Shown: in pieces, positions 1 through 64,000 of the stretch
How positions within the stretch are numbered: position 1 is the stretch's first letter
Layout: each line of letters starts with the position of its first letter
Assembly: GCA_012270975.1 (NCBI GenBank)
Contig: JAAXHH010000141.1
Span: forward strand, 531,089 to 595,088
Reading direction: 5' to 3'
DNA from: Candidatus Latescibacterota bacterium
GTDB lineage: Bacteria > JAAXHH01
Length of the DNA stretch: 64,000 nt
The notes under the pieces: model-generated
The model's input: the letters and a program-made list of their open reading frames with translations, nothing else
Told to the model about the DNA's origin: nothing
Databases searched by the model: none
Made by a program: the position numbers and the translations under genes

Positions 1-340
1 TCCGGTCGATGATATGCTGGGGACCTTCTCCCGTAATCTGGGAAAGCTGAACGGCCAGGTTTCCGACGTCGGATCTGTCGAACCGGTCCCAGTCGAGATC
101 CTGGATGCCAAAGGAGTCGAACTCGACGCTCAGCGCCAGGGCATTCCCGTTGCGATCGAAGATACGGCCCCGGCGGGGATCGATGGTGACGACCCGGTGC
201 TGCTGGTCACGCGCCCGCTGCCTGTAGGTCTCGCCGTCGCGAATCTGAATCAGTGCGATACGAATCCCGAGCCCCGCACACAGGACCGCACCGACCACGG
301 CCAGGAGGGTCAGCCTGCGTATACAGGATTTCGCGACCAT
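1..340 (-). CDS. ftsI: Penicillin-binding protein / FtsI, N-terminal part (cut by window edge)
   Basis: The first 113 residues of a septal peptidoglycan transpeptidase are visible; the rest lies outside the window. Residues about 8-28 form one membrane anchor, followed by the class B PBP motif RRGRIFDRNGNALA at about residues 56-69, typical of the start of the dimerisation domain. The catalytic SxxK domain is not in view. The ATG at 340 has a GAGGAAT ribosome site just upstream, which overlaps the ftsL stop. Position directly after mraZ, rsmH and ftsL is the standard order of the division and cell wall cluster. FtsI rather than a sporulation homologue is inferred from this context. Confidence 0.9.
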   Translation of the reverse strand, partial: MVAKSCIRRLTLLAVVGAVLCAGLGIRIALIQIRDGETYRQRARDQQHRVVTIDPRRGRIFDRNGNALALSVEFDSFGIQDLDWDRFDRSDVGNLAVQLSQITGEGPQHIIDR

Positions 341-352
341 AACCGGTATTCC

Positions 353-775
353 TCATCGGGGATCCACTCGAGCCGTCGGAAAAGACGCCAGGATCAACGC
401 GTCATCCGTCGGTTTTCCCACTATCGCCCTCACGTCTGGTTCGGTGTGGGCCAAAGCCACTGCCGTGTCGACCGCGTCCATGGCCACCACCTGTCCGACC
501 GCCGCATGGTCCAGTTCGAAACGATTCATTGCCATGGTTTCGTTCCGGAGCTGTTCCGCGAGTCGAACGATACGCACGTGCAGGTAAGCGCTTTCCTTCT
601 TCAGGGCTTCCTTCTGGTGCTCCAGCTGGAGGATCTCCCGCATCAGTACCCTGGTTTCCACCTGGTGCCAGATGTAGCCCATACTCAACGATGTCGCGAG
701 CGCAATCGTTCCTATCCAGCTGATCAACTGTCCCATGTAAGCGTGATCGCTGCGGAATCTTAAAGCGGATTTCAT
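353..775 (-). CDS. ftsL: Cell division protein FtsL-like
   Basis: This is a 140-residue bitopic membrane protein. A short cytoplasmic N terminus is followed by one membrane segment at about residues 15-34. A charged, leucine-rich stretch at about 42-80 looks like a coiled coil, as expected for FtsL, which forms a complex with FtsB and FtsQ and helps activate FtsW/FtsI at the septum. FtsL sequences diverge strongly, so the call rests on size, topology and its place between rsmH and ftsI. A GGAGAGG site precedes the ATG at 775. The tail of about 50 residues after the coiled coil is somewhat long for the family. Confidence 0.8.
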   Translation of the reverse strand: MKSALRFRSDHAYMGQLISWIGTIALATSLSMGYIWHQVETRVLMREILQLEHQKEALKKESAYLHVRIVRLAEQLRNETMAMNRFELDHAAVGQVVAMDAVDTAVALAHTEPDVRAIVGKPTDDALILASFPTARVDPR

Positions 776-811
776 ATCGGGCCTCTCCGGTCGAATGCAG
801 TGGTGCGAATA

Positions 812-1801
812 TCAGGATATGGGATCGTCGTTCGGCAAGCGTTCAATCATTCGAAACCTGGCACTTCGGGCCCTTGGATTTGCCGTGACCTCTTCCCGTG
901 ACGCCACGACGGGCCTTTTCGTGTGCAGCACGGCGACACGCTCGTGCCGGCACACGCATTGCGGAAGGCCGGGGGGGCAAATGCAGTCCGAAGCCCAGGT
1001 TTCGAACGTCCGCTTGACCATGCGATCCTCTAATGAATGATAGGAGATGACCCCGAAACGACCCCGGTTGCTCAACAGGGGAAGCACGGTGTCCAACGCC
1101 GTTTTCAATCTGTCCAGTTCCTTGTTGACTGCAATTCGAAACGCCTGGAATACCCGGGCGCAGGACTTGGTCGCCCACCGCCGGCGGACCGCGGATCTGA
1201 TCGTCTCAGCCAGCCGGCCGGTGGAGGTCAGCGGCGCTTCCGCGCGGGTCCTGACGATCGCGTTCGCGACGCTGCGCGCCTGCCGCTCCTCGCCGTATTC
1301 CCGTATGATCCGCTCGATTTCATCCCTGGTGCTTCCGTTGACGATATCGGCCGCGGTATACGGCGCTCCCCGGTCCATGCGCATGTCGAGCGGACCTTCC
1401 GCCTGGAATGAAAAACCGCGGCCGGGCGTGTCGATCTGGTGGGAAGACACACCCAGGTCCAGCAGCACGCCGTCCACCCGGGAGACGCGTTCCGTGTCCA
1501 GGACGGACGCCAGCTCTGTAAACTCGCGATGCATGACTTTTGCCCGGGGGTCTCCGCCGCCCGCGATTCTCGCACGGGATACGCTGACCGCTTCAGGATC
1601 CCTGTCCAGCCCGATCAGCCGTCCGGATTCGTCAAGCCGGTCAAGGATGGCGCGCGCATGGCCGCCTCCCCCTATGGTACCATCCACGTATACACCGCTT
1701 TTATTCCAAACGAGCATTTCGGCTACCTTCCCGGCAAGAACGGGAACATGAATGTACGTATCTGCCAGACCCATGGTCATTCCGCGGCCGAACGGCCTCA
1801 T
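812..1801 (-). CDS. rsmH: 16S rRNA (cytosine(1402)-N(4))-methyltransferase RsmH
   Basis: RsmH (MraW) methylates N4 of C1402 in the decoding centre of 16S rRNA using S-adenosylmethionine. The N terminus carries the family-typical HVPVL segment and the SAM-binding VDGTIGGGGHA loop at about residues 40-50; DLGVSSHQID near 117 and the C-terminal SYHSLEDR motif are also family signatures. At 329 residues it is slightly longer than the usual 300-320. Starting at the internal ATG at 1774 (MGLADTY) would give 320 and is a reasonable alternative. It lies 10 bp downstream of mraZ and is surely cotranscribed with it. Confidence 0.96.
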   Translation of the reverse strand: MRPFGRGMTMGLADTYIHVPVLAGKVAEMLVWNKSGVYVDGTIGGGGHARAILDRLDESGRLIGLDRDPEAVSVSRARIAGGGDPRAKVMHREFTELASVLDTERVSRVDGVLLDLGVSSHQIDTPGRGFSFQAEGPLDMRMDRGAPYTAADIVNGSTRDEIERIIREYGEERQARSVANAIVRTRAEAPLTSTGRLAETIRSAVRRRWATKSCARVFQAFRIAVNKELDRLKTALDTVLPLLSNRGRFGVISYHSLEDRMVKRTFETWASDCICPPGLPQCVCRHERVAVLHTKRPVVASREEVTANPRARSARFRMIERLPNDDPIS

Positions 1802-1811
1802 GGGTGGAACA

Positions 1812-2252
1812 TCAGACGAACAGGGACTCCGCGATCGATTCGTACGTATGCCCCGATTCGTTCATCACCTTCTCGTACTCCTCGGGACTCCAGAGTTCGA
1901 AGTGGTCAAGCGTTCCGACGATCAGTACCTCGGTTTCGATGCCGGCGAGTTCGATCAGTTGCCGGGGCAGTGCGATGCGCCCCTGCTTGTCCATGGAAAC
2001 AGCCACTGCCTGTGACGAGAGCATCCTGATGAATATCCGCGTGTTCTGCCTGGTGACGGGCAGTTCGCGCAGGCGGGTGTCGATCTGTTCCCATTCGTCG
2101 ATTGGATAGACAAAGAGGCATCCGTCGAGTCCCCGCGTAATGATCAGCGTGTCATCCTCGTCGGTCCGGATATGCTTGCGGAACTTCACAGGCACATTCA
2201 CCCGGCCTTTATGGTCCACGGTGTACGTGTATGAACCCAGGAAGTTGACCAT
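1812..2252 (-). CDS. mraZ: Transcriptional regulator MraZ
   Basis: MraZ is an AbrB-fold DNA-binding protein that forms a ring and represses its own division/cell wall operon. The protein has two SpoVT/AbrB-like halves, seen as DHKGRVNVP near residue 14 and the matching DKQGRIALPRQL near residue 88. The ATG at 2252 was chosen because an AGGGAG site lies 7 bp upstream and it gives 146 residues, the usual length. An upstream in-frame ATG at 2285 lacks a good ribosome site. Three AGTGGG repeats about 100 bp upstream are its expected operator. Confidence 0.96.
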   Translation of the reverse strand: MVNFLGSYTYTVDHKGRVNVPVKFRKHIRTDEDDTLIITRGLDGCLFVYPIDEWEQIDTRLRELPVTRQNTRIFIRMLSSQAVAVSMDKQGRIALPRQLIELAGIETEVLIVGTLDHFELWSPEEYEKVMNESGHTYESIAESLFV

Positions 2253-2348
2253 CCGCGATCTCCCTGAATACAAAGGAGTTAACACCTTAACCTGAGGTGT
2301 TTATTCAGGAATACTATACAAGTGTTTGGTAGTTAAGGTGTTCTGTGA

Positions 2349-2374
2349 CCCACTTTGTCCCACTTTTACCCACT
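2349..2374 (-). promoter_or_regulatory. MraZ operator: three AGTGGG repeats, 10 bp apart
   Basis: Read on the minus strand, AGTGGG occurs three times at an exact 10-bp period, so the copies lie on one face of the helix. This matches the known MraZ box of TGGGN repeats separated by 5 bp. The array starts immediately downstream of the -10 box and covers the likely transcription start, as expected for autorepression of mraZ-rsmH-ftsL-ftsI. Confidence 0.9.
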
Positions 2375-2403
2375 ATACTACATTGCGCCCCCCATGTTGT
2401 CAA
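2375..2403 (-). promoter_or_regulatory. Sigma70 promoter of the mraZ cluster
   Basis: A perfect -35 TTGACA (2398-2403) is separated by 17 bp from a -10 TAGTAT (2375-2380). Transcription would begin near 2368, inside the MraZ repeats, leaving a leader of about 115 nt before the mraZ ATG. Confidence 0.85.
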
Positions 2404-2735
2404 CAAAAAATAGACTTACATCGATTTTCTTTACCTTTGGATAAGGAAAACCCTGTAACTCCAAGTGTTCAAAAGACCTATATAAATGTTGATACACATC
2501 ATATGTTGACACCATATACCATGGTAATTCGCCCAGGCAGCACTATATGGCGCCGTAAGCGCAGAAAGTCCGCCGGGAGGCGACAATCTCCTCACCGCGA
2601 AGCTGTTATCCAGTCTTTCGTTGAAAAAAATGCGAGGGGTCTTGCTATGACCGGTATATACGGGCCATGTACCGCAAGGCAGGCCGGCTTGCCGGCGCCC
2701 TCCGGCCTGCTTTCCCATGATAGGCCCGGGTGGGC
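2404..2735. other. Gene-poor gap between mraZ promoter and proC, with hairpins
   Basis: No convincing gene is present in these 332 bp. The part nearest the mraZ promoter (about 2404-2520) is markedly A+T-rich compared with the rest of the window. At the proC end there are two inverted repeats: GCAGGCCGG at 2679-2687 pairs with CCGGCCTGC at 2702-2710, and ATAGGCCC at 2720-2727 pairs with GGGCCTAT at 2732-2739, the second covering the proC stop codon. They may end the prfA-prmC-proC transcript, but no clear U tract follows. A structured RNA between 2540 and 2640 cannot be excluded. Confidence 0.4.
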
Positions 2736-3554
2736 CTATTTGCCGTCTCGAAGCTCTCTCGACCGCTGGGTGGCGGTTTCGACCGCGCTGATCAGCATGC
2801 TGCGCAATCCGCGGATTTCCAGGTCGTGTACCGCCGCGATGGTAGTGCCGCCCGGCGTCAGGACCTGGTCGCGCAGCACCGCGGGATGCTTGCCGGTCTC
2901 CTGAATCAGCCGCGCGGCGCCGAGTACGGTCTGGGCCGCGAGGTCCAGGGCGACGTCCCTGGGCAGGCCCATTTTCACGCCGCCGTCGGACAGCGCCTCT
3001 ATTACCATATATATATAGGCGGGACCGCTGCCGCTGAGTCCGGTTACGGCGTCCAGGAGATGTTCATTCACGAATACGACGCGTCCAACGGCCTGGAAGA
3101 TCCGGGCAGCCATCTGCTTGTGCTCTTCGCCGGCGTACTTGCCCGGCGAAATGGCGGCGGCCCCTTCGTCCACCAGCGAGGCGATGTTCGGCATCACGCG
3201 GACGACGGGATTCTCGGTGCGTAACATTTCGGTGATCCCCGAAGTCGTCACGCCAGCCGCGATCGTGATCAGCAGTTGATCGGGACGGAGGGCGTCGCGT
3301 ACCTGGTCCACCACGCGCTCGATGGTCTGGGGCTTGAGGCAGATCATGACGATATCCGCTTCCCGTACCGCTTCTTGGTTGTCCGTGGTCCAGCGCACTT
3401 CCCATTGATCCGCCAGGTCCTTCAGATAGTCGGATCGCAGGCCGGTTATCACGATTTGATCCGGGGGAAAGAGATTCGCTCTTCGTATGCCTCCGAGCAG
3501 GCAGGATCCCATGTTTCCCGTTCCGAGTATCATGATGCGGCGGTTGTTAAGCAT
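2736..3554 (-). CDS. proC: Pyrroline-5-carboxylate reductase
   Basis: ProC catalyses the last step of proline synthesis, the NAD(P)H-dependent reduction of 1-pyrroline-5-carboxylate. The N terminus has the Rossmann dinucleotide motif ILGTGNMG; the C-terminal half has the family signature around SGSGPAYIYMVIEAL and LTPGGTTIA. The ATG at 3554 follows a GGAAGG site 7 bp upstream and gives 272 residues, normal for the family; the ATG at 3587 would overlap prmC. It follows prfA and prmC in the same direction with a gap of about 30 bp, so readthrough is likely. Confidence 0.95.
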   Translation of the reverse strand: MLNNRRIMILGTGNMGSCLLGGIRRANLFPPDQIVITGLRSDYLKDLADQWEVRWTTDNQEAVREADIVMICLKPQTIERVVDQVRDALRPDQLLITIAAGVTTSGITEMLRTENPVVRVMPNIASLVDEGAAAISPGKYAGEEHKQMAARIFQAVGRVVFVNEHLLDAVTGLSGSGPAYIYMVIEALSDGGVKMGLPRDVALDLAAQTVLGAARLIQETGKHPAVLRDQVLTPGGTTIAAVHDLEIRGLRSMLISAVETATQRSRELRDGK

Positions 3555-3583
3555 TATGCACCTTCCGGTCGGTGAAGCCGGGA

Positions 3584-4555
3584 TCACCCGGCGTAAATGG
3601 CGGACACGATACGGTCCAGGCCATTGTAATCCTTGACGATCCTCACGTTTCCATACACACCGCGGTCAGTCATTAAACGGGTCACGGCCCCGGACTGTTC
3701 CGCGCCGATCTCCAGCGCGATCATCCCGCCTTTCTTCAGGTAAGCCGGAGCCTGCTCTACGAGCGCGCGATGGCATTCCAGGCCGTCTTCGCCGCCGTTC
3801 AGCGCCAGCCGGGGTTCGAACTCGCGTATCTCCTCAGGCAGGCTGGCCATTTCATCGGAGGCGACATAGGGCGGGTTCGATACGATCAGGTCCAGCGCCG
3901 GGATGGAGGGAGCGTTCAGCGGTGCCAGCAGCGAACCCTTCCTGAAGGTGATCCGGCCGCGACGGTCCCGCAGCAGATTTTCGGCATTTCTACGCGCGAT
4001 GCCCAGGGCCTCATCGGAAACATCCGTGGCGTATCCCTCCGCGAACGGGCATTCCAGGGCGAGCGTTACCGCGAGGACTCCCGTGCCCGTACCGATATCC
4101 GCGAAACGCACGGGACGATCGAAAGGCGTTTCACCGGCCTTTCGAGGGCGGGCCTCCGTGGCCGGCTCCCCGGCCCTCCCGCGATGAAGCTCTTCCATAT
4201 AGGGCCGCACGTGGTCGACGATCCCTTCGGTCTCGGGCCGGGGGATCAGCACGGCGGGCGAAACCACGAACTCGCGTCCGTAGAACTCCGTGCTTCCCGT
4301 GAGATACTGGACGGGTTCCCCGTGCATTCTTCGGTTGACCAGCGCCGAAAAACGGGAAGATTCCAGCATATCGAGCCGTCTGTCATGATTCAGGTACAGG
4401 TCGAGGCGGCTCGACGCACACACCTTCCCGAGCAGCAGTTCCGACTCGACCCGGCTCGCGGGATTCGCCCGGCCTTCCAGCTTCCGGGCCGCCCAGTCTA
4501 CCGCCTGGAGCACGGTCGACGAGGCGGGGCATTCAAATCCGTTCATGGGACACAT
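3584..4555 (-). CDS. prmC: Release factor glutamine methyltransferase PrmC
   Basis: PrmC (HemK) uses SAM to methylate the glutamine of the GGQ loop in release factors RF1 and RF2. The N-terminal helical substrate-binding domain spans about residues 1-90. The methyltransferase domain has the SAM motif ADIGTGTG and the catalytic NPPY motif (IVSNPPYVAS). Length, 323 residues, is slightly above the usual 280-300 because of an insert rich in charged residues after HVRPYMEEL. It starts 7 bp after prfA, its substrate gene, a widely conserved pairing. The start could also be the ATG three codons downstream. Confidence 0.95.
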   Translation of the reverse strand: MCPMNGFECPASSTVLQAVDWAARKLEGRANPASRVESELLLGKVCASSRLDLYLNHDRRLDMLESSRFSALVNRRMHGEPVQYLTGSTEFYGREFVVSPAVLIPRPETEGIVDHVRPYMEELHRGRAGEPATEARPRKAGETPFDRPVRFADIGTGTGVLAVTLALECPFAEGYATDVSDEALGIARRNAENLLRDRRGRITFRKGSLLAPLNAPSIPALDLIVSNPPYVASDEMASLPEEIREFEPRLALNGGEDGLECHRALVEQAPAYLKKGGMIALEIGAEQSGAVTRLMTDRGVYGNVRIVKDYNGLDRIVSAIYAG

Positions 4556-4562
4556 CCAGGGA

Positions 4563-5645
4563 TCATGTCGACGTGAGCTGGGCCATCTTCTCCGCCCGTT
4601 CCGCCTCCGCCAGGGAATGCGTAATCTCTTCTATGCCGCCTTCCATGATCTGGTCGATCTTGTACAGGGTCAAGCCGATGCGGTGATCGGTGACCCTTCC
4701 CTGCGGGAAATTGTAGGTGCGGATTTTCTCGCTGCGGTCTCCTGTTCTCACCTGGGACCTGCGGCTGCTCGCCATTTCCGCTTCCTGTTCCTGGCGGGCC
4801 ATGTCAAGCAGGCGGGCCCGCAACACCTTCATGGCCTTGGCCTTGTTCTTATGCTGCGACTTCTCGTCCTGGCACGATACGACCAGGCCCGTCGGCACAT
4901 GGGTTATGCGCACCGCCGAGTCCGTCGTATTGACGCTCTGGCCGCCCGGACCGGAGGAACGGAAAACGTCGAAAACGAGATCTTTCTTCTCGTCGATCTC
5001 CACCTCCACATCCTCCGCTTCGGGAAGTATGACCACCGATGCGGCGGACGTGTGCACCCGGCCCTGCGTTTCCGTCACGGGGACCCGCTGCACGCGATGG
5101 ACGCCGCTTTCGTTCTTCAACCTGCCGTAGACGCCCTTGCCCTCGATCTGGAAAATGACCTCCTTCACGCCGCCCCTCTCGGCGCCATGGGAGTTCAGTA
5201 TCTCTGTCTTCCAGCCCAGGCTGTCCGCGTACCTGCTGTACATGCGGTACAGTTCCCCGGCGAATATCGCCGCTTCGTCGCCGCCCGTCCCCGCCCGGAT
5301 CTCGCAGATGATGTTCCGCTCGTCCTCGGGATCTCTGGGAACAAGCAACCGCGTGAGTTCTTCCTCGATAGCCGTCCTTTCCCGGTCCAGGCTTTCCACT
5401 TCGTCCCGGGCGAGTTCGGCCATGTCGGGATCGGCACCGGATTCCTGCAGCACCGACCGGGCCGATTCGAGGTCTTCAAGGACTTTCCGGTACACGCGAT
5501 ACTGATCGATCACCGGGGTCAGCTCGCGGTACTCCCGCCCGATTTCACGCAGTTTATTGGGATTCGTGGTTACGGCCGGATCTGCCAGTTGACGGTCGAG
5601 GGATTCGAATCGCCGGGCGATGTTTTCGAGTTGGTGGAGTAACAT
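4563..5645 (-). CDS. prfA: Peptide chain release factor 1
   Basis: RF1 recognises UAA and UAG stop codons in the ribosomal A site and triggers peptide release. The 360-residue length is standard. The central GGQ motif appears within [20 protein letters not shown]; its glutamine is the target of PrmC, encoded next to it. The N-terminal coiled-coil domain and the [15 protein letters not shown] segment are typical of the RF1/RF2 family, and the [15 protein letters not shown] regions favour RF1. Confidence 0.97.
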
Positions 5646-5704
5646 GGAGGCACAGGAGGGGAAAGGGGAGAGGCGGCATCATACAATCGCGGACGACCTG
5701 GGCC

Positions 5705-5815
5705 GGCGTGTCTGCCGAGCAAGGGCGTGTCCGCCGGGCCTGAGCGTGTCTGCCGGACCAGGGCGGACCAGACGGCTAAAACCGTCAAAGCGGACCAGGC
5801 GAACAGGCGGACCAG
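5705..5815. repeat. Imperfect 19-bp tandem repeats and GCGGACCAG copies downstream of rpmE
   Basis: Three adjacent 19-bp units start at 5705, 5724 and 5743, each close to GGCGTGTCYGCCGRGCMWG. They run into copies of GCGGACCAG at 5763, 5790 and 5807. A small hairpin, GACGG/CCGTC with a 6-base loop (5771-5786), interrupts the second set. The array fills the gap between the rpmE stop and the prfA start, and looks like local slippage or duplication rather than coding sequence. Confidence 0.75.
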
Positions 5816-5831
5816 TAACATCGGCTGCGAC

Positions 5832-6035
5832 TTACTCGTCTATTCCGTACTTCCTGTTGAAACGTTCCACGCGGCCCGCGCTGTCGACCATTTTCTGCTT
5901 TCCGGTATAGAAGGGATGGCAGGCCGAACAAATCTCCACGTGGATCGTGTCGATCGTCGAGCGTGTCTGGAACGTATTGCCGCAGGCGCAGGTTACCGTT
6001 ATTTCCTTGTATTCCGGATGAATGCCGGTCTTCAT
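5832..6035 (-). CDS. rpmE: 50S ribosomal protein L31
   Basis: This 67-residue protein is bL31 of the large subunit. It is the zinc-binding (C+) type: cysteines 16 and 18 (CAC) and 36 and 39 (CSAC) form the metal site. The start [11 protein letters not shown] and the end [15 protein letters not shown] are family-typical. The ATG at 6035 follows an AAGGAG site; a longer frame upstream has no support. A near-perfect sigma70 promoter lies about 75 bp upstream, so the gene probably has its own transcript. Confidence 0.96.
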
Positions 6036-6107
6036 TTTGCTGACTCCTTGAGGTCTTCGGCCGGGAGAAACAGAATCGCCGGGCCGCCGGTTGAAAACGC
6101 GCTGGCA

Positions 6108-6136
6108 ATAATAGGCGAAGGGGCCGGGACTGTCAA
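6108..6136 (-). promoter_or_regulatory. Sigma70 promoter of rpmE
   Basis: On the minus strand -35 TTGACA (6131-6136), a 17-bp spacer and -10 TATTAT (6108-6113) form a near-consensus promoter. The predicted start is near 6101, about 65 nt before the rpmE ATG. It is the strongest promoter by sequence in this part of the window, fitting a ribosomal protein gene. Confidence 0.85.
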
Positions 6137-6176
6137 GCATCTTTTGCCCGTGCTCCGGCCTTCCGGGACAAATGAG

Positions 6177-6205
6177 TTGCCGGCACATGGCCGGCCCGTT
6201 ATATT
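6177..6205 (+). promoter_or_regulatory. Likely promoter of the ppiD-like gene
   Basis: TTGCCG (6177-6182), 17 bp, then TATATT (6200-6205) on the plus strand, about 75 bp before the start codon. The -10 is good, the -35 only fair. It is divergent from the rpmE promoter. Confidence 0.55.
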
Positions 6206-6280
6206 TACTTGTCTTTTTCGACTCGTTTCGAACTGCGCTGAAAGCACGACCGGTACATGTCCGTAAGGAGCGGTGGCAAG

Positions 6281-8101
6281 ATGGCCTTAATGAAACTACT
6301 GAGAGAGCGAACCCACGTCGTCATGATTATCCTTGTGATCGCCTTCGTGGGACTGATCGGCCTGGAATGGGGCGCCGACATGACGGGCAGGGGGCCGGGC
6401 GGACAAAACGCCGTGGGATCGATCAACGGCGAGGCGGTTTCCTACGAAGAAATCCGGTTTGAAGTGGAGCGACTGCAGGAGATCGACCGCCAGCAGCAGG
6501 GCGGAAGCCTGGACGAATTCAGGAGCCGGGAGATCATAAACGAGGTATGGGACCGGCGGATAGACCTCACGCTGCTGGAACAGAGCGTTCAAAGGCAGGG
6601 TATCGTCGTAACCGACGCCGAAATCCTCGAAGCGATTCGCACCAGTCCCCCGGAATACATCAGGCAGCAGGAGATGTTCCAGACGGACGGCGAATTCGAC
6701 CAGACCAAGTATCTGCAGGCGCTGAACGATCCGGCCGTCGAAGGCTGGGCCTACCTGGAAGACCAGTATCGCATGTCGCTGCCCCGGCAAAAGCTCATCA
6801 AACGGGTGATTTCGGGCGCCCGCGTAACGGACCTGGAAGTCCGGCAGGCCTTTGAGCAGCAGAACGAGCAGGTGACGGTCAGGTACCTCCTTTTCGATCC
6901 GGAAGACCAGGATGTGGAATCGGAATCGATTACCGATGACGACATCGCCGCGTACTACGCGGAGCATCCGGAAGCGTTCATGGAGGACGCCCGGGTTTCG
7001 CTGTCCTACGTCATGATTCCGAAGCAGCCGAGCGTGGCCGATTCCCAGCGAGTCGAACGGCAGATCAACGAGCTCTATGACCAGCTCGCGGACGGCGCTG
7101 ATTTCGAAACCCTGGCCAGAGACTTCTCCGAGGACATGTCCAATGCCGCGGACGGCGGAGACCTGGGGTTTTTCGGCAGAAACACCATGGTCCCGGAATT
7201 CGAAGCGGTCGCCTTCGAAACGCCGCCCGGAACTATCGCCAGACCCGTGAAAACGCAATTCGGCTGGCATATCATCCGGGTGGAGGAAACAGCGGTCAGG
7301 GACGGCGATGAACAGGTCAGCGCCCGTCATATACTATTGAAGACCGTTACCGGCCAGCAGACCCTGAATACCCTGAACGAGCAGGCGAGGCAGCTTCGGA
7401 ACCAGGCGCTCGAAAGCAACCTGGAGGAAGCCGCCCGAAGCATGCCGGATTCCCTGGCGATCGAGACTACAGGATATTTCACCGACCGGCCCGACGGGTT
7501 CATCCCCGGCATCGGTTACCTGGCCGGCGCCTCGTCCTTCGCCTTCGGATCTGATCCCGGCGAGATCGGCGAAGTGCTGGAGAACGCCAACGGCTTTTAC
7601 GTCCTTGCGAACGCGGGGGAAGAGCCGTCCGGCGTGCTGCCCCTCGAGGAGGTGGAGTTGCGTATCCGATCTATCCTCGTGCGAAATGGCAAGATGGAAA
7701 AGGCCAGGTTGCAGGGAGAAGAGGTCAGGGCGGGCCTCGCGGGCGGCAACCTTGACGCGTTGACCGGGGAGTGGACGGACCGGGTCGCCACCACGGATCC
7801 CATCACCCGGCAACAGGCCTTCATTCCCCGAATCGGCCAGGATCTGGCTTTCATCAGGGGCGCTTTTCAACTGGCCGGGACCGGTACGCTGAGTGAATTG
7901 GTCGAAGGGGAGCGGGGTTACTACCTGATTCAACTGGAAACCAGGGCGCCGATCGACGAATCAACCTATGAAATGATGAAGGAAAGCCTGAAACGGCAAC
8001 TCCTGCTTCAGAAGCAGAACCAGTTGTACCAGGAATGGCTGTCCAATCTGCGTGAAGACGCGGACATCGAGAACAACCTGAGGTCCTTCTTCGCGATATA
8101 A
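6281..8101 (+). CDS. Membrane-anchored peptidyl-prolyl isomerase (PpiD/SurA-like)
   Basis: This 606-residue protein most resembles PpiD, a periplasmic folding chaperone anchored in the inner membrane. A short cytoplasmic N terminus precedes a membrane segment at about residues 12-30. A SurA_N-type chaperone region spans about 40-220. A parvulin rotamase domain lies at about 237-337, with family features [24 protein letters not shown] and [11 protein letters not shown] second, degenerate rotamase-like repeat follows at about 347-470. The ATG at 6281 has AAGGAG 10 bp upstream and was preferred to the ATG at 6257, which lies before that site. It stands alone, convergent with the phosphohexomutase gene. 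Confidence 0.88.
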
Positions 8102-8186
8102 CGGCATCCTCTGTATTTTCGGCCATCCGCGGATACCATCCACACCGGTCCGGCCGGCTCCGGCAGGCGTCACCGGGTGAAGCGCG

Positions 8187-10406
8187 CTACATGACCAGAT
8201 CGCGCATCGCGTCGATCACTCGCCGGGCACGCAGCCTCGTCTCCTGCTTCTGTTCCGCGAGGCGGTTCCGCGACAGGTTCTCCGCTTTCAACTGTATGTG
8301 AAACCTGAAGCACTGGGATGTGCCCGAGGGACGCACGGTCAGGTAATTGAGTTTTTCCTCGTCGAAGTAGAATCGAATGCCTTCATCGGGAAAACCGGGC
8401 CACTGGTGCGCGTCCGCGTACTTGCCCGCCACGAATGTTTCCGACGAAAGTACGGGGAGGCCGTCCAGCGTAAGGGAAGCGCCGGCCCGGACGCGGTCTC
8501 CCAGCTCGGCGCATCGTTTCAGGATATCGATCTTCCGCGTCAGCCCCTCCAGCCCCTTAAACTCTCCCCACTGCGGAACGGGTACGACGTCGGTCACGAA
8601 ACACCCGACGTCGGGATCCAGGTAAATCTGCTCGTCGATCAGATCGTAGACCGTCGTCCCGCGGGACGCTGCATAGGCCGCCACCTCGGCGAGCAGGAGC
8701 GCGGCGAATACCCCGTCCTTGTCGCGCACATGCCCGTTCCTTCCCATGGCCGTGGCCGTAGCGGGCGGACCGCCCAAGATGCTGAAACCGTTACTTTGCT
8801 CCAGGCAGCCCACGTTGTAGCTGCGGGGCTTATCTTCCATATCCACAGTCTGATAGATGATGTCGCTGAACCGGGGGTTCGACAGGTCGTCTCCCGACCA
8901 CACGCGTTCCGCCGCATTGGCGATCAAACCGAAACCGACCCAGGTCCTGATGACGCCGACCCCGTACTTCCGGGCAAGCCGGACCAGTGCATCGGTCGTG
9001 ATGTGGGAAAGCACGATGAAGGCTTCCTCCGGACCGGGCCGGCCTTCCCGTGAATCCACGACCCCCTGGGAGAGGCGATACCAGAGCAGCAGGGACCAGG
9101 CGTCGTCCGCGGAGAGCAGGACATGGGACCGGTTGTCGTGGCACGCGCGATATTCCCGGGGGACCTTGACCACGAGTCCCGCCCGGTCGGCGTCCGGGTC
9201 GGTCCCTATCATCATGTCGAGTCGTTCCAGGGACTCCGAGCCGTACTGTTCGGCGTACGCCTTCAGGGCGATCTCGGACGCCATGGGATCGCCGGGGTCC
9301 GGTTGCTGCTCCGGATGGTCCTGGAAGGCGGGGAAGAGGCCGTCAAGCTCGTTCAACCGGTGCCTGGATACCCTGTCCACGCGGGTGAAGCCAAAGTCAC
9401 CCAACAACCGGGGTACGGCCTTTCGTCCGGCCCCGTGAAAAGCGCAGTACCCGATCCCGATGGAAGGCGCCCAGGACTTCATCATCGCGGGGTTGGATAT
9501 GAACGTCCTGATCTGATCCTGATACAACTTGTGGATATTGACGAGGGGGCGGCCTGAATAGTTGAATTCGGGCAACGGAGCGGCGCCGCCCAGGAACACG
9601 AGCTTGTTGCCGTCCAGGTAAGGGTCTTCGGGATGATCGGGATCGGCGCCTGCTGCGTCGAAGTCCAGGAGGGCGATGTGAGCCGGAGTCGTTTTCCGGA
9701 TGTAGTCGTTGTAGATGATCGATCGTTCCCGCGGAGGAAACTGGGAACCCGTCCCGGCGGAAAGCTTGTATCCATTGTACCTTCGGTCGTTATGACTCGC
9801 CGAAATCAGAATGCCCATGTCGGCGTCGAGCGTCGGAATGGCGAAGGTCATCTCGGGATAGGGTCCGGCTTCGTCGAACAGGTAGACCTTCAGTCCCGTG
9901 GCGAGGAATACCATAGATACCAGCCGGGCGAAATCCTGGCCCGCGACCCGGCTGTCATACCCTATGACGATGGACCGGAGGCCATGATCGGTGGCGTATT
10001 TCGCCACGCCCGTGGATTTCAGCAGAAGTACGATGTTATTGAGGGTATTCGGCCCCTTGAGGATAGAGGCGTCCATGCCGTCTCGAGAGAGAATCAGCAG
10101 TTCTTCATCCGTCATCGCGGCCTTGCCGCGTATGCCCGCCGTGCCGAACTTGATCTCGTCCACGTAGGCTTCGACCAGTTCGGCCCACCTCTCCTCCTCG
10201 ACGGCGGCTCTCAAGCCGTCTTTGAGCCTGGGGGACAACCGGTTGATGTCGGGGTCGGTCAGCCAGTGACGAAAGTGGGGGATTACGTTCTGGCGGGCCT
10301 GGTCGTACAGTCCTTCATCTATCAGGCCGCGGCGGAACTGCGCGGCAAGGAAGGCGAAAACACCGGCTTCCGCCTTCCGGACAACCGCGCCGTCGTCGAT
10401 CGCCAT
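8187..10406 (-). CDS. Large alpha-D-phosphohexomutase (phosphogluco-/phosphomannomutase family)
   Basis: Enzymes of this family move a phosphate between C1 and C6 of hexoses through a phosphoserine. The active-site segment ISASHND with the phospho-accepting Ser at about residue 204, the metal-binding loop DPDADR near residue 400 and a C-terminal phosphate-binding PSGTSQ loop are all visible. At 739 residues it is clearly longer than the usual 450-600, with extra sequence before the active serine and in the middle. Substrate cannot be read from sequence. The start at 10406 lies 4 bp after rpmA, so it is probably cotranscribed with rng-rplU-rpmA. Confidence 0.87.
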   Translation of the reverse strand: MAIDDGAVVRKAEAGVFAFLAAQFRRGLIDEGLYDQARQNVIPHFRHWLTDPDINRLSPRLKDGLRAAVEEERWAELVEAYVDEIKFGTAGIRGKAAMTDEELLILSRDGMDASILKGPNTLNNIVLLLKSTGVAKYATDHGLRSIVIGYDSRVAGQDFARLVSMVFLATGLKVYLFDEAGPYPEMTFAIPTLDADMGILISASHNDRRYNGYKLSAGTGSQFPPRERSIIYNDYIRKTTPAHIALLDFDAAGADPDHPEDPYLDGNKLVFLGGAAPLPEFNYSGRPLVNIHKLYQDQIRTFISNPAMMKSWAPSIGIGYCAFHGAGRKAVPRLLGDFGFTRVDRVSRHRLNELDGLFPAFQDHPEQQPDPGDPMASEIALKAYAEQYGSESLERLDMMIGTDPDADRAGLVVKVPREYRACHDNRSHVLLSADDAWSLLLWYRLSQGVVDSREGRPGPEEAFIVLSHITTDALVRLARKYGVGVIRTWVGFGLIANAAERVWSGDDLSNPRFSDIIYQTVDMEDKPRSYNVGCLEQSNGFSILGGPPATATAMGRNGHVRDKDGVFAALLLAEVAAYAASRGTTVYDLIDEQIYLDPDVGCFVTDVVPVPQWGEFKGLEGLTRKIDILKRCAELGDRVRAGASLTLDGLPVLSSETFVAGKYADAHQWPGFPDEGIRFYFDEEKLNYLTVRPSGTSQCFRFHIQLKAENLSRNRLAEQKQETRLRARRVIDAMRDLVM

Positions 10407-10410
10407 GGAA

Positions 10411-10665
10411 TCACCCGTCGGCGATATGGACCTGCGTTCGGTTTTTCCCGTATCGGCGGAACTGCACGATGCCGTCCGTAAGGGCAAAGAGGGTGTCGTC
10501 GTTCCCGCGTCCCACGTTGTTGCCGGGCAGAATCCGCGTTCCGCGCTGCCGGACGAGGATGTTGCCGGCCCGGACGCGCATGCCGTCTCCGGTTTTCACA
10601 CCGAGAAACTTGGGGTTGCTGTCTCGGCCGTTGCGGGAACTACCTACACCTTTCTTGTGGGCCAT
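10411..10665 (-). CDS. rpmA: 50S ribosomal protein L27
   Basis: The 84-residue protein is bL27, whose N terminus reaches the peptidyl transferase centre. [19 protein letters not shown] is the invariant family start, without the cleavable extension seen in Firmicutes. [11 protein letters not shown] and [14 protein letters not shown] are further family segments. A strong GGAAAGGAG site precedes the ATG. It follows rplU by 26 bp, the usual L21-L27 order. Confidence 0.98.
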
Positions 10666-10691
10666 GCTCAGGCTCCTTTCCGGATTTCCAA

Positions 10692-11018
10692 TCAGTTCGA
10701 TGCGCTTGGATCGTAGTTGATGCCGGTTATTTCGAGCGCGGTAAAATGCTGCCTGTGCCCTCTCTTCCGGCGGTAGTTCTTGCGGCGTTTCATCTTGAAT
10801 ACCACGATTTTGGGATGACGCCCCTGTTCCTTTACCCGGGCCGTCACGGTGGCGCCGGCCACCGTCGGCGTGCCGACCAGCGTCTCTCCGCCGCCCAAGA
10901 GGAGCACCTGGTCGATGGTAATCTCGTCGCCCACTTCGGCGGCGATCTTTTCGACCTGGATGGTATCTCCCTCATTGACACTGAACTGCTGATCGCCCGA
11001 TCTGATCACAGCGTACAT
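10692..11018 (-). CDS. rplU: 50S ribosomal protein L21
   Basis: bL21, 108 residues, binds 23S rRNA in the large subunit. [18 protein letters not shown] at the start and the basic [17 protein letters not shown] segment are diagnostic. An AAGGAG site lies 8 bp before the ATG. The gene sits between rng and rpmA, an arrangement also known in other bacteria where RNase E/G genes neighbour rplU-rpmA. Confidence 0.98.
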
Positions 11019-11055
11019 CTATCTCGCTCCTTGTCCGTTTGGTCCGGTGGTCCGC

Positions 11056-12588
11056 TTACTTGAACTCGTCGGTCACGTCCAGGTCCCGTTTGCCCGAGAA
11101 CACGCGAAACTCTTCCACGTGCAGGAACGGGTCTTCCTCGACTTGAAGTTGCATCTTGTACTCGTCCTGCAGGTTCACCAGTTTCTCCCGGCCGTTCTCA
11201 TGCAGGCTCAACGCCACGGTGGGATGCACCTTGAGCTTAAGCTTTCGTTCTCTCAGGCCGGGCTTGGCCCGCTTCAGCCACCGGCCGATCTGGGTGACCA
11301 TGGTAATGCGCGACATGATGCGGCCGGTCCCGTCGCATACCGGGCACGCCTCGCTGAAGGTGAACAGCAGGCTGGGGCGGATCCGCTGTCGGGTCATCTC
11401 GATCAACCCGAATTCGCTGATCTCCTTGGACATGCGTGTCCTCGCGCGGTCGTGCGACATGGCCTTCTCCATTTCCTGGTGCACCTGGCGCCGGTTCCCG
11501 CGGTCTTCCATGTCAATGAAATCGATGACGATGATGCCCCCGATATCCCTGAGCCTGAGTTGCCGCGCTACCTCCGCGCAGGCTTCCAGGTTAGTCTGGA
11601 ACACGGTTTCCTCGTGTCCCCTGGACCCCGCGTACCGTCCCGAATTCACGTCGATCGTCACCAGCGCTTCGGTGGGTTCGATGAGGATGTAGCCGCCGTT
11701 CTTCAGCCATACCTTCCGGTGCAGCGCCTTGCCTATCTCGTTCTCGATCCCATAGGCGTCGAACACCGGCGCCGTCCCGTCGTACATGTGAACGCGCTCG
11801 CGAAGTTGGGGGGCCACGCCCTTGAGATAGGCCAGGATCTCCTTGTATACCGCCTTCGAGTCGATGATCACGCTGTCGATGTCGGGCGTGAACAGGTCCC
11901 GTATCATCCCGGACGTCATTTCGACGTCCTTGTGGATCATGGCGGGCGCCGGCGTCTTCCCGACCTGCTTCTCAATGGTCCGCCATGTCCTGGTCAGTTG
12001 CTTGAGGTCGTTCTTCAACTCCGAATCCGATTTGCCCAGGGCGGCGGTCCGCACGATGACCCCGAAGTCGTCGTCCTTGAGTTTCCTGGCGAGGTCCCTC
12101 AGCCTGCGCTTTTCGCCCCAGTCGTCGATCCGGCGCGAAACACCGACGTAATTGGCATGGGGAACCAGCACGAGAAACCGTCCCGGCAACGAGATCTGAG
12201 AAGTGACCCGCGGACCCTTGGTACCTATGGACTCCTTCGTGATTTGGACGACGATTTCCTGGCTTTCCTTGACCATCTCCTGGATCTGGTAATCCCGGTC
12301 CCTGCCCCTTCCCGATCCGGAATCCTGGTTCTCGTCGTCGTCAAAATCTATCCAGTCGCCCCCCCCGGTGACGTCCGATGCCTGCAGGAAGGCCGCCTTG
12401 TCCATCCCTATATCCACAAAGGCCGCCTGAATGCTCGGTATGACCGCCGTTACCACGCCTTTGCAGATATTGCCGACCACGCGTTCGTGTTCCGGGCGTT
12501 CGACCAGAAGCTCGACGAGATGGTTGTCTTCGAGCATGGCGATACGCGTTTCGTGCGTGGCCGTTTCAACTACGATATCTTTCCGCAA
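11056..12588 (-). CDS. rng: Ribonuclease E/G family endoribonuclease (RNase G-like)
   Basis: RNase G/E cleaves single-stranded, A/U-rich RNA during rRNA processing and mRNA decay. The start LRKDIVVETATHETRIAML matches the RNase G N terminus. A TTG at 12588 is the likely start: a GAAGG site lies 7 bp upstream and homology begins exactly there; the open frame continues upstream only by chance. The S1-like RNA-binding region (GNICKGVV to FVDIGMDKAAFL), the catalytic IDVNSGRYAGSRGHEETVFQTNLEA and DFIDMEDRGNR segments, and the zinc-link CPVCDGTGR are present. 510 residues fits RNase G; the long RNase E scaffold tail is absent. Confidence 0.94.
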   Translation of the reverse strand: MRKDIVVETATHETRIAMLEDNHLVELLVERPEHERVVGNICKGVVTAVIPSIQAAFVDIGMDKAAFLQASDVTGGGDWIDFDDDENQDSGSGRGRDRDYQIQEMVKESQEIVVQITKESIGTKGPRVTSQISLPGRFLVLVPHANYVGVSRRIDDWGEKRRLRDLARKLKDDDFGVIVRTAALGKSDSELKNDLKQLTRTWRTIEKQVGKTPAPAMIHKDVEMTSGMIRDLFTPDIDSVIIDSKAVYKEILAYLKGVAPQLRERVHMYDGTAPVFDAYGIENEIGKALHRKVWLKNGGYILIEPTEALVTIDVNSGRYAGSRGHEETVFQTNLEACAEVARQLRLRDIGGIIVIDFIDMEDRGNRRQVHQEMEKAMSHDRARTRMSKEISEFGLIEMTRQRIRPSLLFTFSEACPVCDGTGRIMSRITMVTQIGRWLKRAKPGLRERKLKLKVHPTVALSLHENGREKLVNLQDEYKMQLQVEEDPFLHVEEFRVFSGKRDLDVTDEFK

Positions 12589-12606
12589 ATAACAACCTTC
12601 TGTCTG

Positions 12607-12622
12607 GTCCTTTAAAGGACCG
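12607..12622. repeat. 16-bp perfect palindrome in the rng leader
   Basis: GGTCCTTTAAAGGACC is self-complementary and lies in the predicted rng 5' leader, between the promoter and the TTG start. As RNA it would form a GGTCC/GGACC stem with an A/U-rich centre. RNase E in Escherichia coli controls its own mRNA through 5' leader hairpins; a similar role here is inference. Confidence 0.6.
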
Positions 12623-12649
12623 GTAAACTTAGATGTTCCAAAGCAGTCA

Positions 12650-12678
12650 AATATAACATACGAACCACGTTGTGTCAA
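12650..12678 (-). promoter_or_regulatory. Sigma70 promoter of rng-rplU-rpmA
   Basis: -35 TTGACA (12673-12678), 17-bp spacer, -10 TATATT (12650-12655). The -35 box overlaps the stop codon of the upstream glycosyltransferase gene. Predicted start near 12643, giving a leader of about 55 nt. Confidence 0.85.
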
Positions 12679-13715
12679 GTTCCGACTGGCATGAACGAAC
12701 GTACCTTCGCCAGTACCTCCCGGGGTTCCAGCGTCGTCATGCAGATGTTGCCGATCGGACACTTGATCCGGTTGCAGCCGAGACACTCGACGGTTTCCTG
12801 CCGCACCACGCCGTGCCCATCGCCCCAGGGCCCCTGGGCGCGGGGGTCGGTGGGCCCGAAGATACCGACCGTCGGTACGTTCAGCGCCGCGGCCATGTGC
12901 ATCGGTGCGCTGTCGTTGCTGACCACAAGGCCGCAGTGTTTGAGGAATGCGCCGAGTTCGGCGAGCGTCGCCGCCGGGAGCATGAGGGGGCGGTGTTCCA
13001 TGGCGCCGGCGACCTCCCCAGCGAGCCCCTCTTCGCCCGGTCCCCACAGGATCAGAATCTCCACATCGTATTCATCGATCAGGGCGTCCGCCAGGCGTCC
13101 GAAGTACTCCGGCGGCCAGCGCTTGATGGCCCATCCTCCCCCCGGATTCAGCCCGATGACCATCCGGCCCTCCGAGGCGTTTTTACGCAGCCACCGGCCA
13201 GCCATTGTTTCAGCCGCCCCGGGTATGGCGACGCTCGCGCGGTTGGCGGCAATCGGGATGTCCATCGCCTCCAGGGCTTCCAGGTGGAACAGGACCTCGT
13301 GCCTGGTCTGGTTTGAAGGCGTAACCACGGTATTGTAGGCGTGGCGGCGCGCCCGGAAGGCGTACCCGACCCGGTCAGGCGCCCCGGACAGCCAGGTCAG
13401 TATGGCGCTGCGCGGATTGCCGAACAGGTCGATCGCGAGATCGAAGCGTTTCCGGCGCAGGTTGCGGTAGAACCGCGCCTGCTCGTGCCACGATCCGGAT
13501 AAACCGGCGCGTTCCCAGCGTCGGACCGGCAGTACGATAAGTTCATCCAGGAGAGGATTCCACCGGAGGATGTCCGCGGAGGCCTCTTCCGTCAGAAAGG
13601 AGAGACGGGCCCGCGGAAACCGCCGCTTCAGGTTCTCGATGACCGGTGTCGCGAGGACGACGTCCCCGGTGGCGCGCAATTTGATGACCAGGATGCGGTC
13701 GGGATCGGCGGACAT
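12675..13715 (-). CDS. Glycosyltransferase family 9 (heptosyltransferase-like)
   Basis: GT9 enzymes add heptose or similar sugars to the inner core of LPS at the inner membrane. The 346-residue protein starts with the family's N-terminal Rossmann strand ILVIKLRATGDVVLATPVI and carries the C-terminal VVSNDSAPMHMAAALNVPTVGIFGPTDP segment. A cysteine-rich stretch near the end (CLGCNRIKCPIGNIC) is common in GT9 proteins of the heptosyltransferase II type. It is the last gene of the glycan island; the next GT9 gene, a clear paralogue, lies 25 bp upstream. Donor and acceptor cannot be assigned. Confidence 0.88.
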   Translation of the reverse strand: MSADPDRILVIKLRATGDVVLATPVIENLKRRFPRARLSFLTEEASADILRWNPLLDELIVLPVRRWERAGLSGSWHEQARFYRNLRRKRFDLAIDLFGNPRSAILTWLSGAPDRVGYAFRARRHAYNTVVTPSNQTRHEVLFHLEALEAMDIPIAANRASVAIPGAAETMAGRWLRKNASEGRMVIGLNPGGGWAIKRWPPEYFGRLADALIDEYDVEILILWGPGEEGLAGEVAGAMEHRPLMLPAATLAELGAFLKHCGLVVSNDSAPMHMAAALNVPTVGIFGPTDPRAQGPWGDGHGVVRQETVECLGCNRIKCPIGNICMTTLEPREVLAKVRSFMPVGT

Positions 13716-13739
13716 GGACGTATCCCGGAGAAGGGATGG

Positions 13740-14783
13740 TTAAGTGGACCGCCCGAGCACGGACTCGGCGACCTCAAGCACTTTACGTGACGATATCGAT
13801 TCGATACAGGGCGTCGGCCTGACGCAGTGATCGCGGCCGCAGCAGGTGTCCGTTTCAGCCCGCAATGCCACGTGCCCGTCCGCCTTCGGATAGGGAAACC
13901 AGATTTCCGGGCGGCTCGGGCCGAAGAGGCCGATCGTGGACGTACCCGCGGCGACGGCGATATGCATCGGACCGCAGTCGTTGGAAACGTACAGATCGCA
14001 ACGGGCGATCAACGCCGCCAGCCGGGTAAGCGATTCGGTTTCCACGACGGGACAGGCATGGCCCGACAGCGCGTTCACTCCGGCCGTGGCCTCCCGCCGA
14101 CCTGGCTCCGCGACCAGCAGGACTCTGACGTTCAATTCTTCGATAAGTGCCTTTGCCAGTTCGGCAAACCGCTCCGCGCTCCAGGTTTTGGCCGGCCAGC
14201 TGGCGCCGGGGTTCAGCGCGGCGATCGGGCGCGTGTGGTCGATTCCCCGCTCCACCAGCCAGGATTCGGCCCACTTCGCGTCTTCAGCCGAGAAATGGAC
14301 TTCGGTCCGGCCGTCCTCCGCGGGCACGCCGATGGTACGGACAGCGTCCAGGTAGGCGTCCACTACCCGAAGGGAAGCCGACCGTCTGATTTTGATATTG
14401 TACGCCGTGCCCCGTCCCCGCACATCGTAGCCGACCCGGTACCTCGCGCCCGTGGCCAGGGTCAACAGCGCGCTGCGCGGATTGCCGAACAGATCGATCG
14501 CCAGGTCGAATCGCCGCTTCCTCAGAGACCGGATGAATCGCGCATGCTCCCGGCACCGCGTCAGGACGGACCGAGCCGGAAGGAGTTCGTCCGGCAGCAC
14601 GATCACCCCTTCCAGGTGGGGACTGTGGGCGAGGGCCGCCGCGGGTCCCGACTCCGCCAGGTAGTACAGGTCCGCTTCAGGGTACTGTCGCTTCAGCGCC
14701 CTGATCACCGGCGTGGTAAGGACGACGTCGCCGATGAACCGCAACCGGGATATGAGTATCCGTTTTATATCGGAAGCTTCCAT
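13740..14783 (-). CDS. Glycosyltransferase family 9 (heptosyltransferase-like)
   Basis: A second GT9 enzyme, 347 residues, with the same plan as its neighbour: ILISRLRFIGDVVLTTPVIRAL at the start, the shared FDLAIDLFGNPRSA segment in the middle, and YVSNDCGPMHIAVAAGTSTIGLFGPSRP near the end. The terminal cysteines (CCGRDHC, then a later Cys) are also kept. Similarity to the gene at 12675 suggests tandem duplication, each copy probably adding one sugar to the LPS core. It starts 6 bp after the upstream GT2 gene. Confidence 0.88.
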   Translation of the reverse strand: MEASDIKRILISRLRFIGDVVLTTPVIRALKRQYPEADLYYLAESGPAAALAHSPHLEGVIVLPDELLPARSVLTRCREHARFIRSLRKRRFDLAIDLFGNPRSALLTLATGARYRVGYDVRGRGTAYNIKIRRSASLRVVDAYLDAVRTIGVPAEDGRTEVHFSAEDAKWAESWLVERGIDHTRPIAALNPGASWPAKTWSAERFAELAKALIEELNVRVLLVAEPGRREATAGVNALSGHACPVVETESLTRLAALIARCDLYVSNDCGPMHIAVAAGTSTIGLFGPSRPEIWFPYPKADGHVALRAETDTCCGRDHCVRPTPCIESISSRKVLEVAESVLGRST

Positions 14784-14789
14784 CGGGTA

Positions 14790-15815
14790 TCAGGCGTCCC
14801 TTTCGAGCGCACCGTCCGCCGGTCCGGCGGTCTCGCGCGCCGTCCGGTTTTCGCGCTCCGTCCGAATCTCGCGCTCCGCCCAACGGGATGTCGAACGCAG
14901 GATCTCGCGGTCGGATACGACGGGAACCGGGTCGGACCGTCGCCGCTTCATCACCGCATCCCTGAGGCGCGCCGCGTCCGCCAGCGCGCCCGGAACGGTC
15001 GGGTCGCCCTTCAACACCCCGCCCAGGGACCGCGCGATCATCCAGAAGACGTGCTGGACCAGGTACCGGCCGTCCCGCACATTGCGCCAGACGAACAAAA
15101 TCCGGTTTCTCATGCTGACACGGTCGATGAGGGCCTGGTCGTGGCGGGATCCGATCGTCGCGCCGTGGTCGTGGTCAAGCCGGCTTCCCGGTTCGTAGCG
15201 CACGGTCCAGCCCCGGAGGTACGCGCGGTAGGACAGATCCAGGTCTTCCGAGTAAAAGGGGGCGTACAGCGTGTCGAATCCGCCCAGTGCCAGGTACTTG
15301 TCCCGGGAGACCGCCATGGCCGCCCCGTTGGCGTACAACGTCAGTCCGCCGGTTTCTCGCTGGGACTCCCGCTCGGCCCACCTGAGCCGAAGCAGCCCGC
15401 AGTGCAAGTATCCCCGTACCAGCCCGCCGCCGGGCCGCCTGTCGCCAGACTGGTAGACCCGGGGATTGACGGCGAACACCCGCTCGTCGCGGAAGTGCGA
15501 CAGGAGCGGGTCGAGGAACGGTCCGGTCGCCGTGACGTCGTTGTTGAGCAGGACCACTACGTCGTGCGAAGCCCGGGTCACGCCCGTATTGCACGCCGCG
15601 GCGAAACCCCTGTTCTCGTCGTGTCTTACCAGGACCGAATCCGGACAGGCAGCCCGTATCCTCGAGGTGGTGTCGTCCGTACTGCCGTCATCAACGACGA
15701 CGATCTCCGCCCGGTCCGCTTCCCCGTGATCTTTCAGTGAGCGCAGGCACCGTTCAATCAGGGGACCCGCGTTCCACGTCGGAATCACGATGCTGCATCG
15801 CTTGCCCTGTGCCAT
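14790..15815 (-). CDS. Glycosyltransferase family 2
   Basis: The protein has a GT-A fold N terminus: SIVIPTWNAGPLIERCLRSL, then EIVVVDDGSTDDT, which binds the nucleotide sugar, and VVLLNNDV for the metal. This form is seen in rhamnosyltransferase-like GT2 enzymes of O-antigen and core clusters. After the catalytic domain (about residues 1-230) a tail of about 110 residues contains YLVQHVFWMIARSLGG, a possible membrane-associated helix, then a very charged, low-complexity C terminus rich in Arg and Glu. It lies 3 bp after the next gene upstream and is cotranscribed. Confidence 0.85.
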   Translation of the reverse strand: MAQGKRCSIVIPTWNAGPLIERCLRSLKDHGEADRAEIVVVDDGSTDDTTSRIRAACPDSVLVRHDENRGFAAACNTGVTRASHDVVVLLNNDVTATGPFLDPLLSHFRDERVFAVNPRVYQSGDRRPGGGLVRGYLHCGLLRLRWAERESQRETGGLTLYANGAAMAVSRDKYLALGGFDTLYAPFYSEDLDLSYRAYLRGWTVRYEPGSRLDHDHGATIGSRHDQALIDRVSMRNRILFVWRNVRDGRYLVQHVFWMIARSLGGVLKGDPTVPGALADAARLRDAVMKRRRSDPVPVVSDREILRSTSRWAEREIRTERENRTARETAGPADGALERDA

Positions 15816-15818
15816 GAT

Positions 15819-16622
15819 TCAGTCCGAATCAGCCGTCATGCCGGGCCGTTCCCGGCGGTCGACGCCGTCCTTCGTCGCGGTTTCGCCCTGCCATACCTTT
15901 ACCAGCCTCAGAAACGAGTAGATTCCCATGCACAGACTGAACAGCAGGCCTGGAAACCCGTCCCTGTACCCTCTTTTCACGATGTAGCACTTCCAGGCCA
16001 TGCCGAGGGGCGAGAGTACCAGACGCAGTCTTCCCACGCGCTGCCCCGCGTGAATACGCTCTTCCGCGTCCACGGTAGTGTACCGGTCGATCCGGGTTAT
16101 GAAATCGGAAAGCGTGTTGTGCGAATCGTGGTAGAGATCTTCGTGCATCAGGCCCAGCTCGCCGTGACCGTTCAGCTCGATGTGGGCGTGCGCGCCTCCC
16201 GTCCAGCCGCCCTTCCCTTTTTTAAGCAGTCGGGGTTGATAGCTCGGGTTGAGCGTTCCGTGCCGTATGGGAAACCCGAGAAAGTGTTCCATGCGGTGGA
16301 TCTTGTACGCGTCGAAACCCCCGCCTTCCCGCAGCAGTTCGCGGATCCGCTCCCCGAGACCGCCTGAGACGTATTCGTCGGCGTCGAGAAAGAGGATCCA
16401 TTCCCCGCTGGCCTGTTCCATGCCGAAGTTCCGCTGGCCGGCGAAGCCGGACCACGGCCGTTGAAAGACCCTGTCCGTATAGGTTTTCGCGATTTTCACC
16501 GTGCCGTCGGTGCTGAAACTATCGACTACGACGATGTCGTCGGCCCAGGATACCGGGTCCAGGCAGCGGCGGAGTTTCCGCTCTTCATTGTACGTGATTA
16601 CGACGACGGACAGGGTTTGCAT
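15819..16622 (-). CDS. Glycosyltransferase family 2, WaaE/KdtX-like
   Basis: This 267-residue GT2 enzyme starts with LSVVVITYNEERKLRRCLDPVSWADDIVVVDSFSTDGT, a pattern typical of WaaE/KdtX LPS core glucosyltransferases. The metal-binding FLDADEYVS lies at about residue 80. The C-terminal CYIVKRGYRDGFPGLLFSLCMGIYSFLRLVKVW segment is a conserved membrane-associated region of this subfamily. Two close paralogues lie at 16648 and 25640. The exact sugar is not readable from the sequence. Confidence 0.87.
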   Translation of the reverse strand: MQTLSVVVITYNEERKLRRCLDPVSWADDIVVVDSFSTDGTVKIAKTYTDRVFQRPWSGFAGQRNFGMEQASGEWILFLDADEYVSGGLGERIRELLREGGGFDAYKIHRMEHFLGFPIRHGTLNPSYQPRLLKKGKGGWTGGAHAHIELNGHGELGLMHEDLYHDSHNTLSDFITRIDRYTTVDAEERIHAGQRVGRLRLVLSPLGMAWKCYIVKRGYRDGFPGLLFSLCMGIYSFLRLVKVWQGETATKDGVDRRERPGMTADSD

Positions 16623-16647
16623 GGGAAACGCCGGTGGATGCGCGGTT

Positions 16648-17433
16648 TCAGGAGGATCGACCCGCCTCGCCGGATTCGACGTCGGCGGCGCCGCAATAGT
16701 GCAGGTGCCACAGCTTGGCGTACTTGGTGAAAACGTAGCACGCGGACAGACCGCACAGGATCAAGCCCGGCAGGCCGTCCAGGAAACCACGCTTCAATAC
16801 GTACATTTTCAACAGGGTAAAAATCGGACGGCACACCAGATCTGTCAAACGGAAACGCCTGCCCGACAGGTAGAGCTGACGGGCGCCAAGACTTGTAAAG
16901 CTGTTGAACTTGACCAGGTAGTGATGGAGGGTGGGATCGGTATCGTGGACCATGGGATGCTTCAGATATCCGGTCGTGCCCCGGATCCGCAGCGACTCGT
17001 GGACCTCGTCGTCCGTGAACCGGGGATCGGCCCCGCGCCGGAACAGGCGCAGCACGTAATCGGGGTACCAGCCGCAATGCCGGATCCAGTGCCCGAGGAA
17101 CAGCGTCTTCCGGGCGATGTGGTAGCCGGCATGCGCTCCCGTATCCACAACCCCGAGGATTTCATTACGCAAAGACGGCGGCACGTGCTCGTCCGCGTCC
17201 AACCAGAGCACCCACTCCCCCGTGGCGTGTTCCAGGGCCACTTGCTTGGTTGCGGCGTATCCCCGCCACTCCGTCTCGATGACCCTGTCGGCGTACTTTC
17301 GCGCGATGGCGACGGTATCGTCCGTACTCCCGGAGTCCACGAGCACGATTTCGTCTGCGAACCGCGCGCTTCGCAGACAGGTCTCGATCCGGTCCGCTTC
17401 GTTCCGTGCTATGATGATGATGGAAATGGACAT
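16648..17433 (-). CDS. Glycosyltransferase family 2, WaaE/KdtX-like
   Basis: A 261-residue paralogue of the neighbouring GT2 gene. It shows ISIIIIARNEADRIETCLRSARFADEIVLVDSGSTDDT at the N terminus, the DxD-containing LWLDADEHVPPSL, and the closing MYVLKRGFLDGLPGLILCGLSACYVFTKYAKLW segment of the same subfamily. It probably adds another core sugar. It lies between the symporter gene and the other GT2 genes, all in one direction with short gaps, so it should be on the same transcript. Confidence 0.87.
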   Translation of the reverse strand: MSISIIIIARNEADRIETCLRSARFADEIVLVDSGSTDDTVAIARKYADRVIETEWRGYAATKQVALEHATGEWVLWLDADEHVPPSLRNEILGVVDTGAHAGYHIARKTLFLGHWIRHCGWYPDYVLRLFRRGADPRFTDDEVHESLRIRGTTGYLKHPMVHDTDPTLHHYLVKFNSFTSLGARQLYLSGRRFRLTDLVCRPIFTLLKMYVLKRGFLDGLPGLILCGLSACYVFTKYAKLWHLHYCGAADVESGEAGRSS

Positions 17434-17451
17434 GCAGCCGGCTCCCGTGGA

Positions 17452-19305
17452 TCAGTGTTCCGGGGCCGCCTCGATGATCACCGCGGGCCCCGCGTCCTCC
17501 GGTTCCCTGACCGAGTCGACCATGGCTTCGATTTCCCGGCCGGGTCGGGGGAAAAGCGGCGTTAGCGACAGGGTCACGGCGAAGTTGATCAACATGCCGA
17601 TCGTCCCGATCCCCTGGGGGCTGATGCCGTTGGAAAACAGTCCGAAGGTCCAGGTTTCCATGTTGAAGAACACGCACGCGATGATGTAGAAAGCGGTAAA
17701 ACCGATGCCGGCCACGATACCGCACACAGCAGGCACGGTTCCCACGCGCTTGCTGAAAATGCCCAGGACGATGGCGGGGAAAAAGCTCGCCGTGGCGAGA
17801 CCGAAGGCGAAGGCCACCACCTGGCTGACGAATCCTGGCGGGTAGATGCCGAATACACCGGCCACGATCACGGCTACGCCGATCACGCTCCGGCCCACGG
17901 AAAGGCGTTGGCTCTCGTTCGCGTTGGGCCGCAGTACGCGGTAGTACAGATCGTGGGAAACGCTGGACGAAATGACGAGCAGCAGTCCGCTTGCCGTGGA
18001 CAGGGCCGCCGCCAGGCCGCCGGCCGCGACGAGCGCGATGATCCAGCTGGCCAGTTCGGCCATCTCCGGCGTCGCCAGCACGATGATGTCGCGGTCCGGC
18101 CCGGAAAGGCCCAGGGCCCTTAGGGCCGTGCGTCCATCCGCCCCCTCGGCGCCGTCCGAATCGAGCCACGCCTGGTGGTCGACCTGTACGGAGGACAGTT
18201 CCGCGTGCGACAGGGAACCGCCGCGGAAGATCTCGTTGTCTTCACCGGCCGAATACCGCATGACCTCGTCTCCGTCGTCCATCCACAGGATCAGGCCGGT
18301 CTTCTCCCAGTTTTCGAACCACGAAGGCAGTTCCTGTGCAGTTTTTCCGTTCAGGCTGTCGATCATGTAGTACCGCGCGAAGGCTGCGGTCGCGGGCGCC
18401 GTAAGGTAAAGCAGGGAGATGAACAACAATGCCCAGAAGGCGCTCCAGCGCGCCGCCCGGACCGATTTGACGGTGTAGAACCGGACGAGGACGTGGGGCA
18501 GGCCCGCCGTGCCCACCATCAGCGCGAGGGCCACGCAGAATACGTTTACCTTGTCCCACCCCCCCACGAAGGTGGCCGTATAACTGCTGAATCCAAGGTC
18601 GGTCTGTATCTGGTTCAGTTTCTCCAGCAGGTACACCCCGGTCTCGCCCGCGATGGACGGCTCAAGCGTGCTTCCGAGTCCCGCCTGCGGCAGGGGGCTG
18701 CCCGTGAGCTTGATGCTGATGGCGATGGCGGGGATGAGAAAGGCGGTGATGAGTACCCAGTACTGGGCGACCTGGGTCCACGTGATTCCCTTCATTCCCC
18801 CGAGCGTGGCGTAGATGAAAACAATGGCCATCCCGATGATGACGCCGATATGGATGTCCACTTCGAGAAACCTGCTGAAGACGACACCCACGCCGCGCAT
18901 CTGCCCCGCCACATAGGTAAAGCTGATGAAAATGGCACAGGAGACAGCCACCACGCGCGCCAGGTCCGATGCGTAACGGTCGCCCACGAAGTCCGGCACG
19001 GTGTAGTGGCCGAATTTCCGCAGGTACGGCGCGAGCAGCAGCGCAAGCAGTACGTAGCCGCCCGTCCAGCCCATGAGGTAGACGCCGCCGGCGTACCCCA
19101 TGGTGGAAATCAGGCCGGCCATGGAGATAAAGGAGGCCGCGCTCATCCAGTCGGCGGCCGTGGCCATGCCGTTGGCCGCCGCGGGGACGCCCCGGCCGGC
19201 GACATAGAAGCCCCTGGTGTCCCGGACCCGCGTCCGCCACGCGATGAACAGGTAGAGGCCGAAGGAGAGGGCTACGAAGAAATAGGTCCACGCCTGTACC
19301 GACAT
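17452..19305 (-). CDS. Sodium:solute symporter, large subunit (VC_2705-like)
   Basis: An integral membrane transporter of the SSS family, 617 residues with at least 12 membrane segments. GFYVAGRGVPAAANGMATAADWMSAASFI near residue 35 is the classical SSS core containing sodium-site residues, and GGMKGITWTQVAQYWVL is also typical. A soluble insert at about residues 310-395 contains acidic, DxDGD-like loops (WMDDGDEV, AGEDNEI), a feature of the VC_2705 subfamily that works with a small DUF4212 partner. That partner is encoded 7 bp upstream. Substrate is probably a small organic anion such as acetate; this is not proven. Confidence 0.88.
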   Translation of the reverse strand: MSVQAWTYFFVALSFGLYLFIAWRTRVRDTRGFYVAGRGVPAAANGMATAADWMSAASFISMAGLISTMGYAGGVYLMGWTGGYVLLALLLAPYLRKFGHYTVPDFVGDRYASDLARVVAVSCAIFISFTYVAGQMRGVGVVFSRFLEVDIHIGVIIGMAIVFIYATLGGMKGITWTQVAQYWVLITAFLIPAIAISIKLTGSPLPQAGLGSTLEPSIAGETGVYLLEKLNQIQTDLGFSSYTATFVGGWDKVNVFCVALALMVGTAGLPHVLVRFYTVKSVRAARWSAFWALLFISLLYLTAPATAAFARYYMIDSLNGKTAQELPSWFENWEKTGLILWMDDGDEVMRYSAGEDNEIFRGGSLSHAELSSVQVDHQAWLDSDGAEGADGRTALRALGLSGPDRDIIVLATPEMAELASWIIALVAAGGLAAALSTASGLLLVISSSVSHDLYYRVLRPNANESQRLSVGRSVIGVAVIVAGVFGIYPPGFVSQVVAFAFGLATASFFPAIVLGIFSKRVGTVPAVCGIVAGIGFTAFYIIACVFFNMETWTFGLFSNGISPQGIGTIGMLINFAVTLSLTPLFPRPGREIEAMVDSVREPEDAGPAVIIEAAPEH

Positions 19306-19312
19306 GCGGTGG

Positions 19313-19654
19313 CTATCCTTCCTGTTCCCTGGCTTCGAGTTCCCGTCGATGACGGTCGTCGAGACGGTTCATGAAGAGGCAGTAGGCCAAGATGAGCAGC
19401 ACGAAAACGATGATGCTGCCCTGGTGGGCGAACCAGAAACCCAGGGGAAAACCGGTGCCGGCGATTCGGTACGCGTTGAGTGTGTCCGCGAACAGGATGC
19501 CGGCCCCGAGTCCCGCCAGGGCCCAGAACCCGAGCAGGACGGCCATGAACCGTACGTTCGCCCGCCAGTACCGGCGCAATGCCTCGGCGGTTCTGTGGCC
19601 ACGGGCATCCGGCGGGGCGGTCCCGCTGCCGCCGGTATCCGTTGATACGGCCAT
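19313..19654 (-). CDS. Sodium:solute symporter small subunit (DUF4212)
   Basis: A 113-residue membrane protein with two predicted membrane helices at about residues 36-56 and 72-94 and charged ends. RYWRANVRFMAVLLGFWALAGLGAGI and the FPLGFWFAHQGSIIVFVLLILAYCLFMNRLD stretch are typical of the DUF4212 partner of two-component SSS transporters. The ATG at 19654 has a CGGAGG site 6 bp upstream and was chosen over the ATG at 19672, which lies before this site. The pair shows that the transporter is a complete module inserted among glycan genes. Confidence 0.88.
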   Translation of the reverse strand: MAVSTDTGGSGTAPPDARGHRTAEALRRYWRANVRFMAVLLGFWALAGLGAGILFADTLNAYRIAGTGFPLGFWFAHQGSIIVFVLLILAYCLFMNRLDDRHRRELEAREQEG

Positions 19655-19682
19655 ATCGGTCCTCCGGGTCATCCCGTTCCCA

Positions 19683-20183
19683 TCACGTTTTGACTACGGT
19701 CAGATTCGCCTCGACGTACATGCCGGGCAAGATGAACGCGAGGTACTTCTCCCACCGGCGGGGAAACCAGTTCGCGAGCAGGCTGATGCCCAGCACCCGG
19801 TAGATGTCGCTGAAGATCACCCTGCAGTAGTCCATGCGGAACCGGCCGTCCCTGCACATCTGCGTGATCGTAACGTAGCCGAAATGATGATAGTGGGTCA
19901 GGTCTCCATAGGACAACTGGGAAGAGTAATGGGGCGTGACGATGCGGATCGACGCGCCCGGCCGCGCGATGCGGTATACTTCGTCCATGGCTCGTGCCGG
20001 CCGGCGGATGTGTTCCAGGATGTGAGACATCTCGATGTGATCGAACTGGTGGTCGTCGAAGGGATAGGGATATTCGTCCAGGTCGTGGACCACGTCCACG
20101 TGCGCCGCATCGTTGACATCCACGCCGATGGCACCCTCCAGCTTCCCGAAAGGTCCGCAGCCCAGATCAAGTTTGGTCGCCAT
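19683..20183 (-). CDS. SAM-dependent methyltransferase (class I)
   Basis: A small, 166-residue class I methyltransferase. The SAM-binding motif is KLDLGCGPFGK at the very N terminus, followed by an acidic residue in GVDVND and the post-I region FDHIEMSHILEHI, as in the Methyltransf_11 type. The target may be a sugar or lipid because the gene lies in a glycan island, but nothing in the sequence shows this. A GTG at 20189 is an alternative start. It is the first gene after a sigma70 promoter and probably heads a transcript with the symporter. Confidence 0.8.
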   Translation of the reverse strand: MATKLDLGCGPFGKLEGAIGVDVNDAAHVDVVHDLDEYPYPFDDHQFDHIEMSHILEHIRRPARAMDEVYRIARPGASIRIVTPHYSSQLSYGDLTHYHHFGYVTITQMCRDGRFRMDYCRVIFSDIYRVLGISLLANWFPRRWEKYLAFILPGMYVEANLTVVKT

Positions 20184-20230
20184 GTTCACCCGTTCCCGTG
20201 CCGCTTGAGGCGTTCGCCCGAGCGGGCAAC

Positions 20231-20259
20231 ATGGTACGGGCGAGCCGGGGTCGTGTCAA
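20231..20259 (-). promoter_or_regulatory. Sigma70 promoter before the methyltransferase-symporter-glycosyltransferase run
   Basis: -35 TTGACA (20254-20259), 17-bp spacer, -10 TACCAT (20231-20236) on the minus strand. It would serve the genes from 20183 down to about 12675, which are closely packed. Confidence 0.65.
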
Positions 20260-20285
20260 GTGAATTAGGCCGTTCAGATCCGGGT

Positions 20286-21446
20286 TCAGACCCGGATTAT
20301 CTCGTCCTGTTCGCCGCTGCTGGAATCATCGAGCATGGCGGTGATTTCGCGGCACACCCGGCCCGGCGGGATCTCATCGATCCGTTGGCTGGCGGCATAA
20401 AAGGCACGGTGCCGGGCGCCGGGCGGTTTCCACCAGGCCGGATCGCTGGTGGCGTGGAAGGACAGGGTGGGCGTCTTCACGGCGGCGGCCAGGTGGAGCA
20501 CGCCGGTATCGTTGCATACGAGCAGGTCCGCGGCGTGGATCACGCCCGCGACCTCTCGCAGCGACATGGGCGGTGCGCTATGCAGCGGAGTGGACACGGC
20601 CTTGCGCAGCGCACGCAGCAATTCTTCTTCTCCAGGCGCGGGTATGACCAGAATCCGGGCAGAGAGCCGGTCGGACAGTTCATTGCATACGCGGGCCAGT
20701 TGTCCGACGGGGTATCTTTTTCTCACGTCCCCGGTACCGAAATGAACGGCGACCACGGGTCCGCGGGGACCCGAAGGACCTGCGGCGAGGCCTTCAATCA
20801 CTTCGCGTCCTCCGGTACGCTCGCCCTCGGACATGGCGTAACCATAGGAAAGATCGTCCGTATCCGCGCCTACATGCCGCACCACGTCCAGGTTGCGCTG
20901 AATCTGGTGCCTGGGTCCGGGATCCACGGGTACGTTTATCGTGTAAAACGGATTGTGATCGAGATGATCGAAAGTGGGGGTGGCGGGCCCCATGACCACC
21001 GGAGCGCCGGACAGCCAGGCGATGAGGTCGCTCGAAAAGGAGTGGGAGACCGTATTGAACACGACGGCAAGGTCGACGGGGTCGCGCATGAGATCTACGA
21101 AGGTTCCGATGTCCCGGGGCCGCCACCTCCAGCCGGATTCGTGGAAGACCAGGACTTCGTTTACGTCCGGATTGCCACGGGCCACGGGGTACAGGTAGGC
21201 GCGGACCACGAGGGACAGGTGCGCATCGGGAAACCGCGCGCGCAGCGCCCGGATCGCGGGGGTAGTCAGCAGGAAATCACCGAACTGATCATGCTGGCGG
21301 ATGATCAGGATCCGCCTGATGCCGTCCGGGTCGATCTCACCGGGCGGTGCGCGGCGTTTCCCCAGCGGATGACTGGCCAGCCATTTGAGCACCCGGGTCT
21401 TGAACCGCTTCTCGATTGGATACCACATTATCCGCTGTCCGTCCAT
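20286..21446 (-). CDS. Glycosyltransferase family 9 (heptosyltransferase-like)
   Basis: The third GT9 enzyme in the island, 386 residues. A basic N-terminal extension of about 45 residues precedes the family start ILIIRQHDQFGDFLLTTPAIRAL. The C-terminal LLVCNDTGVLHLAAAVKTPTLSFHATSDP fits the family; the terminal cysteine cluster of the other two copies is absent, so it belongs to a different subgroup. The ATG overlaps the msbA stop by one base (TAATG), a sign of translational coupling with the flippase gene. Confidence 0.86.
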   Translation of the reverse strand: MDGQRIMWYPIEKRFKTRVLKWLASHPLGKRRAPPGEIDPDGIRRILIIRQHDQFGDFLLTTPAIRALRARFPDAHLSLVVRAYLYPVARGNPDVNEVLVFHESGWRWRPRDIGTFVDLMRDPVDLAVVFNTVSHSFSSDLIAWLSGAPVVMGPATPTFDHLDHNPFYTINVPVDPGPRHQIQRNLDVVRHVGADTDDLSYGYAMSEGERTGGREVIEGLAAGPSGPRGPVVAVHFGTGDVRKRYPVGQLARVCNELSDRLSARILVIPAPGEEELLRALRKAVSTPLHSAPPMSLREVAGVIHAADLLVCNDTGVLHLAAAVKTPTLSFHATSDPAWWKPPGARHRAFYAASQRIDEIPPGRVCREITAMLDDSSSGEQDEIIRV

Positions 21447-23353
21447 TACTCCGCAACCAGTTCCTGGTCCCGGAACTGCAGATTGTACAGTTTCCGGTAC
21501 AAGCCATCCTCCCGGATCAACGACCCGTGGACGCCGGTCTGCACGATCCGGCCGCGGTCGACCACGACCACCCGGTCCGCCTTCTGCACCGTCGACAGGC
21601 GATGGGCGATGACCAGGGCCGTCCTCCCTTCCATCAACCGGTCGATGGCCTCCTGGACCAGCAGTTCGGACTCCGTGTCCAGGCTGGAGGTAGCCTCGTC
21701 GAATATGAGGATCTGGGGATCCTTCAGGATGGCCCGGGCGATGGCGATCCGCTGGCGCTGGCCTCCGGAGAGACGCACGCCCCGCTCCCCGAGAAAGGTA
21801 TCGTATCCGTCGGGCAGCTGTTCGATGAAGGAATCCGCGTTGGCGGCGGACGCGGCGGATCGAATCCGGTCCATGGGCGTGGTCTCCACGCCGTAGGCGA
21901 TGTTGTTGCGGACCGTGTCGTTGAACAGGATGACGTCCTGTGTCACGATGCCCATCTTCTCCCGCAGGGAAGCCACGGTGACCGACCGCAGGTCGCGCCC
22001 GTCGATCTCGATGCCCCCGCCGGTCGGATCATAGAACCGGGCGACCAGGTCCACCAGGGTGGACTTGCCTCCCCCGCTGGGCCCCACCAGGGCCACGGTT
22101 TCTCCCGACCGGACCTCGAGGTCGATCTCCTTCAGGGCGGGCCCGGAGGCCTGATCGTACTGGAAGGTAACGCGATTGAAGCGGATTTCCCGCCGGAGGT
22201 CGGGCAGCGGCTGCGCATCCGGTGCGTCCGTGATCTCGGGCGCCGTATCCAGGATCGAGAACACGCGGTCGGCGGCGGCGATCCCTTCCTGGATCCGGTT
22301 GTGTACCTGTCCGAGTTCCTTCACCGGTTTCATCATGGAAAAGAGGGCGAGAAAGAAAGTCAGGAAATCCTCGGGCGCCAACAGGTCGCCTTCCAGGACC
22401 TGCCGCCCCCCGTACCAGAGGATCGCCAGGCCGACGACGCTGCCCAGGATCTCCGTAATGGGGCTCGCCAGGTTGTGCATGTGGGTCAGGCGGAGCAGCG
22501 TGCGGAAGTACTGTTGCGTCTGCCGCTTGAACTTGCCTATTTCGAAACGCTCCATGTTGAAGGCCTTGACCACCCGTACGCCGGCCACCGTCTCCTGGAG
22601 CGTCGAGGTCAGATCGGCCATGGCCTCCTGGGAGGCCGTGCTGCTCCGGCGAAGCCGCCTGCCCACCGTAGTAATTACGAGGACGCTCAAGGGAAGCAGG
22701 ACCAGGGAGACCAGCGTCAACTGCCAGCTCAGGATCAGGAGGATCGCGAGAAAGACCACCACCAGCATGGGTTCCTTGATCAGCGTGCCGAAAGCGGCCG
22801 AGATCGTCCCGTTGATCTTCATTACGTCATAGGATACGCGGGAGATGAGCTCCCCCGTGCGTTCCCGGTGGAAATAGGACAGGGATAGACGGTGCAGGTG
22901 GATATACAGGTGGTTCCTCAGGTCTTTTATGACACCGTTCTCGGCGAAGGCCATCAGGTAGGCCTGCAGGTAGCTGCTGATGTTCTTCAATAGGAGGATG
23001 AACAGGATGATCAGGCACAGGCGTTCGAGGGTCGCCTGTTTGGTCGGCCGGGTGATCAGGTCGCTCGTGCGTTCTTTCAACGACTCCCGCAGGCCCGTCA
23101 TTCCCGTCCGCTGTTCAAGCCGGTTCGCCGAATCCTGCGCCAGGTCGAACTGTCCGGTCTGACCGGCCTGCCCAGGCTGAACGGATTGATCCGTCTGTAC
23201 GGTCTCCTGGCCGAAGAGGGTCTGCAGGAAGGGCAGGGCCACCCAGACCGTGGCGCTGCTGGTGATCGCGAAGCAGGCCATGCAGACCATGGCGCCGGCC
23301 ATGAAGTACCAGTAGGGCTTCACATAGGACAGTATTCGAAGGTACAGGTTCAT
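21446..23353 (-). CDS. msbA: ABC exporter, MsbA-like lipid A flippase
   Basis: A 635-residue half-transporter with membrane domain and ATPase in one chain. About six membrane helices occupy residues 1-330. In the ATPase, Walker A GPSGGGKST lies near residue 425, the ABC signature LSGGQRQR near 527 and Walker B ILIFDEATSS near 551. MsbA moves lipid A with its core across the inner membrane. An unusual hydrophilic insert rich in Gln, Gly and Thr at about residues 48-75 separates the first two helices. Assignment to lipid A rests on the surrounding glycosyltransferases; a general multidrug exporter is the alternative. Confidence 0.86.
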   Translation of the reverse strand: MNLYLRILSYVKPYWYFMAGAMVCMACFAITSSATVWVALPFLQTLFGQETVQTDQSVQPGQAGQTGQFDLAQDSANRLEQRTGMTGLRESLKERTSDLITRPTKQATLERLCLIILFILLLKNISSYLQAYLMAFAENGVIKDLRNHLYIHLHRLSLSYFHRERTGELISRVSYDVMKINGTISAAFGTLIKEPMLVVVFLAILLILSWQLTLVSLVLLPLSVLVITTVGRRLRRSSTASQEAMADLTSTLQETVAGVRVVKAFNMERFEIGKFKRQTQQYFRTLLRLTHMHNLASPITEILGSVVGLAILWYGGRQVLEGDLLAPEDFLTFFLALFSMMKPVKELGQVHNRIQEGIAAADRVFSILDTAPEITDAPDAQPLPDLRREIRFNRVTFQYDQASGPALKEIDLEVRSGETVALVGPSGGGKSTLVDLVARFYDPTGGGIEIDGRDLRSVTVASLREKMGIVTQDVILFNDTVRNNIAYGVETTPMDRIRSAASAANADSFIEQLPDGYDTFLGERGVRLSGGQRQRIAIARAILKDPQILIFDEATSSLDTESELLVQEAIDRLMEGRTALVIAHRLSTVQKADRVVVVDRGRIVQTGVHGSLIREDGLYRKLYNLQFRDQELVAE

Positions 23354-23371
23354 GAAGTAGCCGGGACCGGA

Positions 23372-24517
23372 TCAGGCGGGATGGACCGTTGAAGTGGCAT
23401 AGAGCGCTTCCACGCGGTCGGTCATGGCATCGAGATTGAAGCGCTCCCTGGCCTGCCTGTAACCGTTCTCCGCGATACGCTCGCGCAGACGCTCGTCCGT
23501 CAGCAGCGATTCGACCGACCGCGCGAGCCCATCCGCGTCGCCACCCGGAAAGACCAGGCCCGTCTCGCCTTCCTCCACCGTGTCCAGCGTTCCGTCGGAC
23601 CGGGTCGAAACGCAGGCCACGCCCATGGCCATCGCCTCGATGACGGTCGCGCCGAATCCCTCCGCTCTGGAGGGAAATATAAAAACGTCCATGGCCTTCA
23701 GCAAGGCGGGAATGTCCCGTCTGAAGCCCGTAAAGAGTACGGTCTCAGCGAGATCCAAATCCCGGGCGTACTGTACGATTCCGTCGTGATACGCTTCCTC
23801 CCCGTAACTGGCCGAACCCACGACCAGGAACCGAAGGGGCTTGTCCGGATGACGGTCCCGAAGCATTCGGGCGGCCTGCAGAAACTCCTCGTAACCCTTT
23901 CCCGGGGATACGCGTCCCACGGTGCCCGCCACGACGGCGCCGGCCGGAATACCAAGGGATCGTCTGGTGTCCTCCCGATCGTACCGGGACGGATCGAACC
24001 GGTCCATATCCAGGGCCGGATGGACGGTCACCACGCGGTCCGGTGGGACGGGACAGGTCTCCCGCACGTTCCTGTTCAGCGTCTCCGACACCGTGATGAT
24101 ACGGGAAACCCGTCGATACAGCCAGCGGTGCAGCGGATCTCTCTTCGTCACATAGGAACCGACGTGCTTGGTGAGGAGGATGGGTCCGTGGAATCGCGCC
24201 AGCAGCGCGGCGGGCACCGTCTGCCAGAGGTCGCGCGACAGATGGAGATGGATGATGCCGGGCCGGAAGCGCCGTATGCATCGCTGAAGCGCCCACGTCG
24301 AAGCGGGATTCACATATCCGCCTGCGCGGATGGTCTCAGTCGGGATATCCCGTCCACGTGCTTCCCGGACGATGGAACCCCCAGGGTGGAGCACGAGACG
24401 CACGTCGTGGCCGCGGTCTCTGAGCTTTTCGGACAGGATCGGCACGTGCATCTCCGTGCCGCCCCAGGCCAGGGAGGAACACACCTGCAGAATGCGCGTA
24501 GGCGCCAGACCGGCCAT
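23372..24517 (-). CDS. Glycosyltransferase family 4 (GT-B)
   Basis: The protein, about 381 residues, has two Rossmann-like domains. RILQVCSSLAWGGTEMHVPILSEKLRDRGHDV is the N-terminal acceptor-domain start. The C-terminal donor domain shows GTVGRVSPGKGYEEFL and the EX7E-type motif in FPSRAEGFGATVIEAMAMG, as in retaining GT4 enzymes. The ATG at 24517 follows AAAGGA by 6 bp; the frame extends upstream without a ribosome site. It lies 18 bp before msbA in the same direction. It probably acts in LPS core or O-chain synthesis. Confidence 0.87.
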   Translation of the reverse strand: MAGLAPTRILQVCSSLAWGGTEMHVPILSEKLRDRGHDVRLVLHPGGSIVREARGRDIPTETIRAGGYVNPASTWALQRCIRRFRPGIIHLHLSRDLWQTVPAALLARFHGPILLTKHVGSYVTKRDPLHRWLYRRVSRIITVSETLNRNVRETCPVPPDRVVTVHPALDMDRFDPSRYDREDTRRSLGIPAGAVVAGTVGRVSPGKGYEEFLQAARMLRDRHPDKPLRFLVVGSASYGEEAYHDGIVQYARDLDLAETVLFTGFRRDIPALLKAMDVFIFPSRAEGFGATVIEAMAMGVACVSTRSDGTLDTVEEGETGLVFPGGDADGLARSVESLLTDERLRERIAENGYRQARERFNLDAMTDRVEALYATSTVHPA

Positions 24518-24646
24518 GGGCATTCCTTTTGGCGCTGGAATATCAGACTGGGGACGATTGCGGGTATCCGGGCGGCCCATGTGGTCCGCTCGATCCACTC
24601 GTCCCGCCCGGCCCATGCAGCCCGTAAGGCGCCAGGTCTGCCGGCA

Positions 24647-25633
24647 TCACTTCCACACCTGGTGCCAGGCGCATTCCGTCTGAAAGATGTAGTTGTTGCA
24701 CTGGCTGCAGATTTCGAGTTCGTCGTACCGGTTCTCGATCATCTTCTGGCGGATTTCCTGGATCGGAGCGCCGTTCCAGACTTCCCTGATCGATTGCTTC
24801 GAGACGTCGCCCACCTCTACCTTGAAGTCGAAATCAAGGCAGCAGATGGACACGCGGCCGTCGTTGGCGATGACGAATTCCTCCCAGGGATGCTTGCAGG
24901 GAAAGGTGAAACCGCCGGTGGCCGACGCCTCGGCCTGGTCGCCCACGTTCTTGTCTTCCACGCTGCCCGTCCAGGTAGTATAGCTCTGCACCACCACGTT
25001 GTCGGCGATGGGCTTCCACAGGTCCCGGAACGCCTCGATCTCGTCCTGGGTCTCGGCCATGTTGATGATCGTCACCGTGATTTCCGGTGTCTTGCTGCGG
25101 ACGGACCGTTTCAGTTCCATCAGGTACCGCGCGTTTTCCACCACCTGTTCGTAATCGAGCCCGACACGCACCGCTTCGAAGGTCTCCGCCGTCGCCCCGT
25201 CGATGTCGATGTTGATCTTGTCCAGCCCGCAGTCGATGAGCTCCTGCGCCTTCTGCGGCGTGATCAGGGAACCGTTGGTGCTCACGCTGACCGGCACGCG
25301 GGGCAGTTTTCGCTTCGTATACGCGATCATGTCGACGAGCTTCTTGTTGATGAAGGACTCCCCGAACATGAAGGGTTGTATGAGCCGGATGTACCGGGCG
25401 TTTTCGGCACATTCGTCGATGATCTTGCGGTACAGGTCCATGGACATGTTGCCCTTCTTGCGGCTCAACAGTTCCCGCGGGCACATGATGCAGTCGGCGT
25501 TGCAGTAGCTCGACCCCTCGATGCTGATCACTTCCGGAAACCTCAGCTTCCGCGCTACAATGGAATCCCGCAGGACCCGCTGGAGCGGTTCGTACCGGGA
25601 TGCGGTTTTATACAACGTGTCTTTCAGGCTCAT
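24647..25633 (-). CDS. Radical SAM/SPASM domain protein
   Basis: This 328-residue enzyme has the radical SAM cluster motif CxxxCxxC at Cys44, Cys48 and Cys51. A TIM-barrel core follows, and a C-terminal SPASM-type domain has cysteines in CKHPW, ICCLDF and ICSQCNNY for an auxiliary iron-sulfur cluster. Relatives occur in polysaccharide and LPS clusters and in peptide modification; the substrate is unknown. It is flanked by glycosyltransferases with a 6-bp gap to the upstream gene, so a carbohydrate-linked role is the natural guess. No small precursor-peptide gene was found beside it. Confidence 0.85.
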   Translation of the reverse strand: MSLKDTLYKTASRYEPLQRVLRDSIVARKLRFPEVISIEGSSYCNADCIMCPRELLSRKKGNMSMDLYRKIIDECAENARYIRLIQPFMFGESFINKKLVDMIAYTKRKLPRVPVSVSTNGSLITPQKAQELIDCGLDKINIDIDGATAETFEAVRVGLDYEQVVENARYLMELKRSVRSKTPEITVTIINMAETQDEIEAFRDLWKPIADNVVVQSYTTWTGSVEDKNVGDQAEASATGGFTFPCKHPWEEFVIANDGRVSICCLDFDFKVEVGDVSKQSIREVWNGAPIQEIRQKMIENRYDELEICSQCNNYIFQTECAWHQVWK

Positions 25634-25639
25634 CGGATC

Positions 25640-26515
25640 TCAGTCATCCTTCCAGTTGAATTCCTCGTCACCGCCCCTGATCAGCCGGTTGTAGCCCGGT
25701 TGCCGGGTGTTCACCTCTTCGGTGCGTATGGGCGGGAACATCCGGCCGCCCCGCTTCCTGTACATCCCGTATTCCCAAGTCTTCGCGTATCCGGACATGA
25801 CCGACACCGAGGAAAGCAGGCAGAGCAGAAGTCCCTGCATCCCATCGAGATAACCCCTTTTCACCACGTACATCTTCCAGAACGCGCCCAGGGGGGCGAG
25901 GGCGATGTGCACCCAGGTTATGCTGCGGTCCGGCTGTGCCTTCAGCCGGTTTCTCACCTCGATCGACGTATACTCGTTCAGCTTCTCGATATACTGGTAC
26001 AGACTGGTATACGCATCGTGTATCAGGGGTGAATCAAGACCGCCGGTCGGTCCGTCCACCACGAAAGTTTCGTGTACCTGCGTCCTGGTGACGCTGGTTT
26101 TCGTCCGGCGGAACAACCTGAGCGGCCGGTCGTCTCCCCATCCCGCCGCGTGCCGGATGTGACGGGAGAGAAAGTAGTTCTCCCGCGGAACATGGTAACC
26201 GTCACAGGGCGCGGGCGACGTGAGAAGGCGCCGGATCTCCGACGTCAGGGATTCGCTGAGCCGCTCGTCCGCGTCCAGGTTCAACACCCATTCGGAAACC
26301 GCCCGGTCCAGCGCCTGCTGTTTCTGCTGCCCGCTGCCGCGGCGATCTTCGTCAAACAGCCGGACCTTTTCGTGACGATTGCAGATCTCGACTGTCCCAT
26401 CGGTGCTTCCGCAATCCACCACCACGATTTCATCGGCCCAGGAAACACTTCGCAAACAGGTATCGATATGCGGTTCTTCGTTATAGGTAATGACGATTAC
26501 GGATATGGAATCCAT
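25640..26515 (-). CDS. Glycosyltransferase family 2, WaaE/KdtX-like
   Basis: The third WaaE-like paralogue, 291 residues from the ATG at 26515. It has SISVIVITYNEEPHIDTCLRSVSWADEIVVVDCGSTDGT, the metal-binding LNLDADERLSESL and the C-terminal MYVVKRGYLDGMQGLLLCLLSSVSVMSGYAKTWEY segment. The C terminus is longer than in the other two copies and ends with a polar tail of about 45 residues. The start was set after the stop of the prenyltransferase gene; the longer frame to 26551 would overlap it by 29 bp. Confidence 0.86.
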   Translation of the reverse strand: MDSISVIVITYNEEPHIDTCLRSVSWADEIVVVDCGSTDGTVEICNRHEKVRLFDEDRRGSGQQKQQALDRAVSEWVLNLDADERLSESLTSEIRRLLTSPAPCDGYHVPRENYFLSRHIRHAAGWGDDRPLRLFRRTKTSVTRTQVHETFVVDGPTGGLDSPLIHDAYTSLYQYIEKLNEYTSIEVRNRLKAQPDRSITWVHIALAPLGAFWKMYVVKRGYLDGMQGLLLCLLSSVSVMSGYAKTWEYGMYRKRGGRMFPPIRTEEVNTRQPGYNRLIRGGDEEFNWKDD

Positions 26516-26522
26516 ACACGCG

Positions 26523-27494
26523 TCATCGATCCCGTTCAATGGCGTAGTCAACCATGTTCAACAGCGCATGTTTCGCCGGGTTCTCCGGTTCGTCGACGAG
26601 GATCTCCTTGGCCTCCTGCGCGTATTTCAGCGCCTTGCTCCTCGCGTACCGGATGCCGTCGTGGACATGTACGAAGTCGACGATTTCATCGCAGACCCCT
26701 TCGCTCCACTCCGCTTTCATCAGTTGCTCCACGCGCTTGTTTCCGTCGGTCGAAGCGTTCTTCAGGGCATGGATCAGCGGCAGGGTAATCGTGCCTTCGC
26801 GAAAATCGTTGCCCCTCGGCTTGCCGATGACGTCTTCGTCTCCCGCGAAATTCAGGATGTCGTCGGTAATCTGGAACGCCATACCGAGTTTCTCGCCGAA
26901 AGCGCCGAACCTGCGGGCTGTCTCGGCCGAACGGCTCGTGAGATAGACCCCGGAATCGCAGCCGCACGCTATGAGCGAAGACGTCTTGTTGCTAATGATA
27001 CGGTAGTACTCCGTCTCGGAAGTCTTGATGTTGAACCGGCGTATGGCCTGGTGCAATTCGCCCTCGGTCAGCCGTTCGACGCATTCCGCGATTTTCGACG
27101 TGATCCTCGAACAGTCCAGTTTCGCGATCAGTGTCAACACCCTGGCGATCACGTTGTCGCCCATGAGCACCGAAACGTGGTTGTCCCAGACGGAATTCAG
27201 CGTGGGCAGTCCGCGCCGGGTCGTAGCCCGGTCCACCACGTCATCGTGTATCAGGGTCGCGGTATGACAGAGTTCGATGATGAACGCCGCCAGCATGGTC
27301 TCTTTGCACGGCGAGCCGTATGCCGAAGCGGACAGGAAAACCAGCGCGGGTCTCAGCCTCTTGCCCTTGGTACGAACCAGGTGGGACCAGATCTGGTTGA
27401 TGACTTCCACGTCGGATTGGGAAATCTCCCTGATCTTGCATTCAAATTCGTCGAGATGTCCCTGTACCGGCGCGCTGATGGTCCTGAAGTCTAT
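26523..27494 (-). CDS. All-trans polyprenyl diphosphate synthase (IspB-like), non-standard start
   Basis: The enzyme chains isopentenyl units onto allylic diphosphates to make quinone side chains. The first Asp-rich motif is HDDVVDRATTRRG; the second reads QITDDILNFAGDEDVIGK, with Asn where the family usually has Asp. The only standard start, GTG at 27410, would remove the first helix (to a 295-residue protein). In-frame sequence upstream, DFRTISAPVQGHLDEFE, looks like a normal family N terminus. It begins at an ATA codon (27494) preceded by GGGGG; no ATG, GTG or TTG lies between it and the preceding in-frame stop. ATA is therefore the working start, giving 323 residues. Confidence 0.82.
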   Translation of the reverse strand: MDFRTISAPVQGHLDEFECKIREISQSDVEVINQIWSHLVRTKGKRLRPALVFLSASAYGSPCKETMLAAFIIELCHTATLIHDDVVDRATTRRGLPTLNSVWDNHVSVLMGDNVIARVLTLIAKLDCSRITSKIAECVERLTEGELHQAIRRFNIKTSETEYYRIISNKTSSLIACGCDSGVYLTSRSAETARRFGAFGEKLGMAFQITDDILNFAGDEDVIGKPRGNDFREGTITLPLIHALKNASTDGNKRVEQLMKAEWSEGVCDEIVDFVHVHDGIRYARSKALKYAQEAKEILVDEPENPAKHALLNMVDYAIERDR

Positions 27495-27539
27495 GAATGC
27501 CCCCGATTGGCTATTCGGTACGGCCCACTGAAATACATG

Positions 27540-27570
27540 AATATATGGTTCAAAATCGACTGGAAGTCAA
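27540..27570 (-). promoter_or_regulatory. Possible promoter of the prenyltransferase and glycan genes
   Basis: -35 TTGACT (27565-27570) and -10 TATATT (27540-27545) on the minus strand, but with a 19-bp spacer, longer than ideal. It lies about 45 bp before the ATA codon and downstream of the nuoN stop. Confidence 0.45.
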
Positions 27571-27620
27571 CCCAATTCGCCGGTTTGGGCGCAGGGCAGG
27601 GGGTGGCGGAAGGGCAGGAG

Positions 27621-29087
27621 TTACGGCAGCGTCATGACCGCCCGTTCGGCCAGTTGCAGCAATTCCGAGGGGAAAACGCCCACGGCCAGGATGGCCAGGG
27701 CGGAGAGACAGAGCGCGGTCATGCCGCTGTAGGACAGGTGTCCGCCCGCCTCGGCCGGCGCTCCGGCCGCCGGCCGCATGTACATCCAGACCACGATGCG
27801 GAGGTAATAGTACAGCGATACGCCGCTGAACAGCAGGCCGATCACGGCCAGCTCGATGTATCCCCCGGACACCACCGCGCTGAAGAGGTAGAATTTTGCC
27901 ATGAACCCGGCCGTGGGCGGTATGCCGGCCAGGGAAAACATGACCACGGCCATGACCGCGGCGAGGAGGGGATGGCGGCCGCCCAGGCCGGCCAGGTCAT
28001 CCAGGGTCGCGCATGCGGCTCCGCGGGCCGAGAGCACGGCCAGCACACCGAAGGCGCCCAGGTTCATCGCCGTGTATACGATCAGGTAGAAGACGATGCT
28101 CGCGCTACCGTCCTGGTCGTTCGACATGAACGGCAAGAGCATGTAGCCGGCGTGGGCGATGCTCGAATAGGCCAGCAGCCGTTTCAAATTGGACTGTACC
28201 AGCGCCACGATGTTGCCGACGGCAATCGTGAGAACGGCCAGCACCGAAATCAGCGGGATCCATTCCATCTGCAGCCCGGGGAAGACCGACCCGAGCAGTC
28301 GGATCAACACTACGAAAGCGGCGGCCTTGGAGCCGGTGGACAGAAAGGCGGCGACGGGGGTCGGGGCGCCCTGGTACACGTCCGGGGTCCAGGCGTGGAA
28401 CGGGACCATGGAGATCTTGAATCCGATGCCGACCAGGAGCAGGCCCAGTCCACCGAGCAGCAGGAGATTCACGGCGTCGCTCCGATCCCCGGCCAGGGTG
28501 CGCGCTATGGCGTCGTACTCCGTGCTGCCGCTCGCGCCGTAGAGCAGGGCCATACCGTAAAGAATGAACCCGCTGGCGAAAGCGCCCAGCAGGAAGTACT
28601 TCAACGCGCCTTCGTTCGAACCGGCTTCACGCTGCTCGAAGCCGATCAGCACGTAGAGCGATATGGAGAGCACTTCAAGACCCAGGAAGAAGGAGAAGAG
28701 GTCGGAACTCGCCGCCATCATGCTCATGCCGGACACGGCGTAGATCAGCAGCGCGTAGTACTCCCCGCGGTCGATCGAACGGGCTTCGGCATAGGAGATG
28801 GAGATCAATACGGTCAACACGGCGCCGGCGATGAACACCAGGGTGGCCACCAGGCTGAAGTCGTCCATTATCATCATGGGCGACGGATCCGAGAAGGCGA
28901 CGGGACCCTGTCCCAGCTGGTTCACGGCAACCACGCCGGAGACCGCGAGGAGCAGCAGGCTCAGGTAGGGGATGCCCTTGCGAAACCGTTCGAACAGGCC
29001 GATGATCAGGACCACGGTCGCGGCGGACACGAGGAAGATCTGCGGCATCACGGCGTAGAGGTTTATCGCGGGCAGTACCGTATTCAT
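27621..29087 (-). CDS. nuoN: NADH-quinone oxidoreductase subunit N
   Basis: NuoN is one of three antiporter-like proton-pumping subunits in the membrane arm of complex I. The 488-residue protein has about 14 membrane helices. Family segments include FSFFLGLEVLSISLYVLIGF with the key Glu of helix 5, KISMVPFHAWTPDVYQGAPTPVAAFLSTGSKAAAF with the pump lysines, and FSLAGIPPTAGFMAKFYLF. Its start overlaps the nuoM stop by 4 bp. It is the last gene of the operon. Confidence 0.96.
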   Translation of the reverse strand: MNTVLPAINLYAVMPQIFLVSAATVVLIIGLFERFRKGIPYLSLLLLAVSGVVAVNQLGQGPVAFSDPSPMMIMDDFSLVATLVFIAGAVLTVLISISYAEARSIDRGEYYALLIYAVSGMSMMAASSDLFSFFLGLEVLSISLYVLIGFEQREAGSNEGALKYFLLGAFASGFILYGMALLYGASGSTEYDAIARTLAGDRSDAVNLLLLGGLGLLLVGIGFKISMVPFHAWTPDVYQGAPTPVAAFLSTGSKAAAFVVLIRLLGSVFPGLQMEWIPLISVLAVLTIAVGNIVALVQSNLKRLLAYSSIAHAGYMLLPFMSNDQDGSASIVFYLIVYTAMNLGAFGVLAVLSARGAACATLDDLAGLGGRHPLLAAVMAVVMFSLAGIPPTAGFMAKFYLFSAVVSGGYIELAVIGLLFSGVSLYYYLRIVVWMYMRPAAGAPAEAGGHLSYSGMTALCLSALAILAVGVFPSELLQLAERAVMTLP

Positions 29088-30682
29088 CGCGTATCCTGGC
29101 CGGTTTCACGGGTCGCGTCCAGACCGGACAGGCCGGCCGGCAGCGACGCCGACTCGACGGATGTCGGGGTTGTTCCGGGTGGCGCCGATTCGATGGATGT
29201 CCGGAGCATGCCGGCCGGTTGCGTCTCGGCCAGACGATGGGTCTGGACCAGCAGTTTCTGCACCGAGGCTTCCATGGTCCGTAGAAATGGACTGGGATAC
29301 ACGCCGATCCAGATGATGAAGAGCGTCATGCAGGCCAGCACGGCCGTCTCCCGCACCGACAGGTCCTTGATTCCCCGGTTTTCTTCCCTGGTCAACGGTC
29401 CGAAGACGACCTTCCTGTACATCCGGAGCATGTAGGCGGCCGCCAGGATGATCCCGGCGGCGGCGACAATCGCGACCACGGCGTGTTTCTGAAACACGCC
29501 GACCAGGATGAGGAATTCTCCGACGAAACTGCTCAGGCCCGGAAGGCCGACGGAGGCCAGGGTGAATATGAGCAGGAACGCAGAGAAAACCGGAATCGTA
29601 TGCCACAGCCCGCTGTACGCTTCCATGTCCCAGGTATCCCGGCGCTGCGCGAGCATCATGGCGGCCAGGAACAGACCACCGGTGGACAGCGCCAGGCTGA
29701 CGATGTGAACCACCGCGCCCTGTATGCCGTGCTGGTTCAGGGCGAAAACGCCCAGCACGACAAACCCCGCGTGGCTGATCGTCGAATAGGCAATCAATCT
29801 TCGGATATCCGATTGCGCCAGGGCGATCAGCGCGCCGTAGACGATCCCGGCCGCCGCCACCACACACATCAGGGGCGCCAGTTCGACCAAGGCATCGGGA
29901 AACAGCGGAAGGGTCAGGCGAATGAACCCGTAAGCCGCCATCTTGACGAGCACCACGGCGAGGACGATGGCGTCGGGCAACCACGTATGAAAGGGCACCA
30001 TGGGCACCTTGACCGCGAAGGCTGCGATGAAGGCGAGGGCGAGCCAGAACTGTACTTCCGGGGGGATGGCAAGCTGGTACAGCGCGGCCATCTCGAAAGT
30101 GAAGACCCCATGGGCCTGGTGATAGAGAAAGGCCAGCGTGATGACCGCTGCCAGCATGAGCAGGCTGCCGAACACGGCGAACAGGAAGAACTTCAGGGCC
30201 GCCCGGGCGCTGTTTTCGTACCCCCAGATGCCGATCAGAAAGTACATGGGGATCAGCATGCCCTCCCAGAAGAGGAAGAACAGGAACAGGTCGAGGGAGA
30301 AGAACACGCCCATCAGGGTGGTTTCCATCAGCAGCATGAAGACCTGGTACGCCCGCACCCGCTGGCTTACGATCGTCCAGGTGCCGAGCAGCGCCAGGGG
30401 CCACATGAGCGCGGTGATCCCGGCGAGGAGGATGCTGATGCCGTCCGCCCCGACGTGATAGGACACGCCAAGGGACTCGATCCAGGGTATACGCTCCACG
30501 AACTGCGGATCTCCCACGTGGGACTTGAATGCGCCGAAGCATGCCGCAAACAGGACGAGCACCAGGGCGGAGACGCCGAACCCCACCCACCTGGCGGCCG
30601 TGTCCCCTTTGACGACGAGGAGGAGCACCGCGCCGAGTACGGGCAGCCAGATGATGAGAGAAAGCAGGGGCAGATCGGTCAT
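29084..30682 (-). CDS. nuoM: NADH-quinone oxidoreductase subunit M
   Basis: NuoM is an antiporter-like subunit of the complex I membrane arm, 532 residues, about 14 helices. LFLFFLFWEGMLIPMYFLIGIWG, KVPMVPFHTWLPDAIVLAVVLVKMAAYGFIRL and SVGLPGLSSFVGEFLILVGVF are typical. The motif usually reads LPDAHTEAPTAGSVILA; here IVLAVVLVKM replaces the HTEAPT stretch, so a short conserved segment is missing. The ATG at 30682 follows GAAGG by 8 bp. A polar, low-complexity tail of about 50 residues rich in Pro, Ser and Thr ends the protein. Confidence 0.94.
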   Translation of the reverse strand: MTDLPLLSLIIWLPVLGAVLLLVVKGDTAARWVGFGVSALVLVLFAACFGAFKSHVGDPQFVERIPWIESLGVSYHVGADGISILLAGITALMWPLALLGTWTIVSQRVRAYQVFMLLMETTLMGVFFSLDLFLFFLFWEGMLIPMYFLIGIWGYENSARAALKFFLFAVFGSLLMLAAVITLAFLYHQAHGVFTFEMAALYQLAIPPEVQFWLALAFIAAFAVKVPMVPFHTWLPDAIVLAVVLVKMAAYGFIRLTLPLFPDALVELAPLMCVVAAAGIVYGALIALAQSDIRRLIAYSTISHAGFVVLGVFALNQHGIQGAVVHIVSLALSTGGLFLAAMMLAQRRDTWDMEAYSGLWHTIPVFSAFLLIFTLASVGLPGLSSFVGEFLILVGVFQKHAVVAIVAAAGIILAAAYMLRMYRKVVFGPLTREENRGIKDLSVRETAVLACMTLFIIWIGVYPSPFLRTMEASVQKLLVQTHRLAETQPAGMLRTSIESAPPGTTPTSVESASLPAGLSGLDATRETGQDTR

Positions 30683-30706
30683 GAAGAGCACCTTCGAATC
30701 ATTCGG

Positions 30707-32632
<1,926 letters not shown>

Positions 32633-32656
32633 TTCGTTCTCGAAGAGGCCGGACAG

Positions 32657-32671
32657 GCCGGCGAAGCCGGC
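32657..32671. repeat. Small hairpin in the nuoK-nuoL gap
   Basis: GCCGG and CCGGC flank a CTTCG loop on the minus strand, directly at the nuoK stop codon. Such a stem could act in mRNA stability or in setting subunit ratios; there is no U tract, so it is not a terminator. Confidence 0.45.
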
Positions 32672-32973
32672 TACCAGCGCAGGGACCGGACCTCGTCAAT
32701 GTTGACCGTTCCGCGGTTGCGGAACAGCAGGATCACCAGGGCGAGACCGATCGCCACCTCGGCGGCGGCCACCGTAATCACCAGGAACACGTAAATGTGG
32801 CCGTCGGCCATGCCGAACTGCCGGGCGAAGGCCACGAAGGACAGATTGGCCCCGTTGAGCATCAATTCTATGCTCATAAGCACGATAATGGCGTTTCGCC
32901 GGACCAGTACGCCGGTCGTGCCCACCAGGAAGAGCACCGCGCTCAGAATCAGATAGTAGGAAATCGGGATCAT
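32671..32973 (-). CDS. nuoK: NADH-quinone oxidoreductase subunit K
   Basis: NuoK, 100 residues with three membrane helices, homologous to MrpC and ND4[45 protein letters not shown] holds the conserved Glu of helix 2 (in SIELML) that belongs to the central proton path; the helix 3 Glu occurs in [12 protein letters not shown]. The length and order next to nuoJ and nuoL are standard. Confidence 0.96.
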
Positions 32974-33002
32974 GGGTTGATCGATTCCATCACAGCCAGC
33001 GT

Positions 33003-33518
33003 TTACTCACCTACGGAAACGGTGCCCTTGCGTGTCAGTACCACGGCCCCGACGATGGCGATCAGCAGGAGGACGGCCGCGATCTCCACGGGCAGCAGGT
33101 ACTTCGTGAAAAGCAACGACCCGATCTGTTCCACTTCGCCGAAACCGGCCTGGGCCCCGTCCACCGGCGACGCCGTTCCGCCGCCCGTGTAAGACATCAC
33201 CATGGCCGCCACGGGCAGGAACAGGAGCGCGGCCAGAATGACGGCCAGCGGTTTCTGGATCCGGAACGTCCCGCCTTCCTCGCGGCTCAGGTTCAGCAGC
33301 ATGATGACGAAGAGGAACAGGACCATGATGGCGCCGGCGTACACGACGACCTGGATGATCGCGACGAACTGGGCGTCCAGCATCAGGTACAGGCCGGCGA
33401 TGGAGATCATGACCATGATGAGCAGCAGCACGCAGTAGATCGGGTTGCGCTGCAGGATCATCGCCATGGCGCTGGCCACGGCTACGATAGCGAAAAACAG
33501 GAAGAAGTAGAGTTCCAT
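33003..33518 (-). CDS. nuoJ: NADH-quinone oxidoreductase subunit J
   Basis: NuoJ is a five-helix membrane subunit (ND6 homologue) near the quinone site. [34 protein letters not shown] at the start and [19 protein letters not shown], which forms the pi-bulge helix involved in coupling, are diagnostic. The start at 33518 gives 171 residues; an ATG two codons upstream is equally possible. A Gly/Ser-rich loop of about 25 residues lies between helices 4 and 5. Confidence 0.95.
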
Positions 33519-33549
33519 AAGCATTCGTCGGGGCAAAGGCCCCGGCCTT

Positions 33550-34119
33550 TCAATGGCCGCCAGATCCCCCGGGGCTGGGAAGCTGATCTCCACGAGGACG
33601 CGTGAAGGCCTCCCGGCTCTTACGCAGGACCTGGCCCAGCGTACCCTCCTGGTCCCTGGTCTCATCGTAGTTCTTCAGCAGGCGCTCCCGGTCCCAGATC
33701 ATCTCCTCCCGCGTCGTGGCCACGAGATCGATGTCGTCCGTCATATCGATGGCGTCCTCGGGACAGGCCTCCACGCACATGCCGCAGAATATGCACCGGA
33801 GCATGTCGATCTGGAAGGTGCGGGGTATCTTCTCCCGGTCGTTCCACTCGGTTTCCATGCCTTCAATGGTGATGCACTCGGCGGGACAGGCCACGGCGCA
33901 CATTTCGCAGGCCACGCACTTGATCCGATCCTGATCGTCCTTGTTGAGCCGGTGGGCGCCGCGGTAGCCGGGCGGCAGGATCTTCTGCACCTCCGGGTAC
34001 TGCATCGTGACCTTCTTCCTGAACAGGTGCGCGAGGGTCAGGAGCATCCCCTTGATCACCCCCGGAAGGTAAAGCCTCTCCGCCAGGGTCATCTTGCGCG
34101 CTTCAACGATGATTGCCAT
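33550..34119 (-). CDS. nuoI: NADH-quinone oxidoreductase subunit I
   Basis: NuoI carries the two [4Fe-4S] clusters N6a and N6b that pass electrons to the quinone-site cluster. Two ferredoxin motifs are complete: Cys68-71-74-78 and Cys109-112-115-119. The N terminus has an amphipathic membrane-facing stretch (LPGVIKGMLLTLAHLFRK), and YPEVQKILPPGYRGAHRL is typical. The 189-residue length is slightly above average because of a charged tail with GDQLPSPGGSGGH. Confidence 0.97.
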   Translation of the reverse strand: MAIIVEARKMTLAERLYLPGVIKGMLLTLAHLFRKKVTMQYPEVQKILPPGYRGAHRLNKDDQDRIKCVACEMCAVACPAECITIEGMETEWNDREKIPRTFQIDMLRCIFCGMCVEACPEDAIDMTDDIDLVATTREEMIWDRERLLKNYDETRDQEGTLGQVLRKSREAFTRPRGDQLPSPGGSGGH

Positions 34120-34135
34120 GGATCACACTCCCGTA

Positions 34136-35194
34136 TCAGACCAGCATCCAGATACCGGTGATTACGACGTTCAACAGGGCCAGCGGCAGCAGCACCTTCC
34201 ATCCGATCGCCATCAACTGGTCGTACCGGAACCGGGGCAACGACCACCTCACCCAGATGTAGACGAAGAGGAAGAAACCCGTCTTGAGCAGGAATCCCGC
34301 CACCTGGTACAGCGTCACCAGGCCCGGCCCGACTTGATCCTCGAAGGGCATGTGCCATCCGCCGAAGAAGAGGGTCGCCATCAGGGCGGAGGCCGCGATC
34401 ATGCTGGCGTATTCCGAGATCATGAACATGGAGAAGCGCATGCTGCTGTATTCCGTGTGGTAGCCGCCGACGAGTTCCTGCTCGCATTCGACCAGGTCGA
34501 AGGGCAGGCGGTTGTTTTCGGCGAAGGCCGCGATGACGAAGATCATGAAGGCCAGCGGCTGTCGGAAGATGAACCAGTCCAAAAACCCGTCCTGCGCCGC
34601 GACGATCTGGCTCATCTGCAGCGATCCCGTGAGCATGAGGATGCCGACGATGGACAGGCCCAGCGAGAGTTCGTAGCTGATCATCTGCGCCGACGACCGG
34701 ATCCCGCCCAGCAGAGTGAACTTGTTGTTGGCGCTCCATCCCCCCAGGGCGATGCCGTACACGGCGATGGAGGTCATGCCCAGGACGTACAGGATCCCGA
34801 CGTTCAGATCGATGATCTGCAGCGTGGTCGTGGTTTCCTGGATCTGGAGGCCGAAGAGACTGAATGCCGGTATGGTCACTTCGCCGCCCGCGGGAATCAC
34901 GGCGAAGATCAGCAGGGCGGGAACGAGGATCAGGGCCGGCGCGATGGCGAAGAGGATGCGATCGGCGTTCGCCGGTATGAACTCTTCCTTCCACATGAAC
35001 TTGATGCCGTCGGCCAACGGCTGCAGCAGGCCCATGGGACCGACGCGATTTGGGCCGAGCCGGTCCTGTATCAGGGCGCTTACCCGGCGTTCCATGAAGG
35101 TGAGGTAGGCAACGGTTGTGAACACCACCCCCAGCAGTATGCCGATTTTGACCAGGGCGATGGCGCCTTCCAGGATCATGGGATCCACGACCAA
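34136..35194 (-). CDS. nuoH: NADH-quinone oxidoreductase subunit H
   Basis: NuoH (ND1 homologue) is the membrane subunit that forms much of the quinone tunnel. In its 352 residues are the family segments ERRVSALIQDRLGPNRVGPMGLLQPLADGIKFMWKE and ENNRLPFDLVECEQELVGGYHTEYSSMRF, the latter forming the acidic loop at the quinone site. It lies 4 bp after nuoG and 16 bp before nuoI. Around eight membrane helices are predicted, as expected. Confidence 0.97.
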   Translation of the reverse strand: MVVDPMILEGAIALVKIGILLGVVFTTVAYLTFMERRVSALIQDRLGPNRVGPMGLLQPLADGIKFMWKEEFIPANADRILFAIAPALILVPALLIFAVIPAGGEVTIPAFSLFGLQIQETTTTLQIIDLNVGILYVLGMTSIAVYGIALGGWSANNKFTLLGGIRSSAQMISYELSLGLSIVGILMLTGSLQMSQIVAAQDGFLDWFIFRQPLAFMIFVIAAFAENNRLPFDLVECEQELVGGYHTEYSSMRFSMFMISEYASMIAASALMATLFFGGWHMPFEDQVGPGLVTLYQVAGFLLKTGFFLFVYIWVRWSLPRFRYDQLMAIGWKVLLPLALLNVVITGIWMLV

Positions 35195-35198
35195 TCCA

Positions 35199-36809
35199 CT
35201 AACCTCCCGCGGCCTCGGACGGCTCTTCGCCGCCCTTCATGGCGCCCTGATCGCCGATCAGGTCAAAGGTGAGTCCAGCGTATCCCTCCACGCGTCCGGC
35301 GATTTCCTCCAGAATCCCGGCGGGGTCTGTCCCGCCCATGTCGACCCCCATGCGCTGTCCCACGTACCGGAGTACCGCGCCGTCCTCGCGCGCGCCGCCA
35401 GCCGGCGGAAACACGGGATTCAGCCGCTGCACGCGGCCCTGCGCGTTGGTCATGGTGCCGTTCTTTTCGAAGGGGATCGCGCCGGGAAAGACCACGTCGG
35501 CCAGTTCCGCCAGGTCGGAGCGGCGCACATCGTGAACCACCAGGAATTCGAGCTTGCGGAAGGCCTCCGCTACCTCAGGCGACAGGGTCTGGCCGATATC
35601 GCCTCCCAGCACGTAGAGCCCCCGAATTTCCCCGTCACCTATACCCCGCAGGATGTCGTCCAGCGAATCGGCGCCCAGCATGTCGCCGGCGCCCCGGGTA
35701 TTGGGTGTCTTGTCCGCGTCGATGTGAAATCCGCTCTTCGACGTCCACGCTTCGCCGTCGGGTTTGCGGTTGAGGCCGGTTCTCGAAGACCCGAAGGCTT
35801 CCGCGCCCAGTTTTCTCAGCAGGTAGTTCTCTTCGTTGGTCGCCATGGACGACCCGACCACCCCGATGGTGGATTCTCCTTCGCCTTCCAGGACGGACCG
35901 GATGCCGCTGACGGCGGCCTCTATGGCATCGGGCCAGGTTGCCTGCCTGAGTTCACCATCCTCCCGTTTCAGGGGCGACTTCAACCGGTCCGCGTCCTGC
36001 CAGTCGTGGTAGCAGAAACGGCCCTCGTCGCACATCCAGTACCCGTTGACTTCCTCGTTGTGCCGGGGACGGGTGCGGTAGATCTTCTGGTGCAGGACTT
36101 CCATTGTGGTGTTGCACCCCGTGGCACATCCCGGGCAGACGGTATCCACCTTGTCGTAATGCCAGATGCGGGGCTTGTAGAGGAAATCCTTGGTGACCAG
36201 GGCGCCCACGGGGCAGATGTCCGCCACGTTCGCCGACATCTTGTTGTCCAGGGGCATGCCTTCGAAGGTCGCGATCTCGGACTTGCTTCCCATCTGGACG
36301 ACGCCGAGTTCCGACGTGCCCGTGATCTCGTCGCAGAACCGGGTGCAGCGCTGGCACAGAATGCAGCGCGTCGTGTACAGCGTGATGTGCGGTCCGAGGT
36401 CCTTCTTCGGCGGGACGCGCTTGGTCTCGACGAACCGGCTGTGGCCGCGGCCGTGGTCAAAGGAATGGTCCTGGAGCTTGCATTCCCCTGCCTGGTCGCA
36501 CCAGGGACAGTCCAAAGGGTGGTTGATCAGCAGGAACTCCATGATTCCCTTGCGGTTGTCCAGCACCGCCGGGGAATTGAACCGGAAGTTCATCCCGTCC
36601 TTGATCCGTATCGTGCACGAGGTGACGATTCCGAACTGTCCGGGCCGGATCTCCATCTCGGTCAGGCACATCCGGCAGTTTCCGTCCGGCGCCAGGCCCG
36701 GATGATAGCAGAAATGGGGGATGTCGATGCCCAGGTCCGCCGCGGCGTCGATCAGGTTTCGCCCCTCTTCCACGGTGTACTGCTTTTCGTCTATGGTAAT
36801 GGTTGCCAT
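35199..36809 (-). CDS. nuoG: NADH-quinone oxidoreductase subunit G (short form)
   Basis: NuoG carries several clusters of the peripheral arm. The [2Fe-2S] ligands are Cys34, 45, 48 and 65. The His-Cys [4Fe-4S] set is His97, Cys101, 104 and 110. A further set starts at Cys149-152-155. VCPGCATGC then begins the molybdopterin-oxidoreductase-like domain with its extra cluster site, as in E. coli-type NuoG. At 536 residues it is clearly shorter than the usual 650-900: the C-terminal non-catalytic domain is reduced. No frameshift is visible; the next gene starts 4 bp after its stop. Confidence 0.95.
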   Translation of the reverse strand: MATITIDEKQYTVEEGRNLIDAAADLGIDIPHFCYHPGLAPDGNCRMCLTEMEIRPGQFGIVTSCTIRIKDGMNFRFNSPAVLDNRKGIMEFLLINHPLDCPWCDQAGECKLQDHSFDHGRGHSRFVETKRVPPKKDLGPHITLYTTRCILCQRCTRFCDEITGTSELGVVQMGSKSEIATFEGMPLDNKMSANVADICPVGALVTKDFLYKPRIWHYDKVDTVCPGCATGCNTTMEVLHQKIYRTRPRHNEEVNGYWMCDEGRFCYHDWQDADRLKSPLKREDGELRQATWPDAIEAAVSGIRSVLEGEGESTIGVVGSSMATNEENYLLRKLGAEAFGSSRTGLNRKPDGEAWTSKSGFHIDADKTPNTRGAGDMLGADSLDDILRGIGDGEIRGLYVLGGDIGQTLSPEVAEAFRKLEFLVVHDVRRSDLAELADVVFPGAIPFEKNGTMTNAQGRVQRLNPVFPPAGGAREDGAVLRYVGQRMGVDMGGTDPAGILEEIAGRVEGYAGLTFDLIGDQGAMKGGEEPSEAAGG

Positions 36810-36816
36810 GAGTCTT

Positions 36817-38193
36817 TTATCCGGCCGCGTCGGCTTCTTCGGCCTTCAGCCTGAAATTGCCGGGTAAGGGGGGTATGTGTTCATATTGGCCGGGCCGCAG
36901 GTACGATTCTTCAAGGGGCAGGACGACCAGCTCTTTACGTTCGATGCAGGCCCTGAATTCGGGCCAGTACTTGACCAGAATCGTGCGCACCGGCCACACG
37001 CCCGGCGCCTGTCCGAACACGCACACCGTGTGGCCGTGGATCTGCTTGCAGATGTCCAGCAGCAGGTCCAGATCCTCTTCCCTGCCCTGGCCGTTGCGGA
37101 TACGCCGCAGGATGTCGTTCATCCACGGCACCCCTTCGCGGCAGGGCGTGCACTGGCCGCAGGACTCGTGTGCGGCGAAGGAAGACGCGTTGAGCAGGGC
37201 GTCCACCATGCTGGTGGTCTCGTCCATCACGATGATTCCGCCGGTGCCGCCCATGGATCCCAGCTTGCCCAGGGCGCCGAATCCCATGGGTGTGTCGATC
37301 TCTTCCGGCGTCAGGATCGGCGCCGAGATACCGCCCGGAATGACGCCTTTCAGCCGGTTGTCGTCCCGGATGCCGCCGGCCGCGTCATAGATCAGTTCCC
37401 GTAGCGTGACATCGGAATCGTACTCGAAGATGCCGGGGTTCTTCACGTGGCCGCACAGTCCGAAGAGCCTCGGCCCGGTCGTATCCTCCTCCGTGCCGAT
37501 GGCCTTGTAGGCCTCCGCGCCCATTTCGACGATGGTCGTGATCTGGGCCATGGTTTCCACGTTGTTGACGATCGTGGGCTGGCCCCAGAGTCCGATGGCG
37601 GCGGGGAAATACGGCGGCTTCAGCCGGGGGTAGGGGCGGTTGCCCTCGAGGGACTCGATCAGTCCCGTCTCTTCGCCGCAGATGTAGGCTCCCGCGCCCG
37701 GATGGACGTACAGTTCGAGGTCGTAGCCCGTACCGAGTATGTTTGCGCCGAGAAAGCCGTTCTCGCGCGCGTCCTCGAGAGCGGCTTCCATCTGGTCGAT
37801 GATCTGGAAGAACTCGCCCCGGATATAGATGTAGCCCAGGTTGATCCCCAGGGCGTAGCTGGTGATGATCATACCCTCGATGATCTGGTGGGGCTTCGAT
37901 TCCAGCAGGAGCCGGTCCTTGAAGCTGCCCGGCTCGCTTTCATCGGCGTTGGCACACAGGTAGCGGGGATAGCGGTCGGCGCAGAGGTTCCACTTCATGC
38001 CCGTCGAGAATCCGGCCCCGCCGCGGCCCTTTATCCCCGAGGCGTTGATCTCCTCGATCAGTTCGGCCTGGCTCATGGACTCAAGCGCTTTGCGTACCGC
38101 ACCATAACCGCCGCCGGCCATGTAGGCGTCGATGTCGCCCGGGTCCGTGCCCGCCGGCACAGGCGCCGTCAGGATTTCGAGCTGTGCGGCCAT
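36817..38193 (-). CDS. nuoF: NADH-quinone oxidoreductase subunit F
   Basis: NuoF oxidises NADH through FMN. GRGGAGFSTGMKW binds the nucleotide/FMN, CNADESEPGSFKDR follows, and ESCGQCTPCREG with one later Cys holds the N3 [4Fe-4S] cluster. The ATG at 38193 with GGAGG upstream gives 458 residues, the normal length; the frame extends upstream only by chance. A GGGAG site for nuoF lies within the end of nuoE, 4 bp away. Confidence 0.97.
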   Translation of the reverse strand: MAAQLEILTAPVPAGTDPGDIDAYMAGGGYGAVRKALESMSQAELIEEINASGIKGRGGAGFSTGMKWNLCADRYPRYLCANADESEPGSFKDRLLLESKPHQIIEGMIITSYALGINLGYIYIRGEFFQIIDQMEAALEDARENGFLGANILGTGYDLELYVHPGAGAYICGEETGLIESLEGNRPYPRLKPPYFPAAIGLWGQPTIVNNVETMAQITTIVEMGAEAYKAIGTEEDTTGPRLFGLCGHVKNPGIFEYDSDVTLRELIYDAAGGIRDDNRLKGVIPGGISAPILTPEEIDTPMGFGALGKLGSMGGTGGIIVMDETTSMVDALLNASSFAAHESCGQCTPCREGVPWMNDILRRIRNGQGREEDLDLLLDICKQIHGHTVCVFGQAPGVWPVRTILVKYWPEFRACIERKELVVLPLEESYLRPGQYEHIPPLPGNFRLKAEEADAAG

Positions 38194-38197
38194 AACG

Positions 38198-38689
38198 CTA
38201 TCCCTCCTCCAGACCTTCGAGGATTTCGTCGACCTTGTCCGTGGTGAGATGAGTGTGCAGACGGCGGTTGACCAGGAGCACGGGGCCCCGGTCGCAGGCC
38301 GCGAGGCATTCCGACTTCCGCAGGGTGAACCGGCCATCCTCCGTGGTCTCGCCGAGCCCGACGCCGAGCTTCTCCGAAAGGTGATCGAAAATGCCGGCGC
38401 AGCCGGTCAGCGCGCAGGGAAGCGTATGGCAGACCGCCAGTATGTGCTCGCCCACGGGTTCCTTGTTGAACATGGGATAGAACGTGGCGATCTCCGCGAC
38501 CTTGACGGGCGAGCAGCCGATCAGCCTTGCCACGCAGGCCATAGCTTCGGGCGAGATGTATCCCCACTCTTCCTGCGCGAGATGGAGGAGCGGAACGACG
38601 GCAGATTTCCTGTATTCTTCGGGGTATCGGCCCAGGATCTTCTCCGCGCGCTCCCGCGCCGCGTCCGTAAATTCAAGTGGTGTCGCCAA
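38198..38689 (-). CDS. nuoE: NADH-quinone oxidoreductase subunit E
   Basis: NuoE carries the N1a [2Fe-2S] cluster of a thioredoxin-like domain. Ligands Cys87, 92, 128 and 132 fit the family spacing (CHTLPC and CLAAC). AQEEWGYISPEAM and VAEIATFYPMFNKEPVGEH are conserved. Length is 163 residues. nuoD ends 1 bp upstream and nuoF starts 4 bp downstream. Confidence 0.97.
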   Translation of the reverse strand: MATPLEFTDAARERAEKILGRYPEEYRKSAVVPLLHLAQEEWGYISPEAMACVARLIGCSPVKVAEIATFYPMFNKEPVGEHILAVCHTLPCALTGCAGIFDHLSEKLGVGLGETTEDGRFTLRKSECLAACDRGPVLLVNRRLHTHLTTDKVDEILEGLEEG

Positions 38690-38690
38690 T

Positions 38691-39968
38691 CTAGCGATCC
38701 AGTTCTCCGGCGATGACGTTCAGGCTGCCCAGTACCGCCACCACGTCCGACAGCATATGCCCCCTGATCAACATGGGGAACATCGAAAAATTCACGAAAG
38801 ACGGCGGACGCACGCGGATCCGGTAGGGTTCCCGGCTGCCGTCGCTGACGATGAAGAACCCGAGTTCTCCGTTCGGCGCCTCGGTAGCGGCGTACACCTC
38901 GCCCACCGGCGGCGTCGGCCCGTGTCCTTCCATGGTCATCTTGAAATGGTAGATCAGCGATTCCATGGATTCGTACACTTCCGATTTCTCGGGCAGCACC
39001 GCGTGCTCCTCCTCGGCGTTCACGGATCCCGAAGGCAGATCCTCTATGGCCTGCCGGATGATCTTCGCACTCTGCCTGATCTCCTCCATCCGCACGAGAT
39101 AGCGGTCGTACACGTCACCGTTGCGGCCGATGGGTATGTCGAAATCGTAGGCTTCGTACCCGAGATACGGCTCGTTCTTCCGGATGTCCCATTCGACGCC
39201 GGACGCCCTGAGCACCGGCCCGGTTGCGCCCCAGGCCACGGCGTCTTCCGAGGAAAGGACACCCACGCTCTCGGTCCGGTCGCGCCAGATGCGGTTGTGG
39301 GTCAGAAGCCGGTCGATTTCCGCGGTGGCCCGCAGGGTTTCCTCCACGGATTCCCGGGCCATTTCCGCGAAGTTTTCGGGTACGTCACGCAGGAGCCCGC
39401 CCACGCGCGTATAGCTAGTGGTCAACCGCGTGCCGCATACCGCTTCGAACAGGTCGTACAGCACTTCCCGCGCCCGGAATCCGTACAGGAAGGCGGTGAA
39501 AGCCCCGATATCGAGGGCGGCCGTACCGACGCAAAGCAGGTGGTCGGCGAGGCGGGAAAGTTCGGCCAGGGCGACCCGGATATTCCGGCAGCGCGGCGTA
39601 ATTTCGATGCCCATCAGCTTCTCGACCGCGTGGGTGTAGCCGATGTTGTTGCACAGGGGCGACAGGTAGTTCATGCGGTCGGTCAGCGTAACGAACTGGT
39701 TGTAGCTCCGGTACTCGCCCAGTTTTTCGAAACCGGTGTGCAGGTAGCCCAGGTGCGGCGTGGCGCCGGCGACCTTCTCCCCGTCCAGTTCCAGCACCAT
39801 GTGCAGCGTTCCGTGGGTCGCCGGGTGCTGGGGACCGAAATTGAGGATCATGTGCTCGGTCGGCATGTCGGGCGTACGCTCGAAGGTCACCCGTTCGTTT
39901 CGGATTTCCTCGAGGTCCGCCTCGGCGAGCTTGTCGATCGGCGTGGTATTCACGGTACGTGTTTCCAA
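38691..39968 (-). CDS. nuoD: NADH-quinone oxidoreductase subunit D
   Basis: NuoD (49-kDa subunit) resembles the large subunit of NiFe hydrogenases without the metal and forms the quinone pocket. LNFGPQHPATHGTLHMVLELDGE holds the pocket histidine, and CNNIGYTHAVEKLMGIEITPR and GKVFSYLD-like regions are recognisable. The ATG at 39968 is preceded by an intergenic stretch; about 35 N-terminal residues precede the homologous core. Length 425 is normal. Confidence 0.96.
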   Translation of the reverse strand: METRTVNTTPIDKLAEADLEEIRNERVTFERTPDMPTEHMILNFGPQHPATHGTLHMVLELDGEKVAGATPHLGYLHTGFEKLGEYRSYNQFVTLTDRMNYLSPLCNNIGYTHAVEKLMGIEITPRCRNIRVALAELSRLADHLLCVGTAALDIGAFTAFLYGFRAREVLYDLFEAVCGTRLTTSYTRVGGLLRDVPENFAEMARESVEETLRATAEIDRLLTHNRIWRDRTESVGVLSSEDAVAWGATGPVLRASGVEWDIRKNEPYLGYEAYDFDIPIGRNGDVYDRYLVRMEEIRQSAKIIRQAIEDLPSGSVNAEEEHAVLPEKSEVYESMESLIYHFKMTMEGHGPTPPVGEVYAATEAPNGELGFFIVSDGSREPYRIRVRPPSFVNFSMFPMLIRGHMLSDVVAVLGSLNVIAGELDR

Positions 39969-40041
39969 TGGGCTGGTCCGTCCAACCCGTCCGGGAAGGG
40001 CGGTCCGGGCGGTCCGGCATAGCCGGCGTAATCAGTGAGCG

Positions 40042-40578
40042 CTAGAAAACGAAGTTGTCCCGTTCCCCCTTGCCGTGCAGGGGATAGTCCTTTCTCAAGG
40101 GGTAGGAACCGAAATCGTCGGGCATCAGGATCCGGCGCAGGTCCGGATGGCCTTCGAAGACGATCCCGTACATGTCGTACACTTCACGCTCCAGCCAGTT
40201 GGCGCCCGGCCAGACGGCCACCACCGACTGGATCCGGGGGTCCGCTTCCGGAACGGGTACGCTGACGCTGAAACGGCGGTTGTGTTTGTGGGAATACAGC
40301 TGGTAAACCACGGCGAACCGGACTTCCTCGTCCAGCCGCAGGCGGTCCACGGCGGTTACGTCTACGAGATAGTCGAAGGAAAGTTCCGGATCGTCTCTGA
40401 GGAAGGTCATGAACGAAAGGAGCGTATCCCGCTCGGCGATGACGCTTTCGCAGCCCACCGCGTTGCCGGTGCTGACCGACGCGTCGCCGAACCGGGCCCG
40501 GATGCGCGTCGTGACTGCGCCCGGGTCTGATTCAGGCCGATCAACGCCTTCGGTCTGGCGTTCCTCCTGGTTCTCCAC
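40042..40578 (-). CDS. nuoC: NADH-quinone oxidoreductase subunit C
   Basis: NuoC (30-kDa subunit) joins the peripheral arm to NuoD. The signature is ANWLEREVYDMYGIVFEGHPDLRRILMPDDFGSYPLRKDYPLHG, complete here. The first 25 residues are polar and unstructured. It is separated from nuoD by 73 bp of GGTCCGG-rich sequence. It follows pyrE by 12 bp, an unusual neighbour for this gene. Confidence 0.96.
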   Translation of the reverse strand: MENQEERQTEGVDRPESDPGAVTTRIRARFGDASVSTGNAVGCESVIAERDTLLSFMTFLRDDPELSFDYLVDVTAVDRLRLDEEVRFAVVYQLYSHKHNRRFSVSVPVPEADPRIQSVVAVWPGANWLEREVYDMYGIVFEGHPDLRRILMPDDFGSYPLRKDYPLHGKGERDNFVF

Positions 40579-40590
40579 GTTCGTCCCCTT

Positions 40591-41232
40591 TTATTCAAAC
40601 CCCATCTTGCCGCCCCAGCCCCGCGGATCCGCCTGCCAGTCCATGGCGATACTCCGATCGTCGTCCGAAAGGTCGCCTCGTTCGCTCATCACGTCCAGTA
40701 CGGTTACGAAGTCCGCCATGCTCCATTTGGGCAGGCCGGCTTTCTCGAATCCCTCCGTGGCGGCGGGCAGGCCATATTCGAATATGGTGGCCACGCCTAT
40801 CACTTCCACGTCAAACTTGACCGCGTCCTCGGCGGCCTTCAGGACGCCACCGCCCGTGGTGACGAGGTCTTCGGTGAACAGCACCTTCTGGCCCGCAACC
40901 AGCGTTCCCTCGATCCGGTGTTCCTTGCCGTATCCCTTCTGGCCCGACCGCGCGTAGACCATCGGCAGGTCCAGCCGGCTGGAAACCCAGGCCGCGAAAG
41001 GAATGGCGGCGGTCGCGGTTCCCGCGATGACGTCCGGAGACGTATCAAGCGCTTCGATGATCTCGAGAAAGGCGTCGACAATCACCTTGCGCTCTTCCAC
41101 GCAGGAAATGATCAGCCTGTTGTCGCAATATATCGGTGAGATGATACCGGAACTGTAATGGTAGGGCGCTTCGACGTTGATGGTGACGGCTTTGATATCG
41201 AGCAAGAGCTCTGCGATGGCTTTTCTGTTCAT
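40591..41232 (-). CDS. pyrE: Orotate phosphoribosyltransferase
   Basis: PyrE joins orotate to PRPP in pyrimidine synthesis. The PRPP loop is VLFTEDLVTTGGG; KGYGKEHRIEGTLVAG is the flexible catalytic loop. The 213-residue length is normal, although the C-terminal SIAMDWQADPRGWGGKMGFE tail is unlike typical PyrE. The ATG at 41232 overlaps the nuoB stop (TAATG), so translation is coupled to a complex I gene. It sits between nuoB and nuoC on the same strand, an uncommon place for it. Confidence 0.94.
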   Translation of the reverse strand: MNRKAIAELLLDIKAVTINVEAPYHYSSGIISPIYCDNRLIISCVEERKVIVDAFLEIIEALDTSPDVIAGTATAAIPFAAWVSSRLDLPMVYARSGQKGYGKEHRIEGTLVAGQKVLFTEDLVTTGGGVLKAAEDAVKFDVEVIGVATIFEYGLPAATEGFEKAGLPKWSMADFVTVLDVMSERGDLSDDDRSIAMDWQADPRGWGGKMGFE

Positions 41233-41702
41233 TAGTTCGCTTTGGCCTGGGCGACTTTCTCCTGGATCTTCATCAACGCCTGGATGACGTTCTCGGGTCT
41301 GGGCGGACAGCCGGGAATATACACGTCCACCGGGATATACTGGTCCACCCCCTGAACCAGCGTGTAGGTGTTGAATACGCCGCCTGAAGAGGCGCAGGCC
41401 CCCATGGAAACGACCCACTTGGGCTCCGGCATCTGGTCATAGATCTTCTTCAGCACGGGCATCATCTTGATGGAGACCCGCCCGGAAACGATCAGCAGAT
41501 CGGACTGGCGGGGGGAAAACCGGATCGCTTCGGCCCCGAAGCGGGCCAGGTCGAAACGGGAGGCGAGGGTCGCCATGAGCTCGATGGCGCAGCACGCGGT
41601 GCCGAAGGGCATGGGCCAGAGGGAGTTCTTCCGGGCCCAGCCGACCATCGCGTCGACCTTGGTGGTCATGACGTTTTCCTGCAGCTGATCTTCTAATCCC
41701 AT
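41232..41702 (-). CDS. nuoB: NADH-quinone oxidoreductase subunit B
   Basis: NuoB holds the terminal N2 [4Fe-4S] cluster next to the quinone. [13 protein letters not shown] contains the tandem cysteines; [15 protein letters not shown] and [10 protein letters not shown] provide the other two ligands. The start at 41702 ([15 protein letters not shown]) overlaps nuoA by 10 bp and gives 156 residues. The upstream extension of the frame belongs to nuoA in another reading frame. Confidence 0.97.
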
Positions 41703-42043
41703 TCCAGGGCTCCCCGTTTCCACTCGTACAGGAATCCTATGACGAGCAGGAGGAAGAACACGCCCATGGCCGCGGCGCCGTATACCTGAAGATCGCCATA
41801 AACGACTGCCCATGGGTAGAGGTAAATGATCTCCACGTCGAAAAGTATGAAAAGTATGGCGATCAGGTAGAACTTGACGGAGAAGTTCTTCCGCGCGGAA
41901 TCCATGATCGGAACGCCGCACTCGTAAGACGCTAGCTTGGATGCGCTGGTTTTTTTTCTGCCGATGAAAGAGGAAAGGGTTACGATTACGGCCGCCACGA
42001 GGAGGACGAGGACGACGAGCAGGATAAGGGGAAGGTAGGACAT
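41693..42043 (-). CDS. nuoA: NADH-quinone oxidoreductase subunit A
   Basis: NuoA (ND3 homologue), 116 residues with three membrane helices. [44 protein letters not shown] contains the family-defining loop with its conserved Cys and the FDVE motif. It is the first gene of the operon and lies about 80 bp after a sigma70 promoter. Confidence 0.97.
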
Positions 42044-42124
42044 TGAACCGAATTACAGTATGTACGGACAGATCGGTCGACGAAACGCGGCTTCCGGGTA
42101 CATCTATCCTTGAACTCGCCGATC

Positions 42125-42152
42125 AAGATATACCGCCGGGGGGCGTTGTCAA
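42125..42152 (-). promoter_or_regulatory. Sigma70 promoter of the nuo operon
   Basis: -35 TTGACA (42147-42152), 16-bp spacer, -10 TATCTT (42125-42130) on the minus strand. Predicted start near 42118, leader about 75 nt. It is back to back with the mtnP promoter. Confidence 0.75.
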
Positions 42153-42172
42153 GGACTAATCGTTTTTATTTG

Positions 42173-42201
42173 TTGATATAAAAACAGGCGCTCGTTATAT
42201 G
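42173..42201 (+). promoter_or_regulatory. Likely promoter of mtnP
   Basis: TTGATA (42173-42178), 17-bp spacer, TATATG (42196-42201) on the plus strand, about 75 bp before the mtnP ATG, in a short A+T-rich stretch. Confidence 0.6.
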
Positions 42202-42274
42202 TCTAGTCCAGCGCTGTTTCAAGTGGATTCAGCGGTACAAATCGCATCGTTTCACCTGTTCGGGGAGTTGCGAG

Positions 42275-43138
42275 ATGGCGGAAGCACAGATCGCGGTCAT
42301 CGGCGGCACGGGGTTCTACGGGATGGAGGGGCTTACGGATCTCGAGGAGGTCCGGCCCGACACCCCCTTCGGCGACCCCAGCGACGCCATCGTGACCGGC
42401 ACCCTCGAGGGCCGGCGCGTTGCGTTCCTGGCCCGCCACGGCCGGGGCCATCGCCTGGGGCCATCCGAAATCAACGTACGGGCGAACATCTTCGCGCTGA
42501 AGACGCTGGGCGTCCGGTGGATACTCTCGGTAAGTGCCGTGGGCAGCCTCCAGGAGAACATCCGGCCGCGGGACTTCGTCATACCGGACCAGTTGTACGA
42601 CCATACCCGGCACCGCACGACGAGTTTTTTCGGCGGCGGCCTCGTGGTGCACGTAGGTCTCGGCGAGCCCTTCTGCGGGCCGCTGCGCCGGTTGCTTATC
42701 AGCGGCGCCGAATCGACGGGGCTGACGGTACACGACGGCGGCACCTATCTCTGCATGGAAGGACCGCAGTTCTCAACCAGGGCGGAGTCGAACGTCTACC
42801 GGGGCTGGGGGTTTTCAGTCATCGGGATGACGGCGGCGCCGGAAGCCAAGCTCGCCCGGGAGGCCGAGATCTGCTACGCCGCCATCGCGTGTTCCACCGA
42901 CTACGACTGCTGGCACGAAGAACATGACTCCGTCACCGTCGACATGATCATCGAGAACCTGCACGCGAACGTGGACCAGGCGCGCCAGGTCATCCGCCAC
43001 GTCGTGCCGGCCATTCCGCTGGATAGCACGTGCCGCTGTCACAACGCGCTGGCCAACGCCATCGTTTCCGATCGCGACTCGGTGCCCGCCGGTACGCTGG
43101 AGAAGCTGCGGCCGATCGTGGGCCGGTATTTCGAGTAG
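42275..43138 (+). CDS. mtnP: S-methyl-5'-thioadenosine phosphorylase
   Basis: MtnP splits 5'-methylthioadenosine into adenine and methylthioribose 1-phosphate for methionine salvage. IAVIGGTGFYGMEGL is the phosphate-binding start, RHGRGHRLGPSEINVRANIFALK and DGGTYLCMEGPQFSTRAESNVY the purine and sugar sites, and IGMTAAPEAKLAREAEICYAAIACSTDYDCW the family signature. The FSTRAE and STDYDCWH residues favour MTA over inosine or guanosine. At 287 residues the length is normal. A GGGGAG site lies 7 bp upstream. It stands alone, divergent from nuoA. Confidence 0.94.
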   Translation: MAEAQIAVIGGTGFYGMEGLTDLEEVRPDTPFGDPSDAIVTGTLEGRRVAFLARHGRGHRLGPSEINVRANIFALKTLGVRWILSVSAVGSLQENIRPRDFVIPDQLYDHTRHRTTSFFGGGLVVHVGLGEPFCGPLRRLLISGAESTGLTVHDGGTYLCMEGPQFSTRAESNVYRGWGFSVIGMTAAPEAKLAREAEICYAAIACSTDYDCWHEEHDSVTVDMIIENLHANVDQARQVIRHVVPAIPLDSTCRCHNALANAIVSDRDSVPAGTLEKLRPIVGRYFE

Positions 43139-43179
43139 GAAATCAGGAGAGAGTCAGGAGAGAGCCAACGCGCGGACCC

Positions 43180-43292
43180 GGGCCAGTCCACCCACATGTC
43201 AAGGTGTTAAAACGGCACGGACACCGGGCCAGTCCACCCACATGTCAAGGTGTTAAAACGGCACGGACACCGGGCCAGTCCACCCACATGTC
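43180..43292. repeat. 46-bp tandem repeat copying the 3' end of the PhyH gene
   Basis: Units start at 43180, 43226 and 43272: two full 46-bp copies and a 20-bp partial one, identical over the part read. Read on the minus strand, the unit contains the last codons of the dioxygenase gene, DMWVDWPGVRAVLTP plus the stop TGA, repeated again beyond the stop. Only the first copy met by the ribosome is translated; the rest is 3' untranslated. Confidence 0.93.
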
Positions 43293-44030
43293 GTCGCCGG
43301 GGGGCGCGTCCTCGTCCAGGTCCGCCCGCTTGTAGTCGTAAAGGACCGCCTGGCGGATCCGGCCGGTCCGGTTGTGGCCGACGGAGTGGCCCATGCGGTG
43401 GTGCCAGAACACGATATCGCCGGCCTTGCCGTGGCAGTCCATGGGGGGCATTCGGCTTACCTCGTCCTTGTGGGCCAGGTATTCGGGCGTCTTGTCGAAG
43501 ACATAGCGCCGGGTGAAATCCCGGTAGAAAACCCGGTGGCTGCCCGGCCAAACGGTGAATCCGCCACCGCCGGGCTCCACGTCGTCGATGTACCCCACGA
43601 CGCCTAGATGAAAGGGATGGGCGTCCACGTGACAACCCAGGGGACGGGGCGCCGCATCGCCTTCGGGCAGAACACAGTAAATGCCGCGGATCCGGTCTGG
43701 TTCGACCAGCTTCCCTTCACCGAGTAACTGCTCCGCCATGCCCATCACGGAAGGATCGGTGGCGAGGAGGCGGACCATCCAGTCCTCGTCACCCGGTTTA
43801 CGGTACTTCCACATGTACTGGTGACGATGGGACGAACCGTCGTTCACCGGCTCAGGGAAGGGGCCGATCCAGGTTTCCGGCTTCCCGCGTTCGAGGGGCG
43901 GCGGCAGGTTCCGCCACATGCGCTCCCTGCCCCGGGCCATCAGGTCGGGATCCAGGACGCCGCGCTTGACAAGGTAGCCCTCGCGGACGAAAAACCGGAT
44001 GTCGTCGTCGGTCAGACGGACCATATCCAT
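43245..44030 (-). CDS. Phytanoyl-CoA dioxygenase (PhyH) family protein
   Basis: PhyH-type enzymes are Fe(II)/2-oxoglutarate oxygenases that hydroxylate small organic molecules. The iron site shows HxD at His134 and Asp136 (GCHVDAHP), with the distal His in HHRMGHSVGH around residues 210-219 and the 2-oxoglutarate Arg in RTGRIR. The 261-residue length is typical. The substrate cannot be named. Its 3' end, including the stop codon, is tandemly duplicated just downstream. It is divergent from the aminopeptidase gene and separate from the sulfatase island, which has its own PhyH gene. Confidence 0.88.
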   Translation of the reverse strand: MDMVRLTDDDIRFFVREGYLVKRGVLDPDLMARGRERMWRNLPPPLERGKPETWIGPFPEPVNDGSSHRHQYMWKYRKPGDEDWMVRLLATDPSVMGMAEQLLGEGKLVEPDRIRGIYCVLPEGDAAPRPLGCHVDAHPFHLGVVGYIDDVEPGGGGFTVWPGSHRVFYRDFTRRYVFDKTPEYLAHKDEVSRMPPMDCHGKAGDIVFWHHRMGHSVGHNRTGRIRQAVLYDYKRADLDEDAPPGDDMWVDWPGVRAVLTP

Positions 44031-44063
44031 TACCCCTGTCGTTGTGGGTGGAAGTGTGCGGTG

Positions 44064-44094
44064 AATATATGAGACGGACCGCGGAACGTGTCAA
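44064..44094 (-). promoter_or_regulatory. Possible promoter of the PhyH gene
   Basis: -35 TTGACA (44089-44094) and -10 TATATT (44064-44069) on the minus strand with a long 19-bp spacer. The same A+T-rich core could also serve the divergent aminopeptidase gene. Confidence 0.4.
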
Positions 44095-44107
44095 GGAGGA
44101 ACACATC

Positions 44108-45724
44108 TTGAAGAAGTGGATCGTCAAGTGGATCGTTTCGGCTGCGCTCCTCCTCTGGGGGCTCACGCCCGAGATTGGAGCGGCCAGCGACGGCTACCCC
44201 CGTCTGGATGACGTAGATATCCTCCATTATCGAATCCAATTGGAGATCGGCGAGTCAGGCAGGGCCATCCAGGGCGAGACCACGATCCTTGCGGAGATGC
44301 AGGCCGGCGGACGGGACGTCCTGCCCCTCGACCTGGGCCCGCTCACCGTGGACGGGGTTACGGTCGAAGGGAAAAACGCGGCCTTTGCGCACCGCGACAA
44401 CCGGTTGAACATAACGTTGGGGGGCGGCACAGCGGAGGGCGACACGGTCACGGTGATCGTCTCGTACCGCGGCGAACCCGTGGACGGGCTTTTCATTCAG
44501 GCGAACAAGTTCGGCGACCGGTCGGTCTTCGCGGACAACTGGCCGAACCGGGCGCGGCACTGGTTCCCCGGGGTGGACCACCCCTACGACAAGGCCACGG
44601 TCGAGTTCATCGTCACCGCGCCCGCGGCCTACGACGTCGTGGCCAACGGCCGGATGCTGGAGACGACGGCCGTCCCGCCGGGACGCAAGCGAACGCACTG
44701 GAAGACCGACGCGCCCATACCCACCTACTGCATGGTGATCGGAGCGGCGCGCTTTTCCGTCGTCCGGCCGGGTTCCTGGCAGGGAATCCCCGTTTCTTAC
44801 TACCTGTTTCCCGGCGACCGGGACGCGGGAACTGAGGATTTTTCCCGATCCACGGACATGCTGGCCTTCTACACCGACCTGATCGGGCCCTATCCCTACG
44901 CGAAACTCGCGCTGGTGCAGTCTTCCACCCGGTTCGGCGGCATGGAGAACGCCAGCGCCATCTTCTTTTCGGAACATAGCATAACAGGTACCAAACGGAA
45001 CGAAGCCGTGGTCGCCCACGAGATCGCCCACCAGTGGTTCGGCGACTCGGTGACCGAGTCCGACTGGCACCACCTGTGGCTCAGCGAAGGGTTCGCCACC
45101 TACTTCGGCGCCCTGTTTTTCGAAGAAGCCGACGGCGACGAGCGGTTTCACGAAATGCTGGCCCGCAGCCGGTCCGGGTATTTCGACGCGAACCGCCGCG
45201 CGCCCGCGCCCATATTAAATCCGGGCATAACTGACCTGTTCGACCTGCTGAACGCCTATAACTACAGCAAGGGCGGGCTGGTGCTCCACATGCTCAGGGG
45301 TCTGATGGGCGACGAGGCCTTCTTCGCGGGTATTCGGGACTTCTACGCCAAATTCCGTGACCAGACCGTGCTGACCCGGGATTTCCAGTCCGTCATGGCA
45401 ACTCGTCTTGGAGAAGACCTTGGGTGGTTCTTCGACCAGTGGATCTACCGGGCGGGTCATCCCGTGGTCGAGGTAAACTGGTCCTGGGACGATCAGCGCG
45501 GGGAGGTATCCTTGCGCCTGAGACAGACCCAGCCTCAGGAACCCTTCAGGATGCCCGTAACCCTCGCCTTCGAGGAGGGAGACCGGCAGCAACGCCGGCA
45601 GGTCGAGGTCCTTGGCCGGACCCACGAATATCGCTTCAAATTGGACGGTCCACCCGAGGAAGTCCTGATCGACCCCGATTCCTGGCTGCTTATGGAGGCG
45701 CGGGTAAGGCAGGGTGGTGGATAA
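44108..45724 (+). CDS. M1 family zinc metallopeptidase (aminopeptidase), exported
   Basis: The protein removes N-terminal residues from peptides, probably outside the cytoplasm. A TTG start at 44108 is preceded by AAGGAGG at 8 bp; it gives a clear signal peptide, MKKWIVKWIVSAALLLWG, cut before about residue 27. The zinc motif is HEIAHQ, with His304, Glu305 and His308, and Glu327 follows exactly 18 residues later, the M1 pattern. GGMEN near residue 279 is the exopeptidase motif. At 538 residues it lacks the C-terminal domain of the 850-residue PepN type and resembles short bacterial M1 enzymes. Confidence 0.92.
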   Translation: MKKWIVKWIVSAALLLWGLTPEIGAASDGYPRLDDVDILHYRIQLEIGESGRAIQGETTILAEMQAGGRDVLPLDLGPLTVDGVTVEGKNAAFAHRDNRLNITLGGGTAEGDTVTVIVSYRGEPVDGLFIQANKFGDRSVFADNWPNRARHWFPGVDHPYDKATVEFIVTAPAAYDVVANGRMLETTAVPPGRKRTHWKTDAPIPTYCMVIGAARFSVVRPGSWQGIPVSYYLFPGDRDAGTEDFSRSTDMLAFYTDLIGPYPYAKLALVQSSTRFGGMENASAIFFSEHSITGTKRNEAVVAHEIAHQWFGDSVTESDWHHLWLSEGFATYFGALFFEEADGDERFHEMLARSRSGYFDANRRAPAPILNPGITDLFDLLNAYNYSKGGLVLHMLRGLMGDEAFFAGIRDFYAKFRDQTVLTRDFQSVMATRLGEDLGWFFDQWIYRAGHPVVEVNWSWDDQRGEVSLRLRQTQPQEPFRMPVTLAFEEGDRQQRRQVEVLGRTHEYRFKLDGPPEEVLIDPDSWLLMEARVRQGGG

Positions 45725-45786
45725 GAAGGTGGACGAACGGGAAGGGGTGAATCTGTTGTTGCGATAGGTCCGACAATAAAAAAGTG

Positions 45787-45978
45787 TTGACTTTTCCGGG
45801 AGTTATGATTTATTGGGTATCAGGATTTGTCTCTGTCTCCTGCATGATCGTAATACAAAAGACGATGCGGCACGGATCAGAACTAACGGTCCTGCCGTTT
45901 TTCTATATGCGGGTTGCAAGTCGAACAGAGACTTCGTTGTAGATGTATCTATACATGCCTGAAAGGTGGTGAGCAATA
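45787..45978 (+). promoter_or_regulatory. Possible promoter and long 5' leader of the cold-shock gene
   Basis: TTGACT (45787-45792), 16 bp, TTTATT (45809-45814) form a fair promoter; a start near 45821 leaves a leader of about 158 nt. E. coli cspA also has a long leader that acts as a thermosensor. Here AACGG/CCGTT (about 45887-45901, followed by TTTT) and ATGTAT/ATACAT just before the ribosome site could fold. A regulatory role is inference. Confidence 0.4.
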
Positions 45979-46179
45979 TTGGCAGTCGGTAAAGTAAAGT
46001 GGTTCAACGACCACAAGGGCTACGGTTTTATCGAGCACGATGGTGGCGATGACGTCTTCGTCCACTACTCCGCGATCCAGGGAGAGGGTTTCAAGTCCCT
46101 GTCGGAAGGTGATGCGGTCGAGTTCGATATCACGGAGGGGCCCAAGGGATTCCAGGCCGCAAACGTCGTAAAGCAGTAA
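45979..46179 (+). CDS. Cold-shock protein, CspA family
   Basis: A 66-residue OB-fold protein that binds single-stranded RNA and DNA. RNP1 is KGYGFIEHD and RNP2 is DVFVHYSAI, both complete. The start is a TTG at 45979, placed after an AAAGGTGGTGAG ribosome site; the family start (M)AVGKVKWFN fits exactly, and no ATG or GTG in frame lies nearby. It is a single gene closed by a strong terminator. Confidence 0.95.
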
Positions 46180-46207
46180 AGCGGTAACTATCCCAGACGA
46201 AACGACG

Positions 46208-46246
46208 CGGGCGCCGGAGCAAGTTGTTCCGGCGCCCGTTTTTATT
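46208..46246 (+). terminator. Rho-independent terminator of the cold-shock gene
   Basis: An 11-bp perfect stem, CGGGCGCCGGA (46208-46218) with TCCGGCGCCCG (46228-46238), loop of 9, followed by TTTTTATTT. It is the clearest terminator in the window. Confidence 0.95.
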
Positions 46247-46325
46247 TGAATTAAGCAAATCTACTCAAAAAACAGCAGGCCATGAACTCACAGGTCCAAT
46301 CCAGTCGGACCAAAATCAGTCCGCC

Positions 46326-47282
46326 CTACCTTCCGATTCGATACCGCAACCCCAGCGATACGCCCCAGAAATGCGAGGGGCTACCCTTGATCTCGTACTG
46401 AACGGGCATATCGTAACCGGTTCCCGAAGTCGGCCCCACGGTGGATTCGTGTCCCCGCAGCAACCTCCAGGGGTTTTCACCATCCAGGAACTCGCCGACG
46501 CTACCGTACCGCAGTTTCAGGCCAGCCGAAAATCGGTCGTCCACCGTATAGTCCACACCGGCAAGGAACTGGTAGCTGAAAATCCTGTCCGAGAGCCTGG
46601 CATCGGCGAGCGACGCCAGCCCGGCGGCGTGGCTATTGCGTCCCAGTTGCCGCATCCTGTCCCGGTCGTTGGTCCGGACGGAGACCGCGGAGTAGAATAG
46701 CTTCTGTTGCGCCAACCCGGCGCCCACGCCCAGGTAAGGGGTTGCATTGGGTGAAAGCATGCCGCGGAAGTCATAGTAGAGATTCGCGAATAGATTGTCC
46801 GTCCGGAAGTCACTGATCTTCTCGCTGCGTTCAACGAACTCGGCCTGTTTCGCGTCGCCCGGAATGACAAGCGGCAGGAACGCTCCGCTCTGGCCTCTGC
46901 GGAAAAACTCGACCTCGAGACGCAGGGCCCTCAGGACATAACCTGCCTGGACACCGGCCAGGATACCCTCTCCCAGATCGAATCCGTTGGGACTCCCCGG
47001 AAAAAGGCGCGGCGAACACTCAGACAGCGGCAGGGGAACCCGGGTACCATCGTTCAGCGTCTCTCCGGGAAGCCACTGATCGCAGTTGGTGGGTATGCTC
47101 CTGGTGTTTGTTCTCGTGGATTCGTACTCCCCGGGAAGGGATACCCCGGCCTGCATGCCGAAATAGAATCCCCGGCGGCTTTGGTCCTCCTGGTCCAGCG
47201 CGGTCGATTCGGGCGGGAAGAACAGGAACGCCACCATGCATATGCACAGGACCGGTACGGCGCGGGTTATTTTCATAATCAT
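46326..47282 (-). CDS. Outer membrane beta-barrel protein
   Basis: A 318-residue exported protein. An N-terminal signal peptide (MIMKITRAVPVLCICMVAFLFF, cut near residue 29) is followed by alternating hydrophobic/polar strands, such as GFYFGMQAGVSLPGEY, GILAGVQAGYVLRALRLEVEFF, TPYLGVGAGLAQQKLFY and FLAGVDYTVDDRFSAGLKLRYG. The end, FWGVSLGLRYRIGR, is an outer membrane C-terminal strand. It resembles small OmpA/opacity-type barrels of 8-10 strands. AGGAG lies 5 bp before the ATG at 47282. It is divergent from the TonB-dependent receptor, and the two could be co-regulated. Confidence 0.82.
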   Translation of the reverse strand: MIMKITRAVPVLCICMVAFLFFPPESTALDQEDQSRRGFYFGMQAGVSLPGEYESTRTNTRSIPTNCDQWLPGETLNDGTRVPLPLSECSPRLFPGSPNGFDLGEGILAGVQAGYVLRALRLEVEFFRRGQSGAFLPLVIPGDAKQAEFVERSEKISDFRTDNLFANLYYDFRGMLSPNATPYLGVGAGLAQQKLFYSAVSVRTNDRDRMRQLGRNSHAAGLASLADARLSDRIFSYQFLAGVDYTVDDRFSAGLKLRYGSVGEFLDGENPWRLLRGHESTVGPTSGTGYDMPVQYEIKGSPSHFWGVSLGLRYRIGR

Positions 47283-47418
47283 CCATTCTCCTGGTCACAG
47301 GGTGGGTACGCTGTGCCGGAAAATACCGGTGTCCGCTTCCGGCAACAAGCAGTTTCGAAGGTACATCCCCGATCATCCGGATGTATGAAAATGCGTTACA
47401 CCCTCCGGCGACGTTGGG

Positions 47419-47447
47419 CTTGACAGGACGTATCGCTCCATCCAGAT
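47419..47447 (+). promoter_or_regulatory. Weak candidate promoter for the TonB-dependent receptor gene
   Basis: TTGACA (47419-47424), 17-bp spacer, CAGATT (47442-47447) on the plus strand, about 85 bp before the ATG. The -35 is perfect but the -10 is poor, so an activator may be needed. No Fur-type or other operator was recognised. Confidence 0.35.
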
Positions 47448-47533
47448 TTTCAGTCCGGTTCGATGCCCGTGTCGAATGATTTCGCCTGGCATCGGCTCAG
47501 TTACATTTAACTCATCCTCCCGGAGCGAAGACA

Positions 47534-49942
47534 ATGAGTACCGGCGTATTGTTCCCTTACCCTGGAGTTTCCCGGCTGCGTGCAACGGACTCAGGCGTTT
47601 CCATTGCACGGTGGATGGTCCTGTGCCTGGTCTTTGTCTTTTCAGCCGGCGTGGCAGCCGGACAGGATAACCGCCCGGCGACCCAGGAATCGAGCCAGTC
47701 CTCCGAGCCCGTCGACTTAGAAGAACCAGGGCGTTCCGGATCCTCCGGGCAATTCGAAGGGCCTGACTCGAAAAGCGCGAGCCCGCCAGACGATCCCGCC
47801 ATCGTAATGGAAGAAGTCGTGGTCACGGCGCGCAAAAGGGCGCAGCCCGCCTTCGAGGTCCCGCTGTCCCTGTCCACGATACAGGCCGCGAAGTCCACCG
47901 ACCTTCGCGCTTCCGGCATGGACCTGCGGTTCCTTTCGAACCGAGCGCCCAGCCTGCAGCTGGAGTCCTCCTACGGCCGTGTTTTTCCGCGCATCTACAT
48001 ACGGGGCCTCGGCAACACCGACTTCGACCTGAACGCCTCCCAGCCCGTTTCCGTGGTCTATGACGGTATCGTGCTGGAAAACGTCATGCTGAAGGGCTAT
48101 CCCGCCTTCGACCTGGACCGGATCGAGGTGTTGCGCGGTCCCCAGGGTACGCTGTTCGGCCGGAACACCCCGGCGGGTATCGTCAAGTTGGAATCGGCGC
48201 GGCCGACCGAGGAGCTTGAAGGTTTCGGGCGCCTGGGCTACGGACGCTTCAACAGTACCGTTTTCGAGGGAGCGGTATCCGGGCCGATCGGATCATCCGG
48301 GCTCTCGGCGCGGCTCTCGGTACTGGTTCAGCGGCGGGACGACTGGGTGGAGAACGAATACGACGGTCCGACTGAAGCCCTCGCAGGATATCGGGAACTG
48401 GCCGGGCGTCTCCAGGTGAGCTGGAAGCCCTCGTCAGACTTCGAAACGCTGGTCAAGATCCACGCCCGCGACCTGGACGGCTCCGCGCGGGCGTTCCGCG
48501 CCAACGCCATCGAGTCCGGCCGGGGCGGCCTGGTGAAGGGATTTTCCAGGGACCGCATCGCAATTGACGGACGCAACAGCCAGGAACTGAGCGCACACGG
48601 CATGTCGGTCGAGTTGCGGTACCTGATGGACGGGCATCAACTCGTGTCCCTGACCGGCATGGAACGGCTCGAAAGCTTCTCCCGCGGCGATATCGACGGC
48701 GGCTTCGGCGCCGTATTCAGCCCACGCAGCGGACCGGGTGTAATCCCCTTTCCTTCTGAAACAGCTGGAGGCATCCCCTTCCTGCGCCAGATCAGCCAGG
48801 AAATACGCCTGGTGAGCCAGGAACACCAGCCCCTGGACTACCAGGTCGGCCTGTACTACCTGCATGAATCGGTGGACATCGAGGATTACAACTACGATAC
48901 GCTCTCCGGCGGAACCCCTGACGGATTCACGCGGCAGCATCAGCAGGCCGAGGCGTGGGCCGCGTTCCTGGCATCCACCCTGCACCTTGGAGATGCACTG
49001 GAAGTCGCTGGGGGACTTCGGTTTTCCCGTGACGCGAAAGACTACACGGCATGGCGGGACGAGGCGCCCGCGGTCACCGGGGCCGGCGCGATCGGACCCA
49101 TCCAACGCAATCCGACCGACAACGCATGGAGCGGCGACCTGAGCATGCGTTTTACCGCGTCGCCCCGTGTCCAGACCTACCTGCGCGCCGCCCGGGGGTT
49201 CCGCGCACCGAGCATCCAAGGCCGCCTGCTCTTCGGCGACGAGGTATCCATAGCCGGGACGGAGACGATACACTCCATCGAAGGCGGGGCCAAAATGCGT
49301 TTGTGGGACGGTCGGCTCCACCTCGACCTGGCCGCCTTTCACTACCGGCTGCGGAACCAGCAACTCACCGCCGTGGGCGGCGAGACCAACTTCAACCGGC
49401 TGGTCAACGCGGACAGGACCCTTGGAAGGGGATTCGAGGCGGAGATTGCCCTCGCGCCGACAGGTGGGTTACAGATCACGGCGGGACTGAGTTACAATCA
49501 TACCCGTATCGACGACGCACATCTCGCCGTGCAGCCCTGCGGTGCGCCGTGCACCGTGCTGGATCCCCCGGGGTCGGAGCCCGGTACGGTCCTGATCGAC
49601 GGCAACGGGCTGGCCCAGGCGCCGCGGTGGATCGCAGATACATCCCTTCGCTATCCGGTGGTCCTGCCGGGCGGGTCGTTCCTCGTTGCCTCCGCCGACC
49701 TGGCGTACCGCAGCGCGGTGCGTTTCTTTCTCTACGAATCCGTGGAATTCCAGGACGACCGGCTGCTGGAATGCGGCGTGCGCCTCTCCTATCTGATAGG
49801 GAACACCGGGACGGAGATCTCCCTTGTCGGCCGAAACATATTCGATGACCTATCGCTTACCGGCGGCATCGACTTCAACAACCTGACCGGTTTCGTCAAC
49901 GAACCCCCCTACTGGGGCGTGGAACTGGCGCACCATTTCTAA
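47534..49942 (+). CDS. TonB-dependent receptor
   Basis: An outer membrane receptor that imports a bound ligand with energy from TonB. After an N-terminal signal segment (about residues 28-43, MVLCLVFVFSAGVAAG) a polar linker leads to EEVVVTARKR, the TonB box and plug start, at about residue 93. Plug features include IYIRGLGN and DRIEVLRGPQGTLFGRNTPAGIV. The barrel fills the rest and ends with YWGVELAHHF, whose final Phe is the usual targeting signal. At 802 residues it is typical. The plug resembles the non-siderophore, FecA-unrelated group. No extracytoplasmic signalling domain is present. Confidence 0.93.
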   Translation: MSTGVLFPYPGVSRLRATDSGVSIARWMVLCLVFVFSAGVAAGQDNRPATQESSQSSEPVDLEEPGRSGSSGQFEGPDSKSASPPDDPAIVMEEVVVTARKRAQPAFEVPLSLSTIQAAKSTDLRASGMDLRFLSNRAPSLQLESSYGRVFPRIYIRGLGNTDFDLNASQPVSVVYDGIVLENVMLKGYPAFDLDRIEVLRGPQGTLFGRNTPAGIVKLESARPTEELEGFGRLGYGRFNSTVFEGAVSGPIGSSGLSARLSVLVQRRDDWVENEYDGPTEALAGYRELAGRLQVSWKPSSDFETLVKIHARDLDGSARAFRANAIESGRGGLVKGFSRDRIAIDGRNSQELSAHGMSVELRYLMDGHQLVSLTGMERLESFSRGDIDGGFGAVFSPRSGPGVIPFPSETAGGIPFLRQISQEIRLVSQEHQPLDYQVGLYYLHESVDIEDYNYDTLSGGTPDGFTRQHQQAEAWAAFLASTLHLGDALEVAGGLRFSRDAKDYTAWRDEAPAVTGAGAIGPIQRNPTDNAWSGDLSMRFTASPRVQTYLRAARGFRAPSIQGRLLFGDEVSIAGTETIHSIEGGAKMRLWDGRLHLDLAAFHYRLRNQQLTAVGGETNFNRLVNADRTLGRGFEAEIALAPTGGLQITAGLSYNHTRIDDAHLAVQPCGAPCTVLDPPGSEPGTVLIDGNGLAQAPRWIADTSLRYPVVLPGGSFLVASADLAYRSAVRFFLYESVEFQDDRLLECGVRLSYLIGNTGTEISLVGRNIFDDLSLTGGIDFNNLTGFVNEPPYWGVELAHHF

Positions 49943-50123
49943 TGTGCGAGAGCCAGGTAACAAAGGTATCTAAACCTCTTGACATGGAACTGCTTTTAGG
50001 ACACGTATGGGATATAGCGAGACGCTATGTATCGTAGTTCGTTAACTGAATCAAAATGGAAATCGAATATTCGAAGGACCATGACGGCGAGCGCGTTCTT
50101 CGACCTACAACCCGGGAGATACG

Positions 50124-50777
50124 ATGTTAAGATTCGCGGAAGAGATCATGCTGCTCATGCTCGAGGACGACGGGAAGTTCGTAAACGTGCCCGACCGTCT
50201 GTTAAGGTATGGTCTTGCCGGCGGCGTACTGATGGACCTGGCGCTTGAAAACCGCATCGACACCGATGTCGACAAGCTGGTACTCGTGGACTCGACCCCC
50301 GTGGATGACAACCTCCTCGACCCGTTGCTCGCGGATATCTCGGCGTCATCAGAAACCCATGGCGCGCGGTACTGGATCGAACACGCCGTCGACCTTGCCG
50401 ACGATATCCGGGAAACGGCCATCGACAGGCTCGTGGAACGGGGCATCCTGAGCCGGGAAGAAGGCCAGTTCCTCTGGGTGTTCCGGTCGCGGCGCTATCC
50501 GACCATCGACGGAACGGCCGAGCGCGAAGTCAAGCTCCGAATCATGGAAGTGTTGTTCAGCGAGAAAATCCCCAGTCCCCGCGACGTCGTGATCATCAAC
50601 CTCGCCCACGCGTGCAACCTCTTCAAGGAGATCCTTTCCGCGCGGGAACTCGCACAGGCCTCCGAACGCATCGACCAGGTGCGCAAGCTGGACCTCATTG
50701 GCCAGGCCATGTCGAGGGCGATATCGGATATCGAACTGTCGCTTTCCCTCGCCGTGGAACGCGGCTACTACATATAA
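50124..50777 (+). CDS. GPP34/GOLPH3-like protein
   Basis: The 217-residue protein matches the GPP34 family, known from eukaryotic GOLPH3/Vps74, which binds phosphatidylinositol 4-phosphate and sorts Golgi glycosyltransferases. LRFAEEIMLLMLEDDGKFVN at the start, then LRYGLAGGVLMDLALENRID, and the DLADDIRETAIDRLVERGILSREEGQFLWVFRSRRYPTIDGTAE segment match the all-helical family fold. Bacterial relatives are known but have no defined role. It sits alone between the receptor gene and the sulfatase island. A possible hairpin, ATAGCG/CGCTAT (50014-50028), lies upstream of it. Confidence 0.82.
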   Translation: MLRFAEEIMLLMLEDDGKFVNVPDRLLRYGLAGGVLMDLALENRIDTDVDKLVLVDSTPVDDNLLDPLLADISASSETHGARYWIEHAVDLADDIRETAIDRLVERGILSREEGQFLWVFRSRRYPTIDGTAEREVKLRIMEVLFSEKIPSPRDVVIINLAHACNLFKEILSARELAQASERIDQVRKLDLIGQAMSRAISDIELSLSLAVERGYYI

Positions 50778-50899
50778 CGATATAGCGCCAGATTCAGGCA
50801 GATGGTTCGGCTTGCAGGGTCGTCGTGGAAGTGCGAGCGGCCGTCGTTGCAGAAGTAGCGCGCGGTCGGGTCATCATGGCTGCCACGTGCGCGGCCGGC

Positions 50900-52246
50900 C
50901 TACCTCCCGTGGCACCGCTTGAACTTCAGACCGCTTCCGCACGGACACGGATCGTTTCGGCCCACCGTTCGGAACTCACGCTGCCTGGTGAGTTCGGCCT
51001 CGCGCTGGCGGATAAAGGACATCACGTTGGCGGGGGCCCGCCGGTGACTCAGTTCATTGGCCATGAACCGCATGGGGCCGTCGATGTGATGGAAGAAGGC
51101 CTTGTACCCCTCGCACAGGTAGTTCAAACCCGGCTCGCCGTCAGGCGTCGTAATGATGCGGTTCTTCGGACATCCCCCGTTGCAGATGAACCGCACGTCG
51201 CATGACAGGCAGTACTGCGGCAGCGTGTCCAGCTTGGCCTGCCCGAAGGCCCGCTGCTGCTCGGACTGGACCATCTCCATCATGGGTATCTCGGTGATAT
51301 TGCCCAGCAGGTAATCCGGCTCCACGTAGTGGTCGCAGGCGTATAGATCCCCGTTGTGCTCCAGGGCGAGGGCGTCGCCGCAGGTCTCCATGAAAATGCA
51401 GAGTCCCGGGCTCTGGCCGGACCAGGCGGCGAGCGAAACGTCGAAGATCTGCACGTACATTTTCCCCACGTCCCGCCGCACCCATTCGTCGAAAATCCGG
51501 ATCAGGAACCGGCCGTACTGCTTTCCCGTCACCGAACGGTCCGTTACGTCGTTACCTTCCTGGTACCCGGTGTCGTTGTCCCGTTCCACGATGGGGATGA
51601 ACTGCAGAAACCGCGTCTTCACCACGTCCCGCATGAAGCGGTAGACTTCCAGGGGGTGCTCCGCGTTCGCAGCGTGCACCGTGGTCAGGATATTGAACTC
51701 GACCTCGCTTGCCTGCATCATCTCCGCCGCGCCCATCACCGTGTCGAAGGTGGGCTTGCCGCCCTTGTCGACCCGGTAGGCGTCGTGCAGCGCCCTGGGT
51801 CCATCCAGGCTCAGGCCGATCAGGAAGTCGTTTTCATGGAAGAAACGGCACCAGTCGGCATCGAGAAGCGTGCCGTTGGTCTGCAGGGAATTGAAGATAC
51901 GCGTGTCGGGTTTCTGGTACTTCTTCTGGAACTCGACGGCCTTCTGGAAGAAATCGAGGCCCATAAGGGTGGGCTCTCCGCCTTGCCAGGCGAAGGTGAC
52001 CTCGGGGACGTGCTGGGCTTCGATGTACTGCCTAGTGTATTCTTCGAGCAGGTCGTCGGGCATGCGGAACCCGCTGCCGGGATACAGATCCTCCTTGGCG
52101 AGGAAGTAGCAGTACTTGCAGTCGAGATTGCAGATGGCCCCCCGGGGTTTCATCATCACGTGAAACGCCGGGATCGGGACCGGATCTCCTCCGGCGGACG
52201 GCATGGCCGATGCCGGGACTGCGGTGGTTGCGTCGACTGGATTCAC
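50900..52246 (-). CDS. Radical SAM sulfatase-maturating enzyme (anSME-like)
   Basis: anSME oxidises the active-site Cys or Ser of sulfatases to formylglycine. The radical SAM motif CxxxCxxC is at Cys39, Cys43 and Cys46. A long SPASM domain follows, with CIFMETCGDALALEHNGDLYACDHYVEP and YCLSCDVRFICNGGCPKNR, which bind two auxiliary clusters. The C terminus ends in a zinc-binding SEC-C motif (DPCPCGSGLKFKRCHG). The start is a GTG at 52246; ATG at 52204 is an alternative. The gene is last in a row containing three sulfatases, a strong context for this role. Confidence 0.93.
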   Translation of the reverse strand: MNPVDATTAVPASAMPSAGGDPVPIPAFHVMMKPRGAICNLDCKYCYFLAKEDLYPGSGFRMPDDLLEEYTRQYIEAQHVPEVTFAWQGGEPTLMGLDFFQKAVEFQKKYQKPDTRIFNSLQTNGTLLDADWCRFFHENDFLIGLSLDGPRALHDAYRVDKGGKPTFDTVMGAAEMMQASEVEFNILTTVHAANAEHPLEVYRFMRDVVKTRFLQFIPIVERDNDTGYQEGNDVTDRSVTGKQYGRFLIRIFDEWVRRDVGKMYVQIFDVSLAAWSGQSPGLCIFMETCGDALALEHNGDLYACDHYVEPDYLLGNITEIPMMEMVQSEQQRAFGQAKLDTLPQYCLSCDVRFICNGGCPKNRIITTPDGEPGLNYLCEGYKAFFHHIDGPMRFMANELSHRRAPANVMSFIRQREAELTRQREFRTVGRNDPCPCGSGLKFKRCHGR

Positions 52247-52300
52247 GTTCGTCTCAGGCTGTGCGCGCCTTCAAGCGCGGACCGTAAGGAATGGCGGAAC

Positions 52301-53827
52301 TTATCGCCGGCCGCGCCGGATCCAGGGATCCAGCACGTCGCGCGGATGACCGGGAAACCCCCGCACCCCGCGCGACCGGTCGAACTGGTAGATGCGCGAG
52401 GCCTTCCACTTCGTGTAGGGAAAGGACCGCAGGTTGTCGCCATCCAGGGCGTCGGAAGCGCCCGGATGCCCGCAAGCCTGCACGCCGCGCTGATACAGAT
52501 CGTCGGCGACATCCCGGTCGGACGCGACCCGGTTCGCCACTTCGGCCGGGTCTTCGGCCGTGTTGAACAGTTGCTCCCTGCCGCCGTTCGCAAGGTAAAT
52601 ATACTTCCAATCGCCGCTTCGGACCATGATTTTGAACCGGTCCGTCCCCGGTTCGCCGTAGTACCCGAAGAGGGTTTCCCTTGGCACGGCGGTTCCGTCT
52701 ATCACGCCGAGCACGTCCACTCCGTCGCGCACCTGGGTCTGGCCGGCGGCGGCAGTGGCGATGGCGAAGAGATCGGTCAGGCAGACGAGGTCGTGTCTTA
52801 AAACGTCCCGCGGCAGACGGTCGGGCCAGCTTACCAGGAAGGGCACGCGCGCCGAGACGTCGAAGAAACTCTCCTTCTGCCACGCGGTATGATCCCCGAG
52901 GTGGTCACCGTGGTCCGAGAAGAAGCAGATGAGCGTGTTGCCGGCATCCTCTCGGGCCTCGACGGCGTCAAGAAGCCGGCCCAGGCAATCGTCGATGTAA
53001 GTGATCTCTCCGTAATAACGGGCCTTGAGGACCCGGGTCGACGCATCGTTGATTTCGTCCGCCCAGATGATCCGGTTCATGAAGGGTATCTGCTCGTCCA
53101 GGTGGTCCACCGAAAGATCGCCGCGGACCGGGCCCGGCATACGGTCGGGGTCGTAGATCCGGTTGAAGGGCACGGGCGGCGCGAAGGGCGGATGGGGCCC
53201 GATGAAGGACACGAAACCGAAAAAGGGCCGGTCATCGGATGCGCGCAGCGCTTCGATCGCGCGGTCCGCGGCCCAGGACTCCACGGTCAGGTGGGCGGGC
53301 AACGGGCTCGCCTGGGGCATGTAGTACATTTCAGTCCGCTCTCCCATGAGCGCCTCGATGTAGTCGAAATCCGGATGCTCCCGGGCGATCCAGCCCGCGT
53401 AGGCTTCTTCGCGCCGCTGCTCCGGACTGCCGTAGAGTTCCTCGCTGTGGAGCTGGGATTCATAGCCCACGTCCTCGTTCCACGGGAAGGTGTGGAACTT
53501 CCCCACGCCGAATGTACGGTAACCCGATGCCGACAGGGTACGGGCGAGATAGTCCCCGCACCGGCCTTCGAGCGTATCGGCCTGGCCTGGAACGGGCTCG
53601 GACCGGCCGTTACTGAAAATACGGGTCGTGGGCGGGTCGCACCCCGTACGGATGGTCGACCGCGCCGCCACGCAGACGGGACAGGTCGAGTAGCCCTGGG
53701 TAAACGACACGCCCCGGCGCACGAGGCGGTCCATGTTGGGGGTGTAAATATAATCGTTGCCCAGCGCGGCGATGGTATCGAAGCGCTGCTGGTCCGTCAT
53801 GATGAAGAGGATGTTGGGACGGGTCAT
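52301..53827 (-). CDS. Sulfatase (type I, Cys)
   Basis: A 508-residue sulfatase of the alkaline phosphatase superfamily. RPNILFIMTDQQRFDTIA holds the first metal-binding Asp. CPVCVAARSTIRTG contains Cys52-x-Ala-x-Arg56, the site turned into formylglycine. SDHGDHLGDHTAWQKESFFD is the second metal region. The ATG at 53827 was chosen because homology starts there; the frame runs upstream. No signal peptide is visible, so it may act in the cytoplasm or leave by another route. The maturase gene follows 54 bp downstream. The substrate is unknown. Confidence 0.93.
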   Translation of the reverse strand: MTRPNILFIMTDQQRFDTIAALGNDYIYTPNMDRLVRRGVSFTQGYSTCPVCVAARSTIRTGCDPPTTRIFSNGRSEPVPGQADTLEGRCGDYLARTLSASGYRTFGVGKFHTFPWNEDVGYESQLHSEELYGSPEQRREEAYAGWIAREHPDFDYIEALMGERTEMYYMPQASPLPAHLTVESWAADRAIEALRASDDRPFFGFVSFIGPHPPFAPPVPFNRIYDPDRMPGPVRGDLSVDHLDEQIPFMNRIIWADEINDASTRVLKARYYGEITYIDDCLGRLLDAVEAREDAGNTLICFFSDHGDHLGDHTAWQKESFFDVSARVPFLVSWPDRLPRDVLRHDLVCLTDLFAIATAAAGQTQVRDGVDVLGVIDGTAVPRETLFGYYGEPGTDRFKIMVRSGDWKYIYLANGGREQLFNTAEDPAEVANRVASDRDVADDLYQRGVQACGHPGASDALDGDNLRSFPYTKWKASRIYQFDRSRGVRGFPGHPRDVLDPWIRRGRR

Positions 53828-53894
53828 CGAGTTTCCTCTACCGGGCCTGCCGTCGGGGACGGCCGATCGTGTATAATGGGTGTGATCAAGATGC

Positions 53895-55295
53895 TCAGAC
53901 GGTCTGCCGCCAGATACGCCCAACCGCGTCCAGCTTGTCGTCGCTCAAGTACCCGTACCGGTTGATCCATACGCCGTCGGCCGGACTTTCCGCCACGATC
54001 CGGAAACGCCGGGCGAAATCGTGCAGGGGACCGTAGCCGTGCATGAGCGGCGTGACGAGCGCGTTTCCGTTTACCTCCGCGCAGACCTGCTCGATCCGCC
54101 GCCGCTGCGCGTCATCGGGGACCGAATGGGGTTCGTCGGGACCGGGATATCCGTATTCATCGATCCGGGTGGCCGTGATTTCGTCTCCGAGGTCGAAGAG
54201 ATGGGCGAGCGACCGCACCAGGATTCTTTCGTCCAGACCGGGATTATGTTCCAGCAGCACCCGACCCCAGAATTCCACCATGACCGACCAGTGCATGGTA
54301 TACAGCTTGGGGGAAACCGCGTCGCAAATCTCTGCCGCCCCGCGGAAATCGAAGCCGGTCCACAGGGTGAGAGGGGACATGAAGGCGTTGGCCGACAGCT
54401 CCTTTTCGGGGCCGCCGTGTGTCGTGATCACGGACCTCCAGTGCCTGAGCAGGTCGTTGGACAGGGCCGATTTCAGGCGCAGCCATTCCACCATGCCGGG
54501 AAAGGACCGGAAGATGGCAGCCAGCGTCGCCGCGCCCCGGCCCGGCCCGCTGAAGTCGAGCAGGTCCCGGTTTTCGAGCCGTCCGTGCACGTAGTCGTAG
54601 GCCGCACGCACGTCCCGGTGGATGGCCTCGTAGTCGAACTGATTGGCCGAGGCCCAGCGCGCCACCTGGGGATTGAAATCCTGGAAGGCCTCGTCCAGCT
54701 TGTAACAAGGGTACTCGGGCCAGTCCGGCCGAAAGCCGGTGACACGGGGATACTGTTCGAGCAAATCCCGCACGTAGGCGGCGATGTAAGCCCGTATCGC
54801 CTCGCTGGCGAGGCAGCCCGTGTCGGCCATGCGATCAGGCAGCTCCCCGTCCGGCCTCCTCGGCCGGTCATCGTCCAACAGTCGCGGCGGCGTCGCGCCG
54901 CTCAACTGCAGATAGACCTCGAGTCCGCGTTCCAGCGCGGCGTCGATGAACCGTTCGATCAGGTCGCCGTGGGCGTCCGTCAATTCGTTAGGTTCACGGG
55001 GCTTGTACGGGGTGTCGGCATAATAGGAGAGGCGGGGTCGGTAGCTCGGGGCGCTCCGCACCCAGAGCGAACGACGGCCCCACAGGGGTCGATCGAAGAG
55101 GCGAGGACTGCTTCCGGCGTCGCTGGGCGGCTGGAAGGAACCGACTCCTTCCTCGGACGGCGCGGTCACCGTGGGATTCACCGCCACGGCCGTGGCGCCA
55201 GCCCGGTCCACCAGGTTGTCCAGCACGGCTTCCACCCCTTCGTTCAGGATGAAATCCGCCAGGACGGTGATGCCCAGTATTCGATTCTCGCTCAT
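53895..55295 (-). CDS. Unknown protein, possible TIM-barrel glycoside hydrolase-like fold
   Basis: The 466-residue protein is not firmly recognised. Its layout resembles an alpha/beta barrel of the hydrolase type: ITVLADFILNEGVEAVLDNLVDRAGATAVAVNP at the start, LIERFIDAALERGLEVYLQLSGATPPRLL, FRPDWPEYPCYKLDEAFQDFNPQVARWA, then SPKLYTMHWSVMVEFWGRVLLEHNPG. No signal peptide is present. It lies between two sulfatases in the same direction, so a role in breaking down the same substrate, for example cleaving or binding a sugar moiety, is plausible. No catalytic residue can be assigned with confidence. Confidence 0.6.
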   Translation of the reverse strand: MSENRILGITVLADFILNEGVEAVLDNLVDRAGATAVAVNPTVTAPSEEGVGSFQPPSDAGSSPRLFDRPLWGRRSLWVRSAPSYRPRLSYYADTPYKPREPNELTDAHGDLIERFIDAALERGLEVYLQLSGATPPRLLDDDRPRRPDGELPDRMADTGCLASEAIRAYIAAYVRDLLEQYPRVTGFRPDWPEYPCYKLDEAFQDFNPQVARWASANQFDYEAIHRDVRAAYDYVHGRLENRDLLDFSGPGRGAATLAAIFRSFPGMVEWLRLKSALSNDLLRHWRSVITTHGGPEKELSANAFMSPLTLWTGFDFRGAAEICDAVSPKLYTMHWSVMVEFWGRVLLEHNPGLDERILVRSLAHLFDLGDEITATRIDEYGYPGPDEPHSVPDDAQRRRIEQVCAEVNGNALVTPLMHGYGPLHDFARRFRIVAESPADGVWINRYGYLSDDKLDAVGRIWRQTV

Positions 55296-55311
55296 ATTGC
55301 ACCGGTGGGGC

Positions 55312-55359
55312 GGCGGACGCCATTTAGTCGGCGGACGCCATTCAGTCGGCGGACGCCAT
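55312..55359. repeat. 18-bp tandem repeat copying the 3' end of a sulfatase gene
   Basis: Two full 18-bp units start at 55312 and 55330 and a third partial one at 55348. On the minus strand each reads ATGGCGTCCGCCGACTRA, that is the end of the sulfatase (MASAD and stop) repeated beyond the real stop, first with TGA, then TAA. It fills the gap before the next gene. Confidence 0.9.
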
Positions 55360-56691
55360 GGCCGCGAGCTGCGCCTCGATGAACCGGTCCGCGCGGTCGT
55401 CCTCCGCCTCGGGATCGCAGATCGCCCGGAGTTCCTTTTCCAGGTCGGAGGCTACCGCGGGGTGCACCTCACAGACGTTGTTCAGTTCATCGGGGTCCCG
55501 GTCCAGGTCGAACAACTGGTGGGGCGCTGCGACGTGATGAAGGTATTTCCATTTGCCTTTGCGGATCATGAAGGCGCTGTGCCGGGCCCCGTGGCCATGG
55601 TATTCCGAGAACACCACCCGCCGGTCGTCGTTTTCCGGCACAAGCTGCAGGGGACGGCCAACCCAGTCTGCCGGCCGTTCGGCGCCCGTCGACGCGAAGA
55701 GACCCGCCTGGACGTCGTGGAGGTCCACCGGCGTCGAAATCCGCCACCCGGACGGGAAATCGGGGCCTGCCGCGATGCAGGGGATGCGGCTCGCGTCTTC
55801 GTAGAGGGAGCATTTCCACCACATGCCGAACTTCCCGAGCATCTCCCCGTGGTCCGACGTGTAGATGACATTGGTCTCGTCGTGCAGCCCCGCTGCTTTC
55901 AGCGTTTCGACCAGGCGCGCCAGTTGCCGGTCCACAAAGGTCACGCAGGCCAGGTACCCGCGGCGCTGGCCCCGTACCTGGTCCCCGGTAAACAGGTCCG
56001 TCTGGAAATGTTCGCGCACTTCGCGGGCCCGGGGATGGTTCGCCGTCTCCTCGTCGACCCCATATTCCGGCAGATCGCCGCCCCGGGGATAGAGATCCCA
56101 CAGCTCCTGGGACGTATAGTGAGGGAAATGGGGATGGATGATGTTCACCGTGAGCGTCCACGGTCGCCCCAGTGAAGGCGCGGTATGTGTCAGCCAGTCC
56201 ACGGCTGCGTCGACACGTTCCAGGTCGAGCCTGAGATGCGATTCCTTTACCCCGAACTGCGAGGCCCGTTCCGCGGCGGCCCGCCGGATCCGGAACGGCC
56301 GTCGTCCGATTTCCGGGTCGCCGGCGCCTCGATCCCTGCCGCCGAGGCGCGCTTCGCTAAAACCCAACTCACTGCTCGGTGCGAAGACGTGCGTTTTGCC
56401 CACGTGTACGGAATACACGCCCTGTTCAGACAAGGAGCCCCCATAGGTGGGTATGTCCGGGTCGACTCCGATGGTGCAGTTGGAATAGGCCTGGATCTCG
56501 TGCACCCTGCGCCCCGTCATGAAGGCGGACCGGCTGGGCGTGCACAGGGGCGACGGGCAGTAGGCGCTCTCGTAGACGACCCCGTTCTCCGCCAACCGGT
56601 CCATGGCCGGCGTCCGGACGAAGGGATGACCGTAGACGGAGGAATAGAAGGGGTTGTGCTCGTCGGAGATGAGCAGGAGGACATTGGCCAT
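55342..56691 (-). CDS. Sulfatase (type I, Cys)
   Basis: A 449-residue sulfatase. NVLLLISDEHNPFYSSVYG holds the first metal-binding Asp. SPLCTPSRSAFMTG carries the formylglycine motif Cys50-Thr-Pro52-Ser-Arg54. YTSDHGEMLGKFGMWWK is the second metal site. A GAGG site lies before the ATG at 56691, 9 bp after the dioxygenase stop. It lacks a signal peptide. Its last codons and stop are duplicated in tandem downstream. It shares the family plan with the other two sulfatases but differs clearly in sequence, so the three probably act on different positions of one substrate. Confidence 0.93.
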   Translation of the reverse strand: MANVLLLISDEHNPFYSSVYGHPFVRTPAMDRLAENGVVYESAYCPSPLCTPSRSAFMTGRRVHEIQAYSNCTIGVDPDIPTYGGSLSEQGVYSVHVGKTHVFAPSSELGFSEARLGGRDRGAGDPEIGRRPFRIRRAAAERASQFGVKESHLRLDLERVDAAVDWLTHTAPSLGRPWTLTVNIIHPHFPHYTSQELWDLYPRGGDLPEYGVDEETANHPRAREVREHFQTDLFTGDQVRGQRRGYLACVTFVDRQLARLVETLKAAGLHDETNVIYTSDHGEMLGKFGMWWKCSLYEDASRIPCIAAGPDFPSGWRISTPVDLHDVQAGLFASTGAERPADWVGRPLQLVPENDDRRVVFSEYHGHGARHSAFMIRKGKWKYLHHVAAPHQLFDLDRDPDELNNVCEVHPAVASDLEKELRAICDPEAEDDRADRFIEAQLAAMASAD

Positions 56692-56700
56692 GCAGGGACC

Positions 56701-57525
56701 TCATTTCCCTTCAAGAAAGGTCTTAAGCGGCACGTCCTCTTCCTCCGGCAGGTAGTAGCTCAGCGCGTCGCCCACTTCGCCGATCAGTTGCTTCTGCAGG
56801 GGCGTACACCGGTCCACGAGAGACTTCGGCATCTGGATATAGTCCATGGGCTTCACCCACCGGTACGCATATCCCATGAAAATGGTCCTGCGGTCTTGGC
56901 CGGACCAGTTGTGGCCGATACTGTGGAAGGTGCGCTGCTCGAACAGGAAGGCGCTACCGGCGGGCAAGTTCATCTGGATGGCGCCGTAGGGCCATCCCGT
57001 GGCCGGGTCCCTGGGCGGCTCCCCCGTAATCCGGTTGCTGCCGGGCACCAGCGAAGTGGCCCCCGAGGAAGGATCTGTCTGGTCGCTGAGCACGTAAGCG
57101 ATCTTCAACAGGATGCGGGGATGGGGTTCCTGCATTTCGACGAAGGAACGGCCGCCGTCACGGTGCATGCCGTGTCCACGCCTGGTCTCCTCGGTGGGTT
57201 TCGGCCCCGAGGGCAGCACGATGAGGTGGGAGGTGATCATCTGGATGTTCCAGCTGAGCGCACCCCAGGCCAGGGGAATGGTCGCCGGCCAGTCGAGCAG
57301 CTGCAAAAAGGCGTCGTGGGCGACGATGCAGTTCCGCATGTTCAGATCGCCGCCTTTCCCCAGCGTTCCCTCCTTCCGGGCCCGGTCGAACACTTCGTCG
57401 ATGGCCTCGTTCAACTCCCCGACGACCGCCGGAGGCAGCGCGTCTTCGATAATCAGGTAGCCGTACTGGTCGAGATGTTCCCGCTGTTCGTCGTTCATCT
57501 CGGTGTATTGGTGTCCGTTTTCCAT
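56701..57525 (-). CDS. Phytanoyl-CoA dioxygenase (PhyH) family protein
   Basis: A second Fe(II)/2-oxoglutarate oxygenase, 274 residues. The HxD iron motif is His121-Arg-Asp123 (GHGMHRDGGR); the distal His lies in FHSIGHNWSG at about residues 201-205, followed by Arg212/213 for 2-oxoglutarate. The ATG at 57525 was chosen since the family core begins at EHLDQYGYLIIEDAL. It sits between a binding protein and a sulfatase in one run of genes, which suggests it hydroxylates the desulfated product or the sulfated substrate. The substrate is unknown. Confidence 0.9.
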   Translation of the reverse strand: MENGHQYTEMNDEQREHLDQYGYLIIEDALPPAVVGELNEAIDEVFDRARKEGTLGKGGDLNMRNCIVAHDAFLQLLDWPATIPLAWGALSWNIQMITSHLIVLPSGPKPTEETRRGHGMHRDGGRSFVEMQEPHPRILLKIAYVLSDQTDPSSGATSLVPGSNRITGEPPRDPATGWPYGAIQMNLPAGSAFLFEQRTFHSIGHNWSGQDRRTIFMGYAYRWVKPMDYIQMPKSLVDRCTPLQKQLIGEVGDALSYYLPEEEDVPLKTFLEGK

Positions 57526-57572
57526 GTCAGTAATCGATCCTTCAGTCAAAGCGTGTATAACGCCCGGACGCT

Positions 57573-59369
57573 TCAATAGTCTATGCGCCGGTCGCTTTCC
57601 ACGGCCTCTTCGCCGATGTAGAGGTCGAAGTATGAATTCGCGTTCCGGTAATTGGGAAAGTTTCCCCACCGGTCTTCCCTGAATCCCTTCAGCCAAGGCT
57701 TGCGCAACTGGTAGGTCTTGACATGCCAGAGGAAAACGGCGCCGGCTTCCGAGGCGAGTATCCCCTCGGCCTCGTCGTACATCGCCATGCGCGCCTCGTG
57801 GTTCAGTTCCCCGGCAGCCGTGTCGATCAGCCGGTCGAACTCCGGGTTCAGCCAGTCGTGACGCGTGTACCCCCTGGGCTGGGACCGCCAGATGATGCCC
57901 AACATGCTGTGGGGATCGGGAAAGTCGTAGTTGAACCCGATGATGCTCATGGGAAACTCCCAGTTGTACATGGCCGACCGGTACGCCGCGCCTTCCGTGT
58001 TCTGAATGCCGATCTGGACATTCAGGTTCTCCTTAAGCATCTCCTGGATCGCCTGGGCCGCCTGGCTGATGGCGGAAGCTGGCGTGGCGTCGGCGAGCCA
58101 GAGATCCATCCGCGGGAAACCCCTGCCGTCCGGATAGCCGGCCTCGGCGAGCAGTTGCCGGGCGAGGTCCACGTCGAACCGCTGGTGGTCCCTGTACTTG
58201 TCTCCCACGTAGCCGGGGAAATGGAGCGGCAGCATGGTATAGGCGGGAATCATCATATCCTGGAGAATCGTCTCGTTGAGAGATACCTGGTCGATGGCGT
58301 GGGCGAAGGCCTGGCGGACCTTGAGATTGTCGAAGGGGGGCTGGCGCGTCCGGAAGAACAGGTAGATCGTCGTGAACTGGTCGTAGGACCACGCCCGTTC
58401 GTTCCACTCCGGGTCGTCACGCAGGCCGCCGTAGACCATGGGGCTGACGTCGATCACGTCGATCTCGTCGTTTTCGTAGGGCAGCAGTCCCATGTCGTTC
58501 GCCGCGCTCACCGAGCCGACCATGGCGTTGAATATGCGGACGATCTGGCGGAGATGCCCTGGATTGGACCCGGTGTAATAGGGATTCAGGCCGAAAGTCA
58601 TGTACTGGCCTGTTTTCCACGTCTCGAGCTGGAAGGGTCCGTTGGTCAGGCAGGTGCCGGCAAGCGCCCACTGGTCCCCGTATTTCTCCACCTGCCAGGG
58701 CGGGACGGGCGCGGAAGTAAGGTAGGCGGTGATATGGGGCAGGAAGGCGCAGGACTGCTCCGTCTCGATGACCAGGGTGTAGTCGTCCAAGGCCCGGACG
58801 CCCACGGTATCGACGTCGTCCGTTTCCCGCTGATTGTATGCCCGGGCGCCTTTGATGTCGTAATAGAGAAAGGCGTAGACGTTGCCCGCGTTGGGATGGA
58901 GAAACCGCTTGAAGGTGAATTCGAAATCGTGGGCCGTCACAGGTCGGCCGTCGCTCCACCGCCCGTCCCGGCGCAGGTGAAAGGTCCATTTCTTCCCGTT
59001 TTCCGAAGGCTCCCAGGACTCCGCCGCGCCGGGGATGAGTTCCCCGTTCAATCCGAACATGACGAGCCGTTCGAAGTGGAACTCGCTTCCGCCCGCCACG
59101 TAGATCGAGACGCCCTGATCCATGCTCTTGGGTTCCGCGGCCATGTAACGGAACACCTGGTACTCGAGGGGCGCGGCATCATCAGGCAGGCGCTCCATCA
59201 ATGCGGTGTGGGCCGCCTCCTTCATCTCCGCGGTTTGACCGAAGAACAGTTCGGGCGCGCTCTCGTCAGGATCGTCCGACACCGGTTGACCACCGCAGTT
59301 CACGAGCGACAGCGAAAAGGCCAGAAGGAACGGGGCCGCAAAAGGGAGCAAGGTTCGTGTCATCTTCAT
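57573..59369 (-). CDS. ABC transporter substrate-binding lipoprotein, family 5 (peptide/opine type)
   Basis: A 598-residue SBP_bac_5 protein of the OppA type. The N-terminal signal peptide ends in a lipobox-like SLVNCGG; Asn before the Cys is atypical, so lipid attachment is likely but not certain. Family segments are AESWEPSENGKKWTFHLRRDGRWSDGRPVTAHDFEFTFKRFLHP and the LTNGPFQLETWKTGQYMTFGLNPYYTG region. It lies 13 bp after a sulfatase gene. No permease or ATPase gene is found anywhere in the window, so it is an orphan whose transporter must be elsewhere. It may bring in the substrate of the sulfatases. Confidence 0.9.
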   Translation of the reverse strand: MKMTRTLLPFAAPFLLAFSLSLVNCGGQPVSDDPDESAPELFFGQTAEMKEAAHTALMERLPDDAAPLEYQVFRYMAAEPKSMDQGVSIYVAGGSEFHFERLVMFGLNGELIPGAAESWEPSENGKKWTFHLRRDGRWSDGRPVTAHDFEFTFKRFLHPNAGNVYAFLYYDIKGARAYNQRETDDVDTVGVRALDDYTLVIETEQSCAFLPHITAYLTSAPVPPWQVEKYGDQWALAGTCLTNGPFQLETWKTGQYMTFGLNPYYTGSNPGHLRQIVRIFNAMVGSVSAANDMGLLPYENDEIDVIDVSPMVYGGLRDDPEWNERAWSYDQFTTIYLFFRTRQPPFDNLKVRQAFAHAIDQVSLNETILQDMMIPAYTMLPLHFPGYVGDKYRDHQRFDVDLARQLLAEAGYPDGRGFPRMDLWLADATPASAISQAAQAIQEMLKENLNVQIGIQNTEGAAYRSAMYNWEFPMSIIGFNYDFPDPHSMLGIIWRSQPRGYTRHDWLNPEFDRLIDTAAGELNHEARMAMYDEAEGILASEAGAVFLWHVKTYQLRKPWLKGFREDRWGNFPNYRNANSYFDLYIGEEAVESDRRIDY

Positions 59370-59382
59370 GATTTTTGCCCTG

Positions 59383-60864
59383 TTATGGGCCGGGTAAATC
59401 GATGCCCAGGCGGGTGAACTGTTCCGGCATAGCCTCGCAGGATTTCAAATGGCATGCGATTCGTTTGGTGAAGCGGGCTTCCAGCGCCGGATCTTCTATG
59501 GGGTTCTGCTGCGCCGGATCTTCCACCACGTCGAACAGCTGGTTCCGGCCCGCGTAGGATGCTTCGTCCGGATGATGCCGGGGTACCTTACCCTCCGTGG
59601 GAATCTTGTACAACGGAAGGTTGTAGGTGTGTCCGAAATAGCGGCCTGTTTCCACCCGGCCGTACACTTCTCTCGGATACCAGCGGTTCAACCCGCCCGT
59701 GGGCATGGCCGTATACGCGTAGAGGGGACCGGCATCCTCGTTCACCGGGTTCCGCATGTATACGTACCTTCCGTCCGTGACGTTCATCGCCATGCCGAAG
59801 TAACCGAAGATGCAGTCCTCCCGGGCAGCCGAACCGTCCATCAAGTCCTTCAGGGAAAGACCCTGGACGTGGGGCGGCCGCTCCACGTCGAAGTAGTCCA
59901 GGAAAGTCGGCATCAAGTCGATGGTCTGCGTTAGGGCGTCGGTGCGGGTACCGGCTCTTTCGTTACCCGGAAAACTGGCGATCAGAGGGATCCGGACGAT
60001 TTCGTTGTATAGCGGCATGATATTCTTCATCCAGTAATCATGCTCCGCCAGCATCGTCCCGTGATCCGTGGTGAATACGACCAGTGTATCGTCCCACAGA
60101 CCCAGGTCGTCCAGGGTATCGAAGATCCGGCCGACCCAGTGGTCCGTCATCGTGAGCAGACCCGCGTAGCACTTCCGGATGTGGTCGACGGCTTCCGGGG
60201 ATTCATGGACCTCGTCGTAGCTGGGCCAGTCATAGAACGGTCCGTCGTAATCATCGCCATACATTGCCCGGTATTTCTCGGTGCAATAGAAAGGCTCGTG
60301 GGGATCGAAGATCTCGACCTGCAGGAACCAGTCGTCGGATGCCTGGTTCGTCTTCAGCCACTCGATAGCCGCCTGTGCGGTCTTCGGGCCGGAGAAGTCC
60401 TCCTCTCGCTGCTGCAGTTTCCGGTTGCCGAAGTTCTGCTGGCTGAGCTGTCCCAGGTGTTCCGGCAAGGCCATGCGGTCCACGTGGGACGCCCACCAGT
60501 CGTTCTCCTGGCCCCGGAAGAAGTCCCACGTATTGAACGCGGTGTGATAGTTCTCGCCCCCGAGTTCGAAGTAGTGGTAGTGATCGGTCAGGAGGTGGGT
60601 GAAGACGTCATGCTTCCGCAACTCGCCCGGCAGCGTATCGTCGTAGGGTTCGATGGGCCCCCAGCCCCGGTAGATGAAGTTGTACCGGCCCGTCATGAAC
60701 TCCCGCCGTGCGGGCATGCAGGGCAGCGAACCGACCCAGTGGTTGTCGAAAACGACGCCGCGTTCGGCCAGGCGGTCCAGGGCGGGCGTCTGGACCCAGC
60801 CGTTGCCGTAGGCGGGCAGATAGTCCCGGCGGACCGTGTCCAGTACGATGAAGACGCACTTCAT
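59383..60864 (-). CDS. Sulfatase (type I, Cys)
   Basis: A 493-residue sulfatase. KCVFIVLDTVRRDYLPAYG holds the first metal-binding Asp. SLPCMPARREFMTGR contains Cys49-x-Pro51-x-Arg53. FTTDHGTMLAEHDYWMKN is the second metal site. The ATG at 60864 follows directly on the TAA stop of the RraA gene (TAAATG), so the two are translationally coupled. No signal peptide is visible. The start VLDTVRRDY is seen in sulfatases related to choline sulfatase or phosphonate monoester hydrolase types, but no substrate can be assigned. Confidence 0.93.
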   Translation of the reverse strand: MKCVFIVLDTVRRDYLPAYGNGWVQTPALDRLAERGVVFDNHWVGSLPCMPARREFMTGRYNFIYRGWGPIEPYDDTLPGELRKHDVFTHLLTDHYHYFELGGENYHTAFNTWDFFRGQENDWWASHVDRMALPEHLGQLSQQNFGNRKLQQREEDFSGPKTAQAAIEWLKTNQASDDWFLQVEIFDPHEPFYCTEKYRAMYGDDYDGPFYDWPSYDEVHESPEAVDHIRKCYAGLLTMTDHWVGRIFDTLDDLGLWDDTLVVFTTDHGTMLAEHDYWMKNIMPLYNEIVRIPLIASFPGNERAGTRTDALTQTIDLMPTFLDYFDVERPPHVQGLSLKDLMDGSAAREDCIFGYFGMAMNVTDGRYVYMRNPVNEDAGPLYAYTAMPTGGLNRWYPREVYGRVETGRYFGHTYNLPLYKIPTEGKVPRHHPDEASYAGRNQLFDVVEDPAQQNPIEDPALEARFTKRIACHLKSCEAMPEQFTRLGIDLPGP

Positions 60865-61599
60865 TTAAGACTCATCTTTCTTGCCGTAGCTGTGCCCGCC
60901 CAGGATCGCCTTGATATCTTCGGCCGATCGCGCGCGTTCGAAGGCGCCGATCCGTTCTTCTTCCTCCTCCGCCAGGGCCGTGGCATTCTCGAGGACCGCG
61001 TCCATCCTGTTGGCCGGAAACTTGCACGCGCCGTTCTCGTCCATGTGAATGATCTCGCCCGGAGCCACGTCCATCCCGCCCACGGACACGGGCACGTTCA
61101 CCGCATGCACGGCCTGATCACCATGGCCTGGCGTGACGCCGCTGAGCAGGTACTGAACCTTCATGGGGCGGATTTCGTGTATATCCCGGGAGGGGCCGTT
61201 GGACACCACGCCGACGCATCCCACGGCCTTGACGGAAGCCGTCATGTTCCCACCGGCCAGACCCACTTTACCGGCGATTTCGGGCGGAAACTTCTGCTGG
61301 ATGATGAGTATCGTCGGTCTGGGTGATTCGTCCAGCGCGTCGATGATATCGAGGAAGGAAAGGTTCTTGAAGCCCGGTTCGGGCAGACCGAAGACACAGG
61401 TGACGGCGTAGCCGACGGTTCGTCCCAGTTCTGGATAGATGCACTTGATGGACTGGTCGGTGTACCAGTTCTCCGACCAGGGGTTGTACAGACCGAGGCA
61501 GAGGGGATGGGTGGGATAGGTCGCCACCACGTTGGTGATCGTCGGGGTATCGAATTGTTTCAGCGCTTCCAACGTCTCCTGCGGGGACCGCGCGGCCAT
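60865..61599 (-). CDS. RraA-like / HMG-type aldolase family protein
   Basis: Proteins of this family include the RNase E inhibitor RraA and 4-hydroxy-4-methyl-2-oxoglutarate aldolases. The 244-residue chain carries the family core GGNMTASVKAVGCVGVVSNGPSRDIHEIR, with Arg138 and Asp139 matching the aldolase-type R-D pair, and the GDIVHGD-like GEIIHMDENGACKFP near residue 195. In bacterial sulfatase and sugar clusters such genes usually encode catabolic lyases, which fits better here than regulation of RNA decay. It is the first gene after a strong promoter. Confidence 0.87.
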   Translation of the reverse strand: MAARSPQETLEALKQFDTPTITNVVATYPTHPLCLGLYNPWSENWYTDQSIKCIYPELGRTVGYAVTCVFGLPEPGFKNLSFLDIIDALDESPRPTILIIQQKFPPEIAGKVGLAGGNMTASVKAVGCVGVVSNGPSRDIHEIRPMKVQYLLSGVTPGHGDQAVHAVNVPVSVGGMDVAPGEIIHMDENGACKFPANRMDAVLENATALAEEEEERIGAFERARSAEDIKAILGGHSYGKKDES

Positions 61600-61655
61600 G
61601 CATTGCTCCTTCCGGGATGCGGACGGGAAAGGGTCTGGAAATCAAACTGTTAAAC

Positions 61656-61683
61656 GGTCAGTCAAATCGGCCAGTCAATTCGG
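61656..61683. repeat. Direct repeat in the leader of the RraA-sulfatase operon
   Basis: Two near-identical 13-14-bp units, GTCAGTCAAATCG and GCCAGTCAATTCG, lie side by side between the promoter and the start codon. Position just downstream of the predicted start site suits a repressor site; no protein is known to bind it. Confidence 0.4.
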
Positions 61684-61699
61684 TGGATTGAACCCGGAG

Positions 61700-61728
61700 A
61701 ATATGTTTCTGATTCGACGGGGTGTCAA
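61700..61728 (-). promoter_or_regulatory. Sigma70 promoter of the RraA-sulfatase-PhyH operon
   Basis: -35 TTGACA (61723-61728), 17-bp spacer, -10 CATATT (61700-61705) on the minus strand. Predicted start near 61693, about 95 nt before the first gene. All genes down to the maturase at 50900 are on this strand with gaps of 0-73 bp. Confidence 0.7.
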
Positions 61729-61838
61729 GCCGGTAATCGGTTCCGGCTGTCCCGGTGATTCGACTGCGTGTCCGGCCGACAGCCGGTCCCGGGCGGCCGA
61801 AGGACTTCAGCTGTCCCGGCGGGCCGGACCCGCGCGCA

Positions 61839-62372
61839 TCAGCCGGAGGAACCGGACTGGAGCGAACGCTGCCAGAGAGCCGTGGAATAGAACTCGTAAG
61901 ACGCGGCCTTGTCGGGCACATCGACGAGGTGCACAGTGAACCGGCACGGCACGCCGTTGTCCGGCAGATAGTCCCGAAAGAAGCTGCTATAGGCCCGTGC
62001 ATAGGCTTCCTTCAGCCGGTCCTGTTCGGCGGCGTATCCCACCGGATCCACGAGGGGGTTCGGCGCTTTCGGCTGGCAGCCGAAAGCGTGCACCTCGATG
62101 AAATCGATCTCCTTGAGCGATTTGCAGAGCCCGGCGTCAATCAGCCACTTCTCCCAGCTTTGAAAGACGAGCGGTATCTCCTGGTCCGGTTCCATCGATA
62201 TCAGGTCGTCCCGCTCCAGTACGCCCTTGGCGGAATAGCCGCCCGTGAGACCGGCGAAATAGATCTTCAGGTCGCCGTCCGGCTGCTCCTCGGTCACCAG
62301 GGCCGACAGCACCGGGCTGTCCCCGTGGTAATAGTAGGTCAACTTGCCGCGCTTTTTGATGTTGAAAGCCAT
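61839..62372 (-). CDS. Unknown conserved-looking protein (177 aa)
   Basis: This 177-residue protein is not recognised. It starts MAFNIKKRGKLTYYYHGDSPVLSALVTEEQPDGDLKIYFAGLTGG and looks like a globular mixed alpha/beta protein. It has a pattern DFIEVHAFGCQPKAPNPLVDP in the middle, then a helical, tyrosine-rich segment. No signal peptide, membrane helix or metal motif is seen. It lies 239 bp before the RraA gene with a promoter in between, so it is probably a separate unit upstream of the sulfatase operon. It may be real because codon use resembles its neighbours. Confidence 0.6.
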   Translation of the reverse strand: MAFNIKKRGKLTYYYHGDSPVLSALVTEEQPDGDLKIYFAGLTGGYSAKGVLERDDLISMEPDQEIPLVFQSWEKWLIDAGLCKSLKEIDFIEVHAFGCQPKAPNPLVDPVGYAAEQDRLKEAYARAYSSFFRDYLPDNGVPCRFTVHLVDVPDKAASYEFYSTALWQRSLQSGSSG

Positions 62373-62712
62373 TGAATCTCCTCGTGAAAGTTATAGTTCT
62401 TCGTACGTTTCGTGCTTAATTCATCCGCTATTGGAGAAGGTATCTTTGCAAGGGTAATTTACTGCGCGTGTCAAGGTCAAGCATGGTACTTCCAACGATA
62501 CCGCACAGCTTGCACTTTCCCTCATTCACCGAGGCCATAATGGTCTTTGGTCTATACGGTTTCGCCATGTATATTCCATTCCCTCGTGGTCGCCGGACTA
62601 TCCGGGACTTCCGGGAGTCCAGTGCAGTGCGATCGTGGGTCCGGAATCATCTCGATGCCTTGTCGGCATCGTGCCTCCAGCGAAAGCGCGTCGATTCGAA
62701 GCCGAACTCATC
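62373..62712. other. Gap before the SelD fusion gene
   Basis: No gene is supported in these 340 bp. CGATGCC/GGCATCG (62653-62671, loop of 5) can form a hairpin about 40 bp before the fusion gene. On the minus strand a double -35-like TTGACCTTGACA lies near 62469-62487, but no good -10 follows. No tRNA fold was found. Confidence 0.4.
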
Positions 62713-64000
62713 ATGAACCAGGCAACCCCCTTCAAAAAAGACCTCGTGCTGGTCGGCGGCGGCCACTCGCACGTGCAGGTGATCCGCATGCTGGCCATGA
62801 AAAGGGCCCTGCGCGGTATCCGCGTCACGCTCATCTCGGACGAATCCACCGTCTGCTATTCCGGCATGCTGCCCGGCTGTCTCGCCGGGCTGTACCGCAC
62901 CGACGAAATGGAAATGGAACTGAGGCCGCTGTGTACCTGGGCGGGCATCCGGTTCGTCCGGGCACGGGTGGCCGGCCTCGATCCGACCATCCAGCAAGTT
63001 CACTTCGAAGACGGCCGGCCGCCTCTCGCCTACGATGCCCTTTCGATCAACATCGGTTCGATTCCCAGGGGGATGGATACCCCGGACGTACGGGAATACG
63101 CCGTGCCCACGAGGCCGCTCGGACTGCTGCTGAGAAGGGTTCACCAGTTCGAGGAAAACCATCGCCCCGACGGACAACCCATGCGGATCGTCATTGCGGG
63201 CGGAGGAGCCGCGGGCGTGGAACTGGCCTTCGCCATGCATTCGAGATGGGGGGAGCGTTTCGCACCCGTCCAAATCACACTCGTGGAATCGAATCCCACC
63301 CTGCTTACCGGGCATAATCCCAGGGTCGCCGGCGTTATAGGACGATATCTCGACGAGAAGGGGATTACCTGCCTGACCGGGCTTCGGGTCGCGGGCGTGG
63401 ATGAATCGGGCGTTCATTTTGACGAACATCCCTCTCTGCCCTGCGACTTCCTGCTCTGGGCGACGGGCGGGGCACCGCCCGGTCTGTTGAAAAGAACGAA
63501 CCTCGCGACCAGCGACTCCGGTTTCATCCGGGTGCGGCCCACGCTCCAGGTCCTGGGTTACGACAATGTCTTCGCCGCGGGGGACTGTATCGAGTTTCCC
63601 TCTCGTTCCCTGCCCAAATCGGGTGTGTACGCGGTTCGGGAAGGACCGGTCCTGGCGCGTAACATCCATGCCTGGCTCGAAAACCGGTCCCTGGTTCCAT
63701 ACAAACCCCAGACCTCGGCGCTCGCGCTGTTGATGACCGGGACACGGAACGCCGTCGCGAGCCGGCGGCTGATTTCCTCTCACGGTCCCTGGGTCTGGCG
63801 CCTGAAGAACTGGATCGACCGGCGCTGGATGAGAAAGTTCGAACCATCCCTGCTGCCGCCTATGGATCCGGCCGGCGATTCGCACACCGCCAATAAGGAA
63901 GTCGACCGGGACGCGGACGAGGCAGCCATGCGGTGCGCCGGATGCGGGGCCAAGGTCGGATCGACCGTGCTGACTGGCGTGCTCGACGAACTGGAAGTAT
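62713..64000 (+). CDS. selD: FAD-dependent oxidoreductase fused to selenophosphate synthetase SelD (cut by window edge)
   Basis: The visible 429 residues begin with a NADH-dehydrogenase-like flavoprotein: FAD motif LVGGGHSHV near residue 13, second dinucleotide motif VIAGGGAAGVEL near 157, and the FAD-binding end VFAAGDCIEFP near 291. After a charged linker comes AMRCAGCGAKVG (Cys408 to Gly412), which is the N terminus of SelD with the catalytic Cys in the GCG position. The frame is open to the window edge. SelD makes selenophosphate for selenocysteine and selenouridine. Such fusions are known in some bacteria; the flavin domain may supply reduced selenium. The ribosome site at the ATG is weak. 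Confidence 0.9.
   Translation, partial: MNQATPFKKDLVLVGGGHSHVQVIRMLAMKRALRGIRVTLISDESTVCYSGMLPGCLAGLYRTDEMEMELRPLCTWAGIRFVRARVAGLDPTIQQVHFEDGRPPLAYDALSINIGSIPRGMDTPDVREYAVPTRPLGLLLRRVHQFEENHRPDGQPMRIVIAGGGAAGVELAFAMHSRWGERFAPVQITLVESNPTLLTGHNPRVAGVIGRYLDEKGITCLTGLRVAGVDESGVHFDEHPSLPCDFLLWATGGAPPGLLKRTNLATSDSGFIRVRPTLQVLGYDNVFAAGDCIEFPSRSLPKSGVYAVREGPVLARNIHAWLENRSLVPYKPQTSALALLMTGTRNAVASRRLISSHGPWVWRLKNWIDRRWMRKFEPSLLPPMDPAGDSHTANKEVDRDADEAAMRCAGCGAKVGSTVLTGVLDELEV

Follow-up and report, generated by a model that had tools for sequence, protein, structure and literature searches.

An eight-gene island from a Latescibacterota genome combining three sulfatases, a sulfatase maturase and a glycoside-hydrolase-like barrel protein

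What kind of compound is handled by a gene island that joins three sulfatases and a sulfatase maturase to a binding lipoprotein, a dioxygenase, an RraA-like protein and a barrel protein, and do these genes act together? The island occupies positions 50900-61728 of the window, i.e., the 64,000-nucleotide stretch of Candidatus Latescibacterota DNA that was analysed, and all of its genes lie on the minus strand. The initial annotation was right about strand, order and coordinates but counted nine genes; there are eight, the number that it named itself. In the order of transcription, the features are:

61700..61728, minus strand: promoter-like site, TTGACA-17 bp-CATATT, 10 of 12 consensus positions
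60865..61599, minus strand: RraA-like protein, 244 aa (PF03737, 71.9 bits, cut-off 24.5)
59383..60864, minus strand: sulfatase S1, 493 aa, CMPAR (PF00884, 143 bits, from residue 4)
57573..59369, minus strand: family-5 (OppA-like) solute-binding lipoprotein (SBP), 598 aa (PF00496, 254.5 bits)
56701..57525, minus strand: PhyH-type Fe(II)/2-oxoglutarate dioxygenase, 274 aa (PF05721, 61 bits, cut-off 22; likely start Met at 57525)
55342..56691, minus strand: sulfatase S2, 449 aa, CTPSR, choline-sulfatase-like (PF00884, 113 bits, from residue 3)
53895..55295, minus strand: barrel protein, 466 aa, glycoside-hydrolase-like TIM barrel by predicted structure
52301..53827, minus strand: sulfatase S3, 508 aa, CVAAR (PF00884, 143 bits; likely start MTRPN at 53827)
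50900..52246, minus strand: radical SAM/SPASM anaerobic sulfatase maturase (anSME), 448 aa, with a C-terminal SEC-C motif (TIGR03942, PF02810)

Gene order and promoter within the genus

The intergenic gaps from the RraA-like gene to the maturase gene measure 0, 13, 47, 9, 46, 67 and 54 bp, in agreement with the range of 0-70 bp first given for most of them. Profile search found neither a permease nor a regulator among the eight genes, as had also been noted. The promoter scan found two sites where shuffled sequence gives 2.8, so that the scan alone constitutes no evidence and the comparison of genomes was relied on instead. Both hexamers and the spacer length of 17 bp are the same in all nine upstream regions from the genus, within a short conserved block beyond which the DNA diverges. 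The promoter initially proposed ahead of the genes, there called strong, fares no better than shuffled sequence in the scan, but is supported as a site by the hexamers and spacing shared among these nine regions.

Gene order is intact in nine of the 12 genus genomes (including G004, in which S3 reads as two ORFs), and the three others are cut by contig ends in a compatible way; the suggestion that relatives might never share this neighbourhood, which would have made the island a chance cluster, was checked and does not hold. A plasmid search gave no match. Gene counts are based on an HMM scan of stop-to-stop frames; longest-frame gene calling suffers here and there from spurious frames on the opposite strand, the DNA being GC-rich. 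On sequence grounds, the conservation of gene order exceeds chance and the eight-gene island is an operon, i.e., one transcription unit, a view already taken in the initial annotation and supported by the short gaps, the conserved promoter-like site and the fixed order.

Sulfatases, maturase and binding lipoprotein

All three sulfatases exceed the PF00884 cut-off and carry the C-x-P/A-x-R signature of S1-type formylglycine sulfatases, which is kept in their orthologues wherever that stretch is present (the S1 orthologue in genome G013 stands at 82%, and S3 has 78% identity to its G013 counterpart). They are therefore three plausible formylglycine sulfatases, in keeping with the proposal that they could remove sulfate. 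Since their sulfatase domains begin at residues 3-4, there is no room for a leader peptide. They sit in different parts of the sulfatase tree: S1 groups with paralogues from its own genome, and S2 falls in a supported clade (99/93) with sulfatases that adjoin a barrel gene at three loci (L041, L042, and L052). The nearest PDB chains of S1 are multifunctional and phosphonate monoester hydrolases. By sequence, the solved structures most similar to S2 and S3 are those of choline sulfatases such as BetC; however, all three proteins miss the cut-off of 433 bits of the choline sulfatase model TIGR03417 (S1 122, S2 253.7, and S3 186), and no bet genes occur among the eight. On contig C140, the only one covered by a test of the distance from sulfatase to PhyH genes (16 of the 30 sulfatases; 42 PhyH genes), 10 of 16 sulfatases lie within 3.5 kb of a PhyH gene versus 4.0 expected, and with the island left out 7 of 13 versus 3.2.

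The maturase scores 493.9 against the TIGR03942 cut-off of 349.45 and is thereby a member of the anSME family; its SPASM domain reaches 38 bits (cut-off 21.5), and both the radical SAM motif CNLDCKYC and the SEC-C tail (PF02810) are retained in 11 of 11 aligned copies. Each of the 12 genus genomes contains exactly one anSME above the cut-off, the copy of the island, and 10 of the 12 genomes searched gave no FGE-family protein. Among the sulfatases of the host genome, 25 of 29 have the Cys-type signature and none the Ser-type one (four gave neither). As the sole anSME above the cut-off, the enzyme probably serves the about 30 sulfatases of the cell and not the island alone, which revises the initial description of a maturase belonging to the island. 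The island resembles Klebsiella atsA-atsB, a sulfatase-maturase pair, in that a radical SAM/SPASM anSME is encoded with its sulfatase substrates; it differs in its three sulfatases, in holding the one recognised maturase of the genome, and in the additional binding protein, barrel protein, PhyH and RraA-like protein.

The binding lipoprotein, in which a lipobox-like LVNC can be recognised by eye, has oligopeptide-binding proteins as its nearest PDB chains. Family-5 importers are expected to have the binding protein encoded with a permease, an arrangement absent from the island: the nearest BPD_transp_1 match on the contig is 283 kb away. The protein is thus an orphan, as first described, but hardly a peculiar one, since for 19 of the 24 family-5 SBPs of the genome no permease match lies within 6 kb; orphan family-5 binding proteins are the rule in this genome.

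The barrel family and the accessory enzymes

The barrel family is the newest part of the operon and has no description in Pfam or NCBIfam: the window protein matches no Pfam family at E <= 1 and no NCBIfam family, while a Pfam scan of 48 members returned nine scattered non-GH families, each in one or two members. Neither did a search of PDB sequences find a relative (best profile match E 0.91). The structure prediction is confident (pLDDT 93.9), and the model resembles the TIM barrels of known glycoside hydrolases: Foldseek gave 41 matches at E <= 0.001, of which 39 belong to glycoside hydrolases or their kin (e.g., Cwp19 and chitinase-like proteins), with PgaB as the closest structure. The barrel-like protein of the initial annotation can accordingly be specified as glycoside-hydrolase-like. 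Invariant residues accumulate at the C-terminal ends of the predicted strands (21 of 50, versus 6.8 expected; four at N-terminal ends). Among them, Asp191 and Glu194, located where strand 187-191 ends and unchanged in all 48 rows of the family alignment, provide carboxylates where glycoside hydrolases would be expected to have them, and we infer from the model that they may be catalytic. With the C-terminal glycoside hydrolase domain of PgaB (GH153) and with Cwp19, the barrel shares 10-14% identity and no profile-level sequence link (hhalign against one PgaB sequence gave 19.5% probability over 86 columns, a value too low to rely on); moreover, by eye, it is devoid of a leader and differs in its conserved motifs, DWPEYPCY being invariant in the barrel family.

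The family is found under several phylum labels. In Chloroflexota, four loci have the barrel gene within ~10 kb of genes for GH95, an aldo/keto reductase and a galactonate-dehydratase-like protein, neighbours that point to sugar catabolism; SDR, class III aminotransferase and GFO/IDH neighbours gave no substrate.

By its sequence, the PhyH protein belongs to the Fe(II)/2-oxoglutarate dioxygenases (PF05721 with the HxD motif), and the iron-ligand motif HRD (HGMHRDGG or HGMHRDGGT-type) is present in 11 of 11 aligned rows. Its nearest PDB entry is the dioxygenase TlxI, a terpenoid enzyme. The RraA-like protein shares PF03737 membership and the RD motif with RraA and the HMG/CHA aldolases (e.g., LigK), in which the aldolase motif is D-X20-R-D. 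Unlike these aldolases, it contains GPSRD but has Gly in place of the first Asp; it stays below the cut-offs of all nine NCBIfam models listed, scoring 47.5 and 46 bits on two CHA aldolase models with cut-offs of 179 and 304.5. These results do not support an assignment as HMG/CHA aldolase, nor the aldolase-type cut that had been envisaged.

Proposed function and alternatives

The operon may serve to break down, inside the cell, a sulfated glycoside or a small sulfated saccharide that has been imported, a reading to which we assign a probability of about one half; capture of a sulfated organic compound, as initially suggested, would be its first step. The lipoprotein would pass the compound on to a permease whose gene lies elsewhere, presumably a shared one, since a permease match occurs within 6 kb of only five of the 24 SBPs. 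The anSME would convert the active-site Cys of S1-S3 into formylglycine, and in the cytosol the sulfatases would strip the compound of sulfate; of the three, S2 would have been associated with the barrel for longest. Cleavage of the glycosidic bond by the barrel would follow, and PhyH and the RraA-like protein would process the remainder. As the anSME is the only one recognised, inducing the operon probably determines, in addition, how many of the other ~27 sulfatases can become active. A bolder version is put forward tentatively and with some doubt: the barrel would found a new family of leaderless, cytosolic glycoside hydrolases that is linked to formylglycine sulfatases and acts on a sulfated glycoside, and the operon would be a genome-wide gate, its promoter controlling the only maturase and hence all ~30 sulfatases. 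The open-access literature searched yielded no paper on a cytoplasmic sulfatase with a glycoside hydrolase, GH153 with a sulfatase, a sulfatase with phytanoyl-CoA and RraA, phytanoyl-CoA dioxygenase with a sulfatase in sponge symbionts, the SEC-C motif with a sulfatase-maturating enzyme, or an orphan substrate-binding protein with an ABC transporter and permease.

The choline sulfatase relatives of S2 and S3, the proximity of PhyH to TlxI and the absence of any GH sequence signature in the barrel would also suit an operon that degrades a small sulfate ester other than a glycosidic one (aryl, sterol, terpenoid or choline-like), with the barrel as a non-hydrolytic TIM-barrel enzyme, e.g., a lyase or isomerase. 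We regard this as unlikely, given the Foldseek matches of the barrel, the choline sulfatase cut-off missed by S1-S3 and the sugar genes beside the barrel in Chloroflexota. Sulfur scavenging, in which sulfate is the point and the carbon skeleton goes unused, is quite improbable: three sulfatases from different parts of the tree fit a broad substrate range, and a maturase in the operon would couple all sulfatases to the need for sulfur, but the barrel, dioxygenase and RraA-like protein, superfluous for sulfate release, are kept in all nine intact copies, and no sulfate-assimilation gene is found among the eight. It is very unlikely that S1-S3 have phosphate or phosphonate esters as their substrates, as the PDB neighbours of S1 and a HAD hydrolase (phosphonatase-like by eye) near the G013 copy might suggest, since choline sulfatases are the nearest PDB relatives of S2 and S3, all three proteins fall well short of the PehA cut-off of 900, and the HAD gene is on the opposite strand. 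There is equally little to be said for two unrelated neighbouring units, RraA-S1-SBP and S2-barrel-S3-anSME. In G013 these are on different contigs, and there the SBP gene is followed by an amidohydrolase gene; in G011, one of the contig-cut genomes, genes of an RND efflux set separate SBP from PhyH. Against this reading, gaps in the window are 0-67 bp and one promoter-like site is conserved in the genus; moreover, each of the two G013 modules stops close to the end of a contig, so that they may still be neighbours.

In the favoured reading of sulfated glycoside breakdown, the operon offers a concrete, testable unit with which to study the use of sulfated organic matter by uncultured Latescibacterota-like bacteria. 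Genomes of PAUC34f and Latescibacteria-like bacteria, by record labels of the same broad lineage as the host, contain expanded sulfatases, many annotated as arylsulfatase or choline-sulfatase (PMC5596340, PMC7081726); the available parts of these reports give gene numbers without an operon or maturase, both of which the island provides. Its enzymes lend themselves to co-expression with the maturase of the operon, and the barrel family is, from its model, a candidate new glycoside hydrolase. The location of the single recognised maturase in one catabolic operon raises the question of whether one promoter might switch the whole desulfation capacity of the cell.

Composition and conservation of the operon

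The minus strand of the window encodes, at positions 50900-61599, eight head-to-tail genes, which constitute an operon. Taking the probable start codons of PhyH and S3, the intergenic gaps range from 0 to 67 bp. The initial annotation described an island of nine genes; the island is present on one strand, but the count is eight, as in that annotation's own list. The contig carrying the window measures 1.05 Mb, and the genome 4.06 Mb (98% complete, 5.7% contamination).

Features of the region, with the operon's genes in order from the promoter side
61839-62372, ORF of 177 aa before the promoter, no Pfam family
minus strand, RraA-like protein
minus strand, sulfatase S1
minus strand, family-5 solute-binding lipoprotein
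minus strand, PhyH dioxygenase
minus strand, sulfatase S2
53895-55295, minus strand, protein of 466 aa, predicted glycoside-hydrolase-like TIM barrel (barrel protein)
minus strand, sulfatase S3
50900-52246, minus strand, anaerobic sulfatase maturase (anSME)
50124-50777, convergent ORF after the maturase gene

The complete gene order is kept in 9 of the 12 genomes of the genus (the window and loci L019-L023 and L025-L027); contig ends restrict the remaining three. Fragments in G005 and G009 are consistent with this order. G011 retains the binding protein and PhyH-S2-barrel-S3-anSME, with an RND efflux set (OEP-HlyD-AcrB; L024 1290-7991) inserted between the binding protein and PhyH in the direction of the operon. 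All 11 other genomes encode the barrel protein at 86-93% identity, the G005 copy being a piece cut by a contig end. In G004, among the nine with the order kept, S3 is split into two ORFs (L027 11452-12992) by a frameshift or an assembly error. Members of the cluster of the 177-aa ORF precede the operon at four loci of the genus (L035, L037, L039, and L079).

Upstream of the RraA-like gene, a promoter-like site, TTGACA-17 bp-CATATT, is present in nine of nine genomes with identical hexamers and spacer length, the letters of the spacer being variable. It sits within a conserved block of ~50-60 bp, beyond which the intergenic DNA varies in length and sequence.

In G013, from another genus of the same family, the genes are divided. 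RraA-S1-binding protein (identity 76% for RraA and 82% for S1) lie on one contig, followed by an amidohydrolase and flanked on the opposite side by a gene similar by eye to the window's neighbour at 62635; S2-barrel-S3 are found on a different contig, where the maturase gene follows after a further ~6 kb. Given this arrangement and the G011 insertion, the operon looks like two modules, with the junction between the binding protein and PhyH as a place of change. In a genome of a third genus (G012), a creatininase-family gene adjoins an RraA orthologue (69%); the best S1 match there has only 34% identity, and the barrel protein is missing.

The maturase, location, and uptake

Exactly one protein per genome scores above the TIGR03942 cut-off in all 12 genomes of the genus: the operon's own anSME in ten, and one adjoining S3 in two fragmented genomes. 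Five genomes have extra matches below the cut-off (at most 156 bits vs 349). Proteins of the FGE family (PF03781), which also contains non-maturases, are absent from 10 of the 12 genomes and found in G010 and G011. The window genome encodes ~30 sulfatases (33 domain matches, some being pieces of one gene); 25 of the 29 examined carry a Cys-type signature (22 CxPxR, 2 CxAxR, and 1 CxGxR), none a Ser-type one, and four no signature by the pattern used. The motifs are intact in the operon's sulfatases. Together, these observations suggest that, within the limits of the models and of incomplete genomes, the cell has no maturase other than that of the island. A C-terminal SEC-C motif is retained in 11 of 11 maturase copies examined. 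Because the SEC-C tails of SecA touch SecB and the ribosome, the motif might, speculatively, play a role in meeting unfolded sulfatases.

The sulfatase domain starts at residue 3 or 4 in S1, S2, and S3, leaving no room for an export signal and pointing to action in the cytosol. By a crude hydropathy test, made without a signal-peptide predictor, 2 of 26 other sulfatases of the genome exceed a 12-residue mean of 1.6 in the 40 residues preceding the domain. The binding protein has, by eye, a lipoprotein-like leader. Only 5 of the genome's 24 family-5 binding proteins have a BPD_transp_1 match within 6 kb, from which it is natural to infer that many binding proteins share a small number of permeases; six of the other 19 lie on contigs lacking any such match. 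RraA-like matches number seven, and PhyH (PF05721) matches a striking 114 across all contigs (4.06 Mb), with only 1 of 14 control genomes having any. On contig C140, a PhyH gene lies within 3.5 kb of 10 of 16 sulfatases, vs 4.0 expected.

The barrel protein and its probable pairing with S2

No Pfam or NCBIfam family matched the barrel protein. A scan of genome contigs yielded 59 loci, of which 52 belong to genomes other than those of the home genus; the labels of these records are Latescibacterota, Gemmatimonadetes, Planctomycetota, Chloroflexi, Actinomycetota, Spirochaetaceae, Kiritimatiellia, Lentisphaera marina, and Oceaniovalibus (mostly MAGs, whose labels may be wrong). Of these 52 loci, several closely related and some on short contigs, 15 (including G013) have a sulfatase and nine a PhyH gene within 5 kb; for sulfatases, ~8% would be expected at the density of the window genome itself.

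In a tree of 54 sulfatases, including 26 own-genome paralogues, S2 forms a clade (99/93) with sulfatases located 0.8-1.5 kb from the barrel gene in L041, L042, and L052; none of the 26 paralogues falls within it. One of them does join the next larger clade (100/98), together with sulfatases encoded 3-9 kb from the barrel gene in L091, L041, and L052. As S1 and S3 show no comparable tie in this tree, S2 and the barrel protein seem to be long-standing partners, with S1, S3, and the other genes probably joining them later.

Neighbours in other lineages speak for sugar or sugar-acid catabolism. In Chloroflexota (L071, L072, L076, and L081), the ~10 kb after the barrel gene encode an aminotransferase-like protein, GH95, an aldo/keto reductase, and two galactonate-dehydratase-type dehydratases (Pfam checked on the L071 GH95 and reductase only); the sole dehydratase scored, from L081, reaches 276, below the cut-off of 311. 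In L053, the barrel gene is followed by three such dehydratases, two above cut-off, and preceded by genes for an aldehyde dehydrogenase and for an RraA protein that exceeds its own cut-off. In L088, L090, and L091, a TctC-type binding protein (Pfam-checked in L091) adjoins it, with sulfatases near. Planctomycete loci with recG beside the barrel gene are uninformative in this respect. Directly upstream of the barrel gene, L071, L076, and L081 have a HisD-like dehydrogenase and an SDR gene; the L081 dehydrogenase scores above cut-off as histidinol dehydrogenase, and its gene setting suggests another role.

Published context and proposed course

Large sulfatase sets of this lineage are already published: a PAUC34f/Latescibacteria-like bin is reported to carry 102 sulfatase genes (PMC5596340), and sulfatases to be relatively enriched in PAUC34f and Poribacteria vs Latescibacteria (PMC7081726). 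A term search of the main text of PMC8546597 returned no 'sulfatase', and the open-access literature searched yielded no description of the operon or the barrel family. Judged by names alone, some of the genus records (SB0665, IRC1, and APA bins) look like sponge samples.

The aldolase-type cut proposed initially finds no support in the model scores or motif of the RraA-like protein. In the likeliest course, whose substrate, step order, and activities are deduced from the genes, the lipoprotein would capture a compound for import via a shared permease; the maturase would form formylglycine, enabling S2, and S1 and S3, to remove sulfate groups, the predicted barrel would cleave the product, and PhyH and the RraA-like protein would carry out further steps.
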